Shown here: piece by piece, positions 1-64,000 of the stretch
Layout of the letters: each line of letters begins with the position of its first letter
Numbering within the stretch: the stretch's first letter is position 1
Origin: Halobaculum magnesiiphilum
Lineage (GTDB): Archaea > Halobacteriota > Halobacteria > Halobacteriales > Haloferacaceae
DNA: 64,000 nucleotides
Direction of reading: 5' to 3'
Assembly (NCBI RefSeq): GCF_019823105.1
Contig: NZ_CP081958.1
Location: 2,480,001-2,544,000 of the forward strand
Program-made: the position numbers and the translations under genes
The notes under the pieces: model-generated
The model's database searches: none
What the model was told of the DNA's origin: nothing
What the model saw: the letters and a program-made list of their open reading frames with translations, nothing else

Positions 1-226
1 CGACGTGGCCGTCGACGATGACGGGCGCTGCGAGGTGGCGATGACGCTCACGTACACCGGCTGTCCCGCCCGCGACATGCTCACGAACGACGTGCGCTGC
101 GCCGCCGAGACGGCCCCGGGCGTCGAGGAGGCCGAGGTACGCCTGCGGTACTCGCCGGAGTGGACCGTGGCGATGGTGACCGACGCGGGGCGGGAGGCCC
201 TGCGCGAGTTCGGGTTGAGCGTGTGA
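1..226 (+). CDS. paaD: Phenylacetyl-CoA epoxidase subunit PaaD (DUF59 domain), C-terminal part, truncated by window edge
   Basis: PaaD helps mature the iron centre of the PaaABCE phenylacetyl-CoA epoxidase of aerobic phenylacetate degradation. Only the last ~75 codons are visible and the frame is open at the left edge, so the start lies outside the window. The visible part has the DUF59/PaaD pattern: a TYTGCPARD segment with the conserved Cys, then YSPEWT and a REALREFGL tail. The protein stops right after this domain and lacks the zinc ribbon usually fused to its C-terminus. That ribbon is encoded by the next gene, whose ATG overlaps this stop (TGATG), which implies coupled translation. Confidence 0.8.
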   Translation, partial: DVAVDDDGRCEVAMTLTYTGCPARDMLTNDVRCAAETAPGVEEAEVRLRYSPEWTVAMVTDAGREALREFGLSV

Positions 227-414
227 TGCGCCGAAACGCGCCGGACCCGAGCGTCGCCGCGGGGGTCGCCGGGAGCGACGCGGACGACGACCCCGCGGAG
301 TGCCCGTACTGCGGGTCGACCGACACCGAGCGCGAGCACCCGAAGGGGCCGGGGCTGTGCCGGTCGATGCACTTCTGCACCGAGTGCGGGGAGCCGTTCG
401 AGCGGTTCGGGTAG
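226..414 (+). CDS. Stand-alone PaaD zinc-ribbon protein
   Basis: A 62-aa protein with Cys26 and Cys29 (CPYCG), Cys45, and Cys51 and Cys54 (CTECG), followed by EPFERFG. This matches the C-terminal zinc ribbon of bacterial PaaD (CPxCG ... CR ... CxxCxEPF). Here it is a separate gene overlapping the DUF59 gene by one base. The two products probably reconstitute a full PaaD, and function follows from that match rather than from direct evidence. The first ~20 residues are Ala/Asp-rich and look disordered. Confidence 0.75.
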   Translation: MRRNAPDPSVAAGVAGSDADDDPAECPYCGSTDTEREHPKGPGLCRSMHFCTECGEPFERFG

Positions 415-490
415 TCACGGTCGCACCCGGCGGCGACCGCGCGCGCTCGTGGCAGAGATTTATGCCCATTTGGTGGCAAGACCGAACGCG

Positions 491-748
491 ATGTCCCTCC
501 GGAACCCCGCCGGGCGGGTCCGCTACCCGCTCGCCCTCCTCGCGGTCGTGATCGGCGTGCTCCTCCTGGAGTTCCTCGTCGAGGTCACGCTGAACAGATA
601 CGTCGAAACGGGGACGACCTGGCTCCCGATGGTCGGGACGATCGGCGAGACGGCGACCGCGTACCTGCTCCCACTGAGCCTCCTCTCGACGTTCGTGGTC
701 CCCGCCGTCGCCTTCTACCTGGGCGTTCGCTACGCCCGGTCGGCCTGA
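491..748 (+). CDS. Small two-TM membrane protein, function unknown
   Basis: An 85-aa product with two hydrophobic stretches (about residues 12-30 and 55-80) separated by a short loop. An upstream in-frame ATG at 449 exists, but a TTTATG box at 459-464 lies ~29 bp before ATG 491, which favours 491 as a leaderless start. No family was recognised. It sits between the paaD pair and a convergent flavin reductase gene. Confidence 0.6.
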   Translation: MSLRNPAGRVRYPLALLAVVIGVLLLEFLVEVTLNRYVETGTTWLPMVGTIGETATAYLLPLSLLSTFVVPAVAFYLGVRYARSA

Positions 749-788
749 CCGCCAGCATCGGCGCCGGCGTCCGCACTCCCCCGCGGGT

Positions 789-1379
789 TCAGAACTGTCG
801 CTCGAACTCCGTGATATCGGAGACGGTGTAGTAGGGTCCGCCGAGGCGACCCACCGTCGGGAGCTTCCGCTGGTCGATCTTGCCCTCCGTGAGCACGTCG
901 TCGTCGACGTGGACGTACTCGACCTCCCCGAGCACCATCAGCCGGTCGTGGACCTCCAGCGAGTCGTACAGCGAGCACTCCATGGTGACGGCCGCCTCGG
1001 CGACGCGCGGGGCGTCGATCCGGCGGCAGTCGGCGCGCGTCACGCCCACGGAGTCGAACTCGCTGTCCTCGGGGGGCAGCGACTCGGCGCTGTGGTCCAT
1101 CCGCTCCAGCAGGGGCTCGGTGACGACGTTCACCGCGAACTCGCCGGTGTCGAGCGCGTTACGCGGGGTGTCCTTCAGGCCGCCGTTGGCCTCGTTGGGG
1201 GAGTTGAACAGCACCACCGGCTCCCGAGAGGAGACGTAGTTGTACGAGCTGAACGGCGCGAGGTTGTCGGCGCCGTCCTCGTCGACCGTGCTGGTCCACG
1301 CGATCGGACGCGGCGAGACGGCGGTCTTGATGATCCGTGCGATCTCCCGCGGCGTCCGGTCGGAGACGGCTGTTTCCAT
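789..1379 (-). CDS. Flavin reductase family protein (flavoredoxin-like FMN-binding domain)
   Basis: This 196-aa protein has the split-barrel FMN-binding flavin reductase-like fold: PRPIAWTST near residue 25, NLAPFSSYN near 40, and a VVLFNSPN strand. The fold binds FMN or supplies reduced flavin to partner oxygenases. It is next to the paa genes and a MaoC hydratase, so a role in aromatic or acyl-CoA oxidation is possible but inferred. The length is typical for the family. A GTATTTG box about 30 bp upstream supports ATG 1379. Confidence 0.8.
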   Translation of the reverse strand: METAVSDRTPREIARIIKTAVSPRPIAWTSTVDEDGADNLAPFSSYNYVSSREPVVLFNSPNEANGGLKDTPRNALDTGEFAVNVVTEPLLERMDHSAESLPPEDSEFDSVGVTRADCRRIDAPRVAEAAVTMECSLYDSLEVHDRLMVLGEVEYVHVDDDVLTEGKIDQRKLPTVGRLGGPYYTVSDITEFERQF

Positions 1380-1491
1380 CGCCGTACCCTGGAACGACCC
1401 GGCACAAATACCCGCGGGTACGGGCGGTTGGCCCCGCTACCGCGTGCGGTTCGGCCCGCGACCGCGGGCGCTTCGCCCCGTTACCGACCGC

Positions 1492-1974
1492 TCACGCGTG
1501 CGGGTCGTCCGCTTCAGCGCGAGTCTTGATGAGGAACTTCATGTCGCCCTGCAGCACGACGGTGCCGTCCTGGTTGGTCACCTCGCAGTCGATGACGACG
1601 AGGCCGGCGTCGTCGCGGCTGGACACGTCCTTCGTCTCAGTCACCTCCATCTCCATCGAGATGGTGTCGCCGATGAAGACGGGGTTCGGGAGGTCCATGT
1701 AGTTCATCCCGAGGAACGCCAGCGCGGTGCGCTCGACGATGCCCGTCCGGTAGACGAACCCCGTCGCCTGCACGAACGTCATCGGGCCGTGGGCGATGCG
1801 CTCGCCGAAGGCGTTGTCCTCGGCGTACTCGGCGTTGGTGTGGAGCTCGGTCCAGTCGCCCGTCAGCGCCGAGTGCATCACGAAGTCGGACTCGGTGACG
1901 GTGCGCCCGACGCTCACGAACTCCTGTCCAGCCTCGAAGTCCTCGAAGTAGTGCGGCTCGTAGCTGTATGCCAT
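1492..1974 (-). CDS. MaoC-family (R)-specific enoyl-CoA hydratase/dehydratase
   Basis: A 160-aa hot-dog-fold protein. The hydratase motif is visible: DFVMHSALTGDWTELHTN, then GERIAHGPMTF, with the Asp and His of the family active site in the expected order. MaoC proteins hydrate enoyl-CoAs in beta-oxidation, PHA metabolism or phenylacetate ring-cleavage pathways. Its location ~1 kb from paaD makes a ring-oxepin or beta-oxidation role plausible, but the substrate cannot be assigned. It is convergent to nothing close and has its own upstream gap of ~100 bp. Confidence 0.8.
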   Translation of the reverse strand: MAYSYEPHYFEDFEAGQEFVSVGRTVTESDFVMHSALTGDWTELHTNAEYAEDNAFGERIAHGPMTFVQATGFVYRTGIVERTALAFLGMNYMDLPNPVFIGDTISMEMEVTETKDVSSRDDAGLVVIDCEVTNQDGTVVLQGDMKFLIKTRAEADDPHA

Positions 1975-2080
1975 GTCGGCGTGTCGCCGGATCGCGTGAA
2001 AGTCGTTTCGCGTGTCCGACTCGTGCCGCCGCCGCTACCGCCGCCGTCGACCCCCGTCTCGCCGCACCGCGTCCGCGTCG

Positions 2081-3814
2081 CTACCGCGTTCGCCGCTCGC
2101 CGCGGAGCCAGAGGTAGCCGCAGCCGTCGAGCGAGACCGCGACGCCGCCGTCGGCGACGCGATAGTCGGCGTCGCCGAGGACGCGCTCGGCGTCCGCCGG
2201 GTCGACGTCGAAGCCGGCGACGACCTCGCGGGACTCGCTCGCGAGGTTGTGAACCGCGAAGAGGACGCGGCCGTCGTGGTCGAAGCGATGGGCCCACACG
2301 TCGTCGGGGTCGACGTGGACGATCGAGCAGTCGCCGCGGGCGATCTCGGGGCACCGCTTTCGGGCGTCGACCGCGTCCGCGACGCGCTCGAACAGCGAAC
2401 CCGGTTCGCCGCGCTGGCTCGCGGCGTCGGCCTGGAACACGCCCGGCCAGCCGGTGCCGTCGACCGGGATCACGAGGTCCCGGGGATCGGCCGTCGAGAA
2501 GCCCGCGTTCGGTTCGCTGTCGTCCCAGCGCATGGGCGTCCGGACCGCCTGTCGCTCCGGCAGGTCCAGGTCCGCGTGCATGCCGATCTCGTCGCCGGAG
2601 TTGACGATCGGCGTGCCCGGCAGCGACAGCAGGAGGCTGTGGGCCATCGCGATCCGGTCGTGGTCGCCGTCGTACAGGTCCGCCAGCCGGAGGCGGTGGC
2701 CGCGGCCGAAGATCCACGAGTCGCGGCCGTCGCCGCCCTGTCGGAACTCCTCGCGGGCGTGTTCCAGTGCCTCGTGAGGGAGCTTCAGGAGGTTCCACTC
2801 GTCGTGGTTGCGCAGGAAGTTCGCCCACCAGACGTGCCCGTCGGGCTCGGCGTCGGGGATCTGCTCGAACATGCGGTACAGCGGCCAGGTGTTCCCCACC
2901 CCGACGCCGTAGGTGACGTGGGAGTTGCCGACGAAGTTGAACAACGCGTCGAACCCGTCGCCGTCGGCGAAGTAGAAGTCCAGCCGGTCGGGCTCGTCGT
3001 CGGCCTCCGCCAGCAGCACGGCCTCGTCGTTCGCCGCGCGACAGCGCCGCTTCAGCTCGCGGAAGATCCACTGCGGGTCGTCCATCCGGTGGGCGTCGTG
3101 GCCCTTCGGCAGGATCATCGGGTGGGCCGCGTCGATGCGGAAGCCGTCGACGCCCCGTTCGAGCCAGAACTCCGCGACGGAGAACAGCTCCTCTTGCACG
3201 TCGGGGTTGGCGACGTTGAGGTCGGGCTGGTGGTGATAGAACTGATGGAAGTAGTGTTTGTCCGCGACCTCGTCGTACGACCAGACGCCGTCCTCGAACT
3301 CGGGGAAGATGTTGGAGGTGTTGTACGCCCGATCGACGTGGCTCGTCCACAGGTAGTAGTCGTGGTACTTCGACTCGGGGTCCTCGCGGGCGCGCCGGAA
3401 CCACTCGTGGTCGGTCGAGGTGTGGTTGAGCACGAGGTCGACGATCAGCCGCATCCCGCGCGCGTCCAGTTCGTCGACGAGCGCGTCGAAGTCGTCGAGC
3501 GAGCCGAGCCGGTCGTCCACGTCGCGGTAGTCGGCCACGTCGTAGCCGTTGTCCCGCAGCGGGCTGGGGTAGAACGGCCGGATCCACAGGCAGTCGACCC
3601 CCAGCTCCTCCAGGTAGTCGAGGCGGTCGATCAGCCCGCGGAAGTCGCCCCAGCCGTCCCCGTCGCCGTCCCGGAACGTCTTCACGTCGAGGCTGTACAC
3701 GACCGCGTCACGATACCACTCGGGGTGGCCGCCGTCGGCGAACACCTCGGCGGCGACACCCGCGCCCGCGTCCCGCCCCCCGCCCGGCTCGCCCGAACCC
3801 GCGTCGGCATCCAT
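2081..3814 (-). CDS. GH13 alpha-amylase-family enzyme, trehalose synthase-like
   Basis: A 577-aa glycoside hydrolase family 13 protein. Its TIM-barrel motifs are LIVDLVLNH (region I), GFRIDAAH with nucleophile Asp228 (II), LLAEAD with acid/base Glu270 (III) and FLRNHDEW with Asp338 (IV). The sequence order (YYLWT, NTSNIFPEF, HQPDLNVANP) resembles maltose alpha-glucosyltransferases (TreS) that interconvert maltose and trehalose, but alpha-glucosidase activity is equally possible. The C-terminal ~120 residues form a beta-sandwich-like domain. The start is the ATG at 3814, because upstream in-frame sequence is the antisense of the next gene. No signal peptide is seen, so it is probably cytoplasmic and may make a compatible solute. 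Confidence 0.8.
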   Translation of the reverse strand: MDADAGSGEPGGGRDAGAGVAAEVFADGGHPEWYRDAVVYSLDVKTFRDGDGDGWGDFRGLIDRLDYLEELGVDCLWIRPFYPSPLRDNGYDVADYRDVDDRLGSLDDFDALVDELDARGMRLIVDLVLNHTSTDHEWFRRAREDPESKYHDYYLWTSHVDRAYNTSNIFPEFEDGVWSYDEVADKHYFHQFYHHQPDLNVANPDVQEELFSVAEFWLERGVDGFRIDAAHPMILPKGHDAHRMDDPQWIFRELKRRCRAANDEAVLLAEADDEPDRLDFYFADGDGFDALFNFVGNSHVTYGVGVGNTWPLYRMFEQIPDAEPDGHVWWANFLRNHDEWNLLKLPHEALEHAREEFRQGGDGRDSWIFGRGHRLRLADLYDGDHDRIAMAHSLLLSLPGTPIVNSGDEIGMHADLDLPERQAVRTPMRWDDSEPNAGFSTADPRDLVIPVDGTGWPGVFQADAASQRGEPGSLFERVADAVDARKRCPEIARGDCSIVHVDPDDVWAHRFDHDGRVLFAVHNLASESREVVAGFDVDPADAERVLGDADYRVADGGVAVSLDGCGYLWLRGERRTR

Positions 3815-3894
3815 GGCTGTCGGTCGTCGGTGCGGGCGGGGGTAAAACCTCCCGGAGCCGGACGGCGGTCCCCGTCGTCGCCGGCGGTCGGAAG

Positions 3895-4668
3895 TCAGCG
3901 GTCGGTTCCGGTGAGCCGGTCGTCCCAGTCGATCCACTCGTGTTCCCAGCCGGTCTTCGCGAAGTAGCCCTGCTCGGAGAACTCGGCGTCCTCGCGGCGG
4001 GTCCGGTTCCGGACGCCGGCGCCGGCCTGCTCGCCCTCGACGAGCAGCGGCGACAGCGACACCGGCCCGGCCGTCCCGGCCTCGCGCAGCTCCCCCGACT
4101 CGTCTGGCTCGTAGGCGACGACGGTCTGGTCGGCGCCGCGGCCGCGCGGGAGCACGAGCCGGCCGTCGGGCGCGAGCTGGTCGACGAGGTCGCGCGGCGG
4201 CTCGACGGCCGCGGCCTCGACGAGGATCCGGTCGAAGGGGGCGTACGCGGGCAGGCCGCGCGCGCCGTCGGCGCGGTCGACCAGCACCGCGTCGTAGCCG
4301 GCCGCCGAGAGGTTCCGTCGCGCGTCGTACACCAGCCGGCGGGAGATGTCGACCGCGTGGACGTGTCTCGCGTCCACGACCTCCGCGAGCACCGCCGCGG
4401 TGTAGCCGACGCCGGCGCCGACGACGAGCGTCTCCTCGCCCGCCTCGGGGTCCAGCGCCGACAGCAGTCGCGCGACCGTCGCCGGCGCGAGCACCCGGGT
4501 GCCGCCCTGTTCGCCCGCGCGGTTCGCGTACGGCGCCTCCGCGACGAACTCCTCGCGGGGCACCGTCGCCATCGCCTCCCGAACCGCCGGCGCGATCGGC
4601 CGCCCGAGGGTGTGCTCGACCGAGTCGAGCATGTCCTCGCGCAGCAGCGCCGGATCGGGTCCGTCCAT
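3895..4668 (-). CDS. Protein-L-isoaspartate O-methyltransferase, divergent paralogue
   Basis: A 257-aa SAM-dependent PCMT-family protein that would methylate isoaspartyl residues in damaged proteins. Visible features are VPREEFV, the LVVGAGVGYTAAVLAEV SAM-binding loop and FDRILVEAA. It differs from the canonical paralogue in this window (11750-12406) by a ~50-residue C-terminal extension ending WEHEWIDW. Haloarchaea commonly carry two such genes. An upstream ATG at 4704 is possible, but a CATATTCC box ~28 bp before 4668 favours the shorter, leaderless start. The GH13 gene follows with an ~80 bp gap. Confidence 0.8.
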   Translation of the reverse strand: MDGPDPALLREDMLDSVEHTLGRPIAPAVREAMATVPREEFVAEAPYANRAGEQGGTRVLAPATVARLLSALDPEAGEETLVVGAGVGYTAAVLAEVVDARHVHAVDISRRLVYDARRNLSAAGYDAVLVDRADGARGLPAYAPFDRILVEAAAVEPPRDLVDQLAPDGRLVLPRGRGADQTVVAYEPDESGELREAGTAGPVSLSPLLVEGEQAGAGVRNRTRREDAEFSEQGYFAKTGWEHEWIDWDDRLTGTDR

Positions 4669-4827
4669 TGTCGAGGGAAGACGCTCGCGGAATATGAACC
4701 GCACGCTCGGCGCCGGCCGACCGACCGACCGCGTACGGTCGACGATTCACCAGGATCGGCAATCGGTTGTGCGCGACCCGCGCACCCGACGGCGAGCGTC
4801 TTTGCGGTGCCGACTGTGAACCGAACC

Positions 4828-5121
4828 ATGAACTCGGACCTTCGCGAGGCAGTCGCCGATCTCCCGCCGAGCGCGAAGCTCGTCTTCGTCGTGCTGGAGA
4901 ACCACGATCGCCTCACCCAGTCTGCGCTCGCCGAGGAGACCCTGCTCCCGCAGCGCACGGTGCGGTACGCGCTCGACGAGCTTCGCGACGCCGGCGTGCT
5001 CCACGAGGAGCTGAACATCATGGACGCCCGCCAGCGCTTCTACTCGCTCGCCGACGCCGAGGCGTCGGAGGACGACCCGTCCGTCGGTATCGCGCCCGAG
5101 CCCTCGGCGTCGGCCCGCTGA
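4828..5121 (+). CDS. Winged-helix (MarR/TrmB-like) DNA-binding protein
   Basis: A 97-aa protein made almost entirely of one winged helix. It runs LPPSAKLVFVVLENHDR, then the recognition helix TLLPQRTVRYALDELRDAGV and a wing ending RQRFYSL. This arrangement is typical of haloarchaeal stand-alone MarR/TFB-like regulators. No ligand domain is present. It is divergent from the PIMT gene with ~159 bp between them, so it may act on that promoter, but the target is unknown. The last 20 residues are acidic and disordered. Confidence 0.75.
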   Translation: MNSDLREAVADLPPSAKLVFVVLENHDRLTQSALAEETLLPQRTVRYALDELRDAGVLHEELNIMDARQRFYSLADAEASEDDPSVGIAPEPSASAR

Positions 5122-5209
5122 GGGGCCACGCCGTCGACGCTCCGGCTCGTCGATCCGCCGGGACGATCGCCGGTCGGGACGGCGACCAGGCCGGCGATCA
5201 GCGGGGAGA

Positions 5210-5533
5210 TCAGGACGCCGATCGGAACGGCGATCCGACGCGGCTTCGTATCCAGTCCGCGACGGCGACGACCGCGACCGCCTCGACGTAGCAGCCGACG
5301 ACGGCGAGCGCCCAGAACCCCGCGTCGCCGACGGCGACGCCGAGTTCGTTGGACAGCGCCGTGTCGAGCAGGAACGCCGCCGCGAGCGCCGGCCACGCGA
5401 CGAGGCTCAGGGCGTCCGGCAGCGGCGTGAACCGTGCGACCCCGACGGCTGCCACCAGCGCGGCGGTCGCGAAGACCGTCCGGCGGGCGGTCGTCGCCGC
5501 TCGAACGGCGGGAGGGACGTGTCGAAAAGCCAT
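5210..5533 (-). CDS. Small integral membrane protein, unknown function
   Basis: A 107-aa protein with about three predicted TM segments (roughly residues 15-35, 40-60, 70-92). The N-terminus MAFRHVPPAVRAATTARR is positively charged and suits the cytoplasmic side. A longer reading frame upstream is Arg-rich and unlike haloarchaeal proteins, so ATG 5533 was chosen. No family was recognised. It lies convergent to the winged-helix gene. Confidence 0.5.
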   Translation of the reverse strand: MAFRHVPPAVRAATTARRTVFATAALVAAVGVARFTPLPDALSLVAWPALAAAFLLDTALSNELGVAVGDAGFWALAVVGCYVEAVAVVAVADWIRSRVGSPFRSAS

Positions 5534-5625
5534 TGGTTCGGCGTGGCTTCGAGGGGACAAAGCTGTGCCGGGGAGCGTTCTGCCGCCTCGGCAGCGGCGG
5601 TCCGTCGACCGGCAGAGCGCGCGGT

Positions 5626-6942
5626 TCACTCCGTCGGGAGATGACACGCCGAGACGTGCTCGCCGTCCTCGAGCTCGGGATGATCGCGGACGCACGGCGA
5701 GCCGAACGCCTCGCGGATCCGATCGGCCGCGGCCGCGTCGTCGCCGGCGACGGCGTCGTCGACGGCCGCCGCGAGCGCGCGTCCGGCGTCGCCGTCGGGG
5801 TCAGGGAGGTCGTATTCCGCCCGCAGCGCCCGCGCGAGCGAGTCCGGATCGGTCCCGTCGGCGCGCTCCCCGAGGTGGTCGAGGTCGACGTCTCCGGCGG
5901 CCAGGTCGACGCGGAGGTCGATCACGGCACCGTACTCGGCGCTCGTGAGGCCGCTCCCGTCCGGCGGGATCACCTCCGGGCACCTCGTGTGGAACCGACA
6001 GCTGTCGGGCGGGTCGGCGGGGTCGGGGACGGCCCCCGAGAGCGACCCCTCGGGGCGGCCGGCGCGGGGGTCCGGCGTCGGGACGGCCGCGGCGAGCGCG
6101 CGCGTGTACGGATGGGCGGGGTCGTCCAACACCGCCGCCGTCGGTCCCGCCTCGACCAGCTCGCCGGCGTACATCACCGCGACGCGGTCGCAGGCCCGGC
6201 GGACCACGCTCACGTCGTGGCTGATGAACAGCAGCGAGAGGTCGAACGCCTCCCGGAGCTCCCCGAGCAGGTCGAGGATCTCCGCCTGGACGGACACGTC
6301 GAGGGCGGCGGTCGGCTCGTCGAGCACGACGAACGCCGGGTCGAGCGCGAGCGCCCGGGCGATGCCGACGCGGCGCTTCTGTCCGCCCGAGAGCTCGTGG
6401 GGGTAGCGGTCGCGGTGGTCGGCGGACAGGCCGACGCGCTCGAACAGCGTCGCCACGCGCTCGCGTCGCCGCCGGCGGGCGACCCCGCGAACCCGCAGCG
6501 GCTCCGCGGCCGACTCGCCGGCGGTCAGTCGGGGGTCGAGGCTCGACGACGGGTCCTGAAACACCATCGCGGTTCGCCGGCGGAGCTCCTCGACGCCGTC
6601 GCCCCCGTCCCCGACGGGCGTGCCGTCGAAGCGGACCGTCCCGCCGGTCGGCTCCTGTAGGTGTAACAGCGTTTCCGCGACGGTGGACTTGCCGCTGCCC
6701 GACTCGCCGATGAGTCCCAGCGCCTCCCCCCGCCCGATCTCGAAGGAGACGCCGTCGACCGCGCGGACCGATCCGGTCCGCCGTCGCAACACCCCCGACC
6801 GGACGGGATAGTGCTTCTCCAGCCCGTCGACGACCACCAGCGGCTCCCGATCGGGGCCGCCGGCGACGCCGGCGCCGCCGGCGGTCCGGTTCGGATCGGC
6901 GTCGCCGGGCTCCCCGTCCGCGGGGTCGTCCGGCCGGCTCAT
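5626..6942 (-). CDS. Dipeptide/oligopeptide ABC transporter ATP-binding protein (DppF/OppF type)
   Basis: This 438-aa ATPase is one of two energising a peptide-class importer. It shows Walker A GESGSGKS, signature LSGGQKRR, Walker [13 protein letters not shown] and the OppF-type C-terminus ([12 protein letters not shown] ... [10 protein letters not shown]). A ~100-aa acidic extension follows the Cys motif, as in other haloarchaeal OppF proteins. Its ATG overlaps the stop of the upstream DppD-type gene by 4 bp (ATGA), so the genes are translationally coupled. The actual substrate (peptide, sugar or nickel) cannot be read from the ATPase. Confidence 0.85.
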
Positions 6943-8159
6943 CGGTTCCCCCCGTCCGCGTCGCTCGCCGACGCGTCGGGCTCGCGCGTCGCTCCGCGCG
7001 GAGCGCCGTCGGTCGTCGCCTCGGCCTCGGAGTTCGGTTCCGGGTCGGGATCTGATTCCTCGGTGTTCGATTCGGGATCCGAGTCGAGGACGGTCGGGTC
7101 GCGCACGCCGTCGTGGAACACGCAGGCGGCGTCGCCGCCGCCGTCGACGCCGTACAGCGGCGGTCCGTCGCCGCTCCGGCACTCCCCGACCGCGTGGGGA
7201 CACCGGGGGTGGAACGGACATCCGGCAGGCTGGTTCAGAGGCTCTGGCGGCTCGCCGCCGATCCGTTCGCCGCCCCGCCCGGGAAGCGAGTCGAGCAGCC
7301 CGCGCGTGTACGGGTGGGCCGGCCGCTCGAACACCCGCGTCACCGGCCCGCGCTCCATCACCCGGCCGGCGTACATGACGACGACGCGGTCGGCGATGCC
7401 GGCGACGACGCCGAGGTCGTGGGTGACGAACAGCGTCGCGAGTCCCTCCTCGGCGCCGAGTTCGGCGAACAGGTCGAGGATCTCCGCCTGGATCGTCACG
7501 TCCAGCGCCGTCGTCGGCTCGTCGGCGATCAGGAGGTCGGGATCGCCCGCGAGCGCCGCCGCGATGGCGACGCGCTGTTTCATCCCGCCCGAGAGCTGGT
7601 GGGGGTAGTCGTCGGCACGCGAGGCCGGGTTCGGCAGGCCGACCCGGTCGAGCAGCTCGACGGCGCGCTCGCGCGCCGCACGCTTGCCCACGTCGTTGCG
7701 ATCCCGCACCGCCTCGGCGACCTGCTCGCCGACGGTGTAGACGGGGTCGAGCGACCCATGCGGGTCCTGAAACACGTACGCGATGCGGTCGCCACGGACC
7801 GCGCGGAGCTCGCGCTCGGAGCGGTCGAGCAGGTCGCGGTCGTCGAACCGCACCTCGCCGTCGACGACCTCGCCGGGCGAGTCGACCAGCCGCGTGATCG
7901 ACTCGCAGGCGACGGTCTTGCCCGAGCCCGACTCCCCGACGAGACACACCGTCTCGCCCGGGTACACGTCGAAGGAGGCGCCGTCGACCGCGCGGACGGT
8001 CCCCTCGGCGGTTGGGAACTGCGTCCGGAGGTCCCGCACCGACAACAGCGGGGGCGCGTCGGTGTCGCGTCCGGGGGCCGGGTGGTCGTCGTCGCGTCCG
8101 CGGTCCGGCCGACCGTCGCCGTCGCGTCCGGGGGCCGGGTGGTCGTCGCCGCGGCTCAT
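6939..8159 (-). CDS. Dipeptide/oligopeptide ABC transporter ATP-binding protein (DppD/OppD type)
   Basis: A 406-aa ATPase with Walker A GESGSGKT, signature LSGGMKQR, Walker B LLIADEPTTALD and the OppD C-terminal Cys cluster CPFHPRCPHAVGEC. The N-terminal ~35 residues contain an imperfect internal duplication (DDHPAPGRD twice), visible as a DNA direct repeat around 8064-8095 and 8122-8150. The C-terminal ~60 residues are acidic and low complexity. Both ends overlap neighbours by 4 bp, upstream with permease C and downstream with the second ATPase, which marks a tight operon. Confidence 0.85.
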   Translation of the reverse strand: MSRGDDHPAPGRDGDGRPDRGRDDDHPAPGRDTDAPPLLSVRDLRTQFPTAEGTVRAVDGASFDVYPGETVCLVGESGSGKTVACESITRLVDSPGEVVDGEVRFDDRDLLDRSERELRAVRGDRIAYVFQDPHGSLDPVYTVGEQVAEAVRDRNDVGKRAARERAVELLDRVGLPNPASRADDYPHQLSGGMKQRVAIAAALAGDPDLLIADEPTTALDVTIQAEILDLFAELGAEEGLATLFVTHDLGVVAGIADRVVVMYAGRVMERGPVTRVFERPAHPYTRGLLDSLPGRGGERIGGEPPEPLNQPAGCPFHPRCPHAVGECRSGDGPPLYGVDGGGDAACVFHDGVRDPTVLDSDPESNTEESDPDPEPNSEAEATTDGAPRGATREPDASASDADGGNR

Positions 8160-9352
8160 CGTCGCACCTCCGCGGTCGGGTCGAGCACGTCGCGCAGCGC
8201 GTCGCCGAGCACGGACATGGCGGCGACCGTACACACCAGCGGGATCGCGGCGAAGAGGACCGTCCACCACAGCTCGGGGAACCGAGAGAAGCCGATCGCG
8301 ATGGTCGACCCCCACGACTGCGCGAGGGGGTTGGTGAACCCGAGGTAGGCGATCCCCGCCTCGACGAGCACGAGCGTCGGCATCCGGTTCGCGACGGCGG
8401 CGACGACGGTGTCGGAGACGTTCGGGATCACGTGCCGGCGGACGATCTGCGGGTCGCTCACGCCGGCGTCGCGGGCGGCGCGGACGTACCCCGTGTCCAC
8501 CCGCGAGGCGGCCGCGCTCCTGACGAGGCGGGCGGTGCCGTCCCAGTCGAACAGCCCGAACACGACGACGATCGTCACCAGGCTCCGGCTGAACGACTCC
8601 TGTACCAACAGGACGACGAACACCGCGGGGACGACCCGCTGGAGGTCGACGTACCGCATCAGGAGGGCGTCGACCCGGCCGCCGTAGTAGGCCGCGACCG
8701 TGCCGACGAGGACGGCCGCCGGGACGACGAGCGCGGCCGTGACCAGCGATACCTGGACGGCGACGCGGGCGCCCTCGACGATCAGGTGGATCATCCCGTG
8801 ACCGTCGACGGTCGTCCCGAGCGGGAAGTGCCACGTTCCTGGGCACATGTCGCCGTCGCGCGACGCCAGGCAGTACGGAATCGTCGGCGACATCTCGATG
8901 CCGGTCCAGGCGGGCGGCTGGGCCGCCGGCACGCCGTAGGGGATGCCCTCGGTCGACTCGATCCCGAGCGCCGACAGCGTCCACACGCCGAACGTCGCGG
9001 CGTACCACAGGACCAGCAGGTACGCGGCCGACGCGAGCGCCGCCGGCTTCCGGCGGAGCCGCCGCCAGTAGCGCCGCCGCAGGTCGGGGCGACGCGCCAG
9101 CGGCGCCAGCGCCCAGCCGACGACCGCAAGCGACGCGTAGTAGAGGTACTCGATGATCCCGGTCGAGACGCCCCAGAAGGGGACGAGCCCGGTCGGGGTG
9201 ACGAACGCTTCCCACAGCGCGGCGGCCGCGAGCACCGCCCAGACGGCGAACAGCGCGGCCGTCCGTGGGGAGATCGGGGCTCGGTCGGCGAGCCCGCGAT
9301 CGCCGGCCTCGACGGCGAATCGGTCCTCGGAGGGGTCGCGCGTCTCGCTCAC
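8156..9352 (-). CDS. Dipeptide-class ABC transporter permease (DppC/OppC type)
   Basis: A 398-aa inner-membrane permease. It has an N-terminal TM, a ~100-residue external loop and a BPD_transp_1 domain from about residue 190 (HLIVEGARVAVQVSL), with the EAA loop VRAARDAGVSDPQIVRRHVIPN that contacts the ATPases. The start is the GTG at 9352 (VSETRDPSED). Upstream in-frame codons are Arg/Pro-rich and cover the divergent promoter. It is first in the minus-strand operon, and its partner permease is on the opposite strand at 9711. Confidence 0.85.
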   Translation of the reverse strand: MSETRDPSEDRFAVEAGDRGLADRAPISPRTAALFAVWAVLAAAALWEAFVTPTGLVPFWGVSTGIIEYLYYASLAVVGWALAPLARRPDLRRRYWRRLRRKPAALASAAYLLVLWYAATFGVWTLSALGIESTEGIPYGVPAAQPPAWTGIEMSPTIPYCLASRDGDMCPGTWHFPLGTTVDGHGMIHLIVEGARVAVQVSLVTAALVVPAAVLVGTVAAYYGGRVDALLMRYVDLQRVVPAVFVVLLVQESFSRSLVTIVVVFGLFDWDGTARLVRSAAASRVDTGYVRAARDAGVSDPQIVRRHVIPNVSDTVVAAVANRMPTLVLVEAGIAYLGFTNPLAQSWGSTIAIGFSRFPELWWTVLFAAIPLVCTVAAMSVLGDALRDVLDPTAEVRR

Positions 9353-9710
<358 letters not shown>

Positions 9711-10664
9711 GTGAGCCGTCGCGACTTCCTCGTTCGTCGGATCGGTTGGGCGGTGTTCGTCGTCTGGGTCGTGATCACCGGGATGTTCCTCGCGCTCGTC
9801 GCCGCCCCGGACCACAACCTCAGCATCCTGCAGTACGGGCTCCCGCCGGACGAGGCGCGCCGCGTCGCCGAGCAGTACCGCGAGCGGATGCACTACGACG
9901 AGCCGTTGCTTCGGCGATACGCCCACTGGCTGTGGGAGCTGGGGACGTTCCAGTTCGGCCGGTCGTACGTCCAGGGCCGGCCGGTGAACGCCATCCTCGC
10001 GCCGGCGCTGCGGCTCACCCTCCTGTATCTCGTCCCGGGGGTCGCCCTCGCGTCGCTGGCGGGCGTCCTCGGCGGACTGGCCGCCTCGCTGTGGCGCGGC
10101 ACCGTCGGCCGCGTCGCGAGCGCGTTCGGTCACCTCGGCGCCGCCTTCCCGGCGTTCCTCCTCGCGGAGGCGCTCGCGCTGCTGGCGGCCGGCGAGGCGG
10201 GCGCGATCGCGCGCTGGAACCCGGACGTCGGCGCGTTCGGGGGGTCGAACCCGACCGTCCTCGCAATCGCGGTCGGCGTCGTCGCGACGACGCTGGGGGC
10301 GACGCTCCTGCAGTATGCCGCCGCCGAGACCGACTCCGTGGCGGGGACGCCGTTCGTGAAGCGGCTCCGGGCCAACGGCGCGCCGCCGCGGCGGATCGCC
10401 GCGCACGTGCTCCGCAACGCCGCCCCGCCGCTGGTCGCGCTGTTCTCCATCCGCGTGCTCGCGGTCCTGCTGCTCGGGGTCTACCTCGTCGAGGCGGCGC
10501 TGGGGATCCCCGGGTTCGGCGAGGTGACGCTGACGGCGATCCGCGACCGCGACATCGCCGTCGTGCTCGCGGCCACACTGATCACGACGCTGCTCGGGGT
10601 GTTCGGCACGCTCGTGGAGGACGTGGTGACCGTGACGATCGACCCCCGTTCCGGGTCAGAGTGA
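9711..10664 (+). CDS. Dipeptide-class ABC transporter permease (DppB/OppB type)
   Basis: A 317-aa permease beginning VSRRDFLVRRIGWAVFVVWVVI, the classic OppB N-terminus with the first TM, so GTG 9711 is the likely start. The external loop carries NLSILQYGLPPDEARRVAEQ and LGTFQFGRSYVQGRPV, and the cytoplasmic EAA-type loop is FVKRLRANGAPPRRIAAHVLRN. It pairs with the divergent DppC homologue. No periplasmic/lipoprotein substrate-binding gene is found within 10 kb on either side. Confidence 0.85.
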   Translation: MSRRDFLVRRIGWAVFVVWVVITGMFLALVAAPDHNLSILQYGLPPDEARRVAEQYRERMHYDEPLLRRYAHWLWELGTFQFGRSYVQGRPVNAILAPALRLTLLYLVPGVALASLAGVLGGLAASLWRGTVGRVASAFGHLGAAFPAFLLAEALALLAAGEAGAIARWNPDVGAFGGSNPTVLAIAVGVVATTLGATLLQYAAAETDSVAGTPFVKRLRANGAPPRRIAAHVLRNAAPPLVALFSIRVLAVLLLGVYLVEAALGIPGFGEVTLTAIRDRDIAVVLAATLITTLLGVFGTLVEDVVTVTIDPRSGSE

Positions 10665-10712
10665 ACGGTCCGCGGTCGGGGCCGGGACCGGGAAGAGGAT
10701 CGGGAGCCCTCC

Positions 10713-11651
10713 TCAGCCCATGCCGCCGTCGACGGCGTGGCGGTTCGTCCCGGGGATCGCCGACACCCGCACGTCGGACAGCCCGGCCTCGGTGAACCAG
10801 TCGCGGACGGCCTCGGGCGCGTGGGCGTCGCCGTGGCCGCTCGCGAGCCCGTGGGCCGCCGCCGCGACCGTCGCCTCGCCGCGGTCGTCGGCCGCGTCGC
10901 CGGCGTCGAACACGTCCGTCGCGACGACGGCGCCGTCGCCGTCGAGGAGGTCGGCGGCGACCGAGCAGGTCGCGCGCGCCTCCGCAGGGTCCATCGTCGA
11001 GAGCGCGTCGCCGAGGAACGCCACGTCGAAGCCGGGATCCAGCGTCGCGGGAACGCCCTCGTGGATCCGAACGTCGTCGCCGTGGACCCGGCCGAGTCGA
11101 TCGGCCGTCGCCGGCGACGCGACCAGCGTCGCGTCGAGGCCGCGGGCGGCGAACTCCCGGGCGTGCACGCCCGACCCGCCGCACAGGTCGACGACGGACT
11201 CTGCGTCGGGGGCGGTCCGCACCGCCGCGGTGACGCACGCGCGGACGGTCGCCTCGTCGGTGGCGTAGTGGGCGCCGAGCGCGTTCGCCTCCCAGTCGTC
11301 GTGGCGCTCGGGCGGGACGCCCGTCTCCAGCGTCTCGGGCAGGCCCACCAGCTCGTCGAGGCGGTCGAGCTCGTGGGGGATCGACCCGATCGAGCGCACG
11401 TCGCGCTTGGCGAGCAGGCCGAGCGCGCGGTTCGTCGGCTCGTACTCGTCGCCGACGGCCTCGAAAAAGCCCAGGTCCGCGAGCGCCCCGACCAGTCGCC
11501 GCGCCTGCGGCTCGGCGACCTCGGTTTTCGCCGCGACCTCGGCCGGGGTTCCGGCGCTCGACAGCAACGCCTCCAGCGCCCCCGTTCGACGGGCCGCCCG
11601 CAGCAGCAGCAACGCCTCGGTCCCCGGCCCCCTCCGCTCGTCGGTCGGCAT
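10713..11651 (-). CDS. SAM-dependent methyltransferase with N-terminal winged-helix domain
   Basis: A 312-aa protein. Residues ~10-80 look like the winged-helix dimerisation domain of O-methyltransferases (LLRAARRTGALEALLSSAG, VAEPQARRLVGALADLGFF). Residues ~140-300 form a Rossmann methyltransferase with VVDLCGGSGVHAREFAARG as SAM motif I and DVAFLGDALSTM as motif IV. The substrate is unknown. A strong TATA box (ATATATAA, 11679-11686) lies 30 bp before ATG 11651 and indicates a leaderless mRNA. The length fits this methyltransferase group. Confidence 0.75.
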   Translation of the reverse strand: MPTDERRGPGTEALLLLRAARRTGALEALLSSAGTPAEVAAKTEVAEPQARRLVGALADLGFFEAVGDEYEPTNRALGLLAKRDVRSIGSIPHELDRLDELVGLPETLETGVPPERHDDWEANALGAHYATDEATVRACVTAAVRTAPDAESVVDLCGGSGVHAREFAARGLDATLVASPATADRLGRVHGDDVRIHEGVPATLDPGFDVAFLGDALSTMDPAEARATCSVAADLLDGDGAVVATDVFDAGDAADDRGEATVAAAAHGLASGHGDAHAPEAVRDWFTEAGLSDVRVSAIPGTNRHAVDGGMG

Positions 11652-11678
11652 GACTCGTTCCCGATGCTTCGACGGCGA

Positions 11679-11686
11679 ATATATAA
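11679..11686 (-). promoter_or_regulatory. TATA box of the methyltransferase gene
   Basis: ATATATAA on the plus strand (palindromic in character), centred ~30 bp upstream of ATG 11651. It is the clearest TATA element in the window and fixes that start as leaderless. Confidence 0.7.
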
Positions 11687-11749
11687 GGGCGTCTCTCCGC
11701 CCGCCGCGGACGCGCTGGGCGCCCCGGCGCCGACGCGCCCGCCGCCGAC

Positions 11750-12406
11750 TCAGCCCTCGCCGTCGCCCCCCCGCATCGGCACGAACCGGACGCCGCCGTG
11801 GTCCTCGCGCTCGACGCCGTCTCCGTCGACCCGCAGGGACACGAGCCGCTGGCCGCCGCCGAGCCGTCCGCCGTCGGCGTCGACGGGCGCGACGACCCGG
11901 CCGCCCTCGCGGACCTGATCGACCACGGGGTCGGGGATCTCCGGGGCCGCGCAGGTGAGATACGCCGCGTCGTAGGGCGCGTGCTCGGGCCACCCCTCCC
12001 GACCGTCGCCGACGCGGACGCGGACGGCGTCGTAGCCGAGCCGCGAGAGCCGGTCGCGCGCGTCCGCCGCCAGGTCAGGATCGTACTCGACGGAGTACAC
12101 CCCGCCGGGGGCGACGAGTTCGGCCGTCACCGCGGCGTGGTAGCCGCAGCCGGTTCCGACCTCCACCACGTCGTCGCCCGCCTCGACCTCCAGCAGCGAG
12201 CACATCAGCCCCACTACCGACGGCGCGCTTGCGGTCTGCCCGTCGCCGATGGGCACGGGACGGTCGGCGTACGCCGCCTCGACGCCCTCGTCGGGAACGA
12301 ACTCGTGGCGCGGTACGGCCCGCAGGGCCGCGAGGGCCGCCGAGTCGACGTCCGGTCGTCGGCCCAGCCGGTCGACCATGCGCTCGCGGGCTGTCTCGGG
12401 GTCCAT
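11750..12406 (-). CDS. pcm: Protein-L-isoaspartate O-methyltransferase (canonical)
   Basis: This 218-aa PIMT repairs L-isoaspartyl damage by SAM-dependent methylation. Motifs in order are VPRHEFVPDE, the catalytic-loop region DGQTASAPSVVGLM (the Gln-Thr-x-Ser core of PIMTs), motif I VVEVGTGCGYHAAVTAEL and APYDAAYLTCAAPEIP. It is closer to the standard family than the paralogue at 3895-4668. The gene directly precedes the methyltransferase gene on the same strand, with ~100 bp between them. ATG 12406 agrees with the usual N-terminus. Confidence 0.9.
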   Translation of the reverse strand: MDPETARERMVDRLGRRPDVDSAALAALRAVPRHEFVPDEGVEAAYADRPVPIGDGQTASAPSVVGLMCSLLEVEAGDDVVEVGTGCGYHAAVTAELVAPGGVYSVEYDPDLAADARDRLSRLGYDAVRVRVGDGREGWPEHAPYDAAYLTCAAPEIPDPVVDQVREGGRVVAPVDADGGRLGGGQRLVSLRVDGDGVEREDHGGVRFVPMRGGDGEG

Positions 12407-12463
12407 ACCGGTACTTCGGGCGCCGAACGCAAAATCGCTTGTCCGGCTCGGTGCTTCGGTGGA

Positions 12464-13540
12464 CTACGGCTCCCGGAGGCCGTCGATCAGCTCTCGGAAC
12501 GCCGCGCCGTCGAGGGATGCGGAGGCGCCGGCCCAGGCGGCGTACCGGACGCCCTCCTCGGCCCACAGCGCCTCCCACGCCCCGTGGTCCTCCGTGAGCG
12601 CGGCGTAGTACGCGTCGGTCCCGCGGAGGTCGATCCGCTCGCGCGTCTCGGCCGATTGGTCGGCCGGCTCCGGCGGGATATCGGGGGCGAGCGAGCTGTC
12701 GGGCGCGGCCGCGGTGATCCAGAGGTGGTCGCTCGCGTTCGCGCGGTTTCGGAACACCAGCTCGACGGCGTCGGCGTCGGGGAACGCGAGCGCCGAGTCG
12801 AGGACGACGGCGTCGCCGCCGGGAACCAGCGGCCTGACGGGCGGGTCGTGCGCGAGCGACGCCAACGAGACGGGACGGCTCCCGTCGTACGGTCGCGGCC
12901 CGGAGTAGTCCCACAGGCCGTGGGGAACGCCCGGCGGGCGGCAGCCGAAGCGGACCCAGTAGTTCAGCGCGTGAAACGGCGCCCCGCGGACCCCGGCGCT
13001 GGCGGCGGCGTCGGCGCACGCGAACCCGTCTAGGACCGCGGCGAGTTCGTCGTCACCGAAGTCGCCGACGGTGACCGACACCTCGATCTGGGCGCGCTCG
13101 CGCTGGAGGCACGCGCCCCGTCTGTCCTCGTAGTCGGTGCCGAGCCACCCGACCGCGTCGCCGCAGTCGACCGGGGCGGGGTCGGGCGTCCGCCACAGCG
13201 GCGCGACGCTCGCGGCCGGCGGCGCCCAGTCGTAGAGGAACTGCTTGATCCGGAACGCGCGGTCGTCGCCGCGGACGACGGCCCGGACGCTGGCGGGGTT
13301 GCCGTCGCTCCAGGGCGTCTGGCCCAGTTCCTCCGCGCTCACGCCGTCGGGGCGGCCCGGCGGCTGTTCGGGGCGGTAGGTCACCGTCTCAACGGCGCAG
13401 TCGTCGGGGAGCGTCGTCGGCTCGTGGACGACGAAGTTCGCGTGCGCGGCGGCCGCTGTGAACGTCGTCTCGCGTGGCGGGTCGGCCGCGTCGGCGTCGG
13501 TCAGGCGGGCGCTCGGGTCGGCGACGCGCCAGCCGCTCAT
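12464..13540 (-). CDS. Conserved-type haloarchaeal hypothetical protein, 358 aa
   Basis: A soluble protein with no TM or signal. It opens MSGWRVADPSARLTDADAAD and contains a His/Trp-rich middle (FLYDWAPPAASVAPLWR, LNYWVRFG, HGLWDY). The C-terminal segment repeats aromatic patterns (DAYYAALTEDHGAWEALW). No family or catalytic motif was recognised. Codon use and acidity match the neighbours, so it is a genuine resident gene. It lies 57 bp upstream of pcm on the same strand and may be co-transcribed with it. Confidence 0.7.
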   Translation of the reverse strand: MSGWRVADPSARLTDADAADPPRETTFTAAAAHANFVVHEPTTLPDDCAVETVTYRPEQPPGRPDGVSAEELGQTPWSDGNPASVRAVVRGDDRAFRIKQFLYDWAPPAASVAPLWRTPDPAPVDCGDAVGWLGTDYEDRRGACLQRERAQIEVSVTVGDFGDDELAAVLDGFACADAAASAGVRGAPFHALNYWVRFGCRPPGVPHGLWDYSGPRPYDGSRPVSLASLAHDPPVRPLVPGGDAVVLDSALAFPDADAVELVFRNRANASDHLWITAAAPDSSLAPDIPPEPADQSAETRERIDLRGTDAYYAALTEDHGAWEALWAEEGVRYAAWAGASASLDGAAFRELIDGLREP

Positions 13541-13683
13541 CGTCGGCCCCCGCTGGGGGAGGGTCGGCGGGTTCGGGAACTGTCTCGCACGCTCCCGAGG
13601 TGAGCGAGACGGGTGAAAAGCGCTCGCTGAAGCTCGTTTCTATCGAGGATCCGAGGGGTGTCGCGAGGTCCGCGGCGCGCGAC

Positions 13684-14337
13684 CTACCAGGCGGACCAGG
13701 CGGCGGTCTTCGTGTCGCGGGCGTACACGCGCTTCACGTCCTTCGCGTACACCATGTCGCCCTCGTGGTCGAACTTCTCGTGGCGGTAGGCGTCGGCGGC
13801 CTCGTCGCGCACCTGCACGCCCTCGATCTCGATCTCGTCGTCGCCGAAGGAGACCGTCTTCCCGACCGTGAACTCGTAGTCGCCGGGGACGTACACCTTC
13901 AGGCTCCGGGTCTCGTCGCGCCGGCCGTCTTTCGGGTGGACGGTGATGTTGACGGCGACGTTGTCGACGACGCGCGTCCAGACGGTCTCGGCGTGGTCGA
14001 GGTCGGACTGGTCGACGCGGCGGTCGCCCGACAGCTCGATGGAGGTGACGCGAACCTGCTGGATCGCCTCCTCGGTCTCGACGATGAACTCGTCGCCGAC
14101 CGCGACCTCCTGTTCGGGTTCGCCGTCCAGCGTCGCGGTGTACGACTCGCCGTCCTGGGAGACGACCACGTCCACGTCGACGGTGGTCGGCTCGGGCACC
14201 TCGACCTTGTGGGTGTGGCCGCAGACCGTACACTGCACCGTGGCGTGACCGCCGGGCTTCAGCACCTCGTGGGGCGTCTCCTCGCCGCAGCCCGGGCACT
14301 CCGCGGGCACCTGCGAGGGAACGTCGGGATCGCTCAT
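13684..14337 (-). CDS. HVO_0476-family zinc finger protein
   Basis: A 217-aa protein with an N-terminal zinc ribbon (CPGCGEETPHEVLK at residues 14-27, then CTVCGHTHKVEVPEP) followed by a ~150-aa all-beta-looking domain (LDGEPEQEVAVGDEF, TRSLKVYVPGDYEFTVGK). The arrangement matches the uncharacterised archaeal HVO_0476 zinc-finger family. The molecular role is unknown. A nucleic-acid or translation role has been guessed from the ribbon only. ATG 14337 places the ribbon at the normal distance from the start. Confidence 0.8.
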   Translation of the reverse strand: MSDPDVPSQVPAECPGCGEETPHEVLKPGGHATVQCTVCGHTHKVEVPEPTTVDVDVVVSQDGESYTATLDGEPEQEVAVGDEFIVETEEAIQQVRVTSIELSGDRRVDQSDLDHAETVWTRVVDNVAVNITVHPKDGRRDETRSLKVYVPGDYEFTVGKTVSFGDDEIEIEGVQVRDEAADAYRHEKFDHEGDMVYAKDVKRVYARDTKTAAWSAW

Positions 14338-14520
14338 ACCCTCGCTACCGCGTCGCGCCGTAAGAAGCCTCGTTTCTCCGGATGCGCGTGTGGGTCGCTG
14401 TCGCGGTGCCGCCGTCGTTCCCGCGGTCGGAGCGCCGTCGCGCGTTAGCCGTTCCGCCGTCCCCGACGCGTCCCGGAGCCGAACCGCTATACGCCGGGCG
14501 GCCCAGTTACCGGTAGCCAG

Positions 14521-15465
14521 ATGACGACGCCTCCGGCCGACCCGGACCTCCGGCTCGCCGTCACGACGCGCGCGGAGACGTTCGAGCGCCTCCGCGACCG
14601 GCTCGCACCCCACGGCATCGCCGTCGAGCACGTCCGACCCGACGAGCGCGTGCTCCGGGTCGCCGGCGCGGACAGTGACGACCCCGACCGCGGGACCGAC
14701 GACCGCGCCGGCGACGGGGACACCGACGAGTTCGCCGGCTTCGACGCCGGCTGGGTGTACCCGTCGCGACTGATGGAGGGCGCCGTGATCGACACCCGCC
14801 TCGGCGTTCCGTGGGTGAACGATCGGGAGGCGGTGCTCGCCTCACGCAACAAGGCGGGGTCGCTCGCGCGGCTCGCCGACGCCGGACTCCCGACCCCGGA
14901 GACGCGGCTCGTCTCCAACCCCGTCGACGACGACGCGGTGCTCGGGGCCGCCGCGGAGATCGGCTATCCGCTGGTGGTCAAGCCCAACTCGACGACGCGC
15001 GGCGTCGGGGTCGCGAAGGTCTCGGACCCCGACTCGCTGCTCGGCGTGACCGACTACCTCGACCTGGTCCACGACTACCGCGCGACCGGCGACAAGTCGT
15101 ACCTGCTGCAGGCGTTCCTCCCCGACGCGACCGACTACCGGGCGATGGTGCTCGACGGCGAGTACGCCGGGGCCGTGGAGCGCCGGCTCCCGGAGGCGGC
15201 GCTGGCCGAGGGGAAGTGGAAGCACAACGTCCACCGCGGCGCCGTCGCGGAACGTGTCGACCTCCCCGAGGCGGCGCGTCGGCTCGCCGAGCGCGCGGCC
15301 GAGGCGCTCTCGATCCCGCTGCTCGGGGTCGACCTGCTGGAGGCGGACGGCCGGTTCGTCGTCTCCGAGACGAACGCCCGGCCGACGATCGACGCCGCCG
15401 AGAAGTACCGCGAGGGGTTCGACGCGGATCTGGCGGCGCTGGTCCGGCGGACGGCGACCCGGTAG
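14521..15465 (+). CDS. RimK-family ATP-grasp ligase
   Basis: A 314-aa ATP-grasp enzyme. N-terminal pre-ATP-grasp region to ~residue 105, then AGLPTPETRLV, YPLVVKPNSTTRGVGVAKV (ATP-binding lysine loop), YLLQAFLP and the metal-binding end GVDLLEADGRFVVSETNARP. These are the features of RimK/LysX alpha-L-glutamate or peptide ligases. The substrate is unclear; lysine biosynthesis (LysX), F420 glutamylation and protein glutamylation are all possible. A CTATACG box ~30 bp upstream supports ATG 14521. It is divergent from the HVO_0476-type gene. Confidence 0.8.
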   Translation: MTTPPADPDLRLAVTTRAETFERLRDRLAPHGIAVEHVRPDERVLRVAGADSDDPDRGTDDRAGDGDTDEFAGFDAGWVYPSRLMEGAVIDTRLGVPWVNDREAVLASRNKAGSLARLADAGLPTPETRLVSNPVDDDAVLGAAAEIGYPLVVKPNSTTRGVGVAKVSDPDSLLGVTDYLDLVHDYRATGDKSYLLQAFLPDATDYRAMVLDGEYAGAVERRLPEAALAEGKWKHNVHRGAVAERVDLPEAARRLAERAAEALSIPLLGVDLLEADGRFVVSETNARPTIDAAEKYREGFDADLAALVRRTATR

Positions 15466-15529
15466 CGTAACGGGACCGGAGACGGCGACCCGGGACGGTA
15501 ACGGAGGCTCGGGAACCCCGCCCGGGGAG

Positions 15530-15907
15530 CTACTCCACGTCGATGTCGGCGGAGGGCTCCAGCGCGTCGAAGGCGACCTCGAGGACGCCGTTGTTGAACG
15601 ACGCCGACGCGGAGTGCTCGTCGACGCGGACGGGAAGGCGGACGCGCTCGTCGAAGCGGCGGCCGGTGCCCTCCGCGGAGATCGTGAGCGTTCGGCCGTC
15701 GCACTGCAGGTCGATCCCCTCCTTGTCGACCCCGGGGAGGTCGGCGACGAGTCGGAGCGTCTCGCCCTCCTCGTACACCGACACGTGGGTCTCGTCGCCG
15801 AAGCCGGCGTCGCCGCCTGGCTCGCCGGCCGCGTCGGCCATCTCGCTCATCATCCGCTCGATCTCATCGAAGATGTCGCCGAACGGATCGTCGCGGTCGT
15901 CGCGCAT
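15530..15907 (-). CDS. Hsp20/alpha-crystallin small heat-shock protein
   Basis: A 125-aa chaperone of the sHSP family. A short N-terminal arm (DIFDEIERMMSEM) precedes an alpha-crystallin domain from ~residue 40 (THVSVYEEGETLRLVADLPGV ... RFDERVRLPVRVDEHSASASFNNGVLEVAF). The conserved GVLEV C-terminal signature is present. The C-terminal I-x-I anchor is replaced by ADIDVE. The TATA box at 15933-15941 sits 30 bp upstream. An IS6-type element begins ~18 bp beyond it and so has replaced the native upstream sequence. Confidence 0.85.
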   Translation of the reverse strand: MRDDRDDPFGDIFDEIERMMSEMADAAGEPGGDAGFGDETHVSVYEEGETLRLVADLPGVDKEGIDLQCDGRTLTISAEGTGRRFDERVRLPVRVDEHSASASFNNGVLEVAFDALEPSADIDVE

Positions 15908-15932
15908 GCTGGCCCGAGGTAGTTCGCTCCCC

Positions 15933-15941
15933 CGAATAAGC
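15933..15941 (-). promoter_or_regulatory. TATA box of hsp20
   Basis: CTTATTCGG on the minus strand, 26-34 bp upstream of ATG 15907. The target duplication of the insertion sequence starts at 15951, so only about 9 bp (room for the BRE) separate core promoter and transposon. Confidence 0.6.
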
Positions 15942-15950
15942 CTTCTCCCC

Positions 15951-15958
15951 CCGGCAGC
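15951..15958. repeat. Target-site duplication, left copy (CCGGCAGC)
   Basis: Exact 8-bp match to 16656-16663 on the other side of the insertion sequence. Confidence 0.85.
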
Positions 15959-16655
15959 GGCGGTGTTCAGATAAGGATGAAGAGTGAGGCGGAACGATAT
16001 TTGAGTGGTTCATGCTCGAAATCGCCCGCCTCAACGGAGGTAGCGACTGCTTCGAGTTAGATTTTCTGGAGCGAGAGGCGACACCCGAGCCCGCGATGAA
16101 GCTCGGTATCCGACTCCATCTGGCTGGACTATCACTTTCGGATACCGTTTCGATTCTCGATAGGTTGGGTGTCAAGCGCTGTCGGACGACCGTCCATAAC
16201 TGGGTGCAGAAGGCCGATCTACAGCCCCTCGATGGTGCGAACCCGGATCACGTCGCAGTTGACGAGACCGTGATCCAACTCAACGACGAACGCTTCTGGC
16301 TGTACGCTGCTGTCGATCCCAACACGAACCGATTGCTGCACGTCAAGCTCTCTCCGACGAGAAATCAAGCGATCACCGAGATGTTCCTCGCCGAACTCCG
16401 CGACAAACATCTCGTCGATAACGCGGTCTTTCTCGTCGATTCTGCACCGTGGCTGCAAGCAGCTCTCCACCGCCACAGCCTCGAGTACAGGTACGAGAAA
16501 CACGGTACTCGGAACAGCGTCGAACGTGTCTTTCGAGAACTAAAACGCCGAACCAACCAGTTCTCAAACTGTTTCAGCCACGCCGAAGCAGAGACTGCCG
16601 AAAATTGGCTTCAAGCGTTCGCCTTCGCATGGAATCAGCTTATCTGAACACTACC
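15959..16655 (+). mobile_element. Intact IS6-type insertion sequence (697 bp)
   Basis: Terminal inverted repeats of 17 bp match at 15 positions: GGCGGTGTTCAGATAAG at the left end (15959-15975), and the complement of GGTAGTGTTCAGATAAG at the right end (16639-16655). The element is bounded by an exact 8-bp direct repeat, CCGGCAGC, at 15951-15958 and 16656-16663, the duplication length typical of IS6 elements. It contains one complete DDE transposase gene. Its GC content is visibly lower than that of its surroundings. The complete ends, intact gene and exact duplication point to a recent, possibly still mobile insertion. Confidence 0.92.
16012..16647 (+). CDS. IS6-family transposase
   Basis: A 211-aa DDE transposase, full length for the haloarchaeal IS6 group. 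The catalytic triad is visible: first Asp in HVAVDETVIQL, second Asp in VFLVDSAPW, Glu in NSVERVFRELKRRT. An N-terminal helix-turn-helix segment (TVSILDRLGVKRCRTTVHNWV) would bind the ends. The stop lies within the right terminal repeat. Codon use is less GC-biased than in the neighbours, as expected for a mobile gene. Confidence 0.93.
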   Translation: MLEIARLNGGSDCFELDFLEREATPEPAMKLGIRLHLAGLSLSDTVSILDRLGVKRCRTTVHNWVQKADLQPLDGANPDHVAVDETVIQLNDERFWLYAAVDPNTNRLLHVKLSPTRNQAITEMFLAELRDKHLVDNAVFLVDSAPWLQAALHRHSLEYRYEKHGTRNSVERVFRELKRRTNQFSNCFSHAEAETAENWLQAFAFAWNQLI

Positions 16656-16663
16656 CCGGCAGC
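16656..16663. repeat. Target-site duplication, right copy (CCGGCAGC)
   Basis: Exact 8-bp match to 15951-15958. Confidence 0.85.
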
Positions 16664-16745
16664 GTCCGTCCGTCCGACAGCCCCGGTATCGTTCGTGATT
16701 TCGGGGGCGAACCGATTAACTCGGGACGGGATCGACTCCGACCGA

Positions 16746-18662
16746 ATGAGTGTGGGGTTGGGGCTGTTCGCGGGGGCGGTACTCGCCGGTGTCGGCTCCG
16801 CGGCGCTGGTTCGGATGCTGCTCCGGTACCGGTCGCGGCCGGGAGCGACGTGGTTGGCCGTCGTGTTCGCGGGCCAGGCGGTGTTCTGTGCGGCGACGGC
16901 GGTCGGAATGGTGGTCCCCGACCGCGGCGTTCGGATGGCGATCGAGGCCGTGGCGTGGGTGGGGATCGCCGGGCTGGCGGTCCCGTTTCTCACGTTCGCG
17001 CTCGCCTACAGCGGCCGCGGCGCGCTGGTCAGGAGGCGAGCCTACCGGCTGTTGTGGCTGTTCCCGGCGACGATCGTCTCGCTGGCGGTCGCGACGCCCG
17101 CGACCGGGGCGCTGTGGCGCGGGTTCCGGACGGTCCCGACCGGCGCGTTCGTCACCGTCCGCTACGACCTCACGCCGGTCGGGGAGGCGGTGTGGCTCGC
17201 CGGCATCGGGATCATCGCGGCTGGCACGGTGGTGCTGCTCGACACCGCCCGTCGCTACGAGCTGTACCGCACGGAGATCACCGCGATCGTCGCCAGCACC
17301 GTCCCGCCGGTCGTCCCGGCGCTGCTGTGGGCGTTCGGTGTCGGCGATCTGCCGTACCTGAACCTCCTCGCGGTCGCGTTCGCCGCGCACGTCGCCGTCG
17401 ACGCCTACGCGATCCGCGTCACGGACATGTTCGAGGTCGACCCGACCGCGCGGCGCCTCACCGAGGCGGCGACGCTCGATCACCTGGACTCGCCGGTCGT
17501 GCTCGTCGACGACGCCGGGCGGATCGTCCGGGTCAACCCGGCGGCGGCGTCCGCGTTCGACGTCGACCCGTCGGCGACGCTGAAGCGCGGGGTCGACGAC
17601 GTGGTCGGCACCGATATCGATCCCCATCGCGACGACCAGACCGTCTCGGTTCACGCGGGCGACGGCCGGCGGACGTTCGCGGTGTCGCCGACGGCGGTTC
17701 GCGACGGAACCGGCGGCGTGGTCGGCTACAGCGTCGTCTTCCAGGACATCACCGCCCAACGGACCAGACAGCAACGGCTGGCGGTGTTGAACCGCGTGCT
17801 GCGTCACAACATCCGAAACGACCTCAACGTCGTGCTCGGCAACGTGCAGTTGGCGCGGGAGGCCGCGGCCGGCGACGACAGGGACAGTAACGACGGCAGC
17901 GACGACAGCGACGGCACCCACGGCACCGGCGGCACCGAGGGCATCGACGGCGACAGGTCCGGCCGCGCCGACCTCGCGGCCGCCGAGCGACGCGCGGCGG
18001 ATCTCCTATCGGTCGCCGAGGACGCGCGGGTGGTCGACGAACTCGTCGGAGGAACCGACGATCCGGTCCCCGTGTCCGTCGCCGACGCGCTCGCCGACGC
18101 GGTCGCCGAGGCGGACGCCGAGCGATCGGTGACGGTGTCGGTCGAGTCGAACTGTCCGGCGGCGGCGGTCGACCCCGAGGCGCTTCGGACGGTCGTCGCC
18201 CGGACGGTGTCGGCGCTCGTCGACCGACTCGACGGGCGGATCGCGGTCGCGGCGGGCGCGGCCGGTCCCGACGCCGTCGCCGTCGCGTTCCGCGGCGACG
18301 GGAGCGTCCCCGCCCACGAGATCGACGCCCTCACGAACGGGAGGGAGACACCCCTCGAACACGCCGACGACCTCGATCTCTGGGTCGCCCGCTGGGGGGC
18401 CGACGCGATCGGCGCCTCGCTGTCGTTCGCCCCCGACGGCGGCTCCCGGACCGTCGCCGACGGCGGTCCCGCGGCCGCGACCGGCGGCGCCGATGGCGCG
18501 CGGGGTGACGGCGGTAGCGGCGGTAGCGGTGGTAGCGGCGATGTCGCCGATGGCGGCGGTGACGGCGGGTACGTCGACGCGGACGGTACCCCCGACGCGG
18601 TGCTGTCGCTCCCCCGAGCTTCCGGCGGGGACGGCGACGCGGGCGTCGGAGCCGGCGACTGA
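16746..18662 (+). CDS. 7TM-PAS histidine-kinase-like protein with degenerate ATPase domain
   Basis: A 638-aa protein. Seven TM helices (~1-220, N-terminal 7TM histidine-kinase domain) lead to a PAS domain (~235-340, DSPVVLVDDAGRIVRVNPAAA ... VVFQDITAQR). The H-box NRVLRHNIRNDLNVV carries His354. An acidic Gly/Ser/Thr-rich linker follows. The C-terminal HATPase-like region has lost its N-box asparagines (VVARTVSALVDRLDG) and the G2 glycines (HADDLDLWVARWG where kinases have GLGLW). It may therefore be a phospho-acceptor or scaffold instead of an active kinase. The tail is Gly/Asp-rich. GATTAAC at 16714-16720 is a likely TATA, downstream of the IS element. No response-regulator gene is adjacent. 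Confidence 0.75.
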   Translation: MSVGLGLFAGAVLAGVGSAALVRMLLRYRSRPGATWLAVVFAGQAVFCAATAVGMVVPDRGVRMAIEAVAWVGIAGLAVPFLTFALAYSGRGALVRRRAYRLLWLFPATIVSLAVATPATGALWRGFRTVPTGAFVTVRYDLTPVGEAVWLAGIGIIAAGTVVLLDTARRYELYRTEITAIVASTVPPVVPALLWAFGVGDLPYLNLLAVAFAAHVAVDAYAIRVTDMFEVDPTARRLTEAATLDHLDSPVVLVDDAGRIVRVNPAAASAFDVDPSATLKRGVDDVVGTDIDPHRDDQTVSVHAGDGRRTFAVSPTAVRDGTGGVVGYSVVFQDITAQRTRQQRLAVLNRVLRHNIRNDLNVVLGNVQLAREAAAGDDRDSNDGSDDSDGTHGTGGTEGIDGDRSGRADLAAAERRAADLLSVAEDARVVDELVGGTDDPVPVSVADALADAVAEADAERSVTVSVESNCPAAAVDPEALRTVVARTVSALVDRLDGRIAVAAGAAGPDAVAVAFRGDGSVPAHEIDALTNGRETPLEHADDLDLWVARWGADAIGASLSFAPDGGSRTVADGGPAAATGGADGARGDGGSGGSGGSGDVADGGGDGGYVDADGTPDAVLSLPRASGGDGDAGVGAGD

Positions 18663-18750
18663 ACCGGCGTCGCCGGCGACGGTCGACACGTCGGACCGCG
18701 GATCCGACGCACCCGCAAGCGATAAGGCCCCGGACAGCAGTAATTCGGAT

Positions 18751-19809
18751 ATGAGTAAATCATACCTCGACGCTGGCGCCGATGTCGACGAGCCGATCAG
18801 GGTGGGGCTGAACGGGTTCGGACGGATCGGCCGCAACGTCTTCCGCGCCGTCCTGGAGGACCCGCGGATCGAGCTGGCGGGCATCAACGACGTGATGGAC
18901 GGCGAGGAGATGCGCTATCTCGCCGCCTACGACTCGGTGATGGGTCGCCTCGACGGCGTGAGCTACGACGCCGACGCCCGCGAGCTGTCCATCGGCGACA
19001 CCGCCGTTCCGATCCTCGACGAGCAGGACCCCGCGGACCTCCCATGGGACGAACTGGACGTCGACGTTGCGCTGGAGTGTACCGGCGTCTTCCGGACGAA
19101 GGGCGACGCCGAGCGACACGTCGAGGCGGGCGCCGACGTGGCCGTCATCTCCGCGCCGCCGAAGGGCGACGAGCCGGTCAAACAGCTCGTGTACGGCGTC
19201 AACCACGAGGACGAGTACGAGGGCGAGTCGGTCGTCTCGAACGCCTCCTGTACGACCAACTCCGTGACGCCGGTCGCGAAGGTGCTCGACGAGGAGTTCG
19301 GCATCGCCTCGGGGACGCTGACGACCGTCCACGCGTACACGGGCAGCCAGAACCTCGTCGACGGTCCGAAGGCGAAGACCCGCCGCGGGCGCGCCGCCGC
19401 CGAGAACATCGTGCCCACGTCGACGGGCGCCGCGCAGGCGGCCACCGAGATCCTGCCGCAGTTGCAGGGCAAGCTCGACGGCATGGCGATGCGCGTGCCC
19501 GTCCCGAACGGCTCGATCACGGAGCTCGTCGTCGACCTGAAGGACGCGCCGTCGGCCGACGAGATCAACGCGGCGTTCCGCGAAGCCGCTGACTCGGGCC
19601 CGCTCGCGGGTGTGCTCGGCTACACCGACGACGAGGTCGTCAGCCGCGACATCCTCGGGCTGCCGTTCTCCTCGTACGTCGACCTGCGCTCGACGAACGT
19701 CGTCGGCGAGGACGACGAGGGCGTCGCGAAGATCCTGACGTGGTACGACAACGAGTACGGCTTCTCGAACCGCATGCTCGACGTGGCGGCGTACGTCGAC
19801 GCCTACTGA
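18751..19809 (+). CDS. gap: Glyceraldehyde-3-phosphate dehydrogenase, type I (bacterial type)
   Basis: This 352-aa GAPDH converts glyceraldehyde-3-phosphate to 1,3-bisphosphoglycerate in lower glycolysis. It has the Rossmann GLNGFGRIGRNVFR, catalytic Cys167 in SNASCTTNS, His194 in TTVHAYTGSQ and the C-terminal WYDNEYGFSNRM. This is the class I enzyme. Haloarchaea with both types use it catabolically, and the archaeal type II enzyme for gluconeogenesis is not in this window. ATG 18751 follows a GATAAG box by ~28 bp. An upstream extension in frame is antisense-like and was not used. Confidence 0.95.
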   Translation: MSKSYLDAGADVDEPIRVGLNGFGRIGRNVFRAVLEDPRIELAGINDVMDGEEMRYLAAYDSVMGRLDGVSYDADARELSIGDTAVPILDEQDPADLPWDELDVDVALECTGVFRTKGDAERHVEAGADVAVISAPPKGDEPVKQLVYGVNHEDEYEGESVVSNASCTTNSVTPVAKVLDEEFGIASGTLTTVHAYTGSQNLVDGPKAKTRRGRAAAENIVPTSTGAAQAATEILPQLQGKLDGMAMRVPVPNGSITELVVDLKDAPSADEINAAFREAADSGPLAGVLGYTDDEVVSRDILGLPFSSYVDLRSTNVVGEDDEGVAKILTWYDNEYGFSNRMLDVAAYVDAY

Positions 19810-19967
19810 GCCGACGGGGCGGCGGTCTCACGCGCCGCCGACCGCGGGATGAACGCCGTCGGCTCCGGACAGCGTTCTCGATCGCTACCCGGACCGGCCG
19901 TCGTGTTCGGCGTCGACAGTCACGGTGAATACCAAAGGATTACTCGGGAGCGACCGACGGGTCGGGT

Positions 19968-21092
19968 ATGACGCTCCGGAACCCGCCGTTGCGCGAGGTC
20001 CATGCCGAGCGCGACGCGAAGTTCACCGAGTTCGGCGGGTGGGACATGCCCGTGGAGTTCGACTCGATCCGCGCCGAACACGCGGCGGTGCGCGAGGCAG
20101 CCGGCGTCTTCGACGTCTCGCACATGGGCGAGATCGAGGTCGCCGGCCCCGACGCGACGGCCCTCCTGAACCGCCTCACGACCAACGACGTAACCGCCCT
20201 CTCGCCGGGCGATGCCCAGTACGCCGCGATCACGCGCGAGGACGGCGTCATGCTCGACGACACCGTCGTCTACCGACTCCCCGACGAGGAGCGGACGGAC
20301 GAGACCCCCGGGACGGTCCCCGCGTACCTGTTCATCCCGAACGCGGGCCACGACGCCGAGATGCACGAGCGGTGGGTCGACCACCGCGACCAGTGGGGCC
20401 TCGACTGCGAGGTGCGAAACGTCACCGAGGACTGGGCGATGTTCGCGGTGCAGGGCCCCGAGGCGCCCGACCTCGTCGCGGGCGCGGTCGACGACGGCGG
20501 CCCCGACGTGCTCGACCTCCCGAAGTTCTCGGCGACGTTCGCGCCGTTCGCTGGCGTCGAGTGCTGGGTCGCACGCACCGGCTACACCGGCGAGGACGGT
20601 TTCGAGGTGCTGTGCCCGTGGGCCGACGCCGAGGCGGTGTGGGCGCTGTTCGCCGACGACGCGACGCCGTGCGGGCTCGGCGCGCGCGACACGCTGCGCA
20701 TCGAGCAGGGGTTCCTCCTCTCGGGGCAGGACTTCCACCCCGAGGAGGAGCCGCGGACCCCCTACGAGGCCGACATCGGGTTCGCGGTCGATCTGGACGC
20801 CGAGTTCGTCGGACGCGACGCGCTCGCGGCACAGGCGGAGGCGGGCGTCGAGGAGACGTTCGTCGGTATCGAACTGCTCGACCGCGGCGTCCCGCGCCAC
20901 GGCTACGACGTGACAAACGAGGACGGCCACGTCGTCGGGACGGTCACCTCGGGGACGATGAGCCCGAGCCTGGACAAGCCGATCGCGCTCGGCTACCTCC
21001 CGGTCGACCTCACCGACCCCGGAACCGAGGTCAACGTGGTCGTCCGCGGGCGCGAGAAGCGCGCGAAGGTCGTCTCGGTCCCGTTCGAGTAG
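19968..21092 (+). CDS. gcvT: Glycine cleavage system T protein (aminomethyltransferase)
   Basis: This 374-aa THF-dependent protein releases ammonia and methylene-THF from aminomethyl-lipoyl GcvH. Diagnostic motifs are FGGWDMPVEF, GVFDVSHMGEIEV, the NRLTTNDV loop, and TGYTGEDGFEV with the folate-site Asp/Glu. The C-terminal GCV_T_C barrel includes VTSGTMSPSLDKPIALGYL. It heads a cluster with gcvH, gcvPA and gcvPB in the same direction. A GGATTAC box at ~19937-19943 lies 28 bp before the ATG. Confidence 0.95.
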   Translation: MTLRNPPLREVHAERDAKFTEFGGWDMPVEFDSIRAEHAAVREAAGVFDVSHMGEIEVAGPDATALLNRLTTNDVTALSPGDAQYAAITREDGVMLDDTVVYRLPDEERTDETPGTVPAYLFIPNAGHDAEMHERWVDHRDQWGLDCEVRNVTEDWAMFAVQGPEAPDLVAGAVDDGGPDVLDLPKFSATFAPFAGVECWVARTGYTGEDGFEVLCPWADAEAVWALFADDATPCGLGARDTLRIEQGFLLSGQDFHPEEEPRTPYEADIGFAVDLDAEFVGRDALAAQAEAGVEETFVGIELLDRGVPRHGYDVTNEDGHVVGTVTSGTMSPSLDKPIALGYLPVDLTDPGTEVNVVVRGREKRAKVVSVPFE

Positions 21093-21286
21093 CGCTCCAC
21101 TCCTTCGAGTACCGAGCCGAGTCGCCGCCGCGACCGGTGAGTGGCCGGCGCGGTCGGCGAGCGGCGGGGTCGCCGGCGGGGTGCCGGAGTCGCCGGGGCG
21201 GTGCCGGAGTCGCCCCGTCGTCCCCGGCGAACCCGCGCCGGTTCGGATACACCCAAGTACCCCCGCCCCGGCAACTCCGATAGACG

Positions 21287-21661
21287 ATGAGCTTCGACGT
21301 TCCCGAGGACCTGCGCTACCGCGAGTCACACGAGTGGATCGACCCGGAGACGGGCCGCGTCGGCATCTCCGAGTTCGCACAGGACGAGCTCGGCGACGTG
21401 GTCTTCGTGGAGCTTCCGGGCGAGGGCGACGCCGTGGAGGCCGGCGGCGAGTTCGGCGTCGTCGAGTCGATCAAGGCCGTCTCGGACCTGTACGCGCCGG
21501 TCTCCGGCGAGGTCGTCGCCGTCAACGAGGCGTTGTTCGACGCGCCCGAACTCGTCAACGACGACCCCTTCGGCGACGGCTGGATGCTCGAACTCGACTT
21601 CGATGAGGGGGAACTCGACGACCTCCTCTCGGCCGACGAGTACCGCGACCAGATCGCCTGA
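21287..21661 (+). CDS. gcvH: Glycine cleavage system H protein
   Basis: This 124-aa lipoyl carrier shuttles the aminomethyl group between P and T proteins. Lipoyl Lys63 lies in [15 protein letters not shown], and the N-terminus YRESHEWID is the family signature. It follows gcvT by ~195 bp of GC-rich spacer with a duplicated GGTGCCGGAGTCGCC. That gap suggests its own promoter (GATACACC at 21246-21253). Confidence 0.95.
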
Positions 21662-21797
21662 CGACCGCCGACCGTCGACTCCCGCGATCGGTCGTCGGCC
21701 CCGCGACCGACCGCCGCTCCGCGAGCTCCCGTCAGTCGCTACAATCGCGCTTTTCGCCTCCGGATACTTCTTGCCCGGCAGTCGTGTATCGGCGGCC

Positions 21798-22826
21798 ATG
21801 CCACTCGACCGCCGGTCGTTCCTCGCGACGACGGCGACGCTGGCCGTGACCGCCACCGGCGGCTGCACCGGCTGTGCGCCCTCCCCGACCGCCTCGCTCC
21901 GCATGGCCGCAGCCGACGACGCCGGCATCGCCCGCGCGGCCCTCCACACGTTCGGCGCGGGCGACGGTGCCGACGACGACTCCGGGAACCCGGACGCGCT
22001 CGCCCGCGAGGTCGTCGAGAGCGGATCGGCGACCGTCGAGGACACCGACGAGCCCCTTCCGATCGACGAACCGGTCGTCGTCGACGACGGCGTCTATCGG
22101 TTCGACGCCGAACGGGTCGACTCCCGCGAGATGCGTTCGTTCGGCGTGACGATCAACCCGATCCGGGTCACGGAGGGCGAGGAGACGCCCGGCCCCAGCG
22201 AGCGGATCCGGTACGAGGACCTGCCGGCGGTGGACCGGGAGGTGCTGGCGGGCCGCGGCTACGACGACGGCCGCCCCGTCGGGATCGGGACGAGCCTGTC
22301 GTACCGCCCCGAGACCGTGCCCGACTCGGTGCTGGTTCCCGAGCCGGAGTACCCCGTGATCGTGTGGCCGGACGGCCCGGCGCGCTTCGAGGTCGACAGC
22401 GACAGCACGTACACGGTCTACACGTACGAGCTGACGGCCGAGCGCGTCTCCTCGGCGGCCGCCTTCGGCGCCGACGTGCGCGAGCGGTTCGGCTTCGAAC
22501 TCGACGGGCTCCCCGCCGAGGAACGCGAGATCGTCGAGACGGCCACCGCTACCGGCACGGCCGACCCCGACGGCGGACCGCATCCCCGCGCGGGGACCGA
22601 TTACCACGTCGCCCACGACGAGGAGCCGAGCGACGCGTTCCGGTCGCTGGTGGAGCGGTTCCGCGCTCACGACCGCGTCGTCGTTCACGACTGGCAGGAG
22701 GAGGCGTACGAGGAGTGGGAGGCCAGCGGCGACTACGTCGTCGCCCACGACGGGACGACCTACTGGACGCGGCTGGTCGTGGACGAGTCGGCCTTCACCG
22801 AGACGCCGACGGGCGGCGAGTCCTGA
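21798..22826 (+). CDS. Tat-secreted lipoprotein of unknown function
   Basis: A 342-aa protein with a twin-arginine signal (LDRRSFLATTATLAVTATGG) running into a lipobox-like TGGC, so it is probably a membrane-anchored exported lipoprotein. The mature part is acidic, with no recognised domain. It contains a Tyr/Thr-rich stretch (DSTYTVYTYELTAERV) and ends near a HDWQEEAYEEWEAS segment. It interrupts the gcv cluster between gcvH and gcvPA, and no functional tie to glycine metabolism is evident. Confidence 0.7.
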   Translation: MPLDRRSFLATTATLAVTATGGCTGCAPSPTASLRMAAADDAGIARAALHTFGAGDGADDDSGNPDALAREVVESGSATVEDTDEPLPIDEPVVVDDGVYRFDAERVDSREMRSFGVTINPIRVTEGEETPGPSERIRYEDLPAVDREVLAGRGYDDGRPVGIGTSLSYRPETVPDSVLVPEPEYPVIVWPDGPARFEVDSDSTYTVYTYELTAERVSSAAAFGADVRERFGFELDGLPAEEREIVETATATGTADPDGGPHPRAGTDYHVAHDEEPSDAFRSLVERFRAHDRVVVHDWQEEAYEEWEASGDYVVAHDGTTYWTRLVVDESAFTETPTGGES

Positions 22827-22835
22827 CCGTCCGAC

Positions 22836-23033
22836 CTACGCCCACCGGGCCAGCAGGAACCGCTCGCTCGCCTCGCGCCCGTGCTCGTCCACCCAGTCCT
22901 CGGCGTCGGGCTTCGAGCACCCGCGCGCCTCCATGACGCCGTGGACGAGGTCGGCGTACGGCCGCGGCGACACCGAGGCGTCGTCGTCCACGTCGAGCGG
23001 GTCGGTCCTCGGCGGGTCGACGGGGTCGGCCAT
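22836..23033 (-). CDS. Small acidic hypothetical protein (65 aa)
   Basis: A soluble 65-aa product, MADPVDPPRTDPLDVDD at the start and a helical-looking C-terminus (YADLVHGVMEARGCSKPDAEDWVDEH). Composition is typical of haloarchaeal coding sequence. It is convergent with the lipoprotein gene (9 bp gap) and divergent from gcvPA. Family not recognised. Confidence 0.55.
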   Translation of the reverse strand: MADPVDPPRTDPLDVDDDASVSPRPYADLVHGVMEARGCSKPDAEDWVDEHGREASERFLLARWA

Positions 23034-23230
23034 GACGACGCTGGGGGTCGCGGCTGCAAACGTCTCACGGCCGCGACTACAACCGGCCGCATCACGTCAC
23101 CCGCGCCGACAGCCGGCCGCACCGCCCGGGAACGAACGACTCTTGGTGGGTGCGTCGTAGGCACGTGTATGGACAGACGTGGACACGCGACGCCGTTCGC
23201 CCCGCACGGACGTGCCGAGGTGGTCCCCCG

Positions 23231-24571
23231 ATGAGCGGACGCAGCGCGGGAGCGAGCGGCTCGCCGTTCGCCCCCCACACCGCCGACGAGACGGCGGCGA
23301 TGCTCGACGCGCTCGGCGTCGACGAGGAGGCCGACCTGTTCGACATCCCCGACGAGGTCGCCTTCGACGGCGAGTTCGGCATCCCACAGCGCGGCGAGCG
23401 GGCGGTCGTCGGCGACCTCCGGGAGACGTTCGCGCGCAACGACGACCTCACCGAGTTCCTCGGTCGCGGGCACTACTCCCACTACGTCCCCGCGGTCGTC
23501 GACGACCTCTCCTCGCGCTCGGAGTTCCTCACGAGCTACACGCAGTACCAGCCGGAGATCACCCAGGGGTTCCTCCAGGCGCTGTTCGAGTACCAGTCGA
23601 TCCTCGTCGAGCTGACGGGGCTGCCGGTCGCCAACTGCTCGATGTACGACGCCGCGACGGCGCTCGCGGAGGCGGCGCTGTTGTCCGACCGGGTTCGCTC
23701 GACCTCCGGTTCGACCGTGCTCGTCCCCGGGGACCTGCGCGACGGCAAGCGCGCCACGTTGGACAACTACGTCGACGGCTCGGACCTCTCGGTCGAGACG
23801 TACCCCTACGACGACAACACGGCCGACCTCGACGCGCTCGCGGAGCTGGTCGGCGAGGACACCGCGTTCGTCTACGCGGAGACGCCGACCGTAACGGGCG
23901 CCATCGAGCCCGACCTGGCGGCCGTCGGCGACCTCGCCGACGAGCACGACGCGCTCTTTTGCGTCGGCTCGGACCCGGTCGCGCTGTCGCTGCTGGAGGA
24001 ACCGGCATCCGTCGGCGCCGACGTGGTCGTCGGCGAGGCGGGCGTGCTCGGCCTGCCCGCGAGCTACGGGATGGGCCTCGGGCTGTTCGCCTGTCGCGAG
24101 GAGTACCTGCGGCAGGTGCCCGGCCGGCTCGTCGGCGAGAGCGAGGACGCCGACGACCGCCGGGCGTTCACGCTGACGCTGCAGACCAGAGAACAGCACA
24201 TCCGCAAGGAGCGGGCCACCTCGAACATCTGCACGAACCAGGCGTGGGTGGCGCTGCGGGCGGCGATGCACGCGGCGTACCTCGGCCCAGACGGACTTGT
24301 CGATCTGGCCGAGGACTGCGTCCGCGACGCCGCCTCGGTTGCGGCCTCGCTCGACGCGCTCGACGGCGTCGAGGCGCCGCTCGACGACCGCCATCACTTC
24401 CGTGAGTTCACGGTCGGCGTGGACGACGCGCCCGGCGTCGCTGCTGGGCTCGAAGAACACGGCTTCGCCGTCCACACACTCGACGACGAGACGCTGCAGG
24501 TGTGCGTGACCGACCTGAACGTCGACGCGGCCGACGACCTGGTCGCCGCGTTCGCGGAGGTGACAGCATGA
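23231..24571 (+). CDS. gcvPA: Glycine dehydrogenase (decarboxylating) subunit 1
   Basis: A 446-aa half of the split PLP-dependent P protein that decarboxylates glycine. Typical GcvPA elements are [19 protein letters not shown] at the N-terminus, [44 protein letters not shown] and the C-terminal [21 protein letters not shown] 23231 was chosen because upstream in-frame codons are Arg/Cys-rich. Its stop overlaps the gcvPB start by 4 bp (ATGA), so the subunits are co-translated. Confidence 0.93.
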
Positions 24572-26130
24572 ACTATGACCAGGCCCGCTACGGCGACGAC
24601 GACCGCAACGAGCCGCTGTTGTCGGAGAAGGACTCGACCGAGGTCGACCCCGGCGAGGGCTCCGCGCTCCCGGACGAGCTGACGCGCGACTCGCTGGAGC
24701 TGCCCGGGCTGTCGGAGCCGGAGCTGGCGCGCCACTACACCCGCCTGTCGCAGATGAACTGGAGCGTCGAGGCGGGGCCGTACCCGCTGGGCTCGTGTAC
24801 GATGAAGTACAACCCCTCGTTCGCCGACGACGTTGCGGCCGACCCGAACGCGGCAGTCCACCCGGACCGCGACCCCGAGACGGTGCAGGGGAATCTCGAA
24901 CTCCTCTACGGGCTCCAGGAGTACCTCGCGACCATCGGCGGGATGGACGCGGTGACGCTCCAGCCGCCCGCGGGCGCCGCCGGCGAGTTCACCGGCATCG
25001 CCGTCGCGAAGGCGTACCACGAGCGCAACGGCAACGACCGCAGCGAGGTGATCGTCCCGGCCTCGGCCCACGGCACCAACTTCGCCACCGCGGCGATGGC
25101 CGGCTACGACGTGGTCGAACTCCCCTCCGGCGAGGACGGCCGCGTCGACGTGGAGGCGCTGGAGGCGGCCGTGAGCGACGACACCGCCGCGCTGATGCTC
25201 ACCAACCCCAACACGGTGGGGCTGTTCGAGCGCGACATCGTCGAGATAGCCGAGATCGTCCACGACGCGGGCGGGCTGCTCTACTACGACGGCGCGAACC
25301 TCAACGCGCTGCTCGGGCGCGCCCGTCCCGGCGACATGGGCTTCGACATCATGCACTACAACGTCCACAAGACGTTCGCCACGCCCCACGGCGGCGGCGG
25401 TCCCGGCGCCGGGCCGGTCGGCGTCGTCGATGAACTGGCGGAGTTCCTGCCGCGGCCCAGAGTTCGGAAAGCCGGCGAGGCGGGACGGATCGGCGCCGCC
25501 GACGGATCCGATACCGCCACCGCCGCCGACGGCGGCGCGCTGGCGGGTCACGACCACGACCACGGCAACGCGGACGACAACGAAGAGGGGGACTCGTACG
25601 AGCTGTTCGACCCCGAGCACTCCATCGGCAAGGTACACGGCTTCTCGGGCAACTGGCTCGTGTTGATCCGGGCGTACGCGTACATCCGCCGGCTCGGCGA
25701 CGAGGGACTGCTCGACGCCTCCGCGAAGGCGGTACTCAACGCCAACTACCTCGCGGACCTGCTCGACCTGGAGGTGCCGTACGGGCCGTTCCACCACGAG
25801 TTCGCCGCCACCGCGGGCGAGCGCGACGCCGCCGACGTGGCGAAGGGGATGCTCGATTACGGCGTCCACCCGCCGACGACGAAGTGGCCCGAGATGGTGC
25901 CCGAGGCGATGCTGACGGAACCGACCGAGGTCGAGAACAAGCGCTCGCTGGAGGACCTGGCGAACGCCTTCAACGAGGCGTTCGCCGACACCGACGAGGA
26001 GCTGCACGCGGCGCCGACGAAGACGGCGTCGCGTCGCGTCGACCAGACCTCAGCGGCGCGGAACCCGCGGCTCTCTTGGCACGCACTGGACGAGTCGCGC
26101 AACGCCTCGGAGAACGCGAACGGGGAGTGA
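24568..26130 (+). CDS. gcvPB: Glycine dehydrogenase (decarboxylating) subunit 2
   Basis: A 520-aa catalytic half carrying the PLP Schiff-base lysine, Lys268, in [19 protein letters not shown]. Other family motifs are [19 protein letters not shown] and [17 protein letters not shown]. Between the Gly-rich loop and the GKVHGFSGN block there is an acidic, low-complexity insertion of roughly 45 residues (positions ~300-348, with an HDHDHGN patch). This is larger than in non-halophilic homologues and probably a surface loop. It forms the P protein with gcvPA, four bases of overlap upstream. No lipoamide dehydrogenase gene is in the cluster. Confidence 0.93.
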
Positions 26131-26322
26131 CACGACCCGCGGTGAGGGCGAGGACGGGTACCGACCTCGCCGGTCGCTCCCTCGGGTCCCAGGTTCGGAC
26201 GTGCCGCTCGACGTGATGAGCCGTCCACGACCGCCGGCCGCGACGCTCGCAAGCGAAGCGGTGTGTCGCGTCAAAATCGAAGTAACCGGTCGTCGTCGCC
26301 GCCGCGGCGACGCGAAATCGGC

Positions 26323-26517
26323 TTAGTTGCGGACGACGTTCGTCGCGCGCGGGCCCTTCGGGGCCTGTTCGATGTCGAATTCGATCTCCTCACCCTCCGT
26401 CAGATCCGGACCGCCAACGTCCTCCATGTGGAAGAACACGTCGTCGTCCTCGTCCTCGGTAGAAATGAAACCGTAGCCGCCAGTGTCGTTGAAGAAGTCA
26501 ACCTTTCCGTTTGCCAT
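26323..26517 (-). CDS. Cold-shock domain protein (CspA family)
   Basis: A 64-aa single cold-shock domain that binds single-stranded RNA/DNA. It has RNP1-like GGYGFIS, RNP2-like DVFFHM and the family core KVDFFNDTG. ATG 26517 is preceded by GGGTTATCC at 26543-26551 (minus strand), ~28 bp upstream. The same GGGTTATC box precedes the paralogue at 37190. The two proteins differ at about a dozen positions. Confidence 0.92.
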   Translation of the reverse strand: MANGKVDFFNDTGGYGFISTEDEDDDVFFHMEDVGGPDLTEGEEIEFDIEQAPKGPRATNVVRN

Positions 26518-26542
26518 TGCAAACAAGTGTACAGTCTCTCGC

Positions 26543-26551
26543 GGGATAACC
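26543..26551 (-). promoter_or_regulatory. TATA-like box of cold-shock gene 1 (GGGTTATCC)
   Basis: Located 26-34 bp upstream of ATG 26517, and shared in sequence and spacing with the second cold-shock gene (37159-37166). Confidence 0.55.
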
Positions 26552-26616
26552 CTTCCGAGGGTCGTGGTATCACGAGGGTTCGACCCGATCCGATCACGCC
26601 GTCCGCGGCCGTCGCC

Positions 26617-27057
26617 TCAGCGAACGACCGTCACCGGAACCGACGACCGCCGCGTCACCTTCTCGGCGACGCTGCCCATGAGCACGCGGGTGAGCCCCCT
26701 GCGCCCGTGGCTCCCCATCACCACCTGATCGATGTCGTCGCCCTCGTCGTCGAGGTACTCGAGGATGGACTGGGCGGGTCCGCCGACCAGCCGGACGGTC
26801 TCCACGTCGACGCCGCGGTCGCGGGCGCGCTCGGCGGCCGATTCGAGCAGTTCGTCGCTCGCCTCCTTCGCCGACTCCTCAAGCTCCTTCGAGTAGTACG
26901 GGTCCATGCCCTCGCCGTCGCCGGCGGACACCCACCGTGTGGGGTCGACGACGTTGACGAGCACGAGCGTCTCGTCCCCGTGGACCGCCAGCGCGTGGTC
27001 CAGCGCCTTCGTGGACTGATCGGACTGATCGAGCGCGACGAGAACGCGTCGTGACAT
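26617..27057 (-). CDS. Universal stress protein (UspA family)
   Basis: A 146-aa ATP-binding-type UspA protein. The N-terminal strand is RRVLVALDQSDQSTKAL. The nucleotide-binding motif GSHGRRGLTRVLMGSVAEKV has the G-x2-G-x9-GS pattern of ATP-binding members. It probably acts as a cytoplasmic stress-associated ATP/AMP sensor, and its partners are unknown. It is followed upstream on the same strand by the crcB pair, with ~80 bp between. Confidence 0.9.
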   Translation of the reverse strand: MSRRVLVALDQSDQSTKALDHALAVHGDETLVLVNVVDPTRWVSAGDGEGMDPYYSKELEESAKEASDELLESAAERARDRGVDVETVRLVGGPAQSILEYLDDEGDDIDQVVMGSHGRRGLTRVLMGSVAEKVTRRSSVPVTVVR

Positions 27058-27137
27058 ATTCGCGACGACGCGGGGGAGGGACTCGGGCGTTTCGGTCGCG
27101 ACGGCGTCGATGGCCGTCTTCGGGGGTCGCCCGGCGC

Positions 27138-27602
27138 TCACACCGCGCCGACGAGGACGGCCGCGAGCCCGACCGCGCCGCCCGCGATGAGGGTGTTGCC
27201 GGCGACGAAGGCGACGGCGCGACCGCGGTCGCCGCGGTCCCACAACTGCACCGTCGCCACCGAGAACGACGAGAAGGTGGTGAAGGCGCCGCAGGCGCCC
27301 GTCCCGACCAGCAGGAGCGCGTCGCCGCCGACGGGGTGGAAGACGAGCAGTCCGAGCAGGAAGCTCCCGAGGACGTTCACCGTCAGCGTCCCCAGCGGGA
27401 ACGACTCGCGGTCGACCGCCGAGCCCAGCAGGTACCGGGCGACGGCGCCGACGGCGCCGCCGACGGCGACGAGCGCGGGGTCGGGAACCGCCGAGAGCCC
27501 GGCCGTCTGGAGGGCAACCCCGAGCGCGGTCGACTGGAGGACGCCCCCCAGCGCGGTCGTGTCGAAGGCGGCCCCGAGCGCGGCGGCGGTCGCGGAGCTC
27601 AT
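27138..27602 (-). CDS. crcB: Fluoride channel/exporter CrcB (Fluc), subunit 2
   Basis: A 154-aa four-TM Fluc protein that would export fluoride as a dual-topology dimer. Diagnostic features are GAVGAVARYLLG, the FPLGTLTVNVLGSFLLG Asn-containing helix and the TGACGAFTTFSSFSVAT phenylalanine track. It has a ~40-aa N-terminal extension rich in Thr/Ala/Gly. Its ATG overlaps the stop of the other CrcB gene by 4 bp, so both are made together, which suggests a heterodimer. Confidence 0.88.
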   Translation of the reverse strand: MSSATAAALGAAFDTTALGGVLQSTALGVALQTAGLSAVPDPALVAVGGAVGAVARYLLGSAVDRESFPLGTLTVNVLGSFLLGLLVFHPVGGDALLLVGTGACGAFTTFSSFSVATVQLWDRGDRGRAVAFVAGNTLIAGGAVGLAAVLVGAV

Positions 27603-27991
27603 ACCCGCACCTCCCGGTCGGCGCGCGGGTCGACCCTGGCTGCGAGGTCGCGGCCGACGAGCGCGGCCGCGATCCCCAGTCCGTAGCTGGCGAGGAGGTA
27701 CGCGACGCCGACGACCGGCTCCGCCCGCGCCGTCTCGACCATGAAGGTACTGTAGGTGGTATACGACGAGAGCACCCCCGTTGCCAGCAGCGTCCGCGTC
27801 CGGTCGCCCATCCGGTCGGTGCGAAGCGCCTCGTACAGGAGAACGCCCAGCAGCAGGCTCCCCGAGACGTTCGCCGCGAGCGTTCCCCACAGCCCCGGGA
27901 GGGCCCCGCCGACGGCGCGGCGGGCCGACGCGCCCGCAGCGCCGCCGACCGCGACGAGCGCGAGCGTGAGCACCCGAGGGTCCCGCGACAT
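27599..27991 (-). CDS. crcB: Fluoride channel/exporter CrcB (Fluc), subunit 1
   Basis: A 130-aa Fluc protein: GGAAGASARRAVGG, LWGTLAANVSGSLLLG and TGVLSSYTTYSTFMVET, where the TFSSF of its partner is replaced by TTYSTF. The shift from Phe to Tyr and the different loop charges suggest fixed, opposite topologies in a heterodimer. GGTTATCGG at ~28021 lies 30 bp upstream of ATG 27991. No obvious fluoride riboswitch aptamer was seen in the leader. Confidence 0.88.
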   Translation of the reverse strand: MSRDPRVLTLALVAVGGAAGASARRAVGGALPGLWGTLAANVSGSLLLGVLLYEALRTDRMGDRTRTLLATGVLSSYTTYSTFMVETARAEPVVGVAYLLASYGLGIAAALVGRDLAARVDPRADREVRV

Positions 27992-28090
27992 ACGCGTCGC
28001 CTCTCGCGTGGGTCGTATCGGGTTATCGGTTCGCCGCCCGCAACCTGTGGCAACTAATACCAAATAAGGGCTTCTCAGGGGTAAAAACCC

Positions 28091-28107
28091 GTTATAGAAT
28101 ATTATCA
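28091..28107 (+). promoter_or_regulatory. AT-rich promoter region of the isocitrate lyase operon
   Basis: The stretch 28075-28128 is the most AT-rich in its vicinity and holds several TATA-like boxes (GTTATAG 28091-28097, AATATTATC 28099-28107, ACATTTATT 28120-28128). The exact start of transcription cannot be chosen. The leader to the first micro-gene would be ~120-150 nt, unusually long for this genome. Confidence 0.45.
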
Positions 28108-28266
28108 TTATAGTTCGTTACATTTATTGTGTCCTCCCGACTCGACGCAGGTGAGGCGACACAGCATGGGTGTACATCACCGCAAATCCGCAGCAGGACA
28201 CGCACAGGCCGTTACGACCGACCGCGACCCGCCGACGCCACCCACACCACCCGAACGACCCACACC

Positions 28267-28356
28267 ATGACGTTCAACCCGAACCCGAAGACCGACCTCG
28301 ACGAGATCGACGACCGCGAACTGAGCCTGTTCTCCACGGAGGGCGACGACCGATGA
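28267..28356 (+). CDS. Leader micro-gene of the isocitrate lyase operon (29 aa)
   Basis: A 29-codon acidic ORF ([20 protein letters not shown]...) whose TGA overlaps the next ATG by 4 bp, so its translation is implied by coupling. In-frame upstream codons back to a GTG at 28129 encode a Thr/His/Arg-rich segment unlike haloarchaeal protein, so ATG 28267 was preferred. No family is known to me. It could be a regulatory peptide or a small subunit linked to isocitrate lyase. Confidence 0.5.
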
Positions 28357-28568
28357 GCCGTCGCGCCACCCGCCCCGCCGGCGGCACCCGGCCGTCCCGG
28401 GAAACCGACGCGCCGCTGGTTCCCGACCTGGGGACGCGAACGGGCCGCACCGACACGACGACCGACACCGCAGACATCGCCGACACCGCAGACAGCCGCA
28501 GCGACCGCGCCGAGCGCCGCCGTCGCCGCGACCCGTTCGAGATCGCGCTCATGGAGGACTCAGAATAA
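28353..28568 (+). CDS. Second small gene of the isocitrate lyase operon (71 aa)
   Basis: A 71-aa hydrophilic protein with an Arg-rich N-terminus, a Thr/Asp-Ala repeat region ([15 protein letters not shown]) and the C-terminus [14 protein letters not shown]. It is probably largely disordered except for the C-terminal helix. It overlaps the micro-gene by 4 bp upstream, and its TAA shares one base with the ATG of isocitrate lyase. Function unknown. The strict linkage suggests a role with the lyase. Confidence 0.55.
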
Positions 28569-29605
28569 TGCACCCCTCAGAACTCGACCAGGACGTCTTC
28601 ACGAAGGACATCGACAACCCCCAGGGCGCGAAGCTGCGCCGGATGCTCGACGAGCAGGACTACGTCTTCGCCCCCGGGATGTACCACGCGCTCGACGCCC
28701 GGCTGGCGGAGATGGCCGGCCTCGACGCCGCGTACATGTCGGGCTACTCCACCGTCCTGGGGCAGTTCGGCTTCCCGGACCTGGAGATGGTGACGATGAC
28801 CGAGATGGTCGAGAACGCCAAACGCATGGTCGAGGCGACGAACCTCCCGGTCATCGCCGACTGCGACACCGGCTACGGCGGCACCCACAACGTCCGCCGC
28901 GCCGTCCGCGAGTACGAGAAGGCCGGCGTCGCGGCCGTCCACATCGAGGACCAGACGACGCCCAAGCGCTGCGGCCACATCGCGGGCAAGCAGATCGTCT
29001 CCCGCGAGCAGGCGCGCTCGCGCTTCGAGGCGGCCGTCGACGCCAAGCAAAGCGAGGACACGGTCGTCATCGCCCGCACCGACGCCTACGGCTCGGCCAA
29101 CGGCGACTGGGAGGAGCACCTCGAACGCGGGCGCATCTACGCCGACGCCGGCGTCGACCTCGTCTGGCCCGAGATGCCCGACCCCTCGCGCGAGGACGCC
29201 GTCGAGTACGCCGAGACGATCCACGAGACGCACCCCGACCTGGATCTCGCGTTCAACTACTCGTCCTCGTTCGAGTGGGGCGCCGAGGAGGACCCGCTCA
29301 CGTTCGAGGAACTGGGCGATCTGGGCTACACCTACCAGTTCATCACCCTCTACGCGCTGCACTCGGGCGCCCACGCCGTCTACGAGGACATGCAGAACAT
29401 CGCCGAGAACGGCGCCGAGGCGCAGTGGGACCTGGAGGAGCGCTACATCGGCCACGAGACCGAGAGCCACCACGCGCTCTCGTTCGTCGACCGCTACCAG
29501 GACATCGAGACGCAGTTCGACCCCGAGGCCGAGGAGCGCATCGAGGAGTCCGCCGGCTTCGCTGAGGACCGCTCGGAGCCGATCACCTCGAACGACGACG
29601 ACTGA
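28568..29605 (+). CDS. aceA: Isocitrate lyase (haloarchaeal short type)
   Basis: A 345-aa ICL/PEP-mutase superfamily barrel that cleaves isocitrate to glyoxylate and succinate in the glyoxylate shunt. The active-site signature KRCGH is present ([15 protein letters not shown]), with [18 protein letters not shown] and VIARTDAYG. It is much shorter than bacterial ICL, as in other haloarchaea. No malate synthase gene is adjacent, unlike the usual haloarchaeal aceB-aceA pairing. It is the third gene of an overlapping three-gene operon. A T5 tract in a short hairpin follows the stop by ~30 bp. Confidence 0.88.
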
Positions 29606-29634
29606 CCGCGGCGCGCCGTCCGTTCCCCACCCTC

Positions 29635-29649
29635 ACCGTCTTTTTCGGT
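29635..29649 (+). terminator. Probable terminator after aceA
   Basis: ACCG-TC-TTTTT-CGGT at 29635-29649: a short inverted repeat enclosing five Ts, 30 bp after the aceA stop. Archaeal termination typically uses such U-tracts. Confidence 0.45.
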
Positions 29650-29716
29650 CCGTTTCGTCCCCGCTGCGGCTCCCACCACCGCCGGAACTACGTGCACCCG
29701 CCCTCAGACCCGACCG

Positions 29717-30358
29717 ATGACCGACAGCGACGCACCGGGGCGCCGACACGACGACGGGGGTGTTCCGGACGATGACGGGGATGCCCCGAACGAACCCGAT
29801 CCTACCGGGGCGACTGAACCGACCGTCGAGGACCTGATCGAGGACCTGGAGACGTTGGAGGGGGTCGTCGACGACACGGACGAGCGCCGGAAAGTGCGCG
29901 AGGCGATGCGGACGGCACGGACCCTGTCGCCCCCGAGGTCCTCGGTGTTCGGGAAGGTCGTCCGCGGGTTCGACCGCGGCGACATCGCGGAGGCGTTCCT
30001 CGGGAGCGTGCTGTTCGGGGTCCCGATGCTCGTCGAGGGCGGGACGACGGAGGTCGGGGCGTACCTGGCCGCCAACCCGGCGTATCTCGTCGGAACCGCT
30101 GTGGTGACGGTCCTGTTGGTCGTCGGTATCATCTACGTCGCGGACTTCCAGGACGTGCGCGTCCACCGGCCGATCCTCGGCGTCGTCCCCCGGCGGCTGG
30201 TCGGCGTCCTCGGCGTCGCCGCGCTCACGGCGGTCCTCGGCCTGACCGCGTGGGGGCGGGTCGACTGGGCCGACCCCGCGGTCACGCTCGGGAGCGTCCT
30301 CGTCGCCGCGGTTCCGATGGCGGTGGGTGCGGCGCTGGGGGACCTGTTGCCGGGATAG
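29717..30358 (+). CDS. DUF2391-like integral membrane protein
   Basis: A 213-aa protein with an acidic, disordered first ~35 residues, a helical EDLIEDLETLEGVVDD segment, and four to five TM helices from ~residue 90. Sequences such as RGDIAEAFLGSVLFGVPMLVEGG, YVADFQDVRVHRPILGVVPRR and AVPMAVGAALGDLLPG fit the haloarchaeal DUF2391 membrane family, an assignment from memory. Function is unknown. It stands alone on the plus strand. Confidence 0.65.
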   Translation: MTDSDAPGRRHDDGGVPDDDGDAPNEPDPTGATEPTVEDLIEDLETLEGVVDDTDERRKVREAMRTARTLSPPRSSVFGKVVRGFDRGDIAEAFLGSVLFGVPMLVEGGTTEVGAYLAANPAYLVGTAVVTVLLVVGIIYVADFQDVRVHRPILGVVPRRLVGVLGVAALTAVLGLTAWGRVDWADPAVTLGSVLVAAVPMAVGAALGDLLPG

Positions 30359-30422
30359 TCGCGGGGCGTGGGACCCGCCGCGTCCGTCGCGACGCGGGTC
30401 GGGAGAAAGCCGCGCCGGTCCG

Positions 30423-30593
30423 TTACGCCTCGATCGGGTCGGCGCGGTCGCCGTTGATCCGCGTGAGGCCGTAGTCGCAGTCGTTGCAGCGCCACTTCGT
30501 CTTCTCGCCCAGGTGCAGCGTCATCGCGGCGACGCGCCAGAAGTCCTGCGGTTCGCCGCAGTCGGGGCAGTGGAACTCCATCTCGAGGCTCAT
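30423..30593 (-). CDS. Small CPxCG zinc-finger protein (56 aa)
   Basis: A 56-aa protein with two CxxC knuckles (FHCPDCGEP and KWRCNDCDYG), enough for one zinc ribbon, and almost nothing else. It belongs to the many small CPxCG-type haloarchaeal proteins, probably involved in macromolecular interactions. It may start ten codons further upstream at 30623, but ATG 30593 gives the compact ribbon. Confidence 0.7.
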   Translation of the reverse strand: MSLEMEFHCPDCGEPQDFWRVAAMTLHLGEKTKWRCNDCDYGLTRINGDRADPIEA

Positions 30594-30699
30594 ATCTCCC
30601 GATCTGTGTGCGGACACTTTCAAGACACCGGTCCCAGCCGACGCCGCACCCGTGGTCGCGGAACGATAGCCCGAAATCCCCGGCCGCCGACCACCGCGT

Positions 30700-31086
30700 A
30701 TGACCTTCGAGACGACGGTTCCGGTCCGCTACCGCGACCTCGATCCGATGGGCCACGTGAACAACGCCGTCTACGCGACCTACTTCGAGGCGGTGCGCAC
30801 CGCCTTCTTCCGCGAGGTGGTCGGCATCGAGCTCGCCGACTCGCAGGCGGCGCTGGCGTCGCTCTCGATCGACTTTCGCGCCCCCATCGAGGGGACCGGG
30901 ACGGTCCGTGCGGTCCTCGACGTGACCGACGTGGGGACGACCAGCCTCACGTTCGGGTACGAACTGCACTACGAGGACCGTCTCGTCGCCGAGGGCCAGA
31001 CCGTCCAGGTCGCGGTCGGCGAGGACGGCCCCGAGCCGCTTCCGGAGTCGGTTCGCGAGGCCGGCGAGCGGCACCTCGTCGAGTAA
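30700..31086 (+). CDS. 4HBT-family acyl-CoA thioesterase
   Basis: A 128-aa hot-dog thioesterase. The 4-hydroxybenzoyl-CoA thioesterase signature is clear: VPVRYRDLDPMGHVNNAVYATYFEAVR with catalytic Asp and the GHVNNA turn. It would hydrolyse acyl-CoA thioesters in the cytoplasm. The substrate is not predictable. It is a single gene with ~107 bp upstream. Confidence 0.85.
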   Translation: MTFETTVPVRYRDLDPMGHVNNAVYATYFEAVRTAFFREVVGIELADSQAALASLSIDFRAPIEGTGTVRAVLDVTDVGTTSLTFGYELHYEDRLVAEGQTVQVAVGEDGPEPLPESVREAGERHLVE

Positions 31087-31112
31087 GCGGCGCCCCCGAG
31101 ATCCGGCGTCGA

Positions 31113-31307
31113 TCAGGCTATGAACCCCGCCCGACCGGTGAACGCGAGATACAGCGAGAACGCCGTGATGAGGACCGCGAGGGCCATCTCGGCGTACAAC
31201 ACGATCCGCCCCCACCGGTACCAGTCGTCGGCCTCCGGGGCGGAGTCGCCGTCCCGTTCGGGCCCCGAATCGGCGTCCAGTTCGGGCCCCGAATCGGCGT
31301 CGACCAT
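31113..31307 (-). CDS. Small single-TM protein at the end of the nitrate operon
   Basis: A 64-aa protein. Residues 1-28 are three imperfect eight-residue acidic repeats (DADSGPEL, DADSGPER, DGDSAPEA). Residues ~38-58 are one TM helix (IVLYAEMALAVLITAFSLYL). The ATG shares one base with the narK stop (TGATG), so it is part of the nitrate assimilation operon. It could be a transporter accessory subunit. No family was recognised. Confidence 0.6.
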   Translation of the reverse strand: MVDADSGPELDADSGPERDGDSAPEADDWYRWGRIVLYAEMALAVLITAFSLYLAFTGRAGFIA

Positions 31308-32665
31308 CAGTCGTCACCTCCCGCGGCTGCGACGCCGTCGCCGTCACGGTCGCCGAGCCAGCGCCGTGCCGAGCCGATCCCGTGATCGCGCGGGTCGTCG
31401 TCGTGGCGCATCGCCCACACGTAGAAGGCCATGATCGGGACGAAGAAGACCACCGCCACGACGGCGTAGCCCGCGTGGATGTTCGGGACGTAGCCGTACA
31501 CGAGCGGGTAGACGATCCCGCCGCTCGTGGAGACCCCGCCGACGAACCCCGAGGCGGTGCCCGGGCGGTCCTCGAAGAGCACGGGCACGATGGCGAACAC
31601 ACCGCCGGTGCCGAAGCTGACGGTCACGCCGAAGACGGCGAGCACGACCACCGAGACGGGCAGCAGGCCCGCCAGCCCGGCGGCCGTCAGCGCCAGCATC
31701 GCGACCGTGATACAGATCAGCGCCGTCATCAGCCAGTGGACCCGCGGCGAGTACTCCTGGCTCGTCGAGAGAACTGGGTACGGCGTCCACCCCTTGCGCT
31801 GCCACAGGTCGGACATGTACCCCGAGAACGGCCGAAACAGCGAGGCGTTGAACGACTGAACCGCCGCGAACGTCCCCGCGGCCGTCTGGACGGCCGCGAC
31901 GCCCTCGAAGCCCAGATCCGAGATGGGGCCGGCGAACCCGTCGGCGTAGTAGGTGGGGAGCCACGAGTTCATCGCGATCTCCAGCCCGAACGACATCGCG
32001 TACGCCAGCATCAGCCCGACGGCGGCGTAGCGCGTCCAGACGTACAGCGTGTCCCCGAGCGACGTGTTCTCCCTGGCCGTCTCGGCGGTCGCACGGTCGC
32101 GGGCGGCCCGCCCGCGCCACTTGTAGACCACGGCGATCCCGATCGCGACGAGCCCCAGATGGAGGAACGCCTCCGAGAAGTTCGTCCCGTAGATACGCGG
32201 GAGCAGCAGCGCGCCGACGCCTGCGCCGACGTTGCCCGTCCCGGCGTACAGCCCCTCGGCGGTGCCGATCTCGTGTTCGTCGAACCACTGGGCGACGTGC
32301 TGGATGCCGACGACGAAGGTCGCGCCCGCGCTGGCGACGACCATCCGCTCGACGAACAGCACCTCGAACGCCGAGAGGAACGCCACCTCCGAGGCGTACG
32401 CCGACAGCACCGAGACGCCGCCCGTCGCCGCCAGCACGAACGCGAAGACGTTGTGCGCGCCGAAGCGGTCGGCGGCCCAGCCGGCGAGCACGCGCCCCGG
32501 CGGCGACAGCCAGATCGCCGAACTCGCCAGCAGCGCCAGCTGTCCCGTCGTCAGCCCGTAGAACTGCCCGATGCTGGGCGAGAACGCGGCCGTCGAGAAC
32601 CACATGAGGAACGCCCAGAAGAACGCGACCGTCGCCAGGATCAGCTGCTCGATCTTGTTAGTCAT
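31307..32665 (-). CDS. narK: MFS nitrate/nitrite transporter (NarK family)
   Basis: A 452-aa 12-TM major facilitator for nitrate uptake or nitrite exchange. Visible features are FFWAFLMWFSTAAFSPSI in TM1, the nitrate-signature-like glycine stretches GTGNVGAGVGALLLP and FVGGVSTSGGIVYPLVYG, and APxVxxxA-like helices. It overlaps the nasA stop by 8 bp upstream and the small TM gene by 1 bp downstream, so it is translationally linked to nitrate reduction. Confidence 0.88.
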   Translation of the reverse strand: MTNKIEQLILATVAFFWAFLMWFSTAAFSPSIGQFYGLTTGQLALLASSAIWLSPPGRVLAGWAADRFGAHNVFAFVLAATGGVSVLSAYASEVAFLSAFEVLFVERMVVASAGATFVVGIQHVAQWFDEHEIGTAEGLYAGTGNVGAGVGALLLPRIYGTNFSEAFLHLGLVAIGIAVVYKWRGRAARDRATAETARENTSLGDTLYVWTRYAAVGLMLAYAMSFGLEIAMNSWLPTYYADGFAGPISDLGFEGVAAVQTAAGTFAAVQSFNASLFRPFSGYMSDLWQRKGWTPYPVLSTSQEYSPRVHWLMTALICITVAMLALTAAGLAGLLPVSVVVLAVFGVTVSFGTGGVFAIVPVLFEDRPGTASGFVGGVSTSGGIVYPLVYGYVPNIHAGYAVVAVVFFVPIMAFYVWAMRHDDDPRDHGIGSARRWLGDRDGDGVAAAGGDD

Positions 32666-34886
32666 CGCCGATCACCTCCGGGTCGGCCGCGGCGGCGTCG
32701 CGCGCGGCGGCGTCGGTCGACTCGCCCGTCCCGGACGCCGCCGGCGCCAGCCGAACCGCGCACTGTTTCAGGTTCGGCTCGTCGGACTTCGGGTCCGTCT
32801 CCGGCAGCGTCAGCTCGTTCGTGCGCGGGTGGTGGATCGGCAGCCAGACCAGCCCGCGCGGGACCGCCGGGTCGGCCTCCGGCCGCACCGGCACCGCCCC
32901 GCGGCGCGAGGCGACCGTCGCGGTCGCGTCGCCCTCGGCGGTATCGTCGCCGTCGGCGGTCGCATCGCTGTCGACGGTCGCGTCCCCGTCCAGCCCCGCC
33001 TCCGCGAGGGTGTCGGGATGGGCCCGCGCGAGCGGCGCGGGGTCGGTCACGTCCCCGCGCGAGCGGACGCCGGTGTTGTAGCCGTCGGCCTCGCGGGCGG
33101 TGGTCAGCGTGAGCGGGTAGTCATCGTCGACCGGCTCCGCCAGCGCGCCGTCGACGGCCGAGGAGAAGCGCGCGCGACCCGAGGGCGTCTCGAACGCCCA
33201 GCCGGCGTCGTCGCTTCCGGCGTCCTCGCCCCTGCCTTCGTCGCCGTCACCGTCCCCGTTTCCGTCGCCGTCGCGGTAGCGGTAGCCGCCCTCCGAGCGC
33301 GCGTCGGGTGCGGGCCACCGCACCGCGCCGGCGTCGTCGAGGCGGTCGTAGGAGATACCCGAGCAGTCGGCCGGGGTGCCCGCCGTCAGCGCGGCGAACT
33401 CATCGAAGACCGCCTCGGGTTCGGTCGCGGGGAACAGCCCCGGGGCGAGGCGCTCCCCGAGCGTCGTGATCGTGTCGAGGTCGGTGCGCACGTCCGGCGG
33501 GAGGGCGGTCGCGGGCCGCACCCGCGACACCCGCCGCTCCATGTTCGTCGTCGTCCCCGAGGACTCCCCCCACGTCGCCGCCGGCAATACCACGTCCGCG
33601 AGGGCGGTCGTCTCGGTGTGGAAGGCGTCCTGCACGACGAGGAAGGCGTCAGAGAGCCGCTCGCGCACCGCGCCCGCGTCGGGCATCCCCGCGACCGGGT
33701 TCGTCGCGACCGCGTACACCGCCTCGACGGGGCCGTCCTCGATGGCCTCGACGGTCCCGACCGGGCCGGGCCCGGGGTCGTCGGGGAGGCGGTCGACGGG
33801 TACGTCCCACGCCTCGGCCAGCAGGCGGCGCTCGGCCGGGTCGTCGAACGGGCGCTGGCCGGGCCAGGAGCCCTTCGAGGAACAGATCCGCGTCCCCATC
33901 GAGTTCGCCTGTCCCGTCAGCGAGAACGGACCCGTTCCCGGGCCGAGGTTCCCCGTCGCGAGACAGAGATCGATCAGTGCGGCGGCGGTGTCGGTGCCCT
34001 GCACGCTCTGGTTCACGCCCATCCCCCAGTAGATCAGGGTGGGGTCCGTGAGGGCGGCGGCGAGGTCGTCCACGACCGCGGGGTCGAGGCCGGCAGTCGC
34101 GGCCGCCGACTCGACCGACGGGAGCGACTCCCGTAGGGACTCGAAGCCGGTCGTCGCCCCGGCGACGAACTCCTCGTCCACCTCGTCGCGCTCGACGACC
34201 CGGGCGAGCACGGCCCGCGCGAGCGCGAGGTCCGTCCCGGGATCGGAGGCGACGTGCGCGTCGGCGACGCCCGCGGTCTTCGTTTCCACCGGGTCGACGA
34301 CGATCAGCCGGGCGTCGTCCTCGCGGGCGCGCTGTTCGATCCACCGGAACATGACCGGATGGGCGACCGCGGGGTTGGCGCCCCAGACGACGTGAGTGAC
34401 CGCGTCGTCGATGTCGTCGTAGGTGCATGGCGGCGCGTCGCTGCCGAAGGCGTCGTAGTATGCCGTCACCGCGCTCGCCATGCACAGCGTCGTGTTGGCG
34501 TCGTAGTAGCGCGTGCCGAGGCCGCCGCGCGCGAGCTTCCCGAGCGCGTACGCCGCCTCGTTCGTCTGCTGGCCGCTGCCGAGCACGGCGACGCCGTCGG
34601 GGCCGCCGCCGCTGGCCGCACGCAGCCCCGCGACCGCGCGGTCGAGCGCCACGTCCCACGTCGTCGGGTGCAGGTCGCCGTCCTCGCGCACGAGCGGCCG
34701 GGTGAGCCACTCGCCGTCGGGGTCTGCCGACTCGCTGATCCCGCGCTGGCACGCGAGGCCGCGGTTCACGGGGTGGGACACGTCGCCGCGGACGGAGTCG
34801 ACGCCGTAGCCCGCGTCGACCCCGATCTGGAGGTGGCCGCAGCCGACCGCACACCGCATGCAGGTCGTGGGGACGGGATCGGTCAC
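32658..34886 (-). CDS. nasA: Assimilatory nitrate reductase, molybdopterin catalytic subunit
   Basis: A 742-aa molybdopterin oxidoreductase reducing nitrate to nitrite with ferredoxin as the likely donor. The N-terminal [4Fe-4S] ligands are Cys9, Cys12, Cys16 and Cys46 (CMRCAVGCG, GLACQRG). The Moco region includes YDANTTLCMASAV with a Cys candidate for Mo ligation. The C-terminal molydopterin-dinucleotide-binding domain is interrupted by two acidic low-complexity insertions (~residues 555-580 and 655-690). The start is GTG 34886, overlapping the previous gene's stop (GTGA). No twin-arginine signal is seen, consistent with a cytoplasmic enzyme. Confidence 0.9.
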   Translation of the reverse strand: MTDPVPTTCMRCAVGCGHLQIGVDAGYGVDSVRGDVSHPVNRGLACQRGISESADPDGEWLTRPLVREDGDLHPTTWDVALDRAVAGLRAASGGGPDGVAVLGSGQQTNEAAYALGKLARGGLGTRYYDANTTLCMASAVTAYYDAFGSDAPPCTYDDIDDAVTHVVWGANPAVAHPVMFRWIEQRAREDDARLIVVDPVETKTAGVADAHVASDPGTDLALARAVLARVVERDEVDEEFVAGATTGFESLRESLPSVESAAATAGLDPAVVDDLAAALTDPTLIYWGMGVNQSVQGTDTAAALIDLCLATGNLGPGTGPFSLTGQANSMGTRICSSKGSWPGQRPFDDPAERRLLAEAWDVPVDRLPDDPGPGPVGTVEAIEDGPVEAVYAVATNPVAGMPDAGAVRERLSDAFLVVQDAFHTETTALADVVLPAATWGESSGTTTNMERRVSRVRPATALPPDVRTDLDTITTLGERLAPGLFPATEPEAVFDEFAALTAGTPADCSGISYDRLDDAGAVRWPAPDARSEGGYRYRDGDGNGDGDGDEGRGEDAGSDDAGWAFETPSGRARFSSAVDGALAEPVDDDYPLTLTTAREADGYNTGVRSRGDVTDPAPLARAHPDTLAEAGLDGDATVDSDATADGDDTAEGDATATVASRRGAVPVRPEADPAVPRGLVWLPIHHPRTNELTLPETDPKSDEPNLKQCAVRLAPAASGTGESTDAAARDAAAADPEVIGDD

Positions 34887-35062
34887 GCCTCCTCCTCCGT
34901 CGATGGCGCCGTCGTCGTCGGCCCGGTCGCATCCGCGGGGGTCGTCCCCGTGTCACCGCCGCCGAACAGTTCCGGCGCGGCGTCGGCGGGCGCGTTCGTG
35001 GGCGCCCTGCCGTCGCTGTCGGCCCCGCGGGCGTCGGCCGCCGGGGCGTCGTCCTCAGTCAT
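34883..35062 (-). CDS. Small acidic linker gene between nirA and nasA (59 aa)
   Basis: A 59-codon ORF on the minus strand: ATG at 35062 overlaps the nirA stop by 8 bp, and its TGA overlaps the nasA GTG by 4 bp. The product is Ala/Asp/Thr-rich (MTEDDAPAADARG ... PELFGGGDTGTTPADA), without Cys, probably disordered. Overlaps at both ends argue that it is translated. It may only maintain translational coupling, or bind one of the reductases. Confidence 0.55.
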   Translation of the reverse strand: MTEDDAPAADARGADSDGRAPTNAPADAAPELFGGGDTGTTPADATGPTTTAPSTEEEA

Positions 35063-36821
35063 CGCTCGGGAGGGGGTCGCCGCTGGCGTCCGTCGGGGCG
35101 GGGCTCTCGCCGTCGGCGAAGGGGTACCAGGACTGCTTCGCGTCGGCGAGGCAGGGGTCCTCGTAGTCGGTCTCCTCCGGCTCGGCGAGTTCGACGAGCG
35201 TCTCGTGGCCGGTGGCGTCGACCCACTCGCGGAACGACTGCCCCTCGGTGCGCAGCGCGGCGAACGCCTCCACGAGGTTCCGGATCAGCCCCGGCACCTC
35301 GTCGGCGGGGACGCGCTGGCGCGTCCACTCGATGAACGACGGCTCCGGCCCGAGGCCGCCGCCGACGCCCACGTCCATCGCCTCGACCATCTCGCCGTCC
35401 TTGCGGGCGCGCATCCCCTGCAGGCCGATGTCGGCGGTCATCGCCTGCCCGCAGTCGGCGGTACACCCCGAGAAGTGGACCTTCAGTTGTGTCACGTCCT
35501 GGGGTACCTCCACGTTGCGCCGGAGCCACCGGAGCATCACGGCCATCCGCGCCTTCGTCTCGGTGAGCGCGAGCGAGCAGAACTCCGTCCCCGTGCAGGC
35601 GACGGCGCCGCGGTCGAACAGCGTCGGCTCGGGTGTGTGCGTCTCCAACAGCGGCTCGTCGAGCAGGTCGTCGAGCGCGTCGTCGGGCACGTCCACGATC
35701 AGGGGGTTCTGCCGGCGGGTGAGCCGCACCTCGCCCGAGCCGTACTCGTCGGCCAGATCGGCGAGTTCGATGGCCTCCTCGGCGCCCATGCGGCCGACGG
35801 GGACCGACAGGCCGACGTAGTTGCCTCCGTCCGCCTGCCCGTGGACGCCGACGTGGTCGTGTTTGCCGCGCGCGGGCGACCGCCCCGCGTTGTAGGTGTA
35901 CTCGTCGCGGAGGTTCGTCCCCGCGTGTGACAATTCGACGTCGACGCGCTCGGCGAGCGCCTCGCGGATCGCGTCGGTGCCGTGCTCGTCCACGAAGAAG
36001 CGGCCGCGGTTCTTGTTGCGGTTCTCGCGGTTCCCCTCCTCGTGGTAGTACTCGACGAACGTCCGGACGACCTCGTAGGCGTGCTCGGGCCGGACGAACA
36101 CGTCGAGCGATCGGGCGCGACGCGGCTCGCGCCCGCCGAGCCCGCCGCCCGCGCGGACGTTGAAGCCGCGGATCTCCTCCCCGTCGATCAGCTTCCGCGC
36201 GGGCTCCAGCGCCACGTCGTTGATCGCGTCCTGCGCACAGCCCTCGCGACAGCCCGTCACCGAGATGTTGAACTTCCGGGGCATGTTCGCGAGCGCGTCG
36301 TCGTCGCGCAGGTCCGTCTGGATGCGGTCGAGCAGCGGCCGCGTCTCGACGTACTCGCCGGCGTCCTTCCCGGCGACCGGACAGCCGGTGACGTTGCGCA
36401 TGGTGTCGCCGCCGGCCGAGCGCGAGGAGACGCCGACTGCCTCCAGCTTCTCCCAGATCTCCGGGATGTCCTCCAGCTTCAGCCAGTGCAACTGGATCGA
36501 CTGGCGCGTCGTGAGGTCGACCCACGCGTCGCCGAACTCCGGGTTCGAGACGGGGCCGGACGCGTACTCGCGGGCCACCTCGCCGATGGCGCGCAGCTGC
36601 CCCGGCTCCAACACGCCCCCGCAGTTCGTCAGCCGCAGCATGAAGTAGCTCTCCTGGCCGCCGCGGTGGTGGAACACCCCCCAGAACTTGAACCGCGAGA
36701 ACCACTCCTCGCGCTCCTCCTCGGGGATCGACTCCCACCCCTGCTCGGCGAACTCCTCGATCTTCTCGCGCACCGCGTCGCCGTACAACTCGTCCTTCCA
36801 GCGTTCTTTTTTGTTTGACAT
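35055..36821 (-). CDS. nirA: Ferredoxin-nitrite reductase (siroheme, [4Fe-4S])
   Basis: A 588-aa sulfite/nitrite reductase-type enzyme reducing nitrite to ammonium. Two ferredoxin-like half domains flank the siroheme domains. Conserved blocks are NVTGCPVAGKDAGEY and VTGCREGCAQDAIND. The cluster ligands are in ACTGTEFCSLALTETK and HFSGCTADCGQAM (C-x5-C ... C-x3-C). ATG 36821 was chosen over 36977 because MSNKKERWKDELYG matches the family N-terminus and a CTATTCC box lies ~28 bp upstream. It heads the nitrate operon. Confidence 0.92.
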   Translation of the reverse strand: MSNKKERWKDELYGDAVREKIEEFAEQGWESIPEEEREEWFSRFKFWGVFHHRGGQESYFMLRLTNCGGVLEPGQLRAIGEVAREYASGPVSNPEFGDAWVDLTTRQSIQLHWLKLEDIPEIWEKLEAVGVSSRSAGGDTMRNVTGCPVAGKDAGEYVETRPLLDRIQTDLRDDDALANMPRKFNISVTGCREGCAQDAINDVALEPARKLIDGEEIRGFNVRAGGGLGGREPRRARSLDVFVRPEHAYEVVRTFVEYYHEEGNRENRNKNRGRFFVDEHGTDAIREALAERVDVELSHAGTNLRDEYTYNAGRSPARGKHDHVGVHGQADGGNYVGLSVPVGRMGAEEAIELADLADEYGSGEVRLTRRQNPLIVDVPDDALDDLLDEPLLETHTPEPTLFDRGAVACTGTEFCSLALTETKARMAVMLRWLRRNVEVPQDVTQLKVHFSGCTADCGQAMTADIGLQGMRARKDGEMVEAMDVGVGGGLGPEPSFIEWTRQRVPADEVPGLIRNLVEAFAALRTEGQSFREWVDATGHETLVELAEPEETDYEDPCLADAKQSWYPFADGESPAPTDASGDPLPSDD

Positions 36822-37189
36822 GGTCGAGTGCCCGAACAGTCGGGAATAGAGCGCGATTGCGCCCGAACGTATTCGATGTACGGATAATTCGGGCACGATC
36901 GTCGGTAAAAAGTCCTGTCCTGTACCGTCCTTAATCACATCCGATGACTTGTGATCCGCCACCGAACGGACGATCAACGGTACGTATTACCATGACTAGT
37001 CGATGATGAACACGGATCGTCCAGTTCTGTGGGTACCCGACCGCCGGTTCGCGACCGTCCGTTGGATCCGGCCGCCGTCGACGCCGCCGCCGGCACGGAC
37101 AGCGCCCGTGTGTCCCAGACCCACGACGCTCAGTGACGCACGGAACCGCGGTACGGAAGGGTTATCAGTACTCCTCGTCTCGAACGGGT
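36822..37189. promoter_or_regulatory. Divergent regulatory region between nirA and cold-shock gene 2
   Basis: 368 bp with no convincing gene. On the nirA side the heptamer GCCCGAA occurs at 36830-36836 and 36861-36867, and its complement TTCGGGC at 36888-36894. The first copy is also part of a dyad CCCGA-ACAG-TCGGG (36831-36844). The nirA TATA-like CTATTCC is at ~36845-36853. The cold-shock TATA-like box is at 37159-37166. The middle (36950-37130) shows nothing recognisable. Confidence 0.5.
37159..37166 (+). promoter_or_regulatory. TATA-like box of cold-shock gene 2 (GGGTTATC)
   Basis: Lies 24-31 bp upstream of ATG 37190. Identical in its core to the box of the other cold-shock gene at 26543-26551. 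Confidence 0.55.
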
Positions 37190-37384
37190 ATGGCGAAAGG
37201 GAAGGTCGACTTCTTCAACGACACTGGCGGCTACGGTTTCATCGCGACTGACGACTCCGACGACGACGTCTTCGTCCACATGGACGACATCGAGGGCGGC
37301 GATCTGGAGGAGGGCGAGGAGCTCGAGTTCGACATCGAGACGGCCGAGAAGGGCCCGCGCGCGACGAACGTCACCCGACTGTAA
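37190..37384 (+). CDS. Cold-shock domain protein (CspA family), second paralogue
   Basis: A 64-aa single cold-shock domain with KVDFFNDTGGYGFIA and DVFVHMDDI, the same length as the paralogue at 26323-26517 and mostly identical to it. It would act as an RNA chaperone. It has its own promoter, divergent from nirA. Confidence 0.92.
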   Translation: MAKGKVDFFNDTGGYGFIATDDSDDDVFVHMDDIEGGDLEEGEELEFDIETAEKGPRATNVTRL

Positions 37385-37525
37385 GGCACTACCCACGAAC
37401 GACCGCGCCCTCGGGCGCGACCCGATTTTCGGTTCTTTCACACTCCACAGCAGCGGCTCGCTCGGCGGCCTCGACGCCGGCCATACAGTTATCGCGAGCG
37501 ACGGCGACGGTGTACGCGACCGACC

Positions 37526-38389
37526 ATGAGTCACGACACACAGCGGGCAAGGGCGCGGGCGTTTCTGGATCTGCACACCGACACAACGGACGGACCGCTC
37601 CTGCTCGCGAACGCGTGGGACGCCGCCAGCGCCGTCGTGTTCGAGCGCCTCGGCGTCGCCGCCGTCGGCACCTCCAGCGCCGGCGTCGCGGCGTCGCTCG
37701 GCTACCCCGACGGCGAGCACGTCCCGCGCGAGGAGATGATCGCGGCGATCGACCGGATCGCCGGCAGCGTCGCCGTCCCCGTCAGCGCCGACATCGAGGC
37801 CGGCTACGGCGACACGCCCGAGGCCGTCGCCGAGACGGTCGCGCGCACGCTCGACGCCGGCGCCGTCGGCGTCAACCTGGAGGACGGCACCGGCGACCCC
37901 GAGAACCCGCTGCGGCCGACGGCCGAGCACGCCGCCCGGATCCGGGCGGCCCGCGAGGCCGACGACGACGTGGGGGTCCCGGCGGTCGTCAACGGCCGCA
38001 CGGACGTGTTCTGGGCCGGCGTCGGCGACGAGGCGGACCGGCTCGACCGCGCGGTCGAGCGCGCGAACGCCTACGTCGACGCCGGGAGCGACTGCGTGTT
38101 CGTCCCCGGCGTCGCGGACGCGGAGACGATCGATGCGCTCGCGACGCGGATCGACGCGCCGCTGAACGTCCTCGGGGGCCCCGGCGCGCCGTCCGTTCCC
38201 GAGCTCGGCGACCTGGGCGTCGCGCGCGTCAGCGTCGGCTCCGGCCCGATGCGTGCGACGCTCGGGAAGCTGGAGTCGATCGGCGAGGAACTGCTGGAAA
38301 CCGGGACCTACGAGGGGATGGAGGGCGGGGTGCCGTACGGCGACCTCGCGGAGTTGCTGTCGGCGGCGCGGGCGCGACGCGAGGAGTGA
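37526..38389 (+). CDS. Isocitrate lyase/PEP mutase family protein
   Basis: A 287-aa PEP-mutase/ICL-superfamily barrel: LLLANAWDAASAVVFERLG, VPVSADIEAGYGDTPEAV, GVNLEDGTGDP. The KKCGH-type cysteine of isocitrate lyase is absent, so it is not an ICL. 2-methylisocitrate lyase, oxaloacetate decarboxylase or phosphonate-related activities are possible. Metal-binding Asp/Glu residues in DIEAGYG and NLEDG are kept. It stands alone with a ~140 bp upstream gap. Confidence 0.8.
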   Translation: MSHDTQRARARAFLDLHTDTTDGPLLLANAWDAASAVVFERLGVAAVGTSSAGVAASLGYPDGEHVPREEMIAAIDRIAGSVAVPVSADIEAGYGDTPEAVAETVARTLDAGAVGVNLEDGTGDPENPLRPTAEHAARIRAAREADDDVGVPAVVNGRTDVFWAGVGDEADRLDRAVERANAYVDAGSDCVFVPGVADAETIDALATRIDAPLNVLGGPGAPSVPELGDLGVARVSVGSGPMRATLGKLESIGEELLETGTYEGMEGGVPYGDLAELLSAARARREE

Positions 38390-38521
38390 GCACCGGGGTC
38401 GGGCGGCATTCGATGTCGCCGCCGTGCGTGGTTCGTCTCAGTCGCTCGGTTCGCTCACTCGTCTACGCTCTCCGTGGGCGGCTCGGCACAGAGACCTCGC
38501 CGCCGTTCTCCGTTGCCTCGC

Positions 38522-40687
38522 TCACTCACTTCGTTCGTTCGCGTCGGCAACGCTCTCTTCCTGCGTCTCGAACCACTCCGTCACCTCCTCGATGCGATGG
38601 GTCGCCCGCTTGGGCGTCCCGATGTTGTGGTGCTCGTTCGGGTAGATCACGAGCTTCGCGTCCACGCCCTGCTTGCGCACGCTGACGTACAACTGCTCGG
38701 CCTGCGTCGGCGGACACCGCCAGTCCTCCTCGCCGGCGGTGATCAGGAGGGGCGTGTCGATCTCGTCGACCCGGGTGATCGAGGAGATGTTGCGGTACAG
38801 CTCCGGGTTCTCCCACGGCATCCCGAACTCCCACTGGTGCCAGTTATGGTTGTCGTCGGTCCCGAAGTTGCTGTAGAAGTCGTAGATGCCGTGCTCGGGC
38901 GCGGCGGCCGCGAACATGTCCGTCCGTGTGACGGCGTGCGCCGTCGTGATCCCGCCGTAGCTGAAGCCCGTGCAGAACAGCCGGTCGGGGTCGGCGACGC
39001 CCTCGTCGACCAGGTGCTCCATCGCCGCGATCACGTCGTCGGACTCCAACTCCCCGCGAGTGCCCTTCAGCGACTCCGAGAACGCCCGACCGTAGGAGGT
39101 CGACCCCCGGTAGTTCGGCTTCGCGACGACGTACCCCTTGGTCGTCCAGTAGGTCACGTCGAACCGGAAGCCGGGCGCGTCGTAGCTCATCGGCCCGCCG
39201 TGGATCGCACAGATCGTCGCCGCGGGGTCGTCCGCGTCGGCGTCGAAGTCGGCGGGGTAGTAGACGACCGCCTCGATCTCCTCGCCGTCGGGGTTCTCGT
39301 AGGCGACGACCTCGCAGTCCGGGAGCGCGTCGGCGCGCTCGTCGAACCACTCGGCGTTGAGCGCCGAGAGTCGCTTCGTCGGGCCGCCGGCCTCGTTCTC
39401 CCGCAGTTCGGCCCCCGGAACGGTGTACACGTCCGGCGGCTGGTCGGCGGCCGTGAGGCCGAGCGCGACGGCGTCGCCGGCCATGTCGAACGCCGTGATC
39501 GTGCGGTCGCGACCCTGCCGGGAGAACGCCCGCCGCGGCTCCCCGTCGAGCGGGCACACCGCGAGCCGGGTCCACGCCTCGTCGGCGATCGGCACGACGA
39601 CGGTGTCGCCGTCGAGCCAGCGGGGGGCGGCGCCGCGAGCGAGCGTCCGGTCCAACGCGGCGGAGACGGACCGGACGTCGGCGTCGGCCTCGTCGGGCGC
39701 GACGTACGCCTCGTTGGGCTCGTACCAGTTGTCGTAGTTGCTGCCGTCGAACGCCAGCCGGTCGCCCTCGGGCGACCACGTCGGCGAGGCACACCGGAGG
39801 CTCCCGTCGGTGACGACCCGGCGGTCGGAGCCGTCGGGGGCGATCGTACACACGTCGTAGGCGCCGGAGTCGTCGGGGTCGTCGTCGACGCAGGTGGTGT
39901 ACGCGATGCGGTCGGTCGGCCCCCAGGCGGGCTGGAGCCCCGCGAGCGGCTCCGCCGAGCCGGCGCCGTAGGCGTCGTCGAGGCGCTCGAACTCGGCGGC
40001 GTCGGCCCCGTCGGCGTCCACGTCGCCGACGAACAGGTAGGTGGTCACGTCGTCGAGCCAGCCGGCGCCGTCGCGCTTGTGCTGGAGCCGCGTCACCTCG
40101 ATGGGCCCGCCGTCCTCGCGCCGGTCGAGGTACTCCTCTTCCTCCTCGGTCGGGTCGCGGGCGGCGACGACGAGGCGGTCGCCGTCGGGCGCGAGGTCGA
40201 ACTCCTTCACGCCGCGTTCGAAGGCGGTCAGTTGGCGCGCGTCGCCGCCGCGCGCGAGATCGAACGCCCACACCTGCGGCTTCGGCTTCTCGTCGCCGTT
40301 CCCGCCGTCGCCTCCGTTCCCGCCGTCGCCTCCGTTTCCGTCGTCACCGTCGTCCTCGTCGGACTCCGCCTCGTTCGTCTCCTCCGTCTTGTCACCCTCG
40401 TCGTCGCGGCCGCGTGTGCGGTCGAGGTCGTCGTCGCGCGCGGCGATGAAGGCGAGCGTGTCGCCGTCGGGCCCCCACGTCGGCGACGAGGCGGACGACG
40501 CGCGGGTGAGCCGGTGCGGGTCGCGACTCCCGTCAGCCGGCGCCACGTACAGCCCCGTTCGGTGTTCGTCGGCCGTCGGGTCCGACTCCTGAGCGGTGAA
40601 CGCGACGCGCTCGCCGTCGGGGGAGACCGACACCGCCGCGAGCTGTCGCAGGTCGTAGTACGACTCGAGATCGATCCCGTGCTGCAT
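38522..40687 (-). CDS. S9-family prolyl oligopeptidase/acylaminoacyl peptidase
   Basis: A 721-aa serine peptidase. The N-terminal two thirds form a beta-propeller (WD40-like PD repeats such as SVSPDGERVAF, SPTWGPDGDTLAF, DLAPDGDRLVV). The C-terminal alpha/beta hydrolase has nucleophile Ser in CTGFSYGGITT, Asp in TAGEEDWRCPP and His in YPNEHHNI. A Gly/Asn/Asp spacer of ~45 residues (TEETNEAESDEDDG ... GGNGDEK) sits within a propeller blade. No signal peptide is seen, so it is cytoplasmic peptide turnover. ATG 40687 begins MQHGIDLESYYDL, typical of the family. Confidence 0.9.
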   Translation of the reverse strand: MQHGIDLESYYDLRQLAAVSVSPDGERVAFTAQESDPTADEHRTGLYVAPADGSRDPHRLTRASSASSPTWGPDGDTLAFIAARDDDLDRTRGRDDEGDKTEETNEAESDEDDGDDGNGGDGGNGGDGGNGDEKPKPQVWAFDLARGGDARQLTAFERGVKEFDLAPDGDRLVVAARDPTEEEEEYLDRREDGGPIEVTRLQHKRDGAGWLDDVTTYLFVGDVDADGADAAEFERLDDAYGAGSAEPLAGLQPAWGPTDRIAYTTCVDDDPDDSGAYDVCTIAPDGSDRRVVTDGSLRCASPTWSPEGDRLAFDGSNYDNWYEPNEAYVAPDEADADVRSVSAALDRTLARGAAPRWLDGDTVVVPIADEAWTRLAVCPLDGEPRRAFSRQGRDRTITAFDMAGDAVALGLTAADQPPDVYTVPGAELRENEAGGPTKRLSALNAEWFDERADALPDCEVVAYENPDGEEIEAVVYYPADFDADADDPAATICAIHGGPMSYDAPGFRFDVTYWTTKGYVVAKPNYRGSTSYGRAFSESLKGTRGELESDDVIAAMEHLVDEGVADPDRLFCTGFSYGGITTAHAVTRTDMFAAAAPEHGIYDFYSNFGTDDNHNWHQWEFGMPWENPELYRNISSITRVDEIDTPLLITAGEEDWRCPPTQAEQLYVSVRKQGVDAKLVIYPNEHHNIGTPKRATHRIEEVTEWFETQEESVADANERSE

Positions 40688-40837
40688 ACGCGCCGGTGTA
40701 GTGAGGATCACTTCACCGTTCGGGAACCGGCCGGGGGCGCGGTCGACCGGCGCACGCCGCCGTCGCTCCCGTCCGCGATGCAGTCGGGGACGCCGGCCGT
40801 GACAAGCTACTTGCCGGCAGCGACCCACGGTCCGGAC

Positions 40838-41077
40838 ATGTCCATTACGCTGTACGCGCTGGACGGCTGTCCGTGGTGCGAGAAGGTCCACGACGCGCTC
40901 CAGGAGGCCGATGTCGAGTACGAGACGATCTGGACCGAGGCCCTGCACTCGAAGCGCGACGAAGTCGCCCGCGTCAGCGGGCAGCGCGGCGTCCCCGTGC
41001 TCGTCGACGAGGAGCGCGGCGTGACGATGAACGAGTCGGCGAACATCCTCGAATACGTCGAGCGAACGCTCGCCTGA
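40838..41077 (+). CDS. Glutaredoxin family protein
   Basis: A 79-aa thioredoxin-fold protein with the CPWC redox motif (LYALDGCPWCEKV), a cis-Pro loop GVPVLVD and a C-terminal helix. It is the size of a classical glutaredoxin and would act in disulfide or gamma-glutamylcysteine-linked redox reactions. It is 11 bp upstream of the cobalamin adenosyltransferase gene and probably co-transcribed. Confidence 0.88.
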   Translation: MSITLYALDGCPWCEKVHDALQEADVEYETIWTEALHSKRDEVARVSGQRGVPVLVDEERGVTMNESANILEYVERTLA

Positions 41078-41088
41078 GGCCCGATCCG

Positions 41089-41625
41089 ATGCCCATCTAC
41101 ACCGGCCGCGGCGACGAGGGTAAGACCGACCTCCGCGACATGTCGCGGGTGTCGAAGACCTCCCCCCGCATCGAGGCGTACGGCACCGTCGACGAGGCGA
41201 ACGCGCTCATCGGGACGATCCGCCCGACGGGGTACGACGACGTGGACGAGATGTTGCGCGCGGTGCAGGACCACCTCCACGTCCTCCAGGCGGACTTCGC
41301 CAACCCCGACCCCGACGAGGGCGACCCGGTCGTGCGCGAGCGCCACACCGACCAGTTGGAGGAGTGGATCGACGAACTGGACGAGGAGCTGGAGCCGCTC
41401 CGGAGCTTCGTGCTCCCCTCCGGAAGCGAGGCGGGCGCGAAGCTCCACCATGCGCGGACGGTCGTGCGCCGGGCCGAGCGGCGCGCGGTCGACCTGGCGA
41501 ACGACGAGCCGGTGAACGCCGAGGCCGTGGCGTACCTCAACCGTCTGTCGGACGCGCTGTTCACCTTCGCCCGGGTCGTCAACGCCCGCGACGGCGTCCC
41601 CGAGGACGCCCCGGACTACGAGTAG
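41089..41625 (+). CDS. ATP:cob(I)alamin adenosyltransferase (PduO type)
   Basis: A 178-aa PduO-type corrinoid adenosyltransferase that makes adenosylcobalamin. The ATP-binding N-terminus YTGRGDEGKTDL is complete, followed by RIEAYGTVDEANALIG and the C-terminal RRAERRAVDL with the active-site Arg/Glu helix and YLNRLSDALF. The length is normal for the family. It follows the glutaredoxin gene closely, and a redox partner for Co(II) reduction is conceivable. Confidence 0.9.
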   Translation: MPIYTGRGDEGKTDLRDMSRVSKTSPRIEAYGTVDEANALIGTIRPTGYDDVDEMLRAVQDHLHVLQADFANPDPDEGDPVVRERHTDQLEEWIDELDEELEPLRSFVLPSGSEAGAKLHHARTVVRRAERRAVDLANDEPVNAEAVAYLNRLSDALFTFARVVNARDGVPEDAPDYE

Positions 41626-41721
41626 TCGAGAGCGGGTTCCGCCGCTCACCATCCGTCACACCGCCCGCCGCCGGCCGCGACCCCCACAAACGATTTATTC
41701 GTCCTCCGGCAACGAACAGAT

Positions 41722-41988
41722 ATGTCCAAGCACTTCGAGGACGCGCGATACTACCTCGGCCGTGCGGCGGACCACGCGAAGGAGGGGGTCAAAGAGGAGC
41801 TCGAACCGGTCGAAGACCGCGTTCGCGAGATCGTGGGCCGCGAGAAGGAGCCGGAGCCCTCGCGGCTCGACCGGCTCGAAGCGGACCTGACGGAGCTGTC
41901 GAAGAAGGCGGAGGGCGAGGCGAAGGAGGCCGTCCAGCAGGCGCGCGAGCGCCTCGACGAGTACCGGTCCGGTCGAAGCGCGGAGTAA
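41722..41988 (+). CDS. Small charged helical protein (DUF7553-like)
   Basis: An 88-aa, Glu/Lys/Arg-rich, all-helical protein (HFEDARYYLGRAADHAKEGVKEELEPVEDRVREIVGREKEPEPSRLDRLE...). It matches, from memory, a conserved haloarchaeal family of unknown function (DUF7553). Helix-forming heptads suggest a coiled coil. No neighbours explain it. Confidence 0.65.
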   Translation: MSKHFEDARYYLGRAADHAKEGVKEELEPVEDRVREIVGREKEPEPSRLDRLEADLTELSKKAEGEAKEAVQQARERLDEYRSGRSAE

Positions 41989-42039
41989 CGCGGTCGCTCT
42001 TTCGCGGTCGGCGTCGAATTCGGGTCGGTCGATCGAGAA

Positions 42040-42291
42040 TCAGAAGGTCGGCTCGTCGCCCATGTCGTCGTCGAGGGCGGCGGGGTCCTGTTGTTCGTCG
42101 ATGGCGTCGGTGAAGAGGTCGCCGTCGGCCTCCCCGTCGCTGCTCGGGTCGTTCTCGACGTCGTACGCCTTGAGGCCGCGGGTGAGGAAGTCCTCGATGG
42201 CCTCCTTGCGGTTGAGGAACTCCCCCTGCTCGGCGAGCCGCGAGATCTCGCTGTCGATTCGGTCGGGCAGGTCGACTTCGATCTTCGTCAC
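42040..42291 (-). CDS. Ribbon-helix-helix DNA-binding protein
   Basis: An 83-aa protein. The N-terminal RHH fold is visible: beta strand VTKIEVDLPDRI, then SEISRLAEQG and RKEAIEDFLTRGLKAY. The acidic ~35-residue tail is probably disordered. The start is GTG 42291, supported by a GATTAATCC box ~28 bp upstream. Longer versions would add an Arg-rich segment covering that promoter. Target unknown. The tRNA-Val gene lies ~100 bp away on the other strand. Confidence 0.7.
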   Translation of the reverse strand: MTKIEVDLPDRIDSEISRLAEQGEFLNRKEAIEDFLTRGLKAYDVENDPSSDGEADGDLFTDAIDEQQDPAALDDDMGDEPTF

Positions 42292-42394
42292 GCCCGCTCG
42301 TCCGTGGTCGGACGGGATTAATCCTCGGGTCGCTCGCGGCGACGCCGACACGGACGGTAAGCCTTAAGCGTGCCACCGGGATACGTTTCGATGC

Positions 42395-42469
42395 GGGTTG
42401 GTGGTCTAGTCCGGTTATGACGGCTCCTTCACACGGAGCAGGTCGGCGGTTCGAATCCGCCCCAACCCA
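42395..42469 (+). tRNA. tRNA-Val (anticodon CAC)
   Basis: A 75-nt cloverleaf. Acceptor GGGTTGG (42395-42401) pairs with CCAACCC (42462-42468), discriminator A42469. The anticodon stem GCTCC/GGAGC encloses the loop TTCACAC, giving anticodon CAC for valine GTG codons. The T stem GGCGG/CCGCC has loop TTCGAAT. No intron and no encoded CCA are seen (CAG follows). Confidence 0.93.
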
Positions 42470-42475
42470 GTTCTG
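42446..42475 (+). repeat. 30-bp direct repeat, copy 1 (3' end of tRNA-Val plus 6 bp)
   Basis: Covers the T arm, the acceptor 3' strand and six bases past the tRNA. It is identical over 30 bp to 42582-42611. Confidence 0.9.
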
Positions 42476-42581
42476 TCGACACACCGACTGCGAGCGATGG
42501 CGAGCGGTCCGTGCCGACTGGATCGGTCTCGGGGGCGATTCGAATCAGGGAGTGAAGCGAGCGACCGCGAGTGGAACGACC

Positions 42582-42611
42582 GCGGTTCGAATCCGCCCCA
42601 ACCCAGTTCTG
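42582..42611 (+). repeat. 30-bp direct repeat, copy 2 (orphan tRNA-Val 3' end)
   Basis: Perfect copy of 42446-42475 at 136 bp distance, without D arm or anticodon arm, so not a tRNA gene. The layout (tRNA 3' end duplicated downstream) is what integration into a tRNA gene leaves behind, but no integrase gene lies between or nearby. Confidence 0.85.
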
Positions 42612-42758
42612 CGGCGGCACGTCGCGACGACGACTCGCTCGTGAGTCGACGAGCCGTGCCGTCGGACACCGACCCACTCGTACTCCCGACGCGACTCACC
42701 GACAACAGCGCCGTCGCGTCAGCGGGATTTACTACCCCGGTCCCGGTGCGTTCGCACG

Positions 42759-43475
42759 ATGCCCGGGCCGTCGACGATCGATCTCGCGGGCGAGACCGTC
42801 GCCTACGATGTCCGATATAGTGCGCGCGCCGAACGCTCCCGCATCGACGTGGGGCTCGCCGGCGTGACCGTCGTGATCCCCGACGGCGCGGTCGTCGACC
42901 CCGCCGAGGTGCTCCGCTCGCACGCCGAGTGGGTCGTCGACCGCGAGCGCGAGGCCGCGGCCCGGCGGGCGGACCTCCCGGACCGCCGCTTCGAGCCCGG
43001 GGCGGCGTTCCCCTACCTCGGCGTCGACCGCGAGGTCGTCGTCGAGACGCGGCCGTACTCGGTCGTCGACGGCGCCACGATCCGGCTGGCGGCCCACCAC
43101 GTGGACGAGACCTCGGTGAAGCGCGCGCTGGAGACGCTGTATCGGCGGCTCGCTCGTGAGCGGTTCGAGTCGCTCGCCGAGCGCCACGCGGCGGCGATGG
43201 GGGTCGACTACGACCGGATCGAGGTGCGAAACCAGCGGACGAAGTGGGGAAGCTGCTCGACGACGGGGACGATCAGCCTCAACTGGCGGTTGATGCTCGC
43301 GCCGCCGCGGATCAGCGAGTACGTGGTGGTCCACGAGCTCGCGCACCGCCGGGAGCTGAACCACTCCGAGGCGTTCTGGTCGATCGTCCAGGAGCACGAC
43401 CCGACGTACGAGGTCCACCGCGAGTGGCTGCGTGAGAACGGCCTCCGGCTGGTGTTCGATCCGTCCGACCTGTGA
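42759..43475 (+). CDS. YgjP/WLM-like zinc metallopeptidase (DUF45)
   Basis: A 238-aa protein of the YgjP-like metallopeptidase family. The N-terminal half is beta-rich. The C-terminal half holds QRTKWGSCSTTGTISLNWRLML and the zinc motif VVHELAHRRELNHSEAFW (HExxH with a third His downstream). Substrate unknown; in other organisms the family sits with restriction or stress genes, which is not the case here. GATTTACT at ~42726 is a likely TATA 28-30 bp upstream of ATG 42759. Confidence 0.85.
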   Translation: MPGPSTIDLAGETVAYDVRYSARAERSRIDVGLAGVTVVIPDGAVVDPAEVLRSHAEWVVDREREAAARRADLPDRRFEPGAAFPYLGVDREVVVETRPYSVVDGATIRLAAHHVDETSVKRALETLYRRLARERFESLAERHAAAMGVDYDRIEVRNQRTKWGSCSTTGTISLNWRLMLAPPRISEYVVVHELAHRRELNHSEAFWSIVQEHDPTYEVHREWLRENGLRLVFDPSDL

Positions 43476-43490
43476 CTCCGGGTACCCGGG

Positions 43491-43853
43491 CTACGACGCG
43501 AGCGCGCTCTCGACCTCCGAGCGCAGCGTGTCCTCCTCGACGGGCTTCGTGACGTAGCCGTCGGCGCCCGCCTTCACCGCCTGCTTCATCTGGTCGCGCT
43601 GTTCGACGCTGGTGCACATCACGACGCACGTGCCGGGGTCGCGCTCCTTGATGTCGCTGGTCGCCTCGATGCCGTTCACCTCGGGCATCATGATGTCCAT
43701 CGTGACCAGGTCCGGCCTGGTCTCCTCGAACAGCTCGACCGCCTCCGACCCGTTCTCGGCCTCTCCCACGACCTCGAAGTCGTCCTCGAGGATCCCCCGG
43801 ATGAGCGTGCGCTGGAACCCGGAGTCGTCCACGATGAGGATCCGTCTCGCCAT
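43491..43853 (-). CDS. CheY-like single-domain response regulator
   Basis: A 120-aa receiver domain with no output domain. It has the acidic pair in ILIVDDSGF, phospho-acceptor Asp in LVTMDIMMPEVNG, switch Thr/Ser in VMCTSVEQ and the conserved Lys in YVTKPVEED. It resembles chemotaxis CheY, but no che genes are in this window, so it may serve another kinase. CGCTTATCC at 43876-43884 (minus strand) is a TATA-like box ~28 bp upstream. Degenerate 10-bp tandem repeats lie further upstream at 43931-43955. Confidence 0.9.
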   Translation of the reverse strand: MARRILIVDDSGFQRTLIRGILEDDFEVVGEAENGSEAVELFEETRPDLVTMDIMMPEVNGIEATSDIKERDPGTCVVMCTSVEQRDQMKQAVKAGADGYVTKPVEEDTLRSEVESALAS

Positions 43854-43930
43854 GGACGACACTCCTCCGTCCCGCGGATAAGCGTTCACCCGACGGATCC
43901 AGGCGTGAGATTTTGGACGGGCCGAGTCGG

Positions 43931-43955
43931 GTCGGGACGAGTCGGGACGAGTCGG
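43931..43955. repeat. Tandem 10-bp repeat upstream of cheY-like gene
   Basis: GTCGGGACGA twice in direct succession (43931-43950), then a partial third copy GTCGGG. It is ~50 bp beyond the TATA-like box of the response-regulator gene. Could be an operator or a slippage product. Confidence 0.5.
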
Positions 43956-44050
43956 GTCAGGCCGGGCTGGATCGGCCACGCGACTCGACCGCGTCGGCGA
44001 CTCCCTCGGCCGACTCACGGACGGCCCCGGCCGATGGTACGGAAAGCTTA

Positions 44051-44073
44051 GTAACTCAACCGCCTTCAGTTAA
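44051..44073. promoter_or_regulatory. Possible autoregulatory operator of nikR
   Basis: Inverted repeat TAACT-N11-AGTTA at 44052-44072, lying between a TATA-like CTTAGT (44047-44052) and the NikR ATG at 44077. A dyad overlapping the transcription start would suit repression by a dimeric RHH regulator. The identity of the bound protein is inferred. Confidence 0.4.
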
Positions 44074-44076
44074 TAC

Positions 44077-44496
44077 ATGGGCGTCGTCAGCGTCTCGATG
44101 CCGGACAGCCTCGTCGACCGGATCGACGAGTTCACCGAGGAACACGGCTACACCGGGCGAAGCGAGTTCCTCCGGGAGGCGGCCAGGGACCTCCTCGGGG
44201 AGTTCGAGGACCGCAAGCTCGAGGACCGCGAGCTGATGGGGATCGTCACCGTCGTGTTCGATTACGAGGGCACGGCAGTCGAGGAGCGCATGATGCGGCT
44301 GCGCCACGAACACGAGGAGATCGTCGCCTCGAACTTCCACAGCCACGTCGGCGATCACAACTGCATGGAGCTGTTCATCCTCGAGGGGAACCTGGAACAG
44401 ATCTCGACGTTCGTCGGGAAGATCCGCGCCACGACCGACACCAAGACGGTGGACTACTCCGTCACCCCCATCGGCGACGCCGAGGGGATCGTCTGA
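44077..44496 (+). CDS. nikR: NikR-type nickel-responsive ribbon-helix-helix regulator
   Basis: A 139-aa protein with an N-terminal RHH domain ([38 protein letters not shown]) and a C-terminal ACT-like NikR domain. The metal-binding pattern is present: RLRHEHEE His, then [13 protein letters not shown] with His-x-His and Cys, matching the square-planar nickel site. It would sense Ni(II) and repress nickel uptake or hydrogenase/urease genes, none of which are in this window. Upstream dyad at 44051-44073. Confidence 0.88.
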
Positions 44497-44768
44497 GCGC
44501 GCGGGCCGACGCGACGAGTGTGGGGGATGAGAATTGTGGATTTGACGAATAACTGCGTCCGCGTGCGACGAGTTCTCGTGGGCATCCCCGATCCGGTTCA
44601 CACGCGGTAGTGTCCGGGTTTCGGATGATCTCCCCCGGGATATCCGCCCCGATCAGGTCGCTGTCGGCCGATCGTTGCGATCGCATTGCTATTCGATCAC
44701 ACACCGCCAGTCGCCGGGATCCGAACCAACCTTCAATATCAGGGGGATCGTATCCCCGTGATGGAGTT

Positions 44769-45911
44769 ATGGACATTTCAAACATCGCCGTGCCGGAGTT
44801 CGTCGAGGTGGACGCGGGCAAACGACTCGGAAAGATCCGCTCCATCTTCGAACGCGAGAATCCGAAGGGAATCATCGTGATGGAGGACGGCGAGTACGCG
44901 GGCGTCATCGGCGAACGGGAGCTGATCAACTCCCGCGTCGACGACGACACGCGGGCTGCGGCGCTGATGAAGTCCGCCCCGGAGGTCGCCCGCACCGAGG
45001 ACGTCCGCGAGGTCGCGCGCGTGCTGGTCGAGGGGAACGTCAAGGTCGCGCCCGTCTACGAGGGCGAGAAGCTGTACGGCATCGTCACCGTCGACGCCAT
45101 CCTCTCGGCGGTCCTCGACAACCTGGACGCGCTGACCGTCGACGACATCTACACCGAGGACGTGGTCACCGTCACGGAGGACGCCCACGTCGGCCAGGCG
45201 ATCAACCGCCTGCGCGAGAACGGCATCTCGCGGCTCCCGGTCGTCAACGAGAGCGGCCGCCTGGAGGGGATCCTCACGACCCACGACATCGTGGACTTCG
45301 TCGTCCGCGACGGCGAGCGCCAGGGTCGCGGCGACCGGCGTGGCGACCTCGACCGCATGCTCGATCTGCCGGTGTACGACATGATGTCCTCGCCGGTGCG
45401 CACCGTCACCGCCGCGAAGTCGGTGCGCGAGGCGGTCGAGCTGATGATGGACAACGACATCAGCGGCCTGGTCGTCACACCGGAGGAGCGCGACGACCTC
45501 GTCGCGGGCGTGCTCACCAAGACCGACGTGCTGCGCGCGCTCACGTTCACCGAGGAGGACGCGATGGACGTGCAGGTGACGAACGTCCGCCTGCTGGATA
45601 CGCTCTCGCGCGAGGACATCCGCAACTCGATCGGCCAGGTGTCGGACAAGTACCAGGAGATGCGCGTGCTGCACGCGCACGTCCGCTTCCACGAGCACAA
45701 GGAGAAGCTCCGGGGCACGCCGCTCATCCAGGCGCAGATCCGCCTGCGCACCACGCACGGGCAGGTCGCCGGCTCCGGCGAGGGGTACGGCGCCGAGCAC
45801 GCCTTCCACGTCGCGCTCGACAAGCTGGAGCGCAACGTCCTCGAGGTGAAGGGCGTCACCGCCGACGAGCGCTACCGCGGCCAGCTCCTCCGGAAGCTCG
45901 GCGAGCTGTAA
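44769..45911 (+). CDS. Four-CBS-domain protein fused to an HPF/RaiA-like ribosome-binding domain
   Basis: A 380-aa protein. Four CBS domains (~1-60, 65-120, 122-185, 200-270) form two Bateman modules that usually bind adenine nucleotides. The C-terminal ~105 residues resemble the S30EA/HPF fold (VLHAHVRFHEHKEKLRGTPLIQAQIRLRT ... HAFHVALDKLERNVLEVKG), the domain that binds the 30S decoding site in hibernation factors. The combination suggests an energy-sensing ribosome-hibernation factor. Start ATG 44769 is supported by TTCAATATC at 44732-44740. It stands alone on the plus strand. Confidence 0.82.
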   Translation: MDISNIAVPEFVEVDAGKRLGKIRSIFERENPKGIIVMEDGEYAGVIGERELINSRVDDDTRAAALMKSAPEVARTEDVREVARVLVEGNVKVAPVYEGEKLYGIVTVDAILSAVLDNLDALTVDDIYTEDVVTVTEDAHVGQAINRLRENGISRLPVVNESGRLEGILTTHDIVDFVVRDGERQGRGDRRGDLDRMLDLPVYDMMSSPVRTVTAAKSVREAVELMMDNDISGLVVTPEERDDLVAGVLTKTDVLRALTFTEEDAMDVQVTNVRLLDTLSREDIRNSIGQVSDKYQEMRVLHAHVRFHEHKEKLRGTPLIQAQIRLRTTHGQVAGSGEGYGAEHAFHVALDKLERNVLEVKGVTADERYRGQLLRKLGEL

Positions 45912-46040
45912 GCCGGTAGCCCCCACGAGCCGAACCAGCACGGCGAACCCGCGGCGGCACGGTCCCCGCCGTCTCTCGCTTTCTCGCTCTCTCGGTCTCG
46001 CGTCCGCCGAGGGGTCCGTGTCCTCGCGTTGCCTCGCGCC

Positions 46041-46886
46041 CTACCGACCGAACAACCGCTGTAGCGTCCCGCTCGTCCGCTCGTCCCCGACCCCGGCTTC
46101 CGCACGGAACCGCTCGATCGCGTCGTCGTCGACGCCGCCGGCATCGACGCGGAGCGTGTCGGCCTCGCCCTCCGTCTCGACGACGACCTCGCGGCCCCGG
46201 GTTCCCGCGTACACGCCCATCAGCGCCACCCCAAGCAGCAGCGAGACCGCGCCGGCGACCCGGAGCGCGTCGTCGACGAGCGAGAGCACGGAGAGCACGC
46301 CGTCGACCATCGAGAGGAGCCCGCCGACGCCCGTCGCGCCGGCGCCGTCGGGCGTCGTCGCGCTCATCGAGTCGAGCGACACCATCGAGCCGCCCAGCAC
46401 CATCGCGAGCCCGCCGATGACGGTGTACGCGATGGGGCGAACGAGCCAGTCGGTCGCCGTCGACGACGGCGACACGTCCGTCACGTTGACGCGGTGGACC
46501 GCGCGGAGGGTTGCGCGTTTCTCGGGGTCCGCCTGGGGCGCGTGTGCGAGTACTCGGTGGCTCGTCGCTACGAGTCGTCCGTCCGCGACGGGGAGGCTCG
46601 CGCGGACCTCCTCCCCGGCGTACAGTAGCGGCTCGACGGGGTCTGACTCAGCGGTCGGAACCGTACCGTCGCCGCCGGCGTCGTCAGGTCGCTCCCCGCT
46701 TCGGTCGCGGTCGCTGACGGAGTCACGTGTCGAACCGAGAGAACCGGGGTCGTCGAGCGGCGACGGCTCGGCGGGCGAGACGACCGTGTCGGCGCCGTCG
46801 GTGCCGTCGGCGCCGAACGAGACGCCGTCGTCGGCCGGCGGGTCGCGGTCGTCGTCCGCGTCGCCCCCGAAGTCGAAGCCGCCCAT
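46041..46886 (-). CDS. Acidic membrane protein with PH-like segment, third gene of the actin operon
   Basis: A 281-aa protein. Residues 1-90 are acidic, Gly/Ser/Asp-rich and disordered. Residues ~90-145 (VRASLPVADGRLVATSHRVLAHA ... AVHRVNVTDVSPS) resemble a bacterial PH-like domain. Two TM segments follow (~150-170 and ~205-228), then a cytoplasmic DDDAIERFRAEAGV tail. It starts 7 bp after the actin stop and is therefore probably co-expressed. A membrane anchor or partner for the actin is the simplest reading, but not demonstrated. Confidence 0.6.
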   Translation of the reverse strand: MGGFDFGGDADDDRDPPADDGVSFGADGTDGADTVVSPAEPSPLDDPGSLGSTRDSVSDRDRSGERPDDAGGDGTVPTAESDPVEPLLYAGEEVRASLPVADGRLVATSHRVLAHAPQADPEKRATLRAVHRVNVTDVSPSSTATDWLVRPIAYTVIGGLAMVLGGSMVSLDSMSATTPDGAGATGVGGLLSMVDGVLSVLSLVDDALRVAGAVSLLLGVALMGVYAGTRGREVVVETEGEADTLRVDAGGVDDDAIERFRAEAGVGDERTSGTLQRLFGR

Positions 46887-46893
46887 CGGCCCC

Positions 46894-47967
46894 TTACTGG
46901 CCGGCGAGCTTCTCGGCGATGCGCCGAGCGCCCTCCGCGGCCGCGAGGTCGGGCTCGTCGGGCACGACCACGTTCACGTCGCGGTCGAGCTCCGCGCTGA
47001 GCCGGCGCTCGAACTCCTCGGCGAGGCCTGGGATGCACGCCATGCCGCCGGTGACGGCGATGTCGTTGTTCAGCGAGAGCTGGTACACCTTCATGTAATC
47101 GTTGGCGAGTTCGGGGAGGAACTCGTTGGCGACCTCGTCGACGGCGGCGTCGAGGTACCAGTCGAGGGCGTCGACGACGCTGTCCTCGATGGTGAACTCG
47201 TGGGAGCCGCCGCCGGGCTGCTGGATCACGTCCGAGAACGGCTCGAACTCCCCGACGTTGCCGTGCTCCTCCTTGTACTCGCGGGCGGTCGTCAGGTCGA
47301 CGTGGACCCGGCCCTGCGTCTCCTCCTCGACGTTGGCGACGATGCGGCGGTCCACGTCGTTGCCCGTCACCGAGCCGGTGGAGAAGGGCACGAGCTGGTC
47401 GCCGCGGCGGTACGCGCACGCCTCGAGGTTCGTCGACCCCATGTTCACGGAGATGAACACGTCGTCGACGGCCTCGACGCCGTCGCCCATCGCGGGGATG
47501 GCCCCACACAGCGACTCGGGGTACGCGCGCATGGTGTGGGCGCCGATGTCCGAGGACTCGATGACCTCGGTGAGGTTCTCCAGCCCGGCGTCGTTGTCCA
47601 TCGTCGGGATGGCGTACACGACCGCCGAGTCCGAGGGGACGCCGTTGGCCGAGAGCAACTCGCGGAAGAACCGGCCCGCCAGCTCCGCGCGGTCGTCGTC
47701 CTCCGGCAGTCCGGAGCGGAGCATGTACTCGACGCGGTCGGGGTACTCGGCGGCGGCCTGCTCCCCGAACAGGGCCTTCTCGCTCCCGGTGATCGCGTCC
47801 TCGTACAGCGCGAGACACGTGAGCGTTCGCACCGTGGTGAGGTCGTCGCTCTCGGGCTCATCGGGGTACCGAAGCACGGTCCGCGTGGACCCGAGCTTCA
47901 CGCCGATGGGGGTCGGATTACTCGACTCGAAACTGTCGTCGTCTGCGGATTCGGATTCTGCTGCCAT
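46894..47967 (-). CDS. Actin/MreB-like ATPase (salactin-related)
   Basis: A 357-aa protein of the actin-ATPase fold. Phosphate-1-like IGVKLGSTRTVL, connector region AVVYAIPTMDNDAGL, phosphate-2 VFISVNMGSTNLEACAY, adenosine motif NDIAVTGGMACIPGL and the C-terminal EGARRIAEKL are in the expected order. It resembles haloarchaeal MreB-like proteins such as salactin, a filament-forming actin of Halobacterium salinarum. The start ATG 47967 lies 2 bp after the stop of the ArlD/E-domain gene. It is the middle gene of a three-gene operon. Confidence 0.8.
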   Translation of the reverse strand: MAAESESADDDSFESSNPTPIGVKLGSTRTVLRYPDEPESDDLTTVRTLTCLALYEDAITGSEKALFGEQAAAEYPDRVEYMLRSGLPEDDDRAELAGRFFRELLSANGVPSDSAVVYAIPTMDNDAGLENLTEVIESSDIGAHTMRAYPESLCGAIPAMGDGVEAVDDVFISVNMGSTNLEACAYRRGDQLVPFSTGSVTGNDVDRRIVANVEEETQGRVHVDLTTAREYKEEHGNVGEFEPFSDVIQQPGGGSHEFTIEDSVVDALDWYLDAAVDEVANEFLPELANDYMKVYQLSLNNDIAVTGGMACIPGLAEEFERRLSAELDRDVNVVVPDEPDLAAAEGARRIAEKLAGQ

Positions 47968-47969
47968 GG

Positions 47970-48428
47970 TTATCGGAGCGCGGCGAGGCGGGCGACGAAC
48001 AGCAGGCTCGTGCGATGGTGGCCGACGGTGAGCCGCGAGCCGTCGGTGTCGTCGAAGGCTTCGAGGTACGCCGCGAGGGCGTCCTCGACGGACTCGTCGA
48101 GCCACTCCACGTCCCGATAGAAGGCGAGCGCCTCGCGGGCGCGTTCGCGCCCGCCGACGCCGACGAGGTAGCGTAACCAGTCGAGCACGAGCTGGGTCCC
48201 GACCACCGAGTCCGGAAGACTCGGCAGGTAGGGCCTGCTCGCGCCGCCGGCCGCCGCCTGAAGGAGGAAGGCGTCTTCCACCTGCGCCGCCCGCACGCGC
48301 GCGTCCGCTCGACCGAGGAAATCGTCCGGCTGCGTCCACCGGTCGGGTTCCTCGTCGGCGTGCGTCGGCGCCGCCGCTCCCGTCAACGCTCGCAACTCCT
48401 TCGGGTCGTAATCGCTCGGTCTGAGCAT
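47970..48428 (-). CDS. ArlD/E (FlaD/E) domain protein upstream of actin
   Basis: A 152-aa protein (158 aa if GTG 48446 is used). The C-terminal ~90 residues match the archaellum ArlD/E domain: RPYLPSLPDSVVGTQLVLDWLRYLVGVGG, then ALAFYRDVEWLDESVEDALAAYLEAF and LTVGHHRTSLLFVARLAAL. The N-terminal YDPKELRALTG is also typical of haloarchaeal members. ArlC/D/E form the cytoplasmic ring that links the archaellum motor to chemotaxis, but no other arl gene is here. The actin gene follows after 2 bp. A GTACATATTTACA box is at ~48485-48497. Confidence 0.75.
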   Translation of the reverse strand: MLRPSDYDPKELRALTGAAAPTHADEEPDRWTQPDDFLGRADARVRAAQVEDAFLLQAAAGGASRPYLPSLPDSVVGTQLVLDWLRYLVGVGGRERAREALAFYRDVEWLDESVEDALAAYLEAFDDTDGSRLTVGHHRTSLLFVARLAALR

Positions 48429-48555
48429 GTCCTGGTTCGTCCGCACTCCCTGTGCCGCTACCCTCCCCTATCCGGAAACGGTGTAAATATGTACCCTCCC
48501 GAATATCACGGTTGAAATCGTCGGTGCGTCGGCGTCGTCGCCGCTCCCGATCTCC

Positions 48556-49428
48556 TTACGTGTCCGCGAGCGTGAACTCCACGCGTTCCTTCTCGCCGCC
48601 CTGCGTCGTCCGCCCCTCGACGGTCACCTCGCCGATCGCGTCGGTCGCGTCGACGTGGGTGCCCGCGCAGGCGGTCCGGTCGAACGGGGCGTCCGCGTCG
48701 CCCGCTCGCGGGTCGGTCCCCTCCCCGCTCGCGTTCCCCGGGGCGCTTCGCGCCCCGCCGATCTCCACGATCCGAAGCTCCGTGATCGAACTCGGGAGCA
48801 GATCGATCCGGGTGCGCTCGGTGTCCAGTTCAGCCTCCGCGACCTCCCGGTCCATCGTGTAGTGGCGCACGGGGAGCGCGTCGTCGACGAGGGCGTTCAT
48901 GCGCGCCTCGATGTCCGCCAGGTCGGTCTCGGAGAACTTCGGGTACTCGGCGTCGAGGCGCGCGCGGTCGACGTACAGCTGGTTGCCGACCGTCCGCGCG
49001 TCGAACTCGTCCAGCAGGACCGCCGAGAGGAGGTGCTGTGCGGTGTGATACCGCATGAGAGCGTGCCGGCGGTCCCAGTCGAGGACGCCGCGGACGCGCG
49101 CGCCCTCGGGCGGCGCCGCGCCGTCGAGGTGGTGATAGACGGTGTCGGTCTTCTCCACGTCGGTGACGGCGAACTCGTCGCCGGCGGCGTCGTTGGCGAC
49201 CTCGGCGCCGCCGCCGTCGCCATCGTCCCGATTCGCGTCGCCGCCGTCCCGATCCGCGTCGTCGCCGCCCCCGTCGAGCACGCGGAGCGTCCCCGTGTCG
49301 TTGGGCTGGCCGCCGCCGGTCGGATAGAAGTGCGTCCGGTCGAGCACGACGCGCTCGTCGAGCGCGCGCTCGACGGTCGCCTCGAACTCCCCGACGGTGC
49401 TGTCGGCGAGATACAGCTGTTCGGTCAC
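48556..49428 (-). CDS. alaX: Alanyl-tRNA editing protein AlaX (AlaRS second-additional-domain family)
   Basis: A 290-aa trans-editing hydrolase that deacylates Ser- or Gly-tRNA-Ala. Zinc ligands are visible in RYHTAQHLLSAVL (HxxxH) and RTACAGTHVDATDAIG (Cys-x3-His). The N-terminal half has the AlaRS-type barrel with HFYPTGGGQPNDTG. An acidic Gly/Asp repeat (DGGGDDADRDGGDANRDDG) is inserted after residue ~50. The start is GTG 49428. The length is that of the larger AlaX-M/L type. Confidence 0.88.
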   Translation of the reverse strand: MTEQLYLADSTVGEFEATVERALDERVVLDRTHFYPTGGGQPNDTGTLRVLDGGGDDADRDGGDANRDDGDGGGAEVANDAAGDEFAVTDVEKTDTVYHHLDGAAPPEGARVRGVLDWDRRHALMRYHTAQHLLSAVLLDEFDARTVGNQLYVDRARLDAEYPKFSETDLADIEARMNALVDDALPVRHYTMDREVAEAELDTERTRIDLLPSSITELRIVEIGGARSAPGNASGEGTDPRAGDADAPFDRTACAGTHVDATDAIGEVTVEGRTTQGGEKERVEFTLADT

Positions 49429-49599
49429 GGCCGAACGTGGGCGACGGGCGCACTTAGCGGTTCGTGAGCCGGCCGTCCGGGCCGCGGCCGGCGTCGGCTC
49501 GCCGGGTCCGACCTGTCGTAACGACTAAGGACGAAACAGGCCGTATCGTTCCGTAATGAGAACGACATTCGTCTCTTCCCGACTCGATCTTCACAGGGG

Positions 49600-50304
49600 G
49601 TGGCCGCAGTGGGCGTCGAAATAAAGGGCTCGAGCGTCACCGCCGAGGAGTTCGCGGACATGGAGCACTTCGTCCGCGAGTACCTCGCGGCGTCCGTCGA
49701 GAGCGAGGACGACGGCGGCCGCATGCGGTGGTACCCGTGGCACTCCGCGGAGTACCGATTCAACCACATCCTGAACGTCGTCGACATCGCCGAGCGGATC
49801 GCGGCCAAGGAGGGCGCCGACGCCGACGTGGTGCGCGTGGCCGCGCTGTTTCACGACGTGTCGAAGCTGGAGGCCGATCAGGACGTCCACGCCGAGGAGG
49901 GCGCCCGCGTCGCCCGACAGTACCTCGAAACCCACGGCGACTACCCGGAGTCGTTCGTCGCCGAGGTGTGCTCGGCCGTCGAGGACCACTCCTACCAGGG
50001 GCCGCTGTCGGACCTGTCGCTGGAGACGCAGTGTCTCATCGAGGCGGACCTGCTCGACAAGGTCGGCGCCAACGGCACCGCGCTCATGATCCTCCGGATG
50101 GGCTACGAGGCGCGCACGCACATGGACGCCGCCGAGATGGTCCAGCGCGTGCTGGAGCGCGGTCGCGAGCACGCCTCGCGCGTCGAAAGCGACACCGCCG
50201 AGTCCATCGCCCACGAGCGCATCAAGCGCGTGAAGTGGTTCCGCGAGTGGCTGGAGGACGAGGTGAGGGAGATGAGCCACGAGCGCGAGTTCGACGAGGT
50301 CTGA
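49600..50304 (+). CDS. HD-domain phosphohydrolase
   Basis: A 234-aa HD-superfamily metal-dependent hydrolase. Metal ligands are in FNHILNVVDIAE (His), ALFHDVSKLEAD (HD pair) and AVEDHSYQG (His), with a final Asp in LIEADLLDKVGANG. Substrate unknown; nucleotides or cyclic nucleotides are typical. The start is GTG 49600, preceded by a Shine-Dalgarno-like AGGGG, one of few in this window. It is divergent from alaX. Confidence 0.82.
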   Translation: MAAVGVEIKGSSVTAEEFADMEHFVREYLAASVESEDDGGRMRWYPWHSAEYRFNHILNVVDIAERIAAKEGADADVVRVAALFHDVSKLEADQDVHAEEGARVARQYLETHGDYPESFVAEVCSAVEDHSYQGPLSDLSLETQCLIEADLLDKVGANGTALMILRMGYEARTHMDAAEMVQRVLERGREHASRVESDTAESIAHERIKRVKWFREWLEDEVREMSHEREFDEV

Positions 50305-50403
50305 GGCGGCGACGGAGGCGAGGCGGAGGCGACCGCGCACGCACACGGCCGCCGGTGCCTCCGCCGTCCCGCGAGCGCGCCGCCGTCAGCGACGCCGGAA
50401 GCA

Positions 50404-50499
50404 CCGTCGTCAGCGACGCTTGAATCGCCGTTGTCAGCGACGCTTGAATCGCCGTCGTCAGCGACGCTTGAATCGCCGTCGTCAGCGACGCCGAAAGCG
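50404..50499. repeat. Four 24-bp tandem repeats, each with a CGTCG-TCAG-CGACG hairpin
   Basis: Units at 50404-50427, 50428-50451, 50452-50475 and 50476-50499, the last three bases or so diverging in the final unit, plus a degenerate copy before 50404. Each has the perfect dyad CGTCG-TCAG-CGACG (one copy has T for C). They sit in the 207-bp gap between the convergent HD-hydrolase and epimerase genes, ending 13 bp before the epimerase stop. They could form serial hairpins in both transcripts and act as a bidirectional 3' element. Confidence 0.85.
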
Positions 50500-50511
50500 A
50501 CGGCACTGCAC

Positions 50512-51504
50512 TCACAGCGTGTCGAGCACGCCGAGCACGCGCTCCTCGGCCTCGCGGCCGGGGTCGTGTTCGCTCCCGTCGCGGTCGCTCTCGCGGTGCT
50601 CGGCGACGGTCCGCTCCATCGCCTCGCCGAGGGGCGTCGACTCCCAGCCGAGCGCCGCGAGCTTGTTCGTGTCGAGGACGTGCGGGTACTCGCGGTAGAG
50701 GATGAAGTCGTCGGGCGAGAGATCGGCCGCCGCGAGCTCGCGCTCGCCCGCGTGGACGACCTCCACGTCGGCGCCGCCGGCGTCGGCGATCAGGTCGACC
50801 ATCTCCTCCATCGTCACGAGCCGGCGGTCGCCGACGTTGTACGCCTCGCCGGGCTCGCCCTCCTCGGCGACGACCCGCAGGGCGCTCGCCACGTCCTCGA
50901 CGTACGCGCGGTGCCAAAGGTTCTGGCCGTCGCCGGGGACGACCACGCGGTCGTGGTTCAGCACGCGGTCGATCCAGTAGTCCAGCCGCTCGGTGTAGTC
51001 GTGGGGGCCGTAGACGATGCACGGGCGGACCGCCATCGCGTTCACGCCGTCCTCGGCGGCCGCGAAGATCTCGCGGTCTCCCTCGGCCTTGCGCGGGCCG
51101 TAGGAGTCGTGGGAGTCGTCGGTCGCCTGCTCGTCGGTGCACTCGCACAGTTCCGTCTCGCCCTCGCGCTTGGGGATCTCCTCGACGCCGTAGGCCGCCC
51201 CCGATGAGATGTACGCGTAGCCGTCGACATCGGAGAACACGTCGGTCGCGACGCGCACGTCCTCCGGGTAGTAGGCGACGCAGTCGATCACGATGTCGGG
51301 ATCGACGGAGAGCGCCGCCGCCTTCAGGTCCGTGTCGTCGCGGCGGTCGCCCTCGACGTGAGTCACTTCCTCGCGCTCCTCGAACGGGTTCTCGTGGGTG
51401 CCGCGGTTGAAGATCGCCACCTGGTAGTCGTGGTCGAGCAGGTCGTCGACGACGTGTCGCCCGATGAATCGGGTGCCGCCGATGACGAGCGCGGTGTTTA
51501 CCAT
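50512..51504 (-). CDS. NAD-dependent epimerase/dehydratase (extended SDR)
   Basis: A 330-aa extended short-chain dehydrogenase: dinucleotide loop VIGGTRFIGRHV, IDCVAYYPED, SSGAAYG and the catalytic Tyr-x3-Lys in DSYGPRKAEGD, then VRPCIVYGPHDY. The family modifies nucleotide sugars. The substrate is not readable, and isolation from glycosyltransferase genes leaves the pathway open. The C-terminus ends in a charged helix. ATG 51504 is at the expected distance from the Rossmann loop. Confidence 0.83.
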   Translation of the reverse strand: MVNTALVIGGTRFIGRHVVDDLLDHDYQVAIFNRGTHENPFEEREEVTHVEGDRRDDTDLKAAALSVDPDIVIDCVAYYPEDVRVATDVFSDVDGYAYISSGAAYGVEEIPKREGETELCECTDEQATDDSHDSYGPRKAEGDREIFAAAEDGVNAMAVRPCIVYGPHDYTERLDYWIDRVLNHDRVVVPGDGQNLWHRAYVEDVASALRVVAEEGEPGEAYNVGDRRLVTMEEMVDLIADAGGADVEVVHAGERELAAADLSPDDFILYREYPHVLDTNKLAALGWESTPLGEAMERTVAEHRESDRDGSEHDPGREAEERVLGVLDTL

Positions 51505-51627
51505 ACGCGGGACGTCGCGCGCGGCGGTCGAAAAGGCCGCGATCCCGGGCGGGCTCGCCGGTTCGTCGTGGTCGTGTCGGCGGGGCGAGTCGGTCGCGGG
51601 GGCGTCCCGCGAACCGGGGTCGGAGCC

Positions 51628-52080
51628 TCAGATGATCGAGCTCCAGATCGGCTCGACGAGGAAGAACAGGGCCTGGTACCCGGCGTACGCGATCACGAGG
51701 GCCGAGGCGACGATCGCGCTGTTGGGTTTGTCCATCTCCAGGTCGTTGCGCGCCTCGACGCGGCGGGACTCGTACTCGAAGAAGTCGGAGATGACCATCC
51801 CGACGACGAGCACGGACAGCACCATCCCCCCGTGCGGTTCGACGATCATGAACGCGAACGACAGCAGGACGAGCAGGCCGTTCACGATCTCGTGGGGGAG
51901 GAACCGGCTCAGCGCCTCGTCGTCGTCCCCCTCGGCGGCGGCCCGCTCGAAGCTCCGCTGTGCGAGCAGCCTGGTGACCACGTTCACGAGCACGACCGCG
52001 AGGATGGCGAACGGCAGCACATCCGCCACGGACTCCAACGCCCCGAGCGGGACGAGGAACTCCAGCGGTGACGGTAACAT
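51628..52080 (-). CDS. Four-TM membrane protein of unknown function
   Basis: A 150-aa protein with four probable TM helices (ADVLPFAILAVVLVNVVTRLL; IVNGLLVLLSFAFMIV; GGMVLSVLVVGMVISDFF; AIVASALVIAYAGYQALFFLV). The loop SRRVEARNDLEMDKPNSA lies between TM3 and TM4. ATG 52080 is preferred over GTG 52098 because a TTCTAATG box lies ~27 bp upstream. Conserved-looking but not assigned to a family here. Confidence 0.6.
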   Translation of the reverse strand: MLPSPLEFLVPLGALESVADVLPFAILAVVLVNVVTRLLAQRSFERAAAEGDDDEALSRFLPHEIVNGLLVLLSFAFMIVEPHGGMVLSVLVVGMVISDFFEYESRRVEARNDLEMDKPNSAIVASALVIAYAGYQALFFLVEPIWSSII

Positions 52081-52144
52081 AGAGGGAAATCGGTCCACGA
52101 CTCATTAGAAGCTTTCCAATCCCGTGCGGGGGGACGCGTCCCCC

Positions 52145-52870
52145 TCAGCGCCGCGTCCGCCGGGGTCGTTCGGAGAGCGGCACCCGGAGGAACGGCACGG
52201 CGCCGTCGACGGCGACGCGGACGTCCGCGTTCGGCTCGACGACGCCGACGGCCTCGCCGTCGACGATCAGGCGCACGTCGCAGTCGTCGCGCTCGACGCG
52301 CAGGACGACCTCGTCGTCGAGCACCCACGTGTCGGCCGTCGTCGCGAACGGCGAGACGGGAACCACCGACAGTCCGGCTCCGGGCGAGAGCACGGAGCCG
52401 CCGGCGGCGCGCGCGTATCCGCTCGACCCCGCCGGCGTCGCGACGACGACGCCGTCCGACCGGACGCGGGCGACCGGCTCGGGGTCGTCGTCCGCGAGGA
52501 CGGCGTACTCGGAGATACGCGCCGGCTCGGCCGTCATCAGCGTGGCGTCCAGCACGGCACGCGCGCGTCGGTCGCCGCCGACGGTCACCGACAGCGTCGC
52601 CCGCGACTCCGTCCGGCCCGCCCCCTCCGCGACGGCCGCGAGCGCGGCTTCGGCGTCGACCCGCGGGATCGAGTGGCGGCCGCCGCCGCCGTCGACCGGC
52701 AGGATCGGCGCCCGCGGGTCGCCGAGCGCCGCCTCGACGAGCGCGCGCTCGCCGAGGGCGACGACCGCGTCCGGGTCGGCGTCGGCGGCGACGACCGCGC
52801 CGCCGGCGGCCTCGACGGCCTCCCGAAGGGTCCCGTCGTCGCCGGCCAGCGCCGCGCGGAAGTCGGTCAT
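52145..52870 (-). CDS. NAD kinase-like protein lacking the GGDG motif
   Basis: A 241-aa protein similar to NAD kinases in its C-terminal half: VVVATPAGSSGYARAAGGSVLSPG corresponds to the TPTGSTAYSLSAGGP block, and VVPVSPFATTADTWV to the following strand. The N-terminal catalytic GGDGT, needed for ATP/NAD phosphoryl transfer, is missing: the equivalent position reads ILPVDGGGGRHSIPRVD. It may bind NAD(H) as a regulator, or use another phosphate donor. ATG 52870 overlaps nothing upstream. Confidence 0.7.
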   Translation of the reverse strand: MTDFRAALAGDDGTLREAVEAAGGAVVAADADPDAVVALGERALVEAALGDPRAPILPVDGGGGRHSIPRVDAEAALAAVAEGAGRTESRATLSVTVGGDRRARAVLDATLMTAEPARISEYAVLADDDPEPVARVRSDGVVVATPAGSSGYARAAGGSVLSPGAGLSVVPVSPFATTADTWVLDDEVVLRVERDDCDVRLIVDGEAVGVVEPNADVRVAVDGAVPFLRVPLSERPRRTRR

Positions 52871-52925
52871 GGTGTCGGGGGTAGTTCGGGTGTGGACTTA
52901 ACCGACGGGGTATCCCCGCGGCGGG

Positions 52926-54272
52926 TCACCCGACGACGTTCCCGTCGTCGTCGTAGGGCCAGTCGCCGATCACCTTCATTCCGGTCGCCTTGTCCTCCGC
53001 CTCCAGTGCGGCGGCGATCTCGCTCGGATCGCGGCGCGCGATTTCGGTGTCGGCATCCGCGAGATCGGCGACGAGCGCGGTCAGCAGGATCGCCTGCTCG
53101 CGGAGGTTCCGGCTCTCCAGCTTCTCCAGCGTGTCCGCCTCGGTGTGGCCCCATCCCCGGCCGCTCCCCTCGGTCTCGCCGGCGACCATGTAGCCCGGGA
53201 CGCCGTGGATCACGAACGGCCAGTGGTCGCTGTGGGGGACCAGCTCCTCGCTGGTCGAGATCGGGTGATCGAACCGGTCGGCGAGGCGGTCGGCCGCCGC
53301 GGCGAGGTCGTCGAACCCGTGGGTCGACAGCGACAGCGTCCGGCCGAAGACGTTGGAGTCGACGTTGACGATCGCAGCGATGGCGTCGCGGTCCGCCCGG
53401 TCCGCCTCCACCGACGAGCCGACGAGGCCGACCTCCTCGGCGCCGTAGGCGACGAATCGAACCCGGGTGTCCAGTTCGTCCTCGATCCCGGCGAGCGCGT
53501 TCGCCACCTCGACGATCGTGGCGGTTCCGGCGCCGTTGTCCATCGCGCCCTCGGCGATGTCGTGGGCGTCGACGTGCGAGGAGACCAGGATCTCCTCGTC
53601 GGTGTCGGGGCCTAACTCGGCTATCGCGTTGCCGCTGGTCGCCTCGGGCGTCTCGCAGTCGACCGCGACGGTGACGGAGTCGCCCTCGGCTCGGCGCGCG
53701 AGGCGCGCGCCGACCTCCGAACTCACGCCGACCGCGGGGATCTGCCCGATCGGGTCGTCGTCGGTGCCGACGGAGCCTGTCGGCGGGAGACACCCCTCCA
53801 CGTGGTTGCGGAAGACGAACGCCGCGGCGCCGTGCTCGACCGCGTAGTAGTACTTCTCGCGGCGGTGGATGAAGCGGTCGACGTCGTCGGGCGTGTCCGA
53901 GGACACCATCACGACGTTGCCGTCCACGTCTCCCTCCTCGAAGTCCGACGGGAGGCCGTAGCCGAGGTCGACGAGCTCGGCGGTCGCCTCGCCCGCCGGG
54001 GAGCGCGGCAGCGCGATGCAGCGCTCGTCGCGCCCGGCGGCGCGGAGGCCCGAGTCGCCGCGCTCCCACCCCTGCAGGTCGAACTCGTCGATCCGGGCGT
54101 CGCGACAGCCGGCGTCCGCGAGGGCGTCGCATACGAGTTCGAGCCCCTCGCGCTCGCCGGATTGGCCCGCCATCCGGTTGCCCACGTCGACGAGGTCCTC
54201 CAGCAGGTTCCACCCGGCGTCGCTCGTGAACGCGTCGCCGATCCAGTCCGTCCGCTCGCTGAGGTCTGTCAC
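52926..54272 (-). CDS. M28-family zinc aminopeptidase
   Basis: A 448-aa peptidase. Zinc ligands of the M28 fold appear in order: SSHVDAHDIAEGAMDNGAG (His and bridging Asp), AYGAEEVGLVGS (catalytic Glu), NVDSNVFG (Asp) and a late GWGHTEADT His. A PA-like domain (~110-215) is inserted, as in many M28 enzymes. The start is GTG 54272; a TTG 27 bp further upstream is less likely. No Tat or Sec signal was seen, so cytoplasmic peptide degradation is the likely role. Confidence 0.85.
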   Translation of the reverse strand: MTDLSERTDWIGDAFTSDAGWNLLEDLVDVGNRMAGQSGEREGLELVCDALADAGCRDARIDEFDLQGWERGDSGLRAAGRDERCIALPRSPAGEATAELVDLGYGLPSDFEEGDVDGNVVMVSSDTPDDVDRFIHRREKYYYAVEHGAAAFVFRNHVEGCLPPTGSVGTDDDPIGQIPAVGVSSEVGARLARRAEGDSVTVAVDCETPEATSGNAIAELGPDTDEEILVSSHVDAHDIAEGAMDNGAGTATIVEVANALAGIEDELDTRVRFVAYGAEEVGLVGSSVEADRADRDAIAAIVNVDSNVFGRTLSLSTHGFDDLAAAADRLADRFDHPISTSEELVPHSDHWPFVIHGVPGYMVAGETEGSGRGWGHTEADTLEKLESRNLREQAILLTALVADLADADTEIARRDPSEIAAALEAEDKATGMKVIGDWPYDDDGNVVG

Positions 54273-54407
54273 GCTCGTTCCCTCCGCGTGTCCGGGCAAA
54301 GAGGTTCGGAAGCCGGCCGGCCGGGCCGGGAGTCGCGGGTCGTCGGCGGTGCGGTCGGCGAGCGACGACGCGCCTGGACGCCGCCTCCCACGGGCGACGC
54401 GGAGCCG

Positions 54408-55049
54408 TTATCGCGCGACGCGGACGAACTCGTAGGCGTACACCCAGTTGAGCAGCACGTAGGTGACGACGCCGAGCGTCAGCGAGACGATCCACGTGCC
54501 CGCGGCGACCCGGCCAACGCGCCTGTGGGGCGTCTCCGTGCGCAGTTCCTCGGGGGTGTGGGTCCACCCGAGCACGATCGCGTACAGGACGACGGGGACG
54601 GTCACCACCGACAGCAGGATGTGGATCGCGAGCATCGCGAGGTACGCGACCTCGACGGCGCCCGCGTACGCGCCGAGGAACGCGGTTTCCCGGATGACGA
54701 TGTGTTTCTCTCCCGGGCCGCCGCCGACCCGCGCGAGGTACATGACGAGAAACACCATGATGAGGCCGAAGGCGGTGCTCATCGCGGCGGCGTGCTTGCG
54801 CACCTCGCCCGCGCGGATCCAGCGCCACCCGAGCACGAGCAGCACGGTCGTCACGGCGTTGACCGCCGCGATCGCGTGGCTCAGGATGTTCACCTCCCCT
54901 TGCGTGAGCGACGGGAACACGGAGTCGGGGACGACGCCCGCGAACGTGCCGATGACGAGCGCGTAGCCGACGACCGACACCACCGCGACCGTCGCGCGCG
55001 GGTACTCCTTCACGGTGCCGAGCGGGCCGCTCGCGTCCGCTGTTTCCAT
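54408..55049 (-). CDS. DUF420 membrane protein
   Basis: A 213-aa protein with six TM helices of the DUF420 family (LSHAIAAVNAVTTVLLVLGW, RKHAAAMSTAFGLIMVFLVMYL, HILLSVVTVPVVLYAIVLGW, HRRVGRVAAGTWIVSLTLGVVTYVLL). The conserved histidines in HAIAAVN, RKHAAAM, IHILL and PHRRVG match the family. DUF420 proteins are linked to heme-copper oxidase assembly, but no oxidase genes are adjacent. ATG 55049 was used. Confidence 0.85.
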   Translation of the reverse strand: METADASGPLGTVKEYPRATVAVVSVVGYALVIGTFAGVVPDSVFPSLTQGEVNILSHAIAAVNAVTTVLLVLGWRWIRAGEVRKHAAAMSTAFGLIMVFLVMYLARVGGGPGEKHIVIRETAFLGAYAGAVEVAYLAMLAIHILLSVVTVPVVLYAIVLGWTHTPEELRTETPHRRVGRVAAGTWIVSLTLGVVTYVLLNWVYAYEFVRVAR

Positions 55050-55243
55050 TGGCCGCGGTTGGGTCGGCACCGACTTGCGTCTTCGGGTTCGGGTCGCCGA
55101 CGCGGGCCGGTCGTCGCGACGGCGGCCGCGATCCCGTCTCCGGCAACCGTGATCCCGTCTCCGAGGACCGTGACCACGCCCCAGGCGATCGCGAACCCGA
55201 TTCCGGCGAAAGGCCTACACGCGCCGGCGCGGACTCGACTCCT

Positions 55244-56023
55244 GTGTCCCCCGCTCCTCCGATCTCGTCGCCCGCCCTCCCCTCCCCGCTGCCGGCGACG
55301 CTTTCGTGGGCGGCCGACTGGTGGGAGCTGTGGGCGCTCATCGCGGCCGGCTTCCTCGGGGTTCGCCTCGCGCCCGTGTTGGTCTCGCGCACCGAGCGAC
55401 CGGACGCGCTCCCCGACGAGGTCGCCCGCGCGGTCGGACGCGCCGGCGTCCCCGCCGACCGGGTCGGCGTCCTCCGACGCGACGGACGGGTGGTCGCGTA
55501 CGCCGCCGGGTTGACCGCCGGGCACGGCCGGGTGTTCGTCTCGACGGGCCTCCTGCGCGAGCTCGATCCCGAGGGCGTCGCGGCGGTCGTCCGCCACGAG
55601 CACGCCCACCTCGCCCGGGGGCACGTTCCGATCCGGGTCGGCATCCCCTGCGCGTACGCGGTCGCGTGGGCCGTCGACGCGACGCTGTTCGGGCAGGCGG
55701 GGCTCGTCGCCGGCGCGGCGCTGGCGATCCCGCTGGCGTACCTCTCCGTGCGAGTGGCGCGTTGGACCGAGTACGACGCCGACGCGGTCGCCGCCCGCGG
55801 GACTGGCGACGACTACCGGGAGGCGCTCGCCCGGCTCGCGGCCGGCGGCCACCTCGGCCGACACGCGCCGGCCGGCGGGCGGCTCCGGCGGCTGCTCGCG
55901 TCGCTGTCGATGCATCCGCCGCTGGGCGAGCGGCTCGATCGCCTGGACGACAGGGGGGGTACCCGGGCGGACGCCCGGATCCCGGCCGGCCCGACGACGC
56001 GCGCGACCCGCGGCGACGACTAG
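55244..56023 (+). CDS. M48-family (HtpX-like) membrane zinc metallopeptidase
   Basis: A 259-aa protein with the zinc motif VVRHEHAHLARGHVP (HExxH), two TM segments (WWELWALIAAGFLGVRLAPVLV and AVDATLFGQAGLVAGAALAIPLAYL) and third-ligand Glu in RWTEYDADAVAARG. It is probably a membrane quality-control protease. The start is GTG 55244 (VSPAPPISS); earlier in-frame codons are Arg/Asp-Pro-rich and overlap the divergent DUF420 start. The C-terminus is Arg/Gly-rich. Confidence 0.8.
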   Translation: MSPAPPISSPALPSPLPATLSWAADWWELWALIAAGFLGVRLAPVLVSRTERPDALPDEVARAVGRAGVPADRVGVLRRDGRVVAYAAGLTAGHGRVFVSTGLLRELDPEGVAAVVRHEHAHLARGHVPIRVGIPCAYAVAWAVDATLFGQAGLVAGAALAIPLAYLSVRVARWTEYDADAVAARGTGDDYREALARLAAGGHLGRHAPAGGRLRRLLASLSMHPPLGERLDRLDDRGGTRADARIPAGPTTRATRGDD

Positions 56024-56046
56024 TCGCCGGCGTCTCGCGACCGCGT

Positions 56047-56072
56047 TTCCTCTCCTCTCCTCTCCTCTCCTC
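56047..56072 (+). terminator. Polypyrimidine tract between convergent genes
   Basis: Five tandem TCTCC units follow the M48 stop by ~25 bp and precede the egsA stop. A U/C-rich tract here suits termination of the plus-strand transcript. No hairpin is evident. Confidence 0.4.
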
Positions 56073-56094
56073 GCTCTCGCTCGACTGCCGAACC

Positions 56095-57141
56095 TCAGAT
56101 GACGCCCGTGAACGACGCGACCTCGATGGCGGCGTCCTCGTTGACGCCGTCGCCGAGGATCGTGTAGCGGTCGCGGATGGTGTGTGCCGTGGTCAGCGCC
56201 TCGATCACGGTCTCGTCGTCGATGCCGAGCTCGGCCGCGGTCGTCGGCGCGCCGATCGCCTCCAGGGCGTCGCGGATGGCGCGCCACTGGCCGTTCTCGC
56301 CGGTGTGGAGGAACTCCGTGAGGATGGAGCCGACGCCGACCTGATGGCCGTGCAGCGCCGGCGACTCGGCGATCCGGTCCAGTTGGTGGGAGAACAGGTG
56401 TTCGGCCCCCGACGCCGGACGCGAGGACCCCGCGATCGACATGGCGACGCCCGAGGAGACCAGCGCCTTCGAGACGATCCACGACGACTCCTCGAGCCCC
56501 TGTTTGATCGAGTCGGCGTTGTCGACGAGCATCTCGGCGGTCATCTCCGAGAGCGCGCCCGCGTACTCGCTGTACTCGACGTTCTTCAGCCGGCGCGCGA
56601 GGCGCCAGTCCTTGACGGCGGTGTAGTTGGAGATGATGTCGGCGCAGCCGGCGGTCGTGAGGTCCCACGGCGCGTTCGCCATGATCTCGGTGTCGGCGAT
56701 AACCGCCAGCGGCGGGTCGGCCGCGACCGAGTGGCGCGTGTCGCCCTCGGGGATCGACGAGCGCCCGGAGACGATACCGTCGTGGCTCGCGGCCGTCGGC
56801 ACCGAGACGAACCCGACCCCGAGCTCGTCGGCGGCCATCTTGGCGAGGTCGATCGGCTTGCCGCCGCCGAGCGCGACGAGGAACGTCGCCCCGGCGTCCT
56901 CGGCGGCCTCGACGATCTCCGCGACCGCGCCGAAGCTCGCCGAGTCCACCGTGACGGTCTCGGCGCCGTCGAACTGTGCCCGCAGGCGGTCGCCCGCGAG
57001 ATCGTTCGGGCTCGGCGAGGTGACCAGCAGGGGCGACCCGGCCAGCGACAGCTCCGCGACGGCGGTCCCGACGTCGTCGAGCACGCCGTGTCCGACGAGG
57101 ACGTTCCGTGGGAGCTTGATCCACGTCGACTTCGCGAACAT
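56095..57141 (-). CDS. egsA: sn-glycerol-1-phosphate dehydrogenase
   Basis: This 348-aa enzyme makes the archaeal lipid backbone sn-glycerol-1-phosphate from dihydroxyacetone phosphate with NAD(P)H and Zn. Motifs are VALGGGKPIDLAKMAAD, FVSVPTAASHDGIVSGRSS, SGAEHLFSHQLDRI and ALHGHQVGVGSI (metal-binding Asp and His residues). It is a marker of archaeal membranes. ATG 57141 is preceded by a CCCTTTACACC stretch 25-34 bp upstream. The 57142-57408 gap upstream holds nothing else recognisable. Confidence 0.95.
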   Translation of the reverse strand: MFAKSTWIKLPRNVLVGHGVLDDVGTAVAELSLAGSPLLVTSPSPNDLAGDRLRAQFDGAETVTVDSASFGAVAEIVEAAEDAGATFLVALGGGKPIDLAKMAADELGVGFVSVPTAASHDGIVSGRSSIPEGDTRHSVAADPPLAVIADTEIMANAPWDLTTAGCADIISNYTAVKDWRLARRLKNVEYSEYAGALSEMTAEMLVDNADSIKQGLEESSWIVSKALVSSGVAMSIAGSSRPASGAEHLFSHQLDRIAESPALHGHQVGVGSILTEFLHTGENGQWRAIRDALEAIGAPTTAAELGIDDETVIEALTTAHTIRDRYTILGDGVNEDAAIEVASFTGVI

Positions 57142-57408
57142 GACCGGTGGTTCCGCGTGGGGGTGTAAAGGGGTTGCCGTGTCGCCGGGATTCGGCGACC
57201 GTCGACGCCACGAGCGACCGTCACGGGACGAGGGTTTATCGCCGATGACGGGGCCAGCGTCGCCGATGCGGTGACGAGCGACCCGGCGCGCCAGCGGGTG
57301 TGCGACCACGCGCGTCGGGGCGACCCGGTCGCCTGTCCGCCCCTATCCCACGCAGCGACGGCGCTGGCCCCCGCGTCACTAGTATCACGTCACACTACTC
57401 GCGACACG

Positions 57409-58095
57409 TCACACCAGCGGGCCGAGCGTGCGCGCCGCATCGAGCAGGAACGCGGCGCCGAACCCCGCCAACAGCAGCGCCGATAGCGCGGCGACCGCGG
57501 GCGCGAGCGACTCGACGCGCCGTTTCGCCGCGACGAGCGCGCCCGGGAAGCCGGTCACCCACAGGCCGATGCCGCCGAAGAAGCCGACGATCAGCGCGGG
57601 GCTCCCCGTCTCGACGACGAGCGTTCCCGCCAGCTCGCTCACCTCGGCGGCGCCGAACACGTCGATCTCCCCGGGTTCGAGCAGTCCGACGCCGACGGTG
57701 AGCCAGAACAGCACCTGGTAGGGGTTCGCCAGCGCCAGCGCCAGCGCCTTCCGGAACCCCGCCGACTCCTCGTCCACCAAGTCGGTGTCGACGTTGAGGA
57801 AGGAGCCGCCGATCTCGCGGGCCGCGCCGTAGGCGTAATACAGCATGAGGACGCCGCCGACGCCGACCATCGCCCCACGGAGGAGCGGCGCGTCGTTCAG
57901 AAACCCGACGACGCCGACGAGCGACAGCACCAGGAAGATCGCGTCCGCGGTCGCCGCACCGAGGCCGGCACGCACGCCGGCGGTCCACCCGCGGAGCACG
58001 CTCTCCTCGGCGATGACGGCGTTCATCGGTCCCGGCGGCGCGGCCAACGCGAGGCCGAACACGACGCCGGCGGCCAGCGAGGCGACGACTGTCAC
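57409..58095 (-). CDS. LysE-family translocator
   Basis: A 228-aa membrane protein with six TM helices typical of LysE/RhtB exporters. The signature GLALAAPPGPMNAVIAEESVLRGW is near residue 15, and GFRKALALALANPYQVLFWLTVG is the fourth block. It exports amino acids or related small molecules; substrate unknown. The start is GTG 58095. It ends ~76 bp before the GDT1-family gene on the same strand. Confidence 0.83.
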   Translation of the reverse strand: MTVVASLAAGVVFGLALAAPPGPMNAVIAEESVLRGWTAGVRAGLGAATADAIFLVLSLVGVVGFLNDAPLLRGAMVGVGGVLMLYYAYGAAREIGGSFLNVDTDLVDEESAGFRKALALALANPYQVLFWLTVGVGLLEPGEIDVFGAAEVSELAGTLVVETGSPALIVGFFGGIGLWVTGFPGALVAAKRRVESLAPAVAALSALLLAGFGAAFLLDAARTLGPLV

Positions 58096-58170
58096 GTCCG
58101 GTATCGAGGCGCGCTGCCGTGAACAATGCGCCGGTTCGTGCTCGCCCCGTCTCGACACGCTCCGACCGCG

Positions 58171-58872
58171 CTACACGAGCGCCAGGACGGCCGACGAGAC
58201 GGCACCGACGACCGTCTCCCAGACGGAGAACCCGGTCGCCAGCGCCAACACCGTGTCGAGCCCGAAGAACGCGAATAGCGCGGCGCCCGCGAGGTGCGCC
58301 TTCCGCACGTCGAAGCGGTGGCTGAACCGGTGGAACAGGTACGCGTTCGCGAGGCTCACCGGGATGATGACGGCCATCTCGCCCACCCAGATGGCCGGAG
58401 CGGCGCCGTACTGCGCGGCGAGGCTGATCGTCACCAGCTGCGTTTTGTCGCCGAACTCGCCGGCGGCCATCATCGAGAAGATGGAGAGGAAGCTTCCGAG
58501 CCGCCCGGATATCTCCCGGCCGAACAGGTTCACCGATCCGTCGACTCCGGGCAACACCTCCCCGCCGTCGGTCTCGACGGCGTGTACGCCGGCGTCGGCA
58601 CCGGGCGCAGACCGGAACAGCAACACGGCGAACACGAGGAACATCGCGGCCGTGAACGCGTCCAGCATCGCTCCCGACAGCATCGACTGGAGCGCGGCGC
58701 CGAACCCGATCTCCAGCGCCGTCCAGCCGGCGAACGCCGTCCCCGCGGCGCCGACGACGATCGCCGGGCGGTACCGCGTCGACAGCCCGGCGATGATGAA
58801 CTGCACCTTCTCGCCGGGGAGCACCGCCAGCTGCGCGACGGCCGCGACGACGACGATCTCCCAGAAACTCAC
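58171..58872 (-). CDS. TMEM165/GDT1-family (UPF0016) cation transporter
   Basis: A 233-aa six-to-seven-TM protein. The second family motif is intact (MMAAGEFGDKTQLVTISLAAQ). The first is altered: LAVLPGEKVQFIIAGLSTRY where most members have E-x-G-D-K-[ST]. The family exchanges Ca2+/Mn2+ for protons. Its GTG start overlaps the stop of the DtxR/MntR-type regulator by 4 bp. This supports a manganese-handling role, for example Mn export under regulator control. Confidence 0.85.
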   Translation of the reverse strand: MSFWEIVVVAAVAQLAVLPGEKVQFIIAGLSTRYRPAIVVGAAGTAFAGWTALEIGFGAALQSMLSGAMLDAFTAAMFLVFAVLLFRSAPGADAGVHAVETDGGEVLPGVDGSVNLFGREISGRLGSFLSIFSMMAAGEFGDKTQLVTISLAAQYGAAPAIWVGEMAVIIPVSLANAYLFHRFSHRFDVRKAHLAGAALFAFFGLDTVLALATGFSVWETVVGAVSSAVLALV

Positions 58873-59618
58873 GCCCCGCCCACCCCCGCGTCGGTCGCGG
58901 CGGTGCCGTTCACCTCCTCGACCGGGCGGACACGGACTGCGGCGGCGATCGTCTCGGGGAGGCTCTGTTCGCGGTCGTCGCCGTCATCACCCGTGTCGCC
59001 GCCGTGCGACTCTCCGACGGGCTCGACGGCGACCGTCACCATCCCGAACGGCGCGATATCGACCACCTCGACGGTCGTTCCGGGGGTTATCCCCGCGCGG
59101 TCGAGGTACTCCAACTCCTCGTCGTCGCGGTCGCTGACGCGTGCGATGACGACCCGCTCGCCGACGGCGACCTCGGTGAGCGGGCGGGCGTCGTCGTCGG
59201 CCGGCGGCTCGAGATCCGCACCCGGGATCGGGTCGCCGTGCGGGTCGACGGCGGGGTCGCCCAGCGCCGCGGCGACGCGACGCTCGAACTCCTCGCTGAT
59301 GTGGTGTTCGAGCGCGTCGGCCTCCTCGTGGACCTCGCTCCACGAGTAGTCGAGGTGCTCCGCGAGATACGCCTCCAGCAGGCGGTGGTGCCGCAGCACC
59401 TCCAGCGCGACGGTCCGCCCCTCCTCGGTCAGCTCAGTCCCCTTGTACTTCTCGCGTTCGACGAGCCCGCGCTCCTCCAGCGTCTCCAGCATGCTCGTCA
59501 CCGTCGGCGGCGTCTTCCCGACGCGCTCGGCGATCGCCGAGGTCGACACGGGCGGCCCGTTTTCGGTCTGGAGCACGTAGATGGCCTTCAGATAGTCCTC
59601 CATCACGTCGCTCAACAT
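58869..59618 (-). CDS. DtxR/MntR-family metal-dependent transcriptional regulator
   Basis: A 249-aa regulator. The N-terminal winged helix is MLSDVMEDYLKAIYVLQ ... SAIAERVGKTPPTVTSMLETLEERGLV. The dimerisation/metal domain has the family residues in RHHRLLEAYLAEHLDYSWSEVHEEADALEHHIS. The C-terminal FeoA/SH3-like domain (~160-225) is present, split by an acidic segment. A palindrome TTAGAC-GT-GTCTAA (59631-59644) between its TATA box and start predicts autoregulation. It is co-operonic with the GDT1 transporter by 4-bp overlap, which points to Mn or Fe control. Confidence 0.88.
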   Translation of the reverse strand: MLSDVMEDYLKAIYVLQTENGPPVSTSAIAERVGKTPPTVTSMLETLEERGLVEREKYKGTELTEEGRTVALEVLRHHRLLEAYLAEHLDYSWSEVHEEADALEHHISEEFERRVAAALGDPAVDPHGDPIPGADLEPPADDDARPLTEVAVGERVVIARVSDRDDEELEYLDRAGITPGTTVEVVDIAPFGMVTVAVEPVGESHGGDTGDDGDDREQSLPETIAAAVRVRPVEEVNGTAATDAGVGGA

Positions 59619-59630
59619 CGGTTGCGGAAA

Positions 59631-59644
59631 TTAGACGTGTCTAA
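59631..59644. promoter_or_regulatory. Palindromic operator of the DtxR/MntR-type regulator
   Basis: Perfect 14-bp palindrome, two TTAGAC half-sites around GT. It lies between the TATA box (GATATATG, 59647-59654) and ATG 59618, so a bound dimer would block initiation. The TTAG...CTAA arms resemble DtxR-family boxes. Confidence 0.7.
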
Positions 59645-59646
59645 CT

Positions 59647-59654
59647 GATATATG
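59647..59654 (-). promoter_or_regulatory. TATA box of the DtxR/MntR-type regulator operon
   Basis: CATATATC on the minus strand, 29-36 bp upstream of ATG 59618. Confidence 0.65.
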
Positions 59655-59774
59655 CTGTGGCTCGAATACACGGGACGGCGGCCGACGGCCGGCGGTCGGT
59701 TGTCGGCGGCAGCCGGCGGTAGACGACCGGCGTCCTGCGGATCGGTGGATATCCGGCGACCGTCGATTTCCCGG

Positions 59775-60953
59775 TCAGATCCCCTTGCCCATGAGGTGGC
59801 TCCGGAGCACGTCGGGCGTCTTCACGCCCGCGTCCGGGTTCACGACGACGACCTCGTCGTCGGGGCCGAGTGCGCCCGACTCCGCGAGCTGCCAAGCGCC
59901 CGCGAGAGCGACGCCGCCGGCGCCGCCGACCTCGATGACCTCCGTCTGCGCGACGGTGACGGCGCTCTCCAGCGCGTCGTCGTCCTCGACGGTCAGGGCG
60001 TCGCCGTCGACGCGGTCCAGCGCCGCGAGCGCCAGGTCGCCCCCGGCGGGCTCTTCGATCTCCAGCTCGCCGACGATGGTGTCGGGGCCGGTCCAGGCCT
60101 CGACCGCGTCCGCGCCGGACTCGAACGCGGTCGCGATGGGCGCACAGCCGGCGGCCTGCACGGCGTACACGTCCGGGACTTCCTCGGCGAGTCCGAGGTC
60201 GAGGAGGTCCTCCAGCCCTTGGACGACCCCGACGACGAGTTCGCCGGTGCTCGCGGGGAGGACCACCGCGTCCGGGAGCGGGGAGTCGACCGCATCGAGG
60301 AGTTCGTACGCGACCGTCTTCGCCCCGTCGTGGCGGTACGGCGTCGTGAACTCCTGTAGCGAGTGGTACTCGGCGGCCAGTTGGTCGTCGACGGCCGCGG
60401 CGGCGTCGCCGTAGCGCCCGCCGACGACGCGCATCTCCCCGCCGTGGACGTTCACCATCGCCTTGTTCGAGAACGCCGTGCGCGAGGGGACGAACGCGTA
60501 CGAACGCAGGTCGGTGCGGCCTGCGTAGGCGGCCGCCGACTGCCCGGCGTTGCCGGCGGCCGCGAGCGCCAGTGGCTCCAGTCCGCGCTCCGCGGCGGCC
60601 GTCACCGCGGGGCTCATTCCGCGGTCGACGTAGGTCCCCGTCGGGTTGCGTCCCTCGTCTTTCACGTACGCGGCGGCGACGCCGAGCTCCTCCGCGAGGC
60701 GGTCGGTCCGCACGAGCGGGGTGGCGCCCTCGCCGGCGGTGATCGCGGTTTCGGCCGGGAACGGGAGGAGGTCGCCGAAGCGGTACTGTCCCGGGCCGTC
60801 GCGGTCGCCGAGGGCGTCGGCGTCGACCGCGTCGAGGTCGTACGTCGGCGACAGCGGCGCCCCGCAGTCGGGACAGCGGCCGTGGTCGTCGACGCCGAAC
60901 GACTCCCCGCAGCCGGTACACGACAGGCCGTCGAACGCGTCCGTCGTCTGCAT
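59775..60953 (-). CDS. Threonine synthase-like PLP-fold protein lacking the Schiff-base lysine
   Basis: A 392-aa fold-type II protein. It has an N-terminal zinc ribbon (Cys12, Cys15, Cys27, Cys30), as in archaeal threonine synthases, then AAYVKDEGRNPTGTYVDRGMS, ALAAAGNAGQSAAAYA (phosphate-binding-like GNAGQ) and a late EVGGAGGVALAG. At the position of the PLP lysine (family consensus NPTGSFKxRG) this protein has Val109 in NPTGTYVDRG. Normal threonine synthase chemistry is therefore doubtful. It may be a regulatory or repurposed paralogue. ATG 60953 gives the complete ribbon. Confidence 0.75.
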   Translation of the reverse strand: MQTTDAFDGLSCTGCGESFGVDDHGRCPDCGAPLSPTYDLDAVDADALGDRDGPGQYRFGDLLPFPAETAITAGEGATPLVRTDRLAEELGVAAAYVKDEGRNPTGTYVDRGMSPAVTAAAERGLEPLALAAAGNAGQSAAAYAGRTDLRSYAFVPSRTAFSNKAMVNVHGGEMRVVGGRYGDAAAAVDDQLAAEYHSLQEFTTPYRHDGAKTVAYELLDAVDSPLPDAVVLPASTGELVVGVVQGLEDLLDLGLAEEVPDVYAVQAAGCAPIATAFESGADAVEAWTGPDTIVGELEIEEPAGGDLALAALDRVDGDALTVEDDDALESAVTVAQTEVIEVGGAGGVALAGAWQLAESGALGPDDEVVVVNPDAGVKTPDVLRSHLMGKGI

Positions 60954-61120
60954 TTGCTCGCGGTTGGGACCGCCGCCGCATGGATGTGCTGGTTCGGGCC
61001 GGCTTCGAAGGCGGCCGGCGACGCGGCGACGACACGACCGGGGGCGACCCGGCGACGCACCCCCGAGGATCCGGCGACGCGACCGGGTACGCCTTTGTGT
61101 CACCCGAACCAAGCGCGGGT

Positions 61121-62440
61121 ATGTCGGATTCCCCGAACGTCGTCGTCGCGGGCGCGGGACTCGCGGGGCTGGTCGCAGCGCGGCACCTCGCCGACGCGGG
61201 CACCGAGGTCACCGTCTACGAGCGCCGCCCCGTGGTCGGCGGCCGCGTCCGGACGCGACACGAGGACGGGTTCACGCTCGACCGCGGCTTTCAGGTGCTG
61301 TTCACCGGCTACCCCGCGGTGCGGCGCGAGCTCGACGTGGGCGCGCTCGACCTCCGCGAGTTCCGCCCCGGCGCCGTCATCTGCTCGACGGGCGAGGGCA
61401 CCCGAAGCGTCCTCTCGGACCCCCTCCGGGACCCCCGATCGCTGGTCGAGTCGGCGTTCAACCGCCGGGTGACGACGAGCGACAAGCTCCGGACGCTCGC
61501 GCTCCGCCAGGACCTCTCTGGGCGCGATGAGTCGTGGTTCTTCTCGGGCCCGGACGCGAGCATCCGCGAGTACCTCCGCGACTGGGGGTTCTCCGAACGG
61601 TACGTCGAGAACTTCGTCGCGCCCTTCTACGGCGGCATCACGCTCGACCGCTCGCTGTCGACCTCGAAGCACGTCTTCGCGTACACCTTCCGCGCGCTCT
61701 CGGAGGGCCGGATCGGCGTCCCGGCCGAGGGGATGGGCGTGATCCCCGAACAGCTCCGGGCGTCGGCTGAGGCCGCCGGCGCGACCGTCGTCACCGGCGA
61801 GGGCGTCGAGGGGATCGAGCGCGGCGGGGCCGGTTCGGGTGCGGGCGTCGGGAGCGACGGTGCCGCGGGGGTCACCGTCGAGACGACCGACCGCGCCGTC
61901 GACGCCGACGCGGTCGTCGTCGCCACCGACCCGAAGGCCGCCCGCGACCTGACCGACGTGGACGCGATCCCGACCGAGGGCGCCCCGTCGACGACGCAGT
62001 ACTACCGGCTGTCGGACGCGACCCCGGTTTCGACGGGGAAGAAGATCCTGCTCAACAGCGACGAGGCGTCGCCCAACGTCGTCGTCCCGCTCACCGACGT
62101 GGCGCCGGAGTACGCGCCCGAGGGCGAACAACTGCTGTGTGCGACGTTCCTCGGCGACGACGCGCGCTTCCGGGACGCCGAGGACCTCGCGGCCGACACG
62201 CGCGCGGCGCTGTCCGCGTGGTACCCCGAGCGGAGCTTCGGCGGCCTGGAGCCGATCCACACCGACCGCATCGAGTTCGCGCAGTTCGCCCAGCCGCCTG
62301 GCGTCCACGCGGAGCTGCCGGACGCGACGGATCCGGAGGGGCCGGTGTACCTCGCCGGCGACTACACCGAGTGGTCGTCGATCCAGGGGGCGATGAAGAG
62401 CGGGCGCGTCGCCGCCGAGGCGGTTCTCGACGGGAGATAA
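61121..62440 (+). CDS. FAD-dependent amine oxidase/phytoene desaturase-like oxidoreductase
   Basis: A 439-aa flavoprotein. The N-terminal FAD motif VVVAGAGLAGLVAARHLADAG ends in the acidic YERRPVVGGRVRT. The C-terminal FAD motif is VYLAGDYTEWSSIQGAMKSGRVAAEAV. The overall pattern is of NAD(P)/FAD-dependent oxidoreductases near protoporphyrinogen oxidase and carotenoid desaturases. Carotenoid or quinone chemistry is possible; no neighbour specifies it. ATG 61121 is eight residues before the Rossmann loop. Confidence 0.83.
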   Translation: MSDSPNVVVAGAGLAGLVAARHLADAGTEVTVYERRPVVGGRVRTRHEDGFTLDRGFQVLFTGYPAVRRELDVGALDLREFRPGAVICSTGEGTRSVLSDPLRDPRSLVESAFNRRVTTSDKLRTLALRQDLSGRDESWFFSGPDASIREYLRDWGFSERYVENFVAPFYGGITLDRSLSTSKHVFAYTFRALSEGRIGVPAEGMGVIPEQLRASAEAAGATVVTGEGVEGIERGGAGSGAGVGSDGAAGVTVETTDRAVDADAVVVATDPKAARDLTDVDAIPTEGAPSTTQYYRLSDATPVSTGKKILLNSDEASPNVVVPLTDVAPEYAPEGEQLLCATFLGDDARFRDAEDLAADTRAALSAWYPERSFGGLEPIHTDRIEFAQFAQPPGVHAELPDATDPEGPVYLAGDYTEWSSIQGAMKSGRVAAEAVLDGR

Positions 62441-62536
62441 CACGAGGGGATCGCGCTGGACCGCGCCGGTCGGGAGCCGACCGGGTCCAACCTGCTCCGA
62501 CAGGCTCCGGTCGGGAGCCGACCGGACCGAGCCGGA

Positions 62537-64000
62537 CTACTTCTCGATCGGCCGCGGCGACACGTCGAACGTCGTGAGGAAGCGCTGCACCGCCTCGTCG
62601 GTGCCGACGATCACCAGCCGGTCCTCGGCCGCGATCGTCCGATCGGGATCGAGGCTCGTGGTGAGTTCGCCCTCGTGTTCGAGGGCGATGACGCGACAGC
62701 CGGTTCGCTCGTAGATCCCGCTCTCGGCGAGCGTCTTCCCGGCGAACGGCTCGGCCGACACCCGGTCGATCCGGATCTGGCTGCCGGCGCCGAGCACCTC
62801 CTCGCCGCGAAGCTCCCGGGCGACCATCCGGGCGCTGATCCGCGGGACCGAGAGCACGTAGTCGGCGCCGGCGCGAAGCGCCTTAGTCGTCGCCTTCGCG
62901 TCGCTCATCCGCACGAGGATCTCGATGTCCGGGTTCAGCGACCGCGCGAGCACCGCGGTCAACAGCGCCGTCGAGTCGTTCGGGACGCACACGAGGATCA
63001 CCCCGGCGTCCTCGATGCCCGCCTCCCGGAGCGTGTCGCGGGAGCTCACGTCGCCGACGACGTCGACCTCCGGACCGTCGTCGATATCGATCGTCGTGGC
63101 CGGGATGTCGCCCTCCTCCTCGACGACCGACAGCGCCGCCCGTCCGACCTCGCCGAGTCCCGCGACGACGACGCCCTCCTCGCGGCCTCGGGGCCGGACG
63201 GGGCGGGCGGTCTCCCCGAGTTCCTCCAGCGCCTCGTGGTCGCCGGACACGAGCAGCACCGTGTTCGCGCCGATGACCGCGTCGGGGTCCGGCGGGAGCT
63301 GGAGCTCGCCGTCGATCCACGCGCCCACGACGTTGGCGCCCGTCCGCTCGCGGATGCGCGAGTTCCGGATGCTCGTCCCCTCGAGGGGGCTGCCGCGGCT
63401 GACGGATATCTCTGTCACCTCCAGCCCCTCGGCGATGCCGACCGTGTCGTGCAGCTCCGAGGTGTACAACGACATTGCCTTCCGCGCGAGACGCTGGCCG
63501 AGGACCGCACGCGGGGAGACGACGCTATCGGCGCCGGTCGCGAGGAGCACGTCCCGCAGGGTGCTGTCGTCGGTCAGCGTGATGATCTCCACGTCGGAGC
63601 GGACCGACCGAACCGTGAGGATCGTGTCGACGTTGGCCTCGTCGGCGTCGGTGATGACCGCCCGGGCGCTGGCGATGCTCGCGCGTTCGAACGTGGCTTC
63701 CTCCTGCGGCGACCCGTGGATCGCCGAGTACCCCTCGTCGGAGAGGTCGATCGCCTCCTCCTCGTCCGAGGAGATGAGCACGTAGTCGATCCCGAGCTGT
63801 TCGAGCTCGTCGAGCAACACCGCGGAGTCCCGGTCGTACTCGCAGATGACGACGTGGTCGTTCTTCGGCGACAGCCGGCTGTCGAGGTCGACCTCGGCGC
63901 CGGTGAACAGCGGGATGACGATCACCCGGAGCGTGAAGAAGCCGACGCCGATGCCGCTGAGCTGCATGAACACGACGAAGAGGTTCATGATCGGCGTCTC
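62537..64000 (-). CDS. Potassium channel with two TrkA (RCK) modules, N-terminus beyond window
   Basis: Residues visible: the end of a pore module with TM2-like LFVVFMQLSGIGVGFFTLRVIVIPLF, then TrkA-N (HVVICEYDRDSAVLLDELEQ), TrkA-C, a second TrkA-N (VVVAGLGEVGRAALSVVEEEG) and TrkA-C to the end (~488 codons). The frame is open through base 64000, so the gene continues rightwards. An ATG at 63988 would leave the pore out. The first RCK lacks the GxGxxG nucleotide loop, while the second has it. The role is gated K+ flux, important for salt-in halophiles. Confidence 0.88.
   Translation of the reverse strand, partial: ETPIMNLFVVFMQLSGIGVGFFTLRVIVIPLFTGAEVDLDSRLSPKNDHVVICEYDRDSAVLLDELEQLGIDYVLISSDEEEAIDLSDEGYSAIHGSPQEEATFERASIASARAVITDADEANVDTILTVRSVRSDVEIITLTDDSTLRDVLLATGADSVVSPRAVLGQRLARKAMSLYTSELHDTVGIAEGLEVTEISVSRGSPLEGTSIRNSRIRERTGANVVGAWIDGELQLPPDPDAVIGANTVLLVSGDHEALEELGETARPVRPRGREEGVVVAGLGEVGRAALSVVEEEGDIPATTIDIDDGPEVDVVGDVSSRDTLREAGIEDAGVILVCVPNDSTALLTAVLARSLNPDIEILVRMSDAKATTKALRAGADYVLSVPRISARMVARELRGEEVLGAGSQIRIDRVSAEPFAGKTLAESGIYERTGCRVIALEHEGELTTSLDPDRTIAAEDRLVIVGTDEAVQRFLTTFDVSPRPIEK

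Follow-up and report, generated by a model that had tools for sequence, protein, structure and literature searches.

A four-CBS gene with a basic C-terminal domain

The window (the whole stretch of DNA analyzed here, 64,000 nucleotides of a Halobaculum genome) carries an uninterrupted reading frame of 380 codons at 44769–45911 on the forward strand. We refer to it as a hibA-type gene, after its closest characterized relative. Its features, with coordinates in the window and residues in the protein, are as follows:

44732..44738 (+): TTCAATA, candidate core promoter (putative function), 30 bases 5′ of the ATG
44769..45911 (+): hibA-type gene, 380 aa; ATG start, TAA stop at 45909–45911 included; orthologues conserved from MDI
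44769..45125 (+): CBS1–CBS2, first Bateman pair, residues about 1–119; from Pfam CBS matches and model secondary structure, with approximate boundaries
45129..45311 (+): CBS3, residues about 121–181; Pfam CBS; T171 and D173 invariant, T170 near-invariant
45312..45365 (+): CBS3/CBS4 loop, residues 182–199; counterpart of the Pyrococcus abyssi PTC (peptidyl-transferase center) loop 190–207
45366..45551 (+): CBS4, residues about 200–261; Pfam CBS; T250 and D253 invariant
45564..45908 (+): HPF/RaiA-like domain, residues 266–380; pI 9.1; from a weak Pfam match, a structural model, and a fold search
45696..45719 (+): hairpin HKEKLRGT, residues 310–317, linking strands 2 and 3 of the HPF domain; holds K311 and K313

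We placed the start at ATG 44769. An upstream GTG (44610) was considered and dropped because the alignment of orthologues begins at MDI or MNI and because the promoter-like element separates it from the ATG. A large open reading frame on the opposite strand (44778–45941, −) was read as a GC-rich shadow frame. The TTCAATA element recurs as TTCAAKA or TTAAATA, and in this form it is near-universal upstream of haloarchaeal orthologues. Between this element and the ATG there is a perfect inverted repeat, GGGGAT-CGT-ATCCCC (44743–44757), a possible candidate for an operator; a similar but varying repeat is found in other Halobaculum, and it was not seen outside the genus.

A NikR-type nickel regulator (44077–44496, +) lies directly 5′ of the gene on the same strand. 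Two genes downstream, on the opposite strand, is salactin, the haloarchaeal actin-like protein (46894–47928, −; NF053533, E = 2.4e-172). The flanks also hold a CheY-like response regulator (43491–44018, −), which scores 167 bits against the CheY_Halo model, under its cutoff of 200, and a protein with an Arch_fla_DE domain (47970–48446, −). The sole tRNA of the window is a tRNA-Val (CAC) at 42395–42469 (+). A conserved operon was ruled out because the neighbors are confined to a narrow group: NikR neighbors hibA only within Halobaculum and in one close relative, and salactin does so only within Halobaculum.

Four CBS stretches were detected in the protein (Pfam PF00571, E = 1.5e-37). NCBIfam assigned no family to the protein at its cut-off, and the matches listed were all CBS cross-matches. 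In an alignment of orthologues, the Thr-x-x-Asp ribose-phosphate motif is kept in both CBS3 and CBS4, with D173, T250, and D253 invariant and T170 nearly so. The loop between these two domains aligns with residues 190–207 of P. abyssi HibA (9sr9_H) at equal length and free of gaps, and two of its residues, G192 and R196, do not vary among orthologues. Residues 1–265 are strongly acidic (pI 4.45) compared with the basic residues 266–380 (pI 9.1), a split in keeping with a halophilic protein that has to contact rRNA through its C-terminus.

The C-terminal domain has an HPF/RaiA fold

The sequence-only reading had proposed two Bateman modules fused to a C-terminal domain resembling the bacterial hibernation factor HPF. 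By sequence alone, the support for such a domain is weak. Residues 281–361 match Ribosomal_S30AE (PF02482) at E = 0.008 when the whole protein is searched and at E = 0.0014 for residues 266–380, and the domain score of 19.8 bits stays below the gathering cutoff of 23.7. The same family is matched by 18 of 20 orthologous C-terminal domains, with a best E-value of 1.6e-5.

Structure prediction gave a clearer answer. A Foldseek search with the full-length model returned CBS proteins only among the 50 matches listed, because the CBS module dominates, and we therefore modeled the C-terminal domain separately. The AlphaFold2 model of residues 266–380, built from 20 orthologues, has a mean pLDDT of 87 and the order strand, helix, three strands, helix, which is the HPF topology. 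This topology is also present in the C-terminus of the full-length model, whose pTM is modest (0.48) and in which the relative placement of the domains is not confidently predicted. When the domain model was searched against the PDB, the first 27 Foldseek matches all belonged to the HPF/RaiA/protein Y family, including RafH and plastid relatives. The best of them, E. coli HPF of the 100S ribosome (6h4n_x), had a TM-score of 0.83, normalized by target. A lack of structural likeness to HPF had been named beforehand as an outcome that would refute the proposal. Both the model and the fold search display the likeness; at the level of predicted structure, they confirm that the C-terminal domain has the HPF/RaiA fold.

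The HPF core is also the best conserved part of the protein, with a mean identity of 0.91 versus 0.74–0.78 in the CBS domains. Bacterial HPF, RaiA, and protein Y share its fold but differ in having neither a CBS module nor the two archaeal insertions of HibA, and their sequence similarity to it is near the detection limit.

The gene encodes a haloarchaeal member of the HibA family

HibA, a protein with four CBS domains and an HPF/RaiA domain, was described in April 2026 and is present in 47% of archaeal genomes (PMC13324472). The P. abyssi protein blocks in vitro translation, and deletion of hibA in Thermococcus barophilus leads to fewer stationary-phase 70S ribosomes and delayed regrowth (PMC13324472). 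PDB entry 9SR9, the HibA–ATP structure, appears with seven related entries in the accession list of that work (PMC13324472). A profile of 33 orthologues of our protein matched its chain 9sr9_H at E = 2.3e-61 (hmmsearch), aligning residues 2–377 of 380 with residues 5–388. A profile of the C-terminal domain had significant matches to HibA-type chains only (9l96, 5e-24; 9sr9, 1.6e-10).

The two proteins are alike in domain order, whole-length alignment, and length of the PTC loop. The hairpin insertion is probably shared as well: HKEKLRGT pairs with FNEKFRGV of P. abyssi and fits the second of the two archaeal insertions of HibA, and K313 lines up with a P. abyssi lysine (K324 by our count). On the other hand, their identity is only 31%, the position of K311 is occupied by N in P. 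abyssi, and the acidic halophilic CBS module is a property of the protein described here. Taking the orthology together with what is known of the P. abyssi protein, we are confident that the product of 44769–45911 is the haloarchaeal HibA, a ribosome hibernation factor that would block translation and shield idle 70S ribosomes. For ribosome binding, the translation block, and the effect on recovery, we rely on results from P. abyssi and from T. barophilus.

A hibernation role, as the sequence-only reading had suggested, is supported by the full-length match to HibA and by the HPF fold (PMC13324472; PMC12607858). Its novelty is not: the supposed new candidate belongs to a published family, and the Haloferax orthologue had already been described (PMC13324472; PMC12607858). 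HVO_2384 of Haloferax volcanii was named a homologue of Pab0961 (P. abyssi HibA) as early as 2013 (PMC3820547), and a 2025 study described it as combining CBS domains with a hibernation-factor (RHF) domain (PMC12607858). It shares the tandem CBS and RHF domains with our protein, and its K311 and K313, which are reported to be acetylated, have the same numbers as lysines here. Only sequence differences are expected between the two; other Haloferax orthologues are 73%–76% identical to our protein.

Two further groups of structures are related. Chain a of PDB 9l96, a 406-aa “CBS domain-containing protein” for which a literature search found no paper, has the same architecture (E = 4.8e-94). Dri and the Methanosarcina proteins SriA–D (9e6q, 9znf, 9zng, 9zni) likewise place CBS modules on archaeal ribosomes. 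They differ in having no HPF domain, and Dri carries two CBS modules (of four CBS domains each) compared with one module plus HPF here.

A predicted ribosome plug and the question of adenylate sensing

The gene product probably plugs and protects idle ribosomes, by analogy with HibA. The basic HPF/RaiA domain would anchor in the mRNA channel and decoding site of the 30S subunit, where bacterial HPF also sits. The acidic module of four CBS domains would swing in the intersubunit space and fill the vacant tRNA sites of the 50S subunit, with the CBS3 loop reaching the peptidyl-transferase center. Translation would be blocked, and idle 70S ribosomes would be shielded until growth resumes. In P. 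abyssi, the CBS module of HibA occupies the 50S tRNA sites, and its loop 190–207 inserts in the peptidyl-transferase center (PMC13324472). The docking on 30S subunits put forward by the sequence-only reading covers only part of this picture: in HibA, the HPF domain sits in the 30S channel and the CBS module takes up the tRNA sites of the 50S subunit (PMC13324472).

The same reading had tied docking to a falling adenylate charge. AMP or ATP binds P. abyssi HibA at the CBS3/CBS4 interface (PMC13324472), and the corresponding interface of our protein is very likely to bind AMP, as predicted from this analogy. One could go further and see adenylate gating as the main job of the protein, with AMP at CBS3/CBS4 loading it on ribosomes and ATP releasing it, so that it would serve as an energy sensor. 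The conserved Thr-x-x-Asp motifs of these two domains agree with such a role, as do the affinities of the P. abyssi CBS module (Kd of 12 µM for AMP, 65 µM for ADP, and 113 µM for ATP) (PMC13324472). However, in reconstituted complexes AMP left the classes and their distribution unchanged, the sole effect of ATP was one additional weak state, and native complexes had no visible nucleotide (PMC13324472). The preference for AMP thus stands, at least in P. abyssi, but neither AMP nor ATP has a clear effect on ribosome binding or conformations (PMC13324472), and we consider adenylate gating as the main job rather unlikely.

Conserved lysines in the hairpin insertion

The hairpin raises another form of control. 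HVO_2384 is reported to be acetylated at K311 and K313 (PMC12607858), and our protein has lysines at exactly these two positions. HibA acetylation is not discussed in the HibA paper (PMC13324472). Published observations and our conservation data can be combined into a proposal in which 30S binding would be weakened by acetylation of K311 and K313, a Pat2-type acetyltransferase acting as writer and a Sir2-type deacylase as eraser, so that haloarchaeal HibA would move reversibly on and off ribosomes. Neither lysine varies in the alignment of 33 orthologues, and KEKLRG occurs in all 85 readable translations, this protein included, with three further loci on the other strand left out. The two lysines sit in the hairpin between the second and third strands, where HibA has an archaeal insertion that contacts uS12 near the decoding bases (PMC13324472). 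Pab0961 was found together with a Sir2-family deacylase (PMC3820547). An inactive Pat2 acetyltransferase co-purifies with HVO_2384, although in the complex, in vitro, Pat2 did not acetylate HVO_2384 (PMC12607858). Two other points weigh against the proposal: P. abyssi HibA lacking both archaeal insertions inhibits translation as before (PMC13324472), and the lysines are not universal, with N at the K311 position in P. abyssi and Q, R, T, or K at the K313 position in a haloarchaeal paralogue. We therefore regard the acetyl switch as doubtful. If true, it would tie hibernation to acetyl-CoA and NAD status, instead of or besides AMP.

A possible link to replication and recombination proteins

HibA-type proteins have also been encountered in another context. 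In P. abyssi, the protein co-purified with GINS23, GAN, and RadB, and a personal communication reported contact of HVO_2384 with RadA/RadB (PMC3820547). These observations could mean that the protein is mainly a regulator of genome maintenance, linking replication forks to recombination, and that its HPF domain acts on another nucleic acid. Against this, HibA has been seen directly in 70S ribosomes by cryo-EM, its abundance is near that of ribosomal proteins, and its deletion alters 70S pools (PMC13324472); moreover, the HPF core is where conservation peaks. We find it very improbable that genome maintenance is the main function. A second role for HibA-type proteins, given the co-purification with replication and recombination proteins, is possible, alongside the ribosome hibernation that we favor.

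A second paralogue in some haloarchaea

Some haloarchaea carry a second HibA-type paralogue of about 400 aa (loci L096, L098:371–1579 (−), L099, and L103–L122), which is absent from the source genome. With P. abyssi as the root, a FastTree tree sets these proteins apart on their own branch, and by hand count the paralogue is present at ≥47% identity in about 44 of 145 genomes. The stretch spanning its PTC loop measures 40–50 residues, versus 25 in type I, and has a high content of Gly, Ser, and Arg. PDB 9l96_a is closer to this paralogue (49%–56% identity) than to the protein described here (39%–45%). Copies of the second paralogue from different families can be 88%–91% identical where the type I copies of the same genomes share 65%–68%, a sequence comparison that suggests horizontal transfer of the second paralogue.

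HibA-type proteins are near-universal in haloarchaea

The hibA-type gene is single copy in the Halobaculum source genome. The protein is 92% identical to those of H. saliterrae and H. gomorrense, and identity ranges from 89% to 99% in genomes placed in the same genus. At the family level, every near-complete genome (129 of 129) has a homologue. Across the class, homologues were found in 291 of 292 genomes that were ≥90% complete, covering all 76 genera of the tally, with a few weaker matches (e.g., genome G228) that may be the second paralogue. Nearly all of the homologues listed are full length, and the fusion of HPF and CBS domains is thus not a chance event.

A search of the source genome for a stand-alone bacterial-type HPF (S30AE) yielded no match over the cutoff. 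Together with the near-universal presence of the HibA-type gene, this makes it reasonable to think that haloarchaea use a HibA-type protein instead of the bacterial hibernation set, which was the substitution originally suspected.

Since the HibA family is already published, our analysis brings little new as a discovery; its value is as a route to haloarchaeal tests. Almost every sampled haloarchaeon has a HibA-type protein, so that archaeal ribosome hibernation can readily be addressed by genetics in Haloferax volcanii, and the coincidence of the acetylated lysines offers a concrete regulatory test.

Follow-up and report, generated by a model that had tools for sequence, protein, structure and literature searches.

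Within the analysed window, a stretch of 64,000 nucleotides of Halobaculum magnesiiphilum DNA, we examined a threonine-synthase-like protein, P0001, that lacks the lysine to which pyridoxal phosphate (PLP) is bound in threonine synthases, together with the genes around it (Table 1). The order of genes in the named loci is a divergent flavin oxidoreductase, the lysine-less gene, a DtxR-type regulator, a GDT1 family member and a LysE transporter. On the downstream side, the run at 56095-59618 (DtxR, GDT1 antiporter, LysE transporter, and an Fe-ADH/G1PDH-like gene) is conserved in many Haloferacaceae, which suggests a link to metal homeostasis. A perfect palindrome, TTAGAC-N2-GTCTAA, lies just upstream of the DtxR/SirR-type gene at 59631-59644. 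It was found in 24 of 209 loci, with 0.2 expected by chance in the window at up to two mismatches, and is likely the operator of the DtxR/SirR-type gene itself.

Table 1. Features of the P0001 locus, with positions given in the window
Feature	Position	Strand	Basis
Lys-less threonine-synthase-like protein P0001, 392 aa	59775..60953	-	Pfam PALP, NCBIfam NF006050, AF2, Foldseek/VIA
Codon 109, GTC = Val, at PLP-lysine site	60627..60629	-	alignment to Thermus enzyme, codon reading
Codon 207 = Arg (Thermus R160), invariant across the compared groups	60333..60335	-	alignment
Codon 238 = Glu, phosphate-binding loop	60240..60242	-	alignment of Haloferacaceae K-less vs K-bearing rows
Codon 374 = Asp, adjoins cofactor N1 site (Thermus T317)	59832..59834	-	alignment
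Divergent neighbour, flavin amine oxidase / phytoene-dehydrogenase-like protein	61124..62440	+	Pfam PF01593, synteny
Downstream neighbour, DtxR/SirR-type metalloregulator with FeoA domain	58869..59618	-	domain match, synteny
GDT1 divalent cation/proton antiporter family, downstream	58171..58872	-	domain match, synteny

P0001 matches the Pfam family PALP (PF00291) over residues 71-374 with 203.3 bits (cut-off 35), and the predicted fold agrees, placing it in the PLP-dependent fold type II superfamily. Its best NCBIfam model is the threonine synthase model NF006050, with 265.1 bits against a cut-off of 303; the score for TIGR00260 is 125.3, below the cut-off of 167.1. Of two features expected of a threonine synthase (EC 4.2.3.1), a score over a curated equivalog cut-off and the Schiff-base lysine in PTGSFK, P0001 has neither. 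The codons around the site read CCG ACG GGG ACC TAC GTC GAC CGC GGA, and Val 109 pairs with the PLP lysine K61 of the Thermus threonine synthase 1UIM in a phmmer alignment, in agreement with the earlier note, which had placed a valine here instead of the Schiff-base lysine.

The AlphaFold2 model of P0001, built from 38 related sequences, has a pLDDT of 87.9 and a pTM of 0.90, and its best structural matches by both Foldseek and VIA are threonine synthases (by VIA, 2C2B with Z 45.1 and rmsd 2.6 over 384 residues, 6NMX with Z 42.0 and rmsd 2.5 over 327 residues, and 1V7C with Z 41.2). A control model of the lysine-bearing paralogue L002 was of about equal confidence (pLDDT 88.9). The loop near residues 161-170 is the weakest stretch in the control as well, and thus its weakness says little about the loss of the lysine. 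All four zinc-ribbon cysteines (12, 15, 27, and 30) are present in P0001. The claim that the zinc ribbon and the rest of the fold are intact thus holds for this protein, as far as the fold can be predicted, but many of its orthologues have lost the zinc ribbon: in the lysine-less group of Haloferacaceae C15, C27, and C30 are retained in only 41% of sequences and C12 in 65%.

Site 109 is variable. Over 169 distinct protein sequences, among them the distant paralogues L003 to L006, all four with the lysine, it is filled by Leu (67), Lys (54), Val (11), Thr (11), Ala (7), His (5), Tyr (5), Arg (4), Ile (2), Phe (1), Gly (1), or Gln (1). The lysine is missing in all 58 named Haloferacaceae loci, and across the genus (11 genomes) the site is Val in six, His in three, Ile in one, and Leu in one. 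Sequencing error, already considered unlikely in the earlier note, can be rejected as the cause on the agreement of these loci. Valine itself, which was checked for conservation among the orthologues, is not conserved; the conserved state in Haloferacaceae is the absence of lysine.

The same gene order around a lysine-less gene is observed in Haloferax, Halobellus, Halogeometricum, Haloplanus, and Halobaculum, and around a lysine-bearing gene in Halobacterium (L063) and Haloarchaeobius (L092 and L103). The lysine-bearing gene of Halostella (L087) is found in the same order with the oxidoreductase gene farther away, the Halorubrum loci have at most the oxidoreductase in common, and in Halolamina the DtxR gene is located elsewhere. 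Since lysine-less and lysine-bearing relatives share their neighbours, they represent the same gene in altered form. In H. volcanii, HVO_0817 is described as a flavin amine-oxidoreductase (PMC4300041) and HVO_0819 as SirR (PMC11349517). Given these identities and a gene order conserved at all 11 Haloferax loci, HVO_0818 should be the lysine-less orthologue of this species.

The genome of H. magnesiiphilum contains five further genes of the family, L002 to L006, all with the lysine (L006 and L007 are one gene). L002 scores above the NF006050 cut-off and is 48% identical to P0001. L003 exceeds the TIGR00260 cut-off for thrC; the second thrC that was looked for in this genome is thus present in canonical form, and P0001 as the only threonine synthase can be rejected. 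Canonical ThrC of the L003 type occurs in 97 of 99 Haloferacaceae genomes and in 142 of 146 from the order as a whole; every one of the 122 order genomes of good quality (completeness of at least 90%, contamination of at most 5%) has a canonical ThrC with the lysine. When HVO_2969 (thrC3) of H. volcanii, which we infer to be of the L003 type, is disrupted by a transposon, growth depends on Gly/Ser/Thr, so that no other thrC-like gene there replaces thrC3 (PMC4300041). The L002 gene (C1:1570923-1572116) lies off the conserved locus and groups with other families, and it may have been acquired by transfer. In the lysine-bearing NF006050-type sequences, the Thermus ThrC residues N154, S155, and N188 are replaced by T, F, and G, respectively, and their own label as threonine synthases is thus open to doubt.

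A possible role for P0001 beside these paralogues is that of a dead partner subunit, which would pair with the lysine-bearing L002 in the same cell and tune its activity. Fold type II PLP enzymes are dimers, and both copies occur together in all 11 genomes of the genus. However, a hand count (E <= 1e-60) gave a single hit of the P0001 type in 53 of 94 Haloferacaceae genomes, site 109 having been read in part of them, so an L002-type partner is not generally present, and a partnership with canonical ThrC, 35% identical to P0001, would have to be assumed instead. On this comparison of gene contents we regard a partner role as unlikely.

The loss of the lysine in Haloferacaceae is accompanied by further changes in the cofactor pocket. 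Glu 238 is found in all 86 lysine-less sequences of this family versus one of 50 lysine-bearing sequences (L157), and Asp or Glu 374 in all 86 versus none of the 50; in addition, the lysine-less sequences have Ser or Thr at 236 (100%) and Gly at 346-347 (98-100%). These positions (238, 374, 236, and 346-347) correspond to Thermus residues 190, 318, 188, and 290-291 and are located in or beside the cofactor site, whose contacts in the Thermus enzyme we take to be N87, 187-191, and T317. Seven of the 20 group-specific columns fall within the 30 pocket columns, compared with 1.5 expected (hypergeometric p 0.0003, with windows chosen after the data were seen). K211, present in 46 of 50 (92%) lysine-bearing sequences, is absent from each of the three large lysine-less groups. 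Other positions (R207, N103, T105, D110, and R111) are invariant in every group. No lysine in the alignment is conserved in the lysine-less sequences and absent from the lysine-bearing ones, and takeover by another conserved lysine was rejected, as lysines 98, 164, 212, 245, and 378 are all common to lysine-bearing sequences.

As judged from the aligned residues, the pocket substitutions argue against PLP binding by P0001. An enzyme that holds PLP non-covalently, or as an external aldimine, and moves the proton with another residue seems improbable to us. In its favor, N135 (Thermus N87) is retained in 98% of the Haloferacaceae lysine-less group and roughly three quarters of that group still have Ser or Thr at 373 (Thermus T317), so that a weak non-covalent site could persist; R207 does not vary, and some Halobaculum sequences have His at site 109. 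Moreover, the Natrialbaceae lysine-less sequences keep the glycine-rich phosphate loop and mostly T373, and these proteins may still bind PLP weakly. On the other hand, a single family tolerates L, V, I, H, Y, T, or F at site 109, as a catalytic position would not; a glutamate in the phosphate loop (Glu 238) would be unfavorable to the PLP phosphate; and residue 373 is Pro in Halobaculum.

The phylogenetic analysis points to repeated loss of the lysine. A quick tree of 119 of the 169 sequences, obtained by dropping near-copies that are at least 88% identical and agree at site 109, gives four changes between presence and absence of lysine. A more careful tree of 72 sequences, with the pocket columns removed and the long-branch lysine-less sequences L145, L148, L150, and L156 of the quick tree, as well as L153 and others, left out, gives seven changes, six of which are forced by well-supported branches. 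A single clade of all 42 lysine-less sequences is rejected by the AU test (p 7.8e-14), ruling out a single origin of the loss. The separate lysine-less lineages are Haloferacaceae with family f4, a Natrialbaceae clade, Natronoglomus (L097, with weak placement, 95/37), and Halospeciosus (L094, which shifts between the two trees).

Three sequences, L069 and L078 of Natrinema and L157, retain the lysine inside lysine-less clades, yet F108 and K211 are gone from them, as from most of the lysine-less sequences next to them. They are possible intermediates, and because they already lack other pocket residues, the pocket was probably altered before the lysine was lost. Either the lysine was lost last, several times, or it was regained in these three; the first option is chemically simpler. 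K109 and K211 change in the same direction in three to four of six independent pairs and never in opposite ones (p 0.125, with too few pairs for significance).

The lysine-less gene is under purifying selection: within the genus, its median dN/dS over 36 pairs is 0.18, whereas the lysine-bearing paralogue has 0.137 over 55 pairs and ThrC has 0.096 over 6 pairs. Two of the 11 genus copies (L016 and L017, in the Halobaculum-type genomes G004 and G002) are split over two frames, which may reflect assembly errors or decay. Together with the faster evolution of the gene relative to ThrC, they would fit the gradual disappearance of a redundant gene; given the low dN/dS and the retention of the gene across Haloferacaceae with new invariant residues, such ordinary decay is highly improbable. 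Loss of a catalytic residue in a gene under purifying selection, as seen here, is a mark of a pseudoenzyme. The proposal that the protein is non-catalytic or repurposed and kept by selection is supported by the dN/dS values, the predicted fold, the presence of canonical ThrC, the lack of a stand-in lysine, and the wide conservation.

The most probable reading, to which we assign a probability of about 0.7, is that P0001 is a PLP-free pseudoenzyme, recurrently derived, that does not synthesize threonine and has been retained to bind a ligand or to regulate. That it has lost threonine synthase chemistry is a well-supported inference; the ligand-binding or regulatory nature of the new role is a guess. 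In the proposed course of events, a threonine-synthase-like gene of the NF006050/PRK08197 type in an old conserved locus lost its Schiff-base lysine, and in Haloferacaceae the cofactor pocket was rebuilt, with Glu 238 in the phosphate loop and Asp or Glu 374 by the N1 site. Given both changes, P0001 most likely carries no covalent PLP and makes no threonine, the latter being supplied by canonical ThrC. Selection retains the fold, the NPTGxxxDRG loop, R158, K164, and R207, and hence binding has most likely persisted, either of a small ligand, amino-acid-like or phosphorylated, or of a partner protein, and P0001 would function in sensing, regulation, or binding. We propose more tentatively, as a possibility short of an expectation, that haloarchaea have repeatedly converted the same PLP enzyme gene, at its original locus, into a ligand-binding protein free of PLP; in Haloferacaceae the cofactor cavity would have become an acidic site (Glu 238 and Asp or Glu 374) for a new, perhaps cationic, ligand, giving a new class of sensor.

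Because the lysine-less genes score against models of threonine synthase, they readily receive that label, yet the catalytic lysine is missing throughout an archaeal family. Active-type orthologues, altered pockets with the lysine, and lysine-free proteins compose a natural series of a cofactor enzyme ceasing to be one, traceable by synteny. If true, the sensor proposal would add a new class of sensor on the B6-enzyme fold, with lysine-holding intermediates of altered pocket (Natrinema and L157). The fate of the lysine-less gene is directly testable in the model organism H. volcanii, which should carry the gene as HVO_0818. In the literature searched, mostly without subscription journals, we found no description of a lysine-less threonine synthase in haloarchaea and no mention of HVO_0818 by name; no passage on thrC was found in PMC8305020.

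P0001 resembles the fold type II threonine synthases (TIGR00260; 6NMX, 1V7C, 2C2B) in its fold, NPTGxxxDRG loop, and R160 equivalent, and differs in the absence of the PLP lysine, the altered phosphate loop and N1 region, and scores under the NCBIfam cut-offs. With the haloarchaeal NF006050/PRK08197 type (L002, L063, L087, and L092) it shares sequence (48% identity to L002), tree position, and, in other families, a common locus; however, those proteins retain K109 and, in 46 of 50 sequences, K211, whereas the three large lysine-less groups lack K211. Finally, in trypanosomatid deoxyhypusine synthase a dead paralogue is reported to tune the active one (PMC3663545). There, as here, a conserved homologue without the catalytic residue exists alongside a relative that is active, whereas a partner of P0001 would be hypothetical and the loss is repeated in several lineages.
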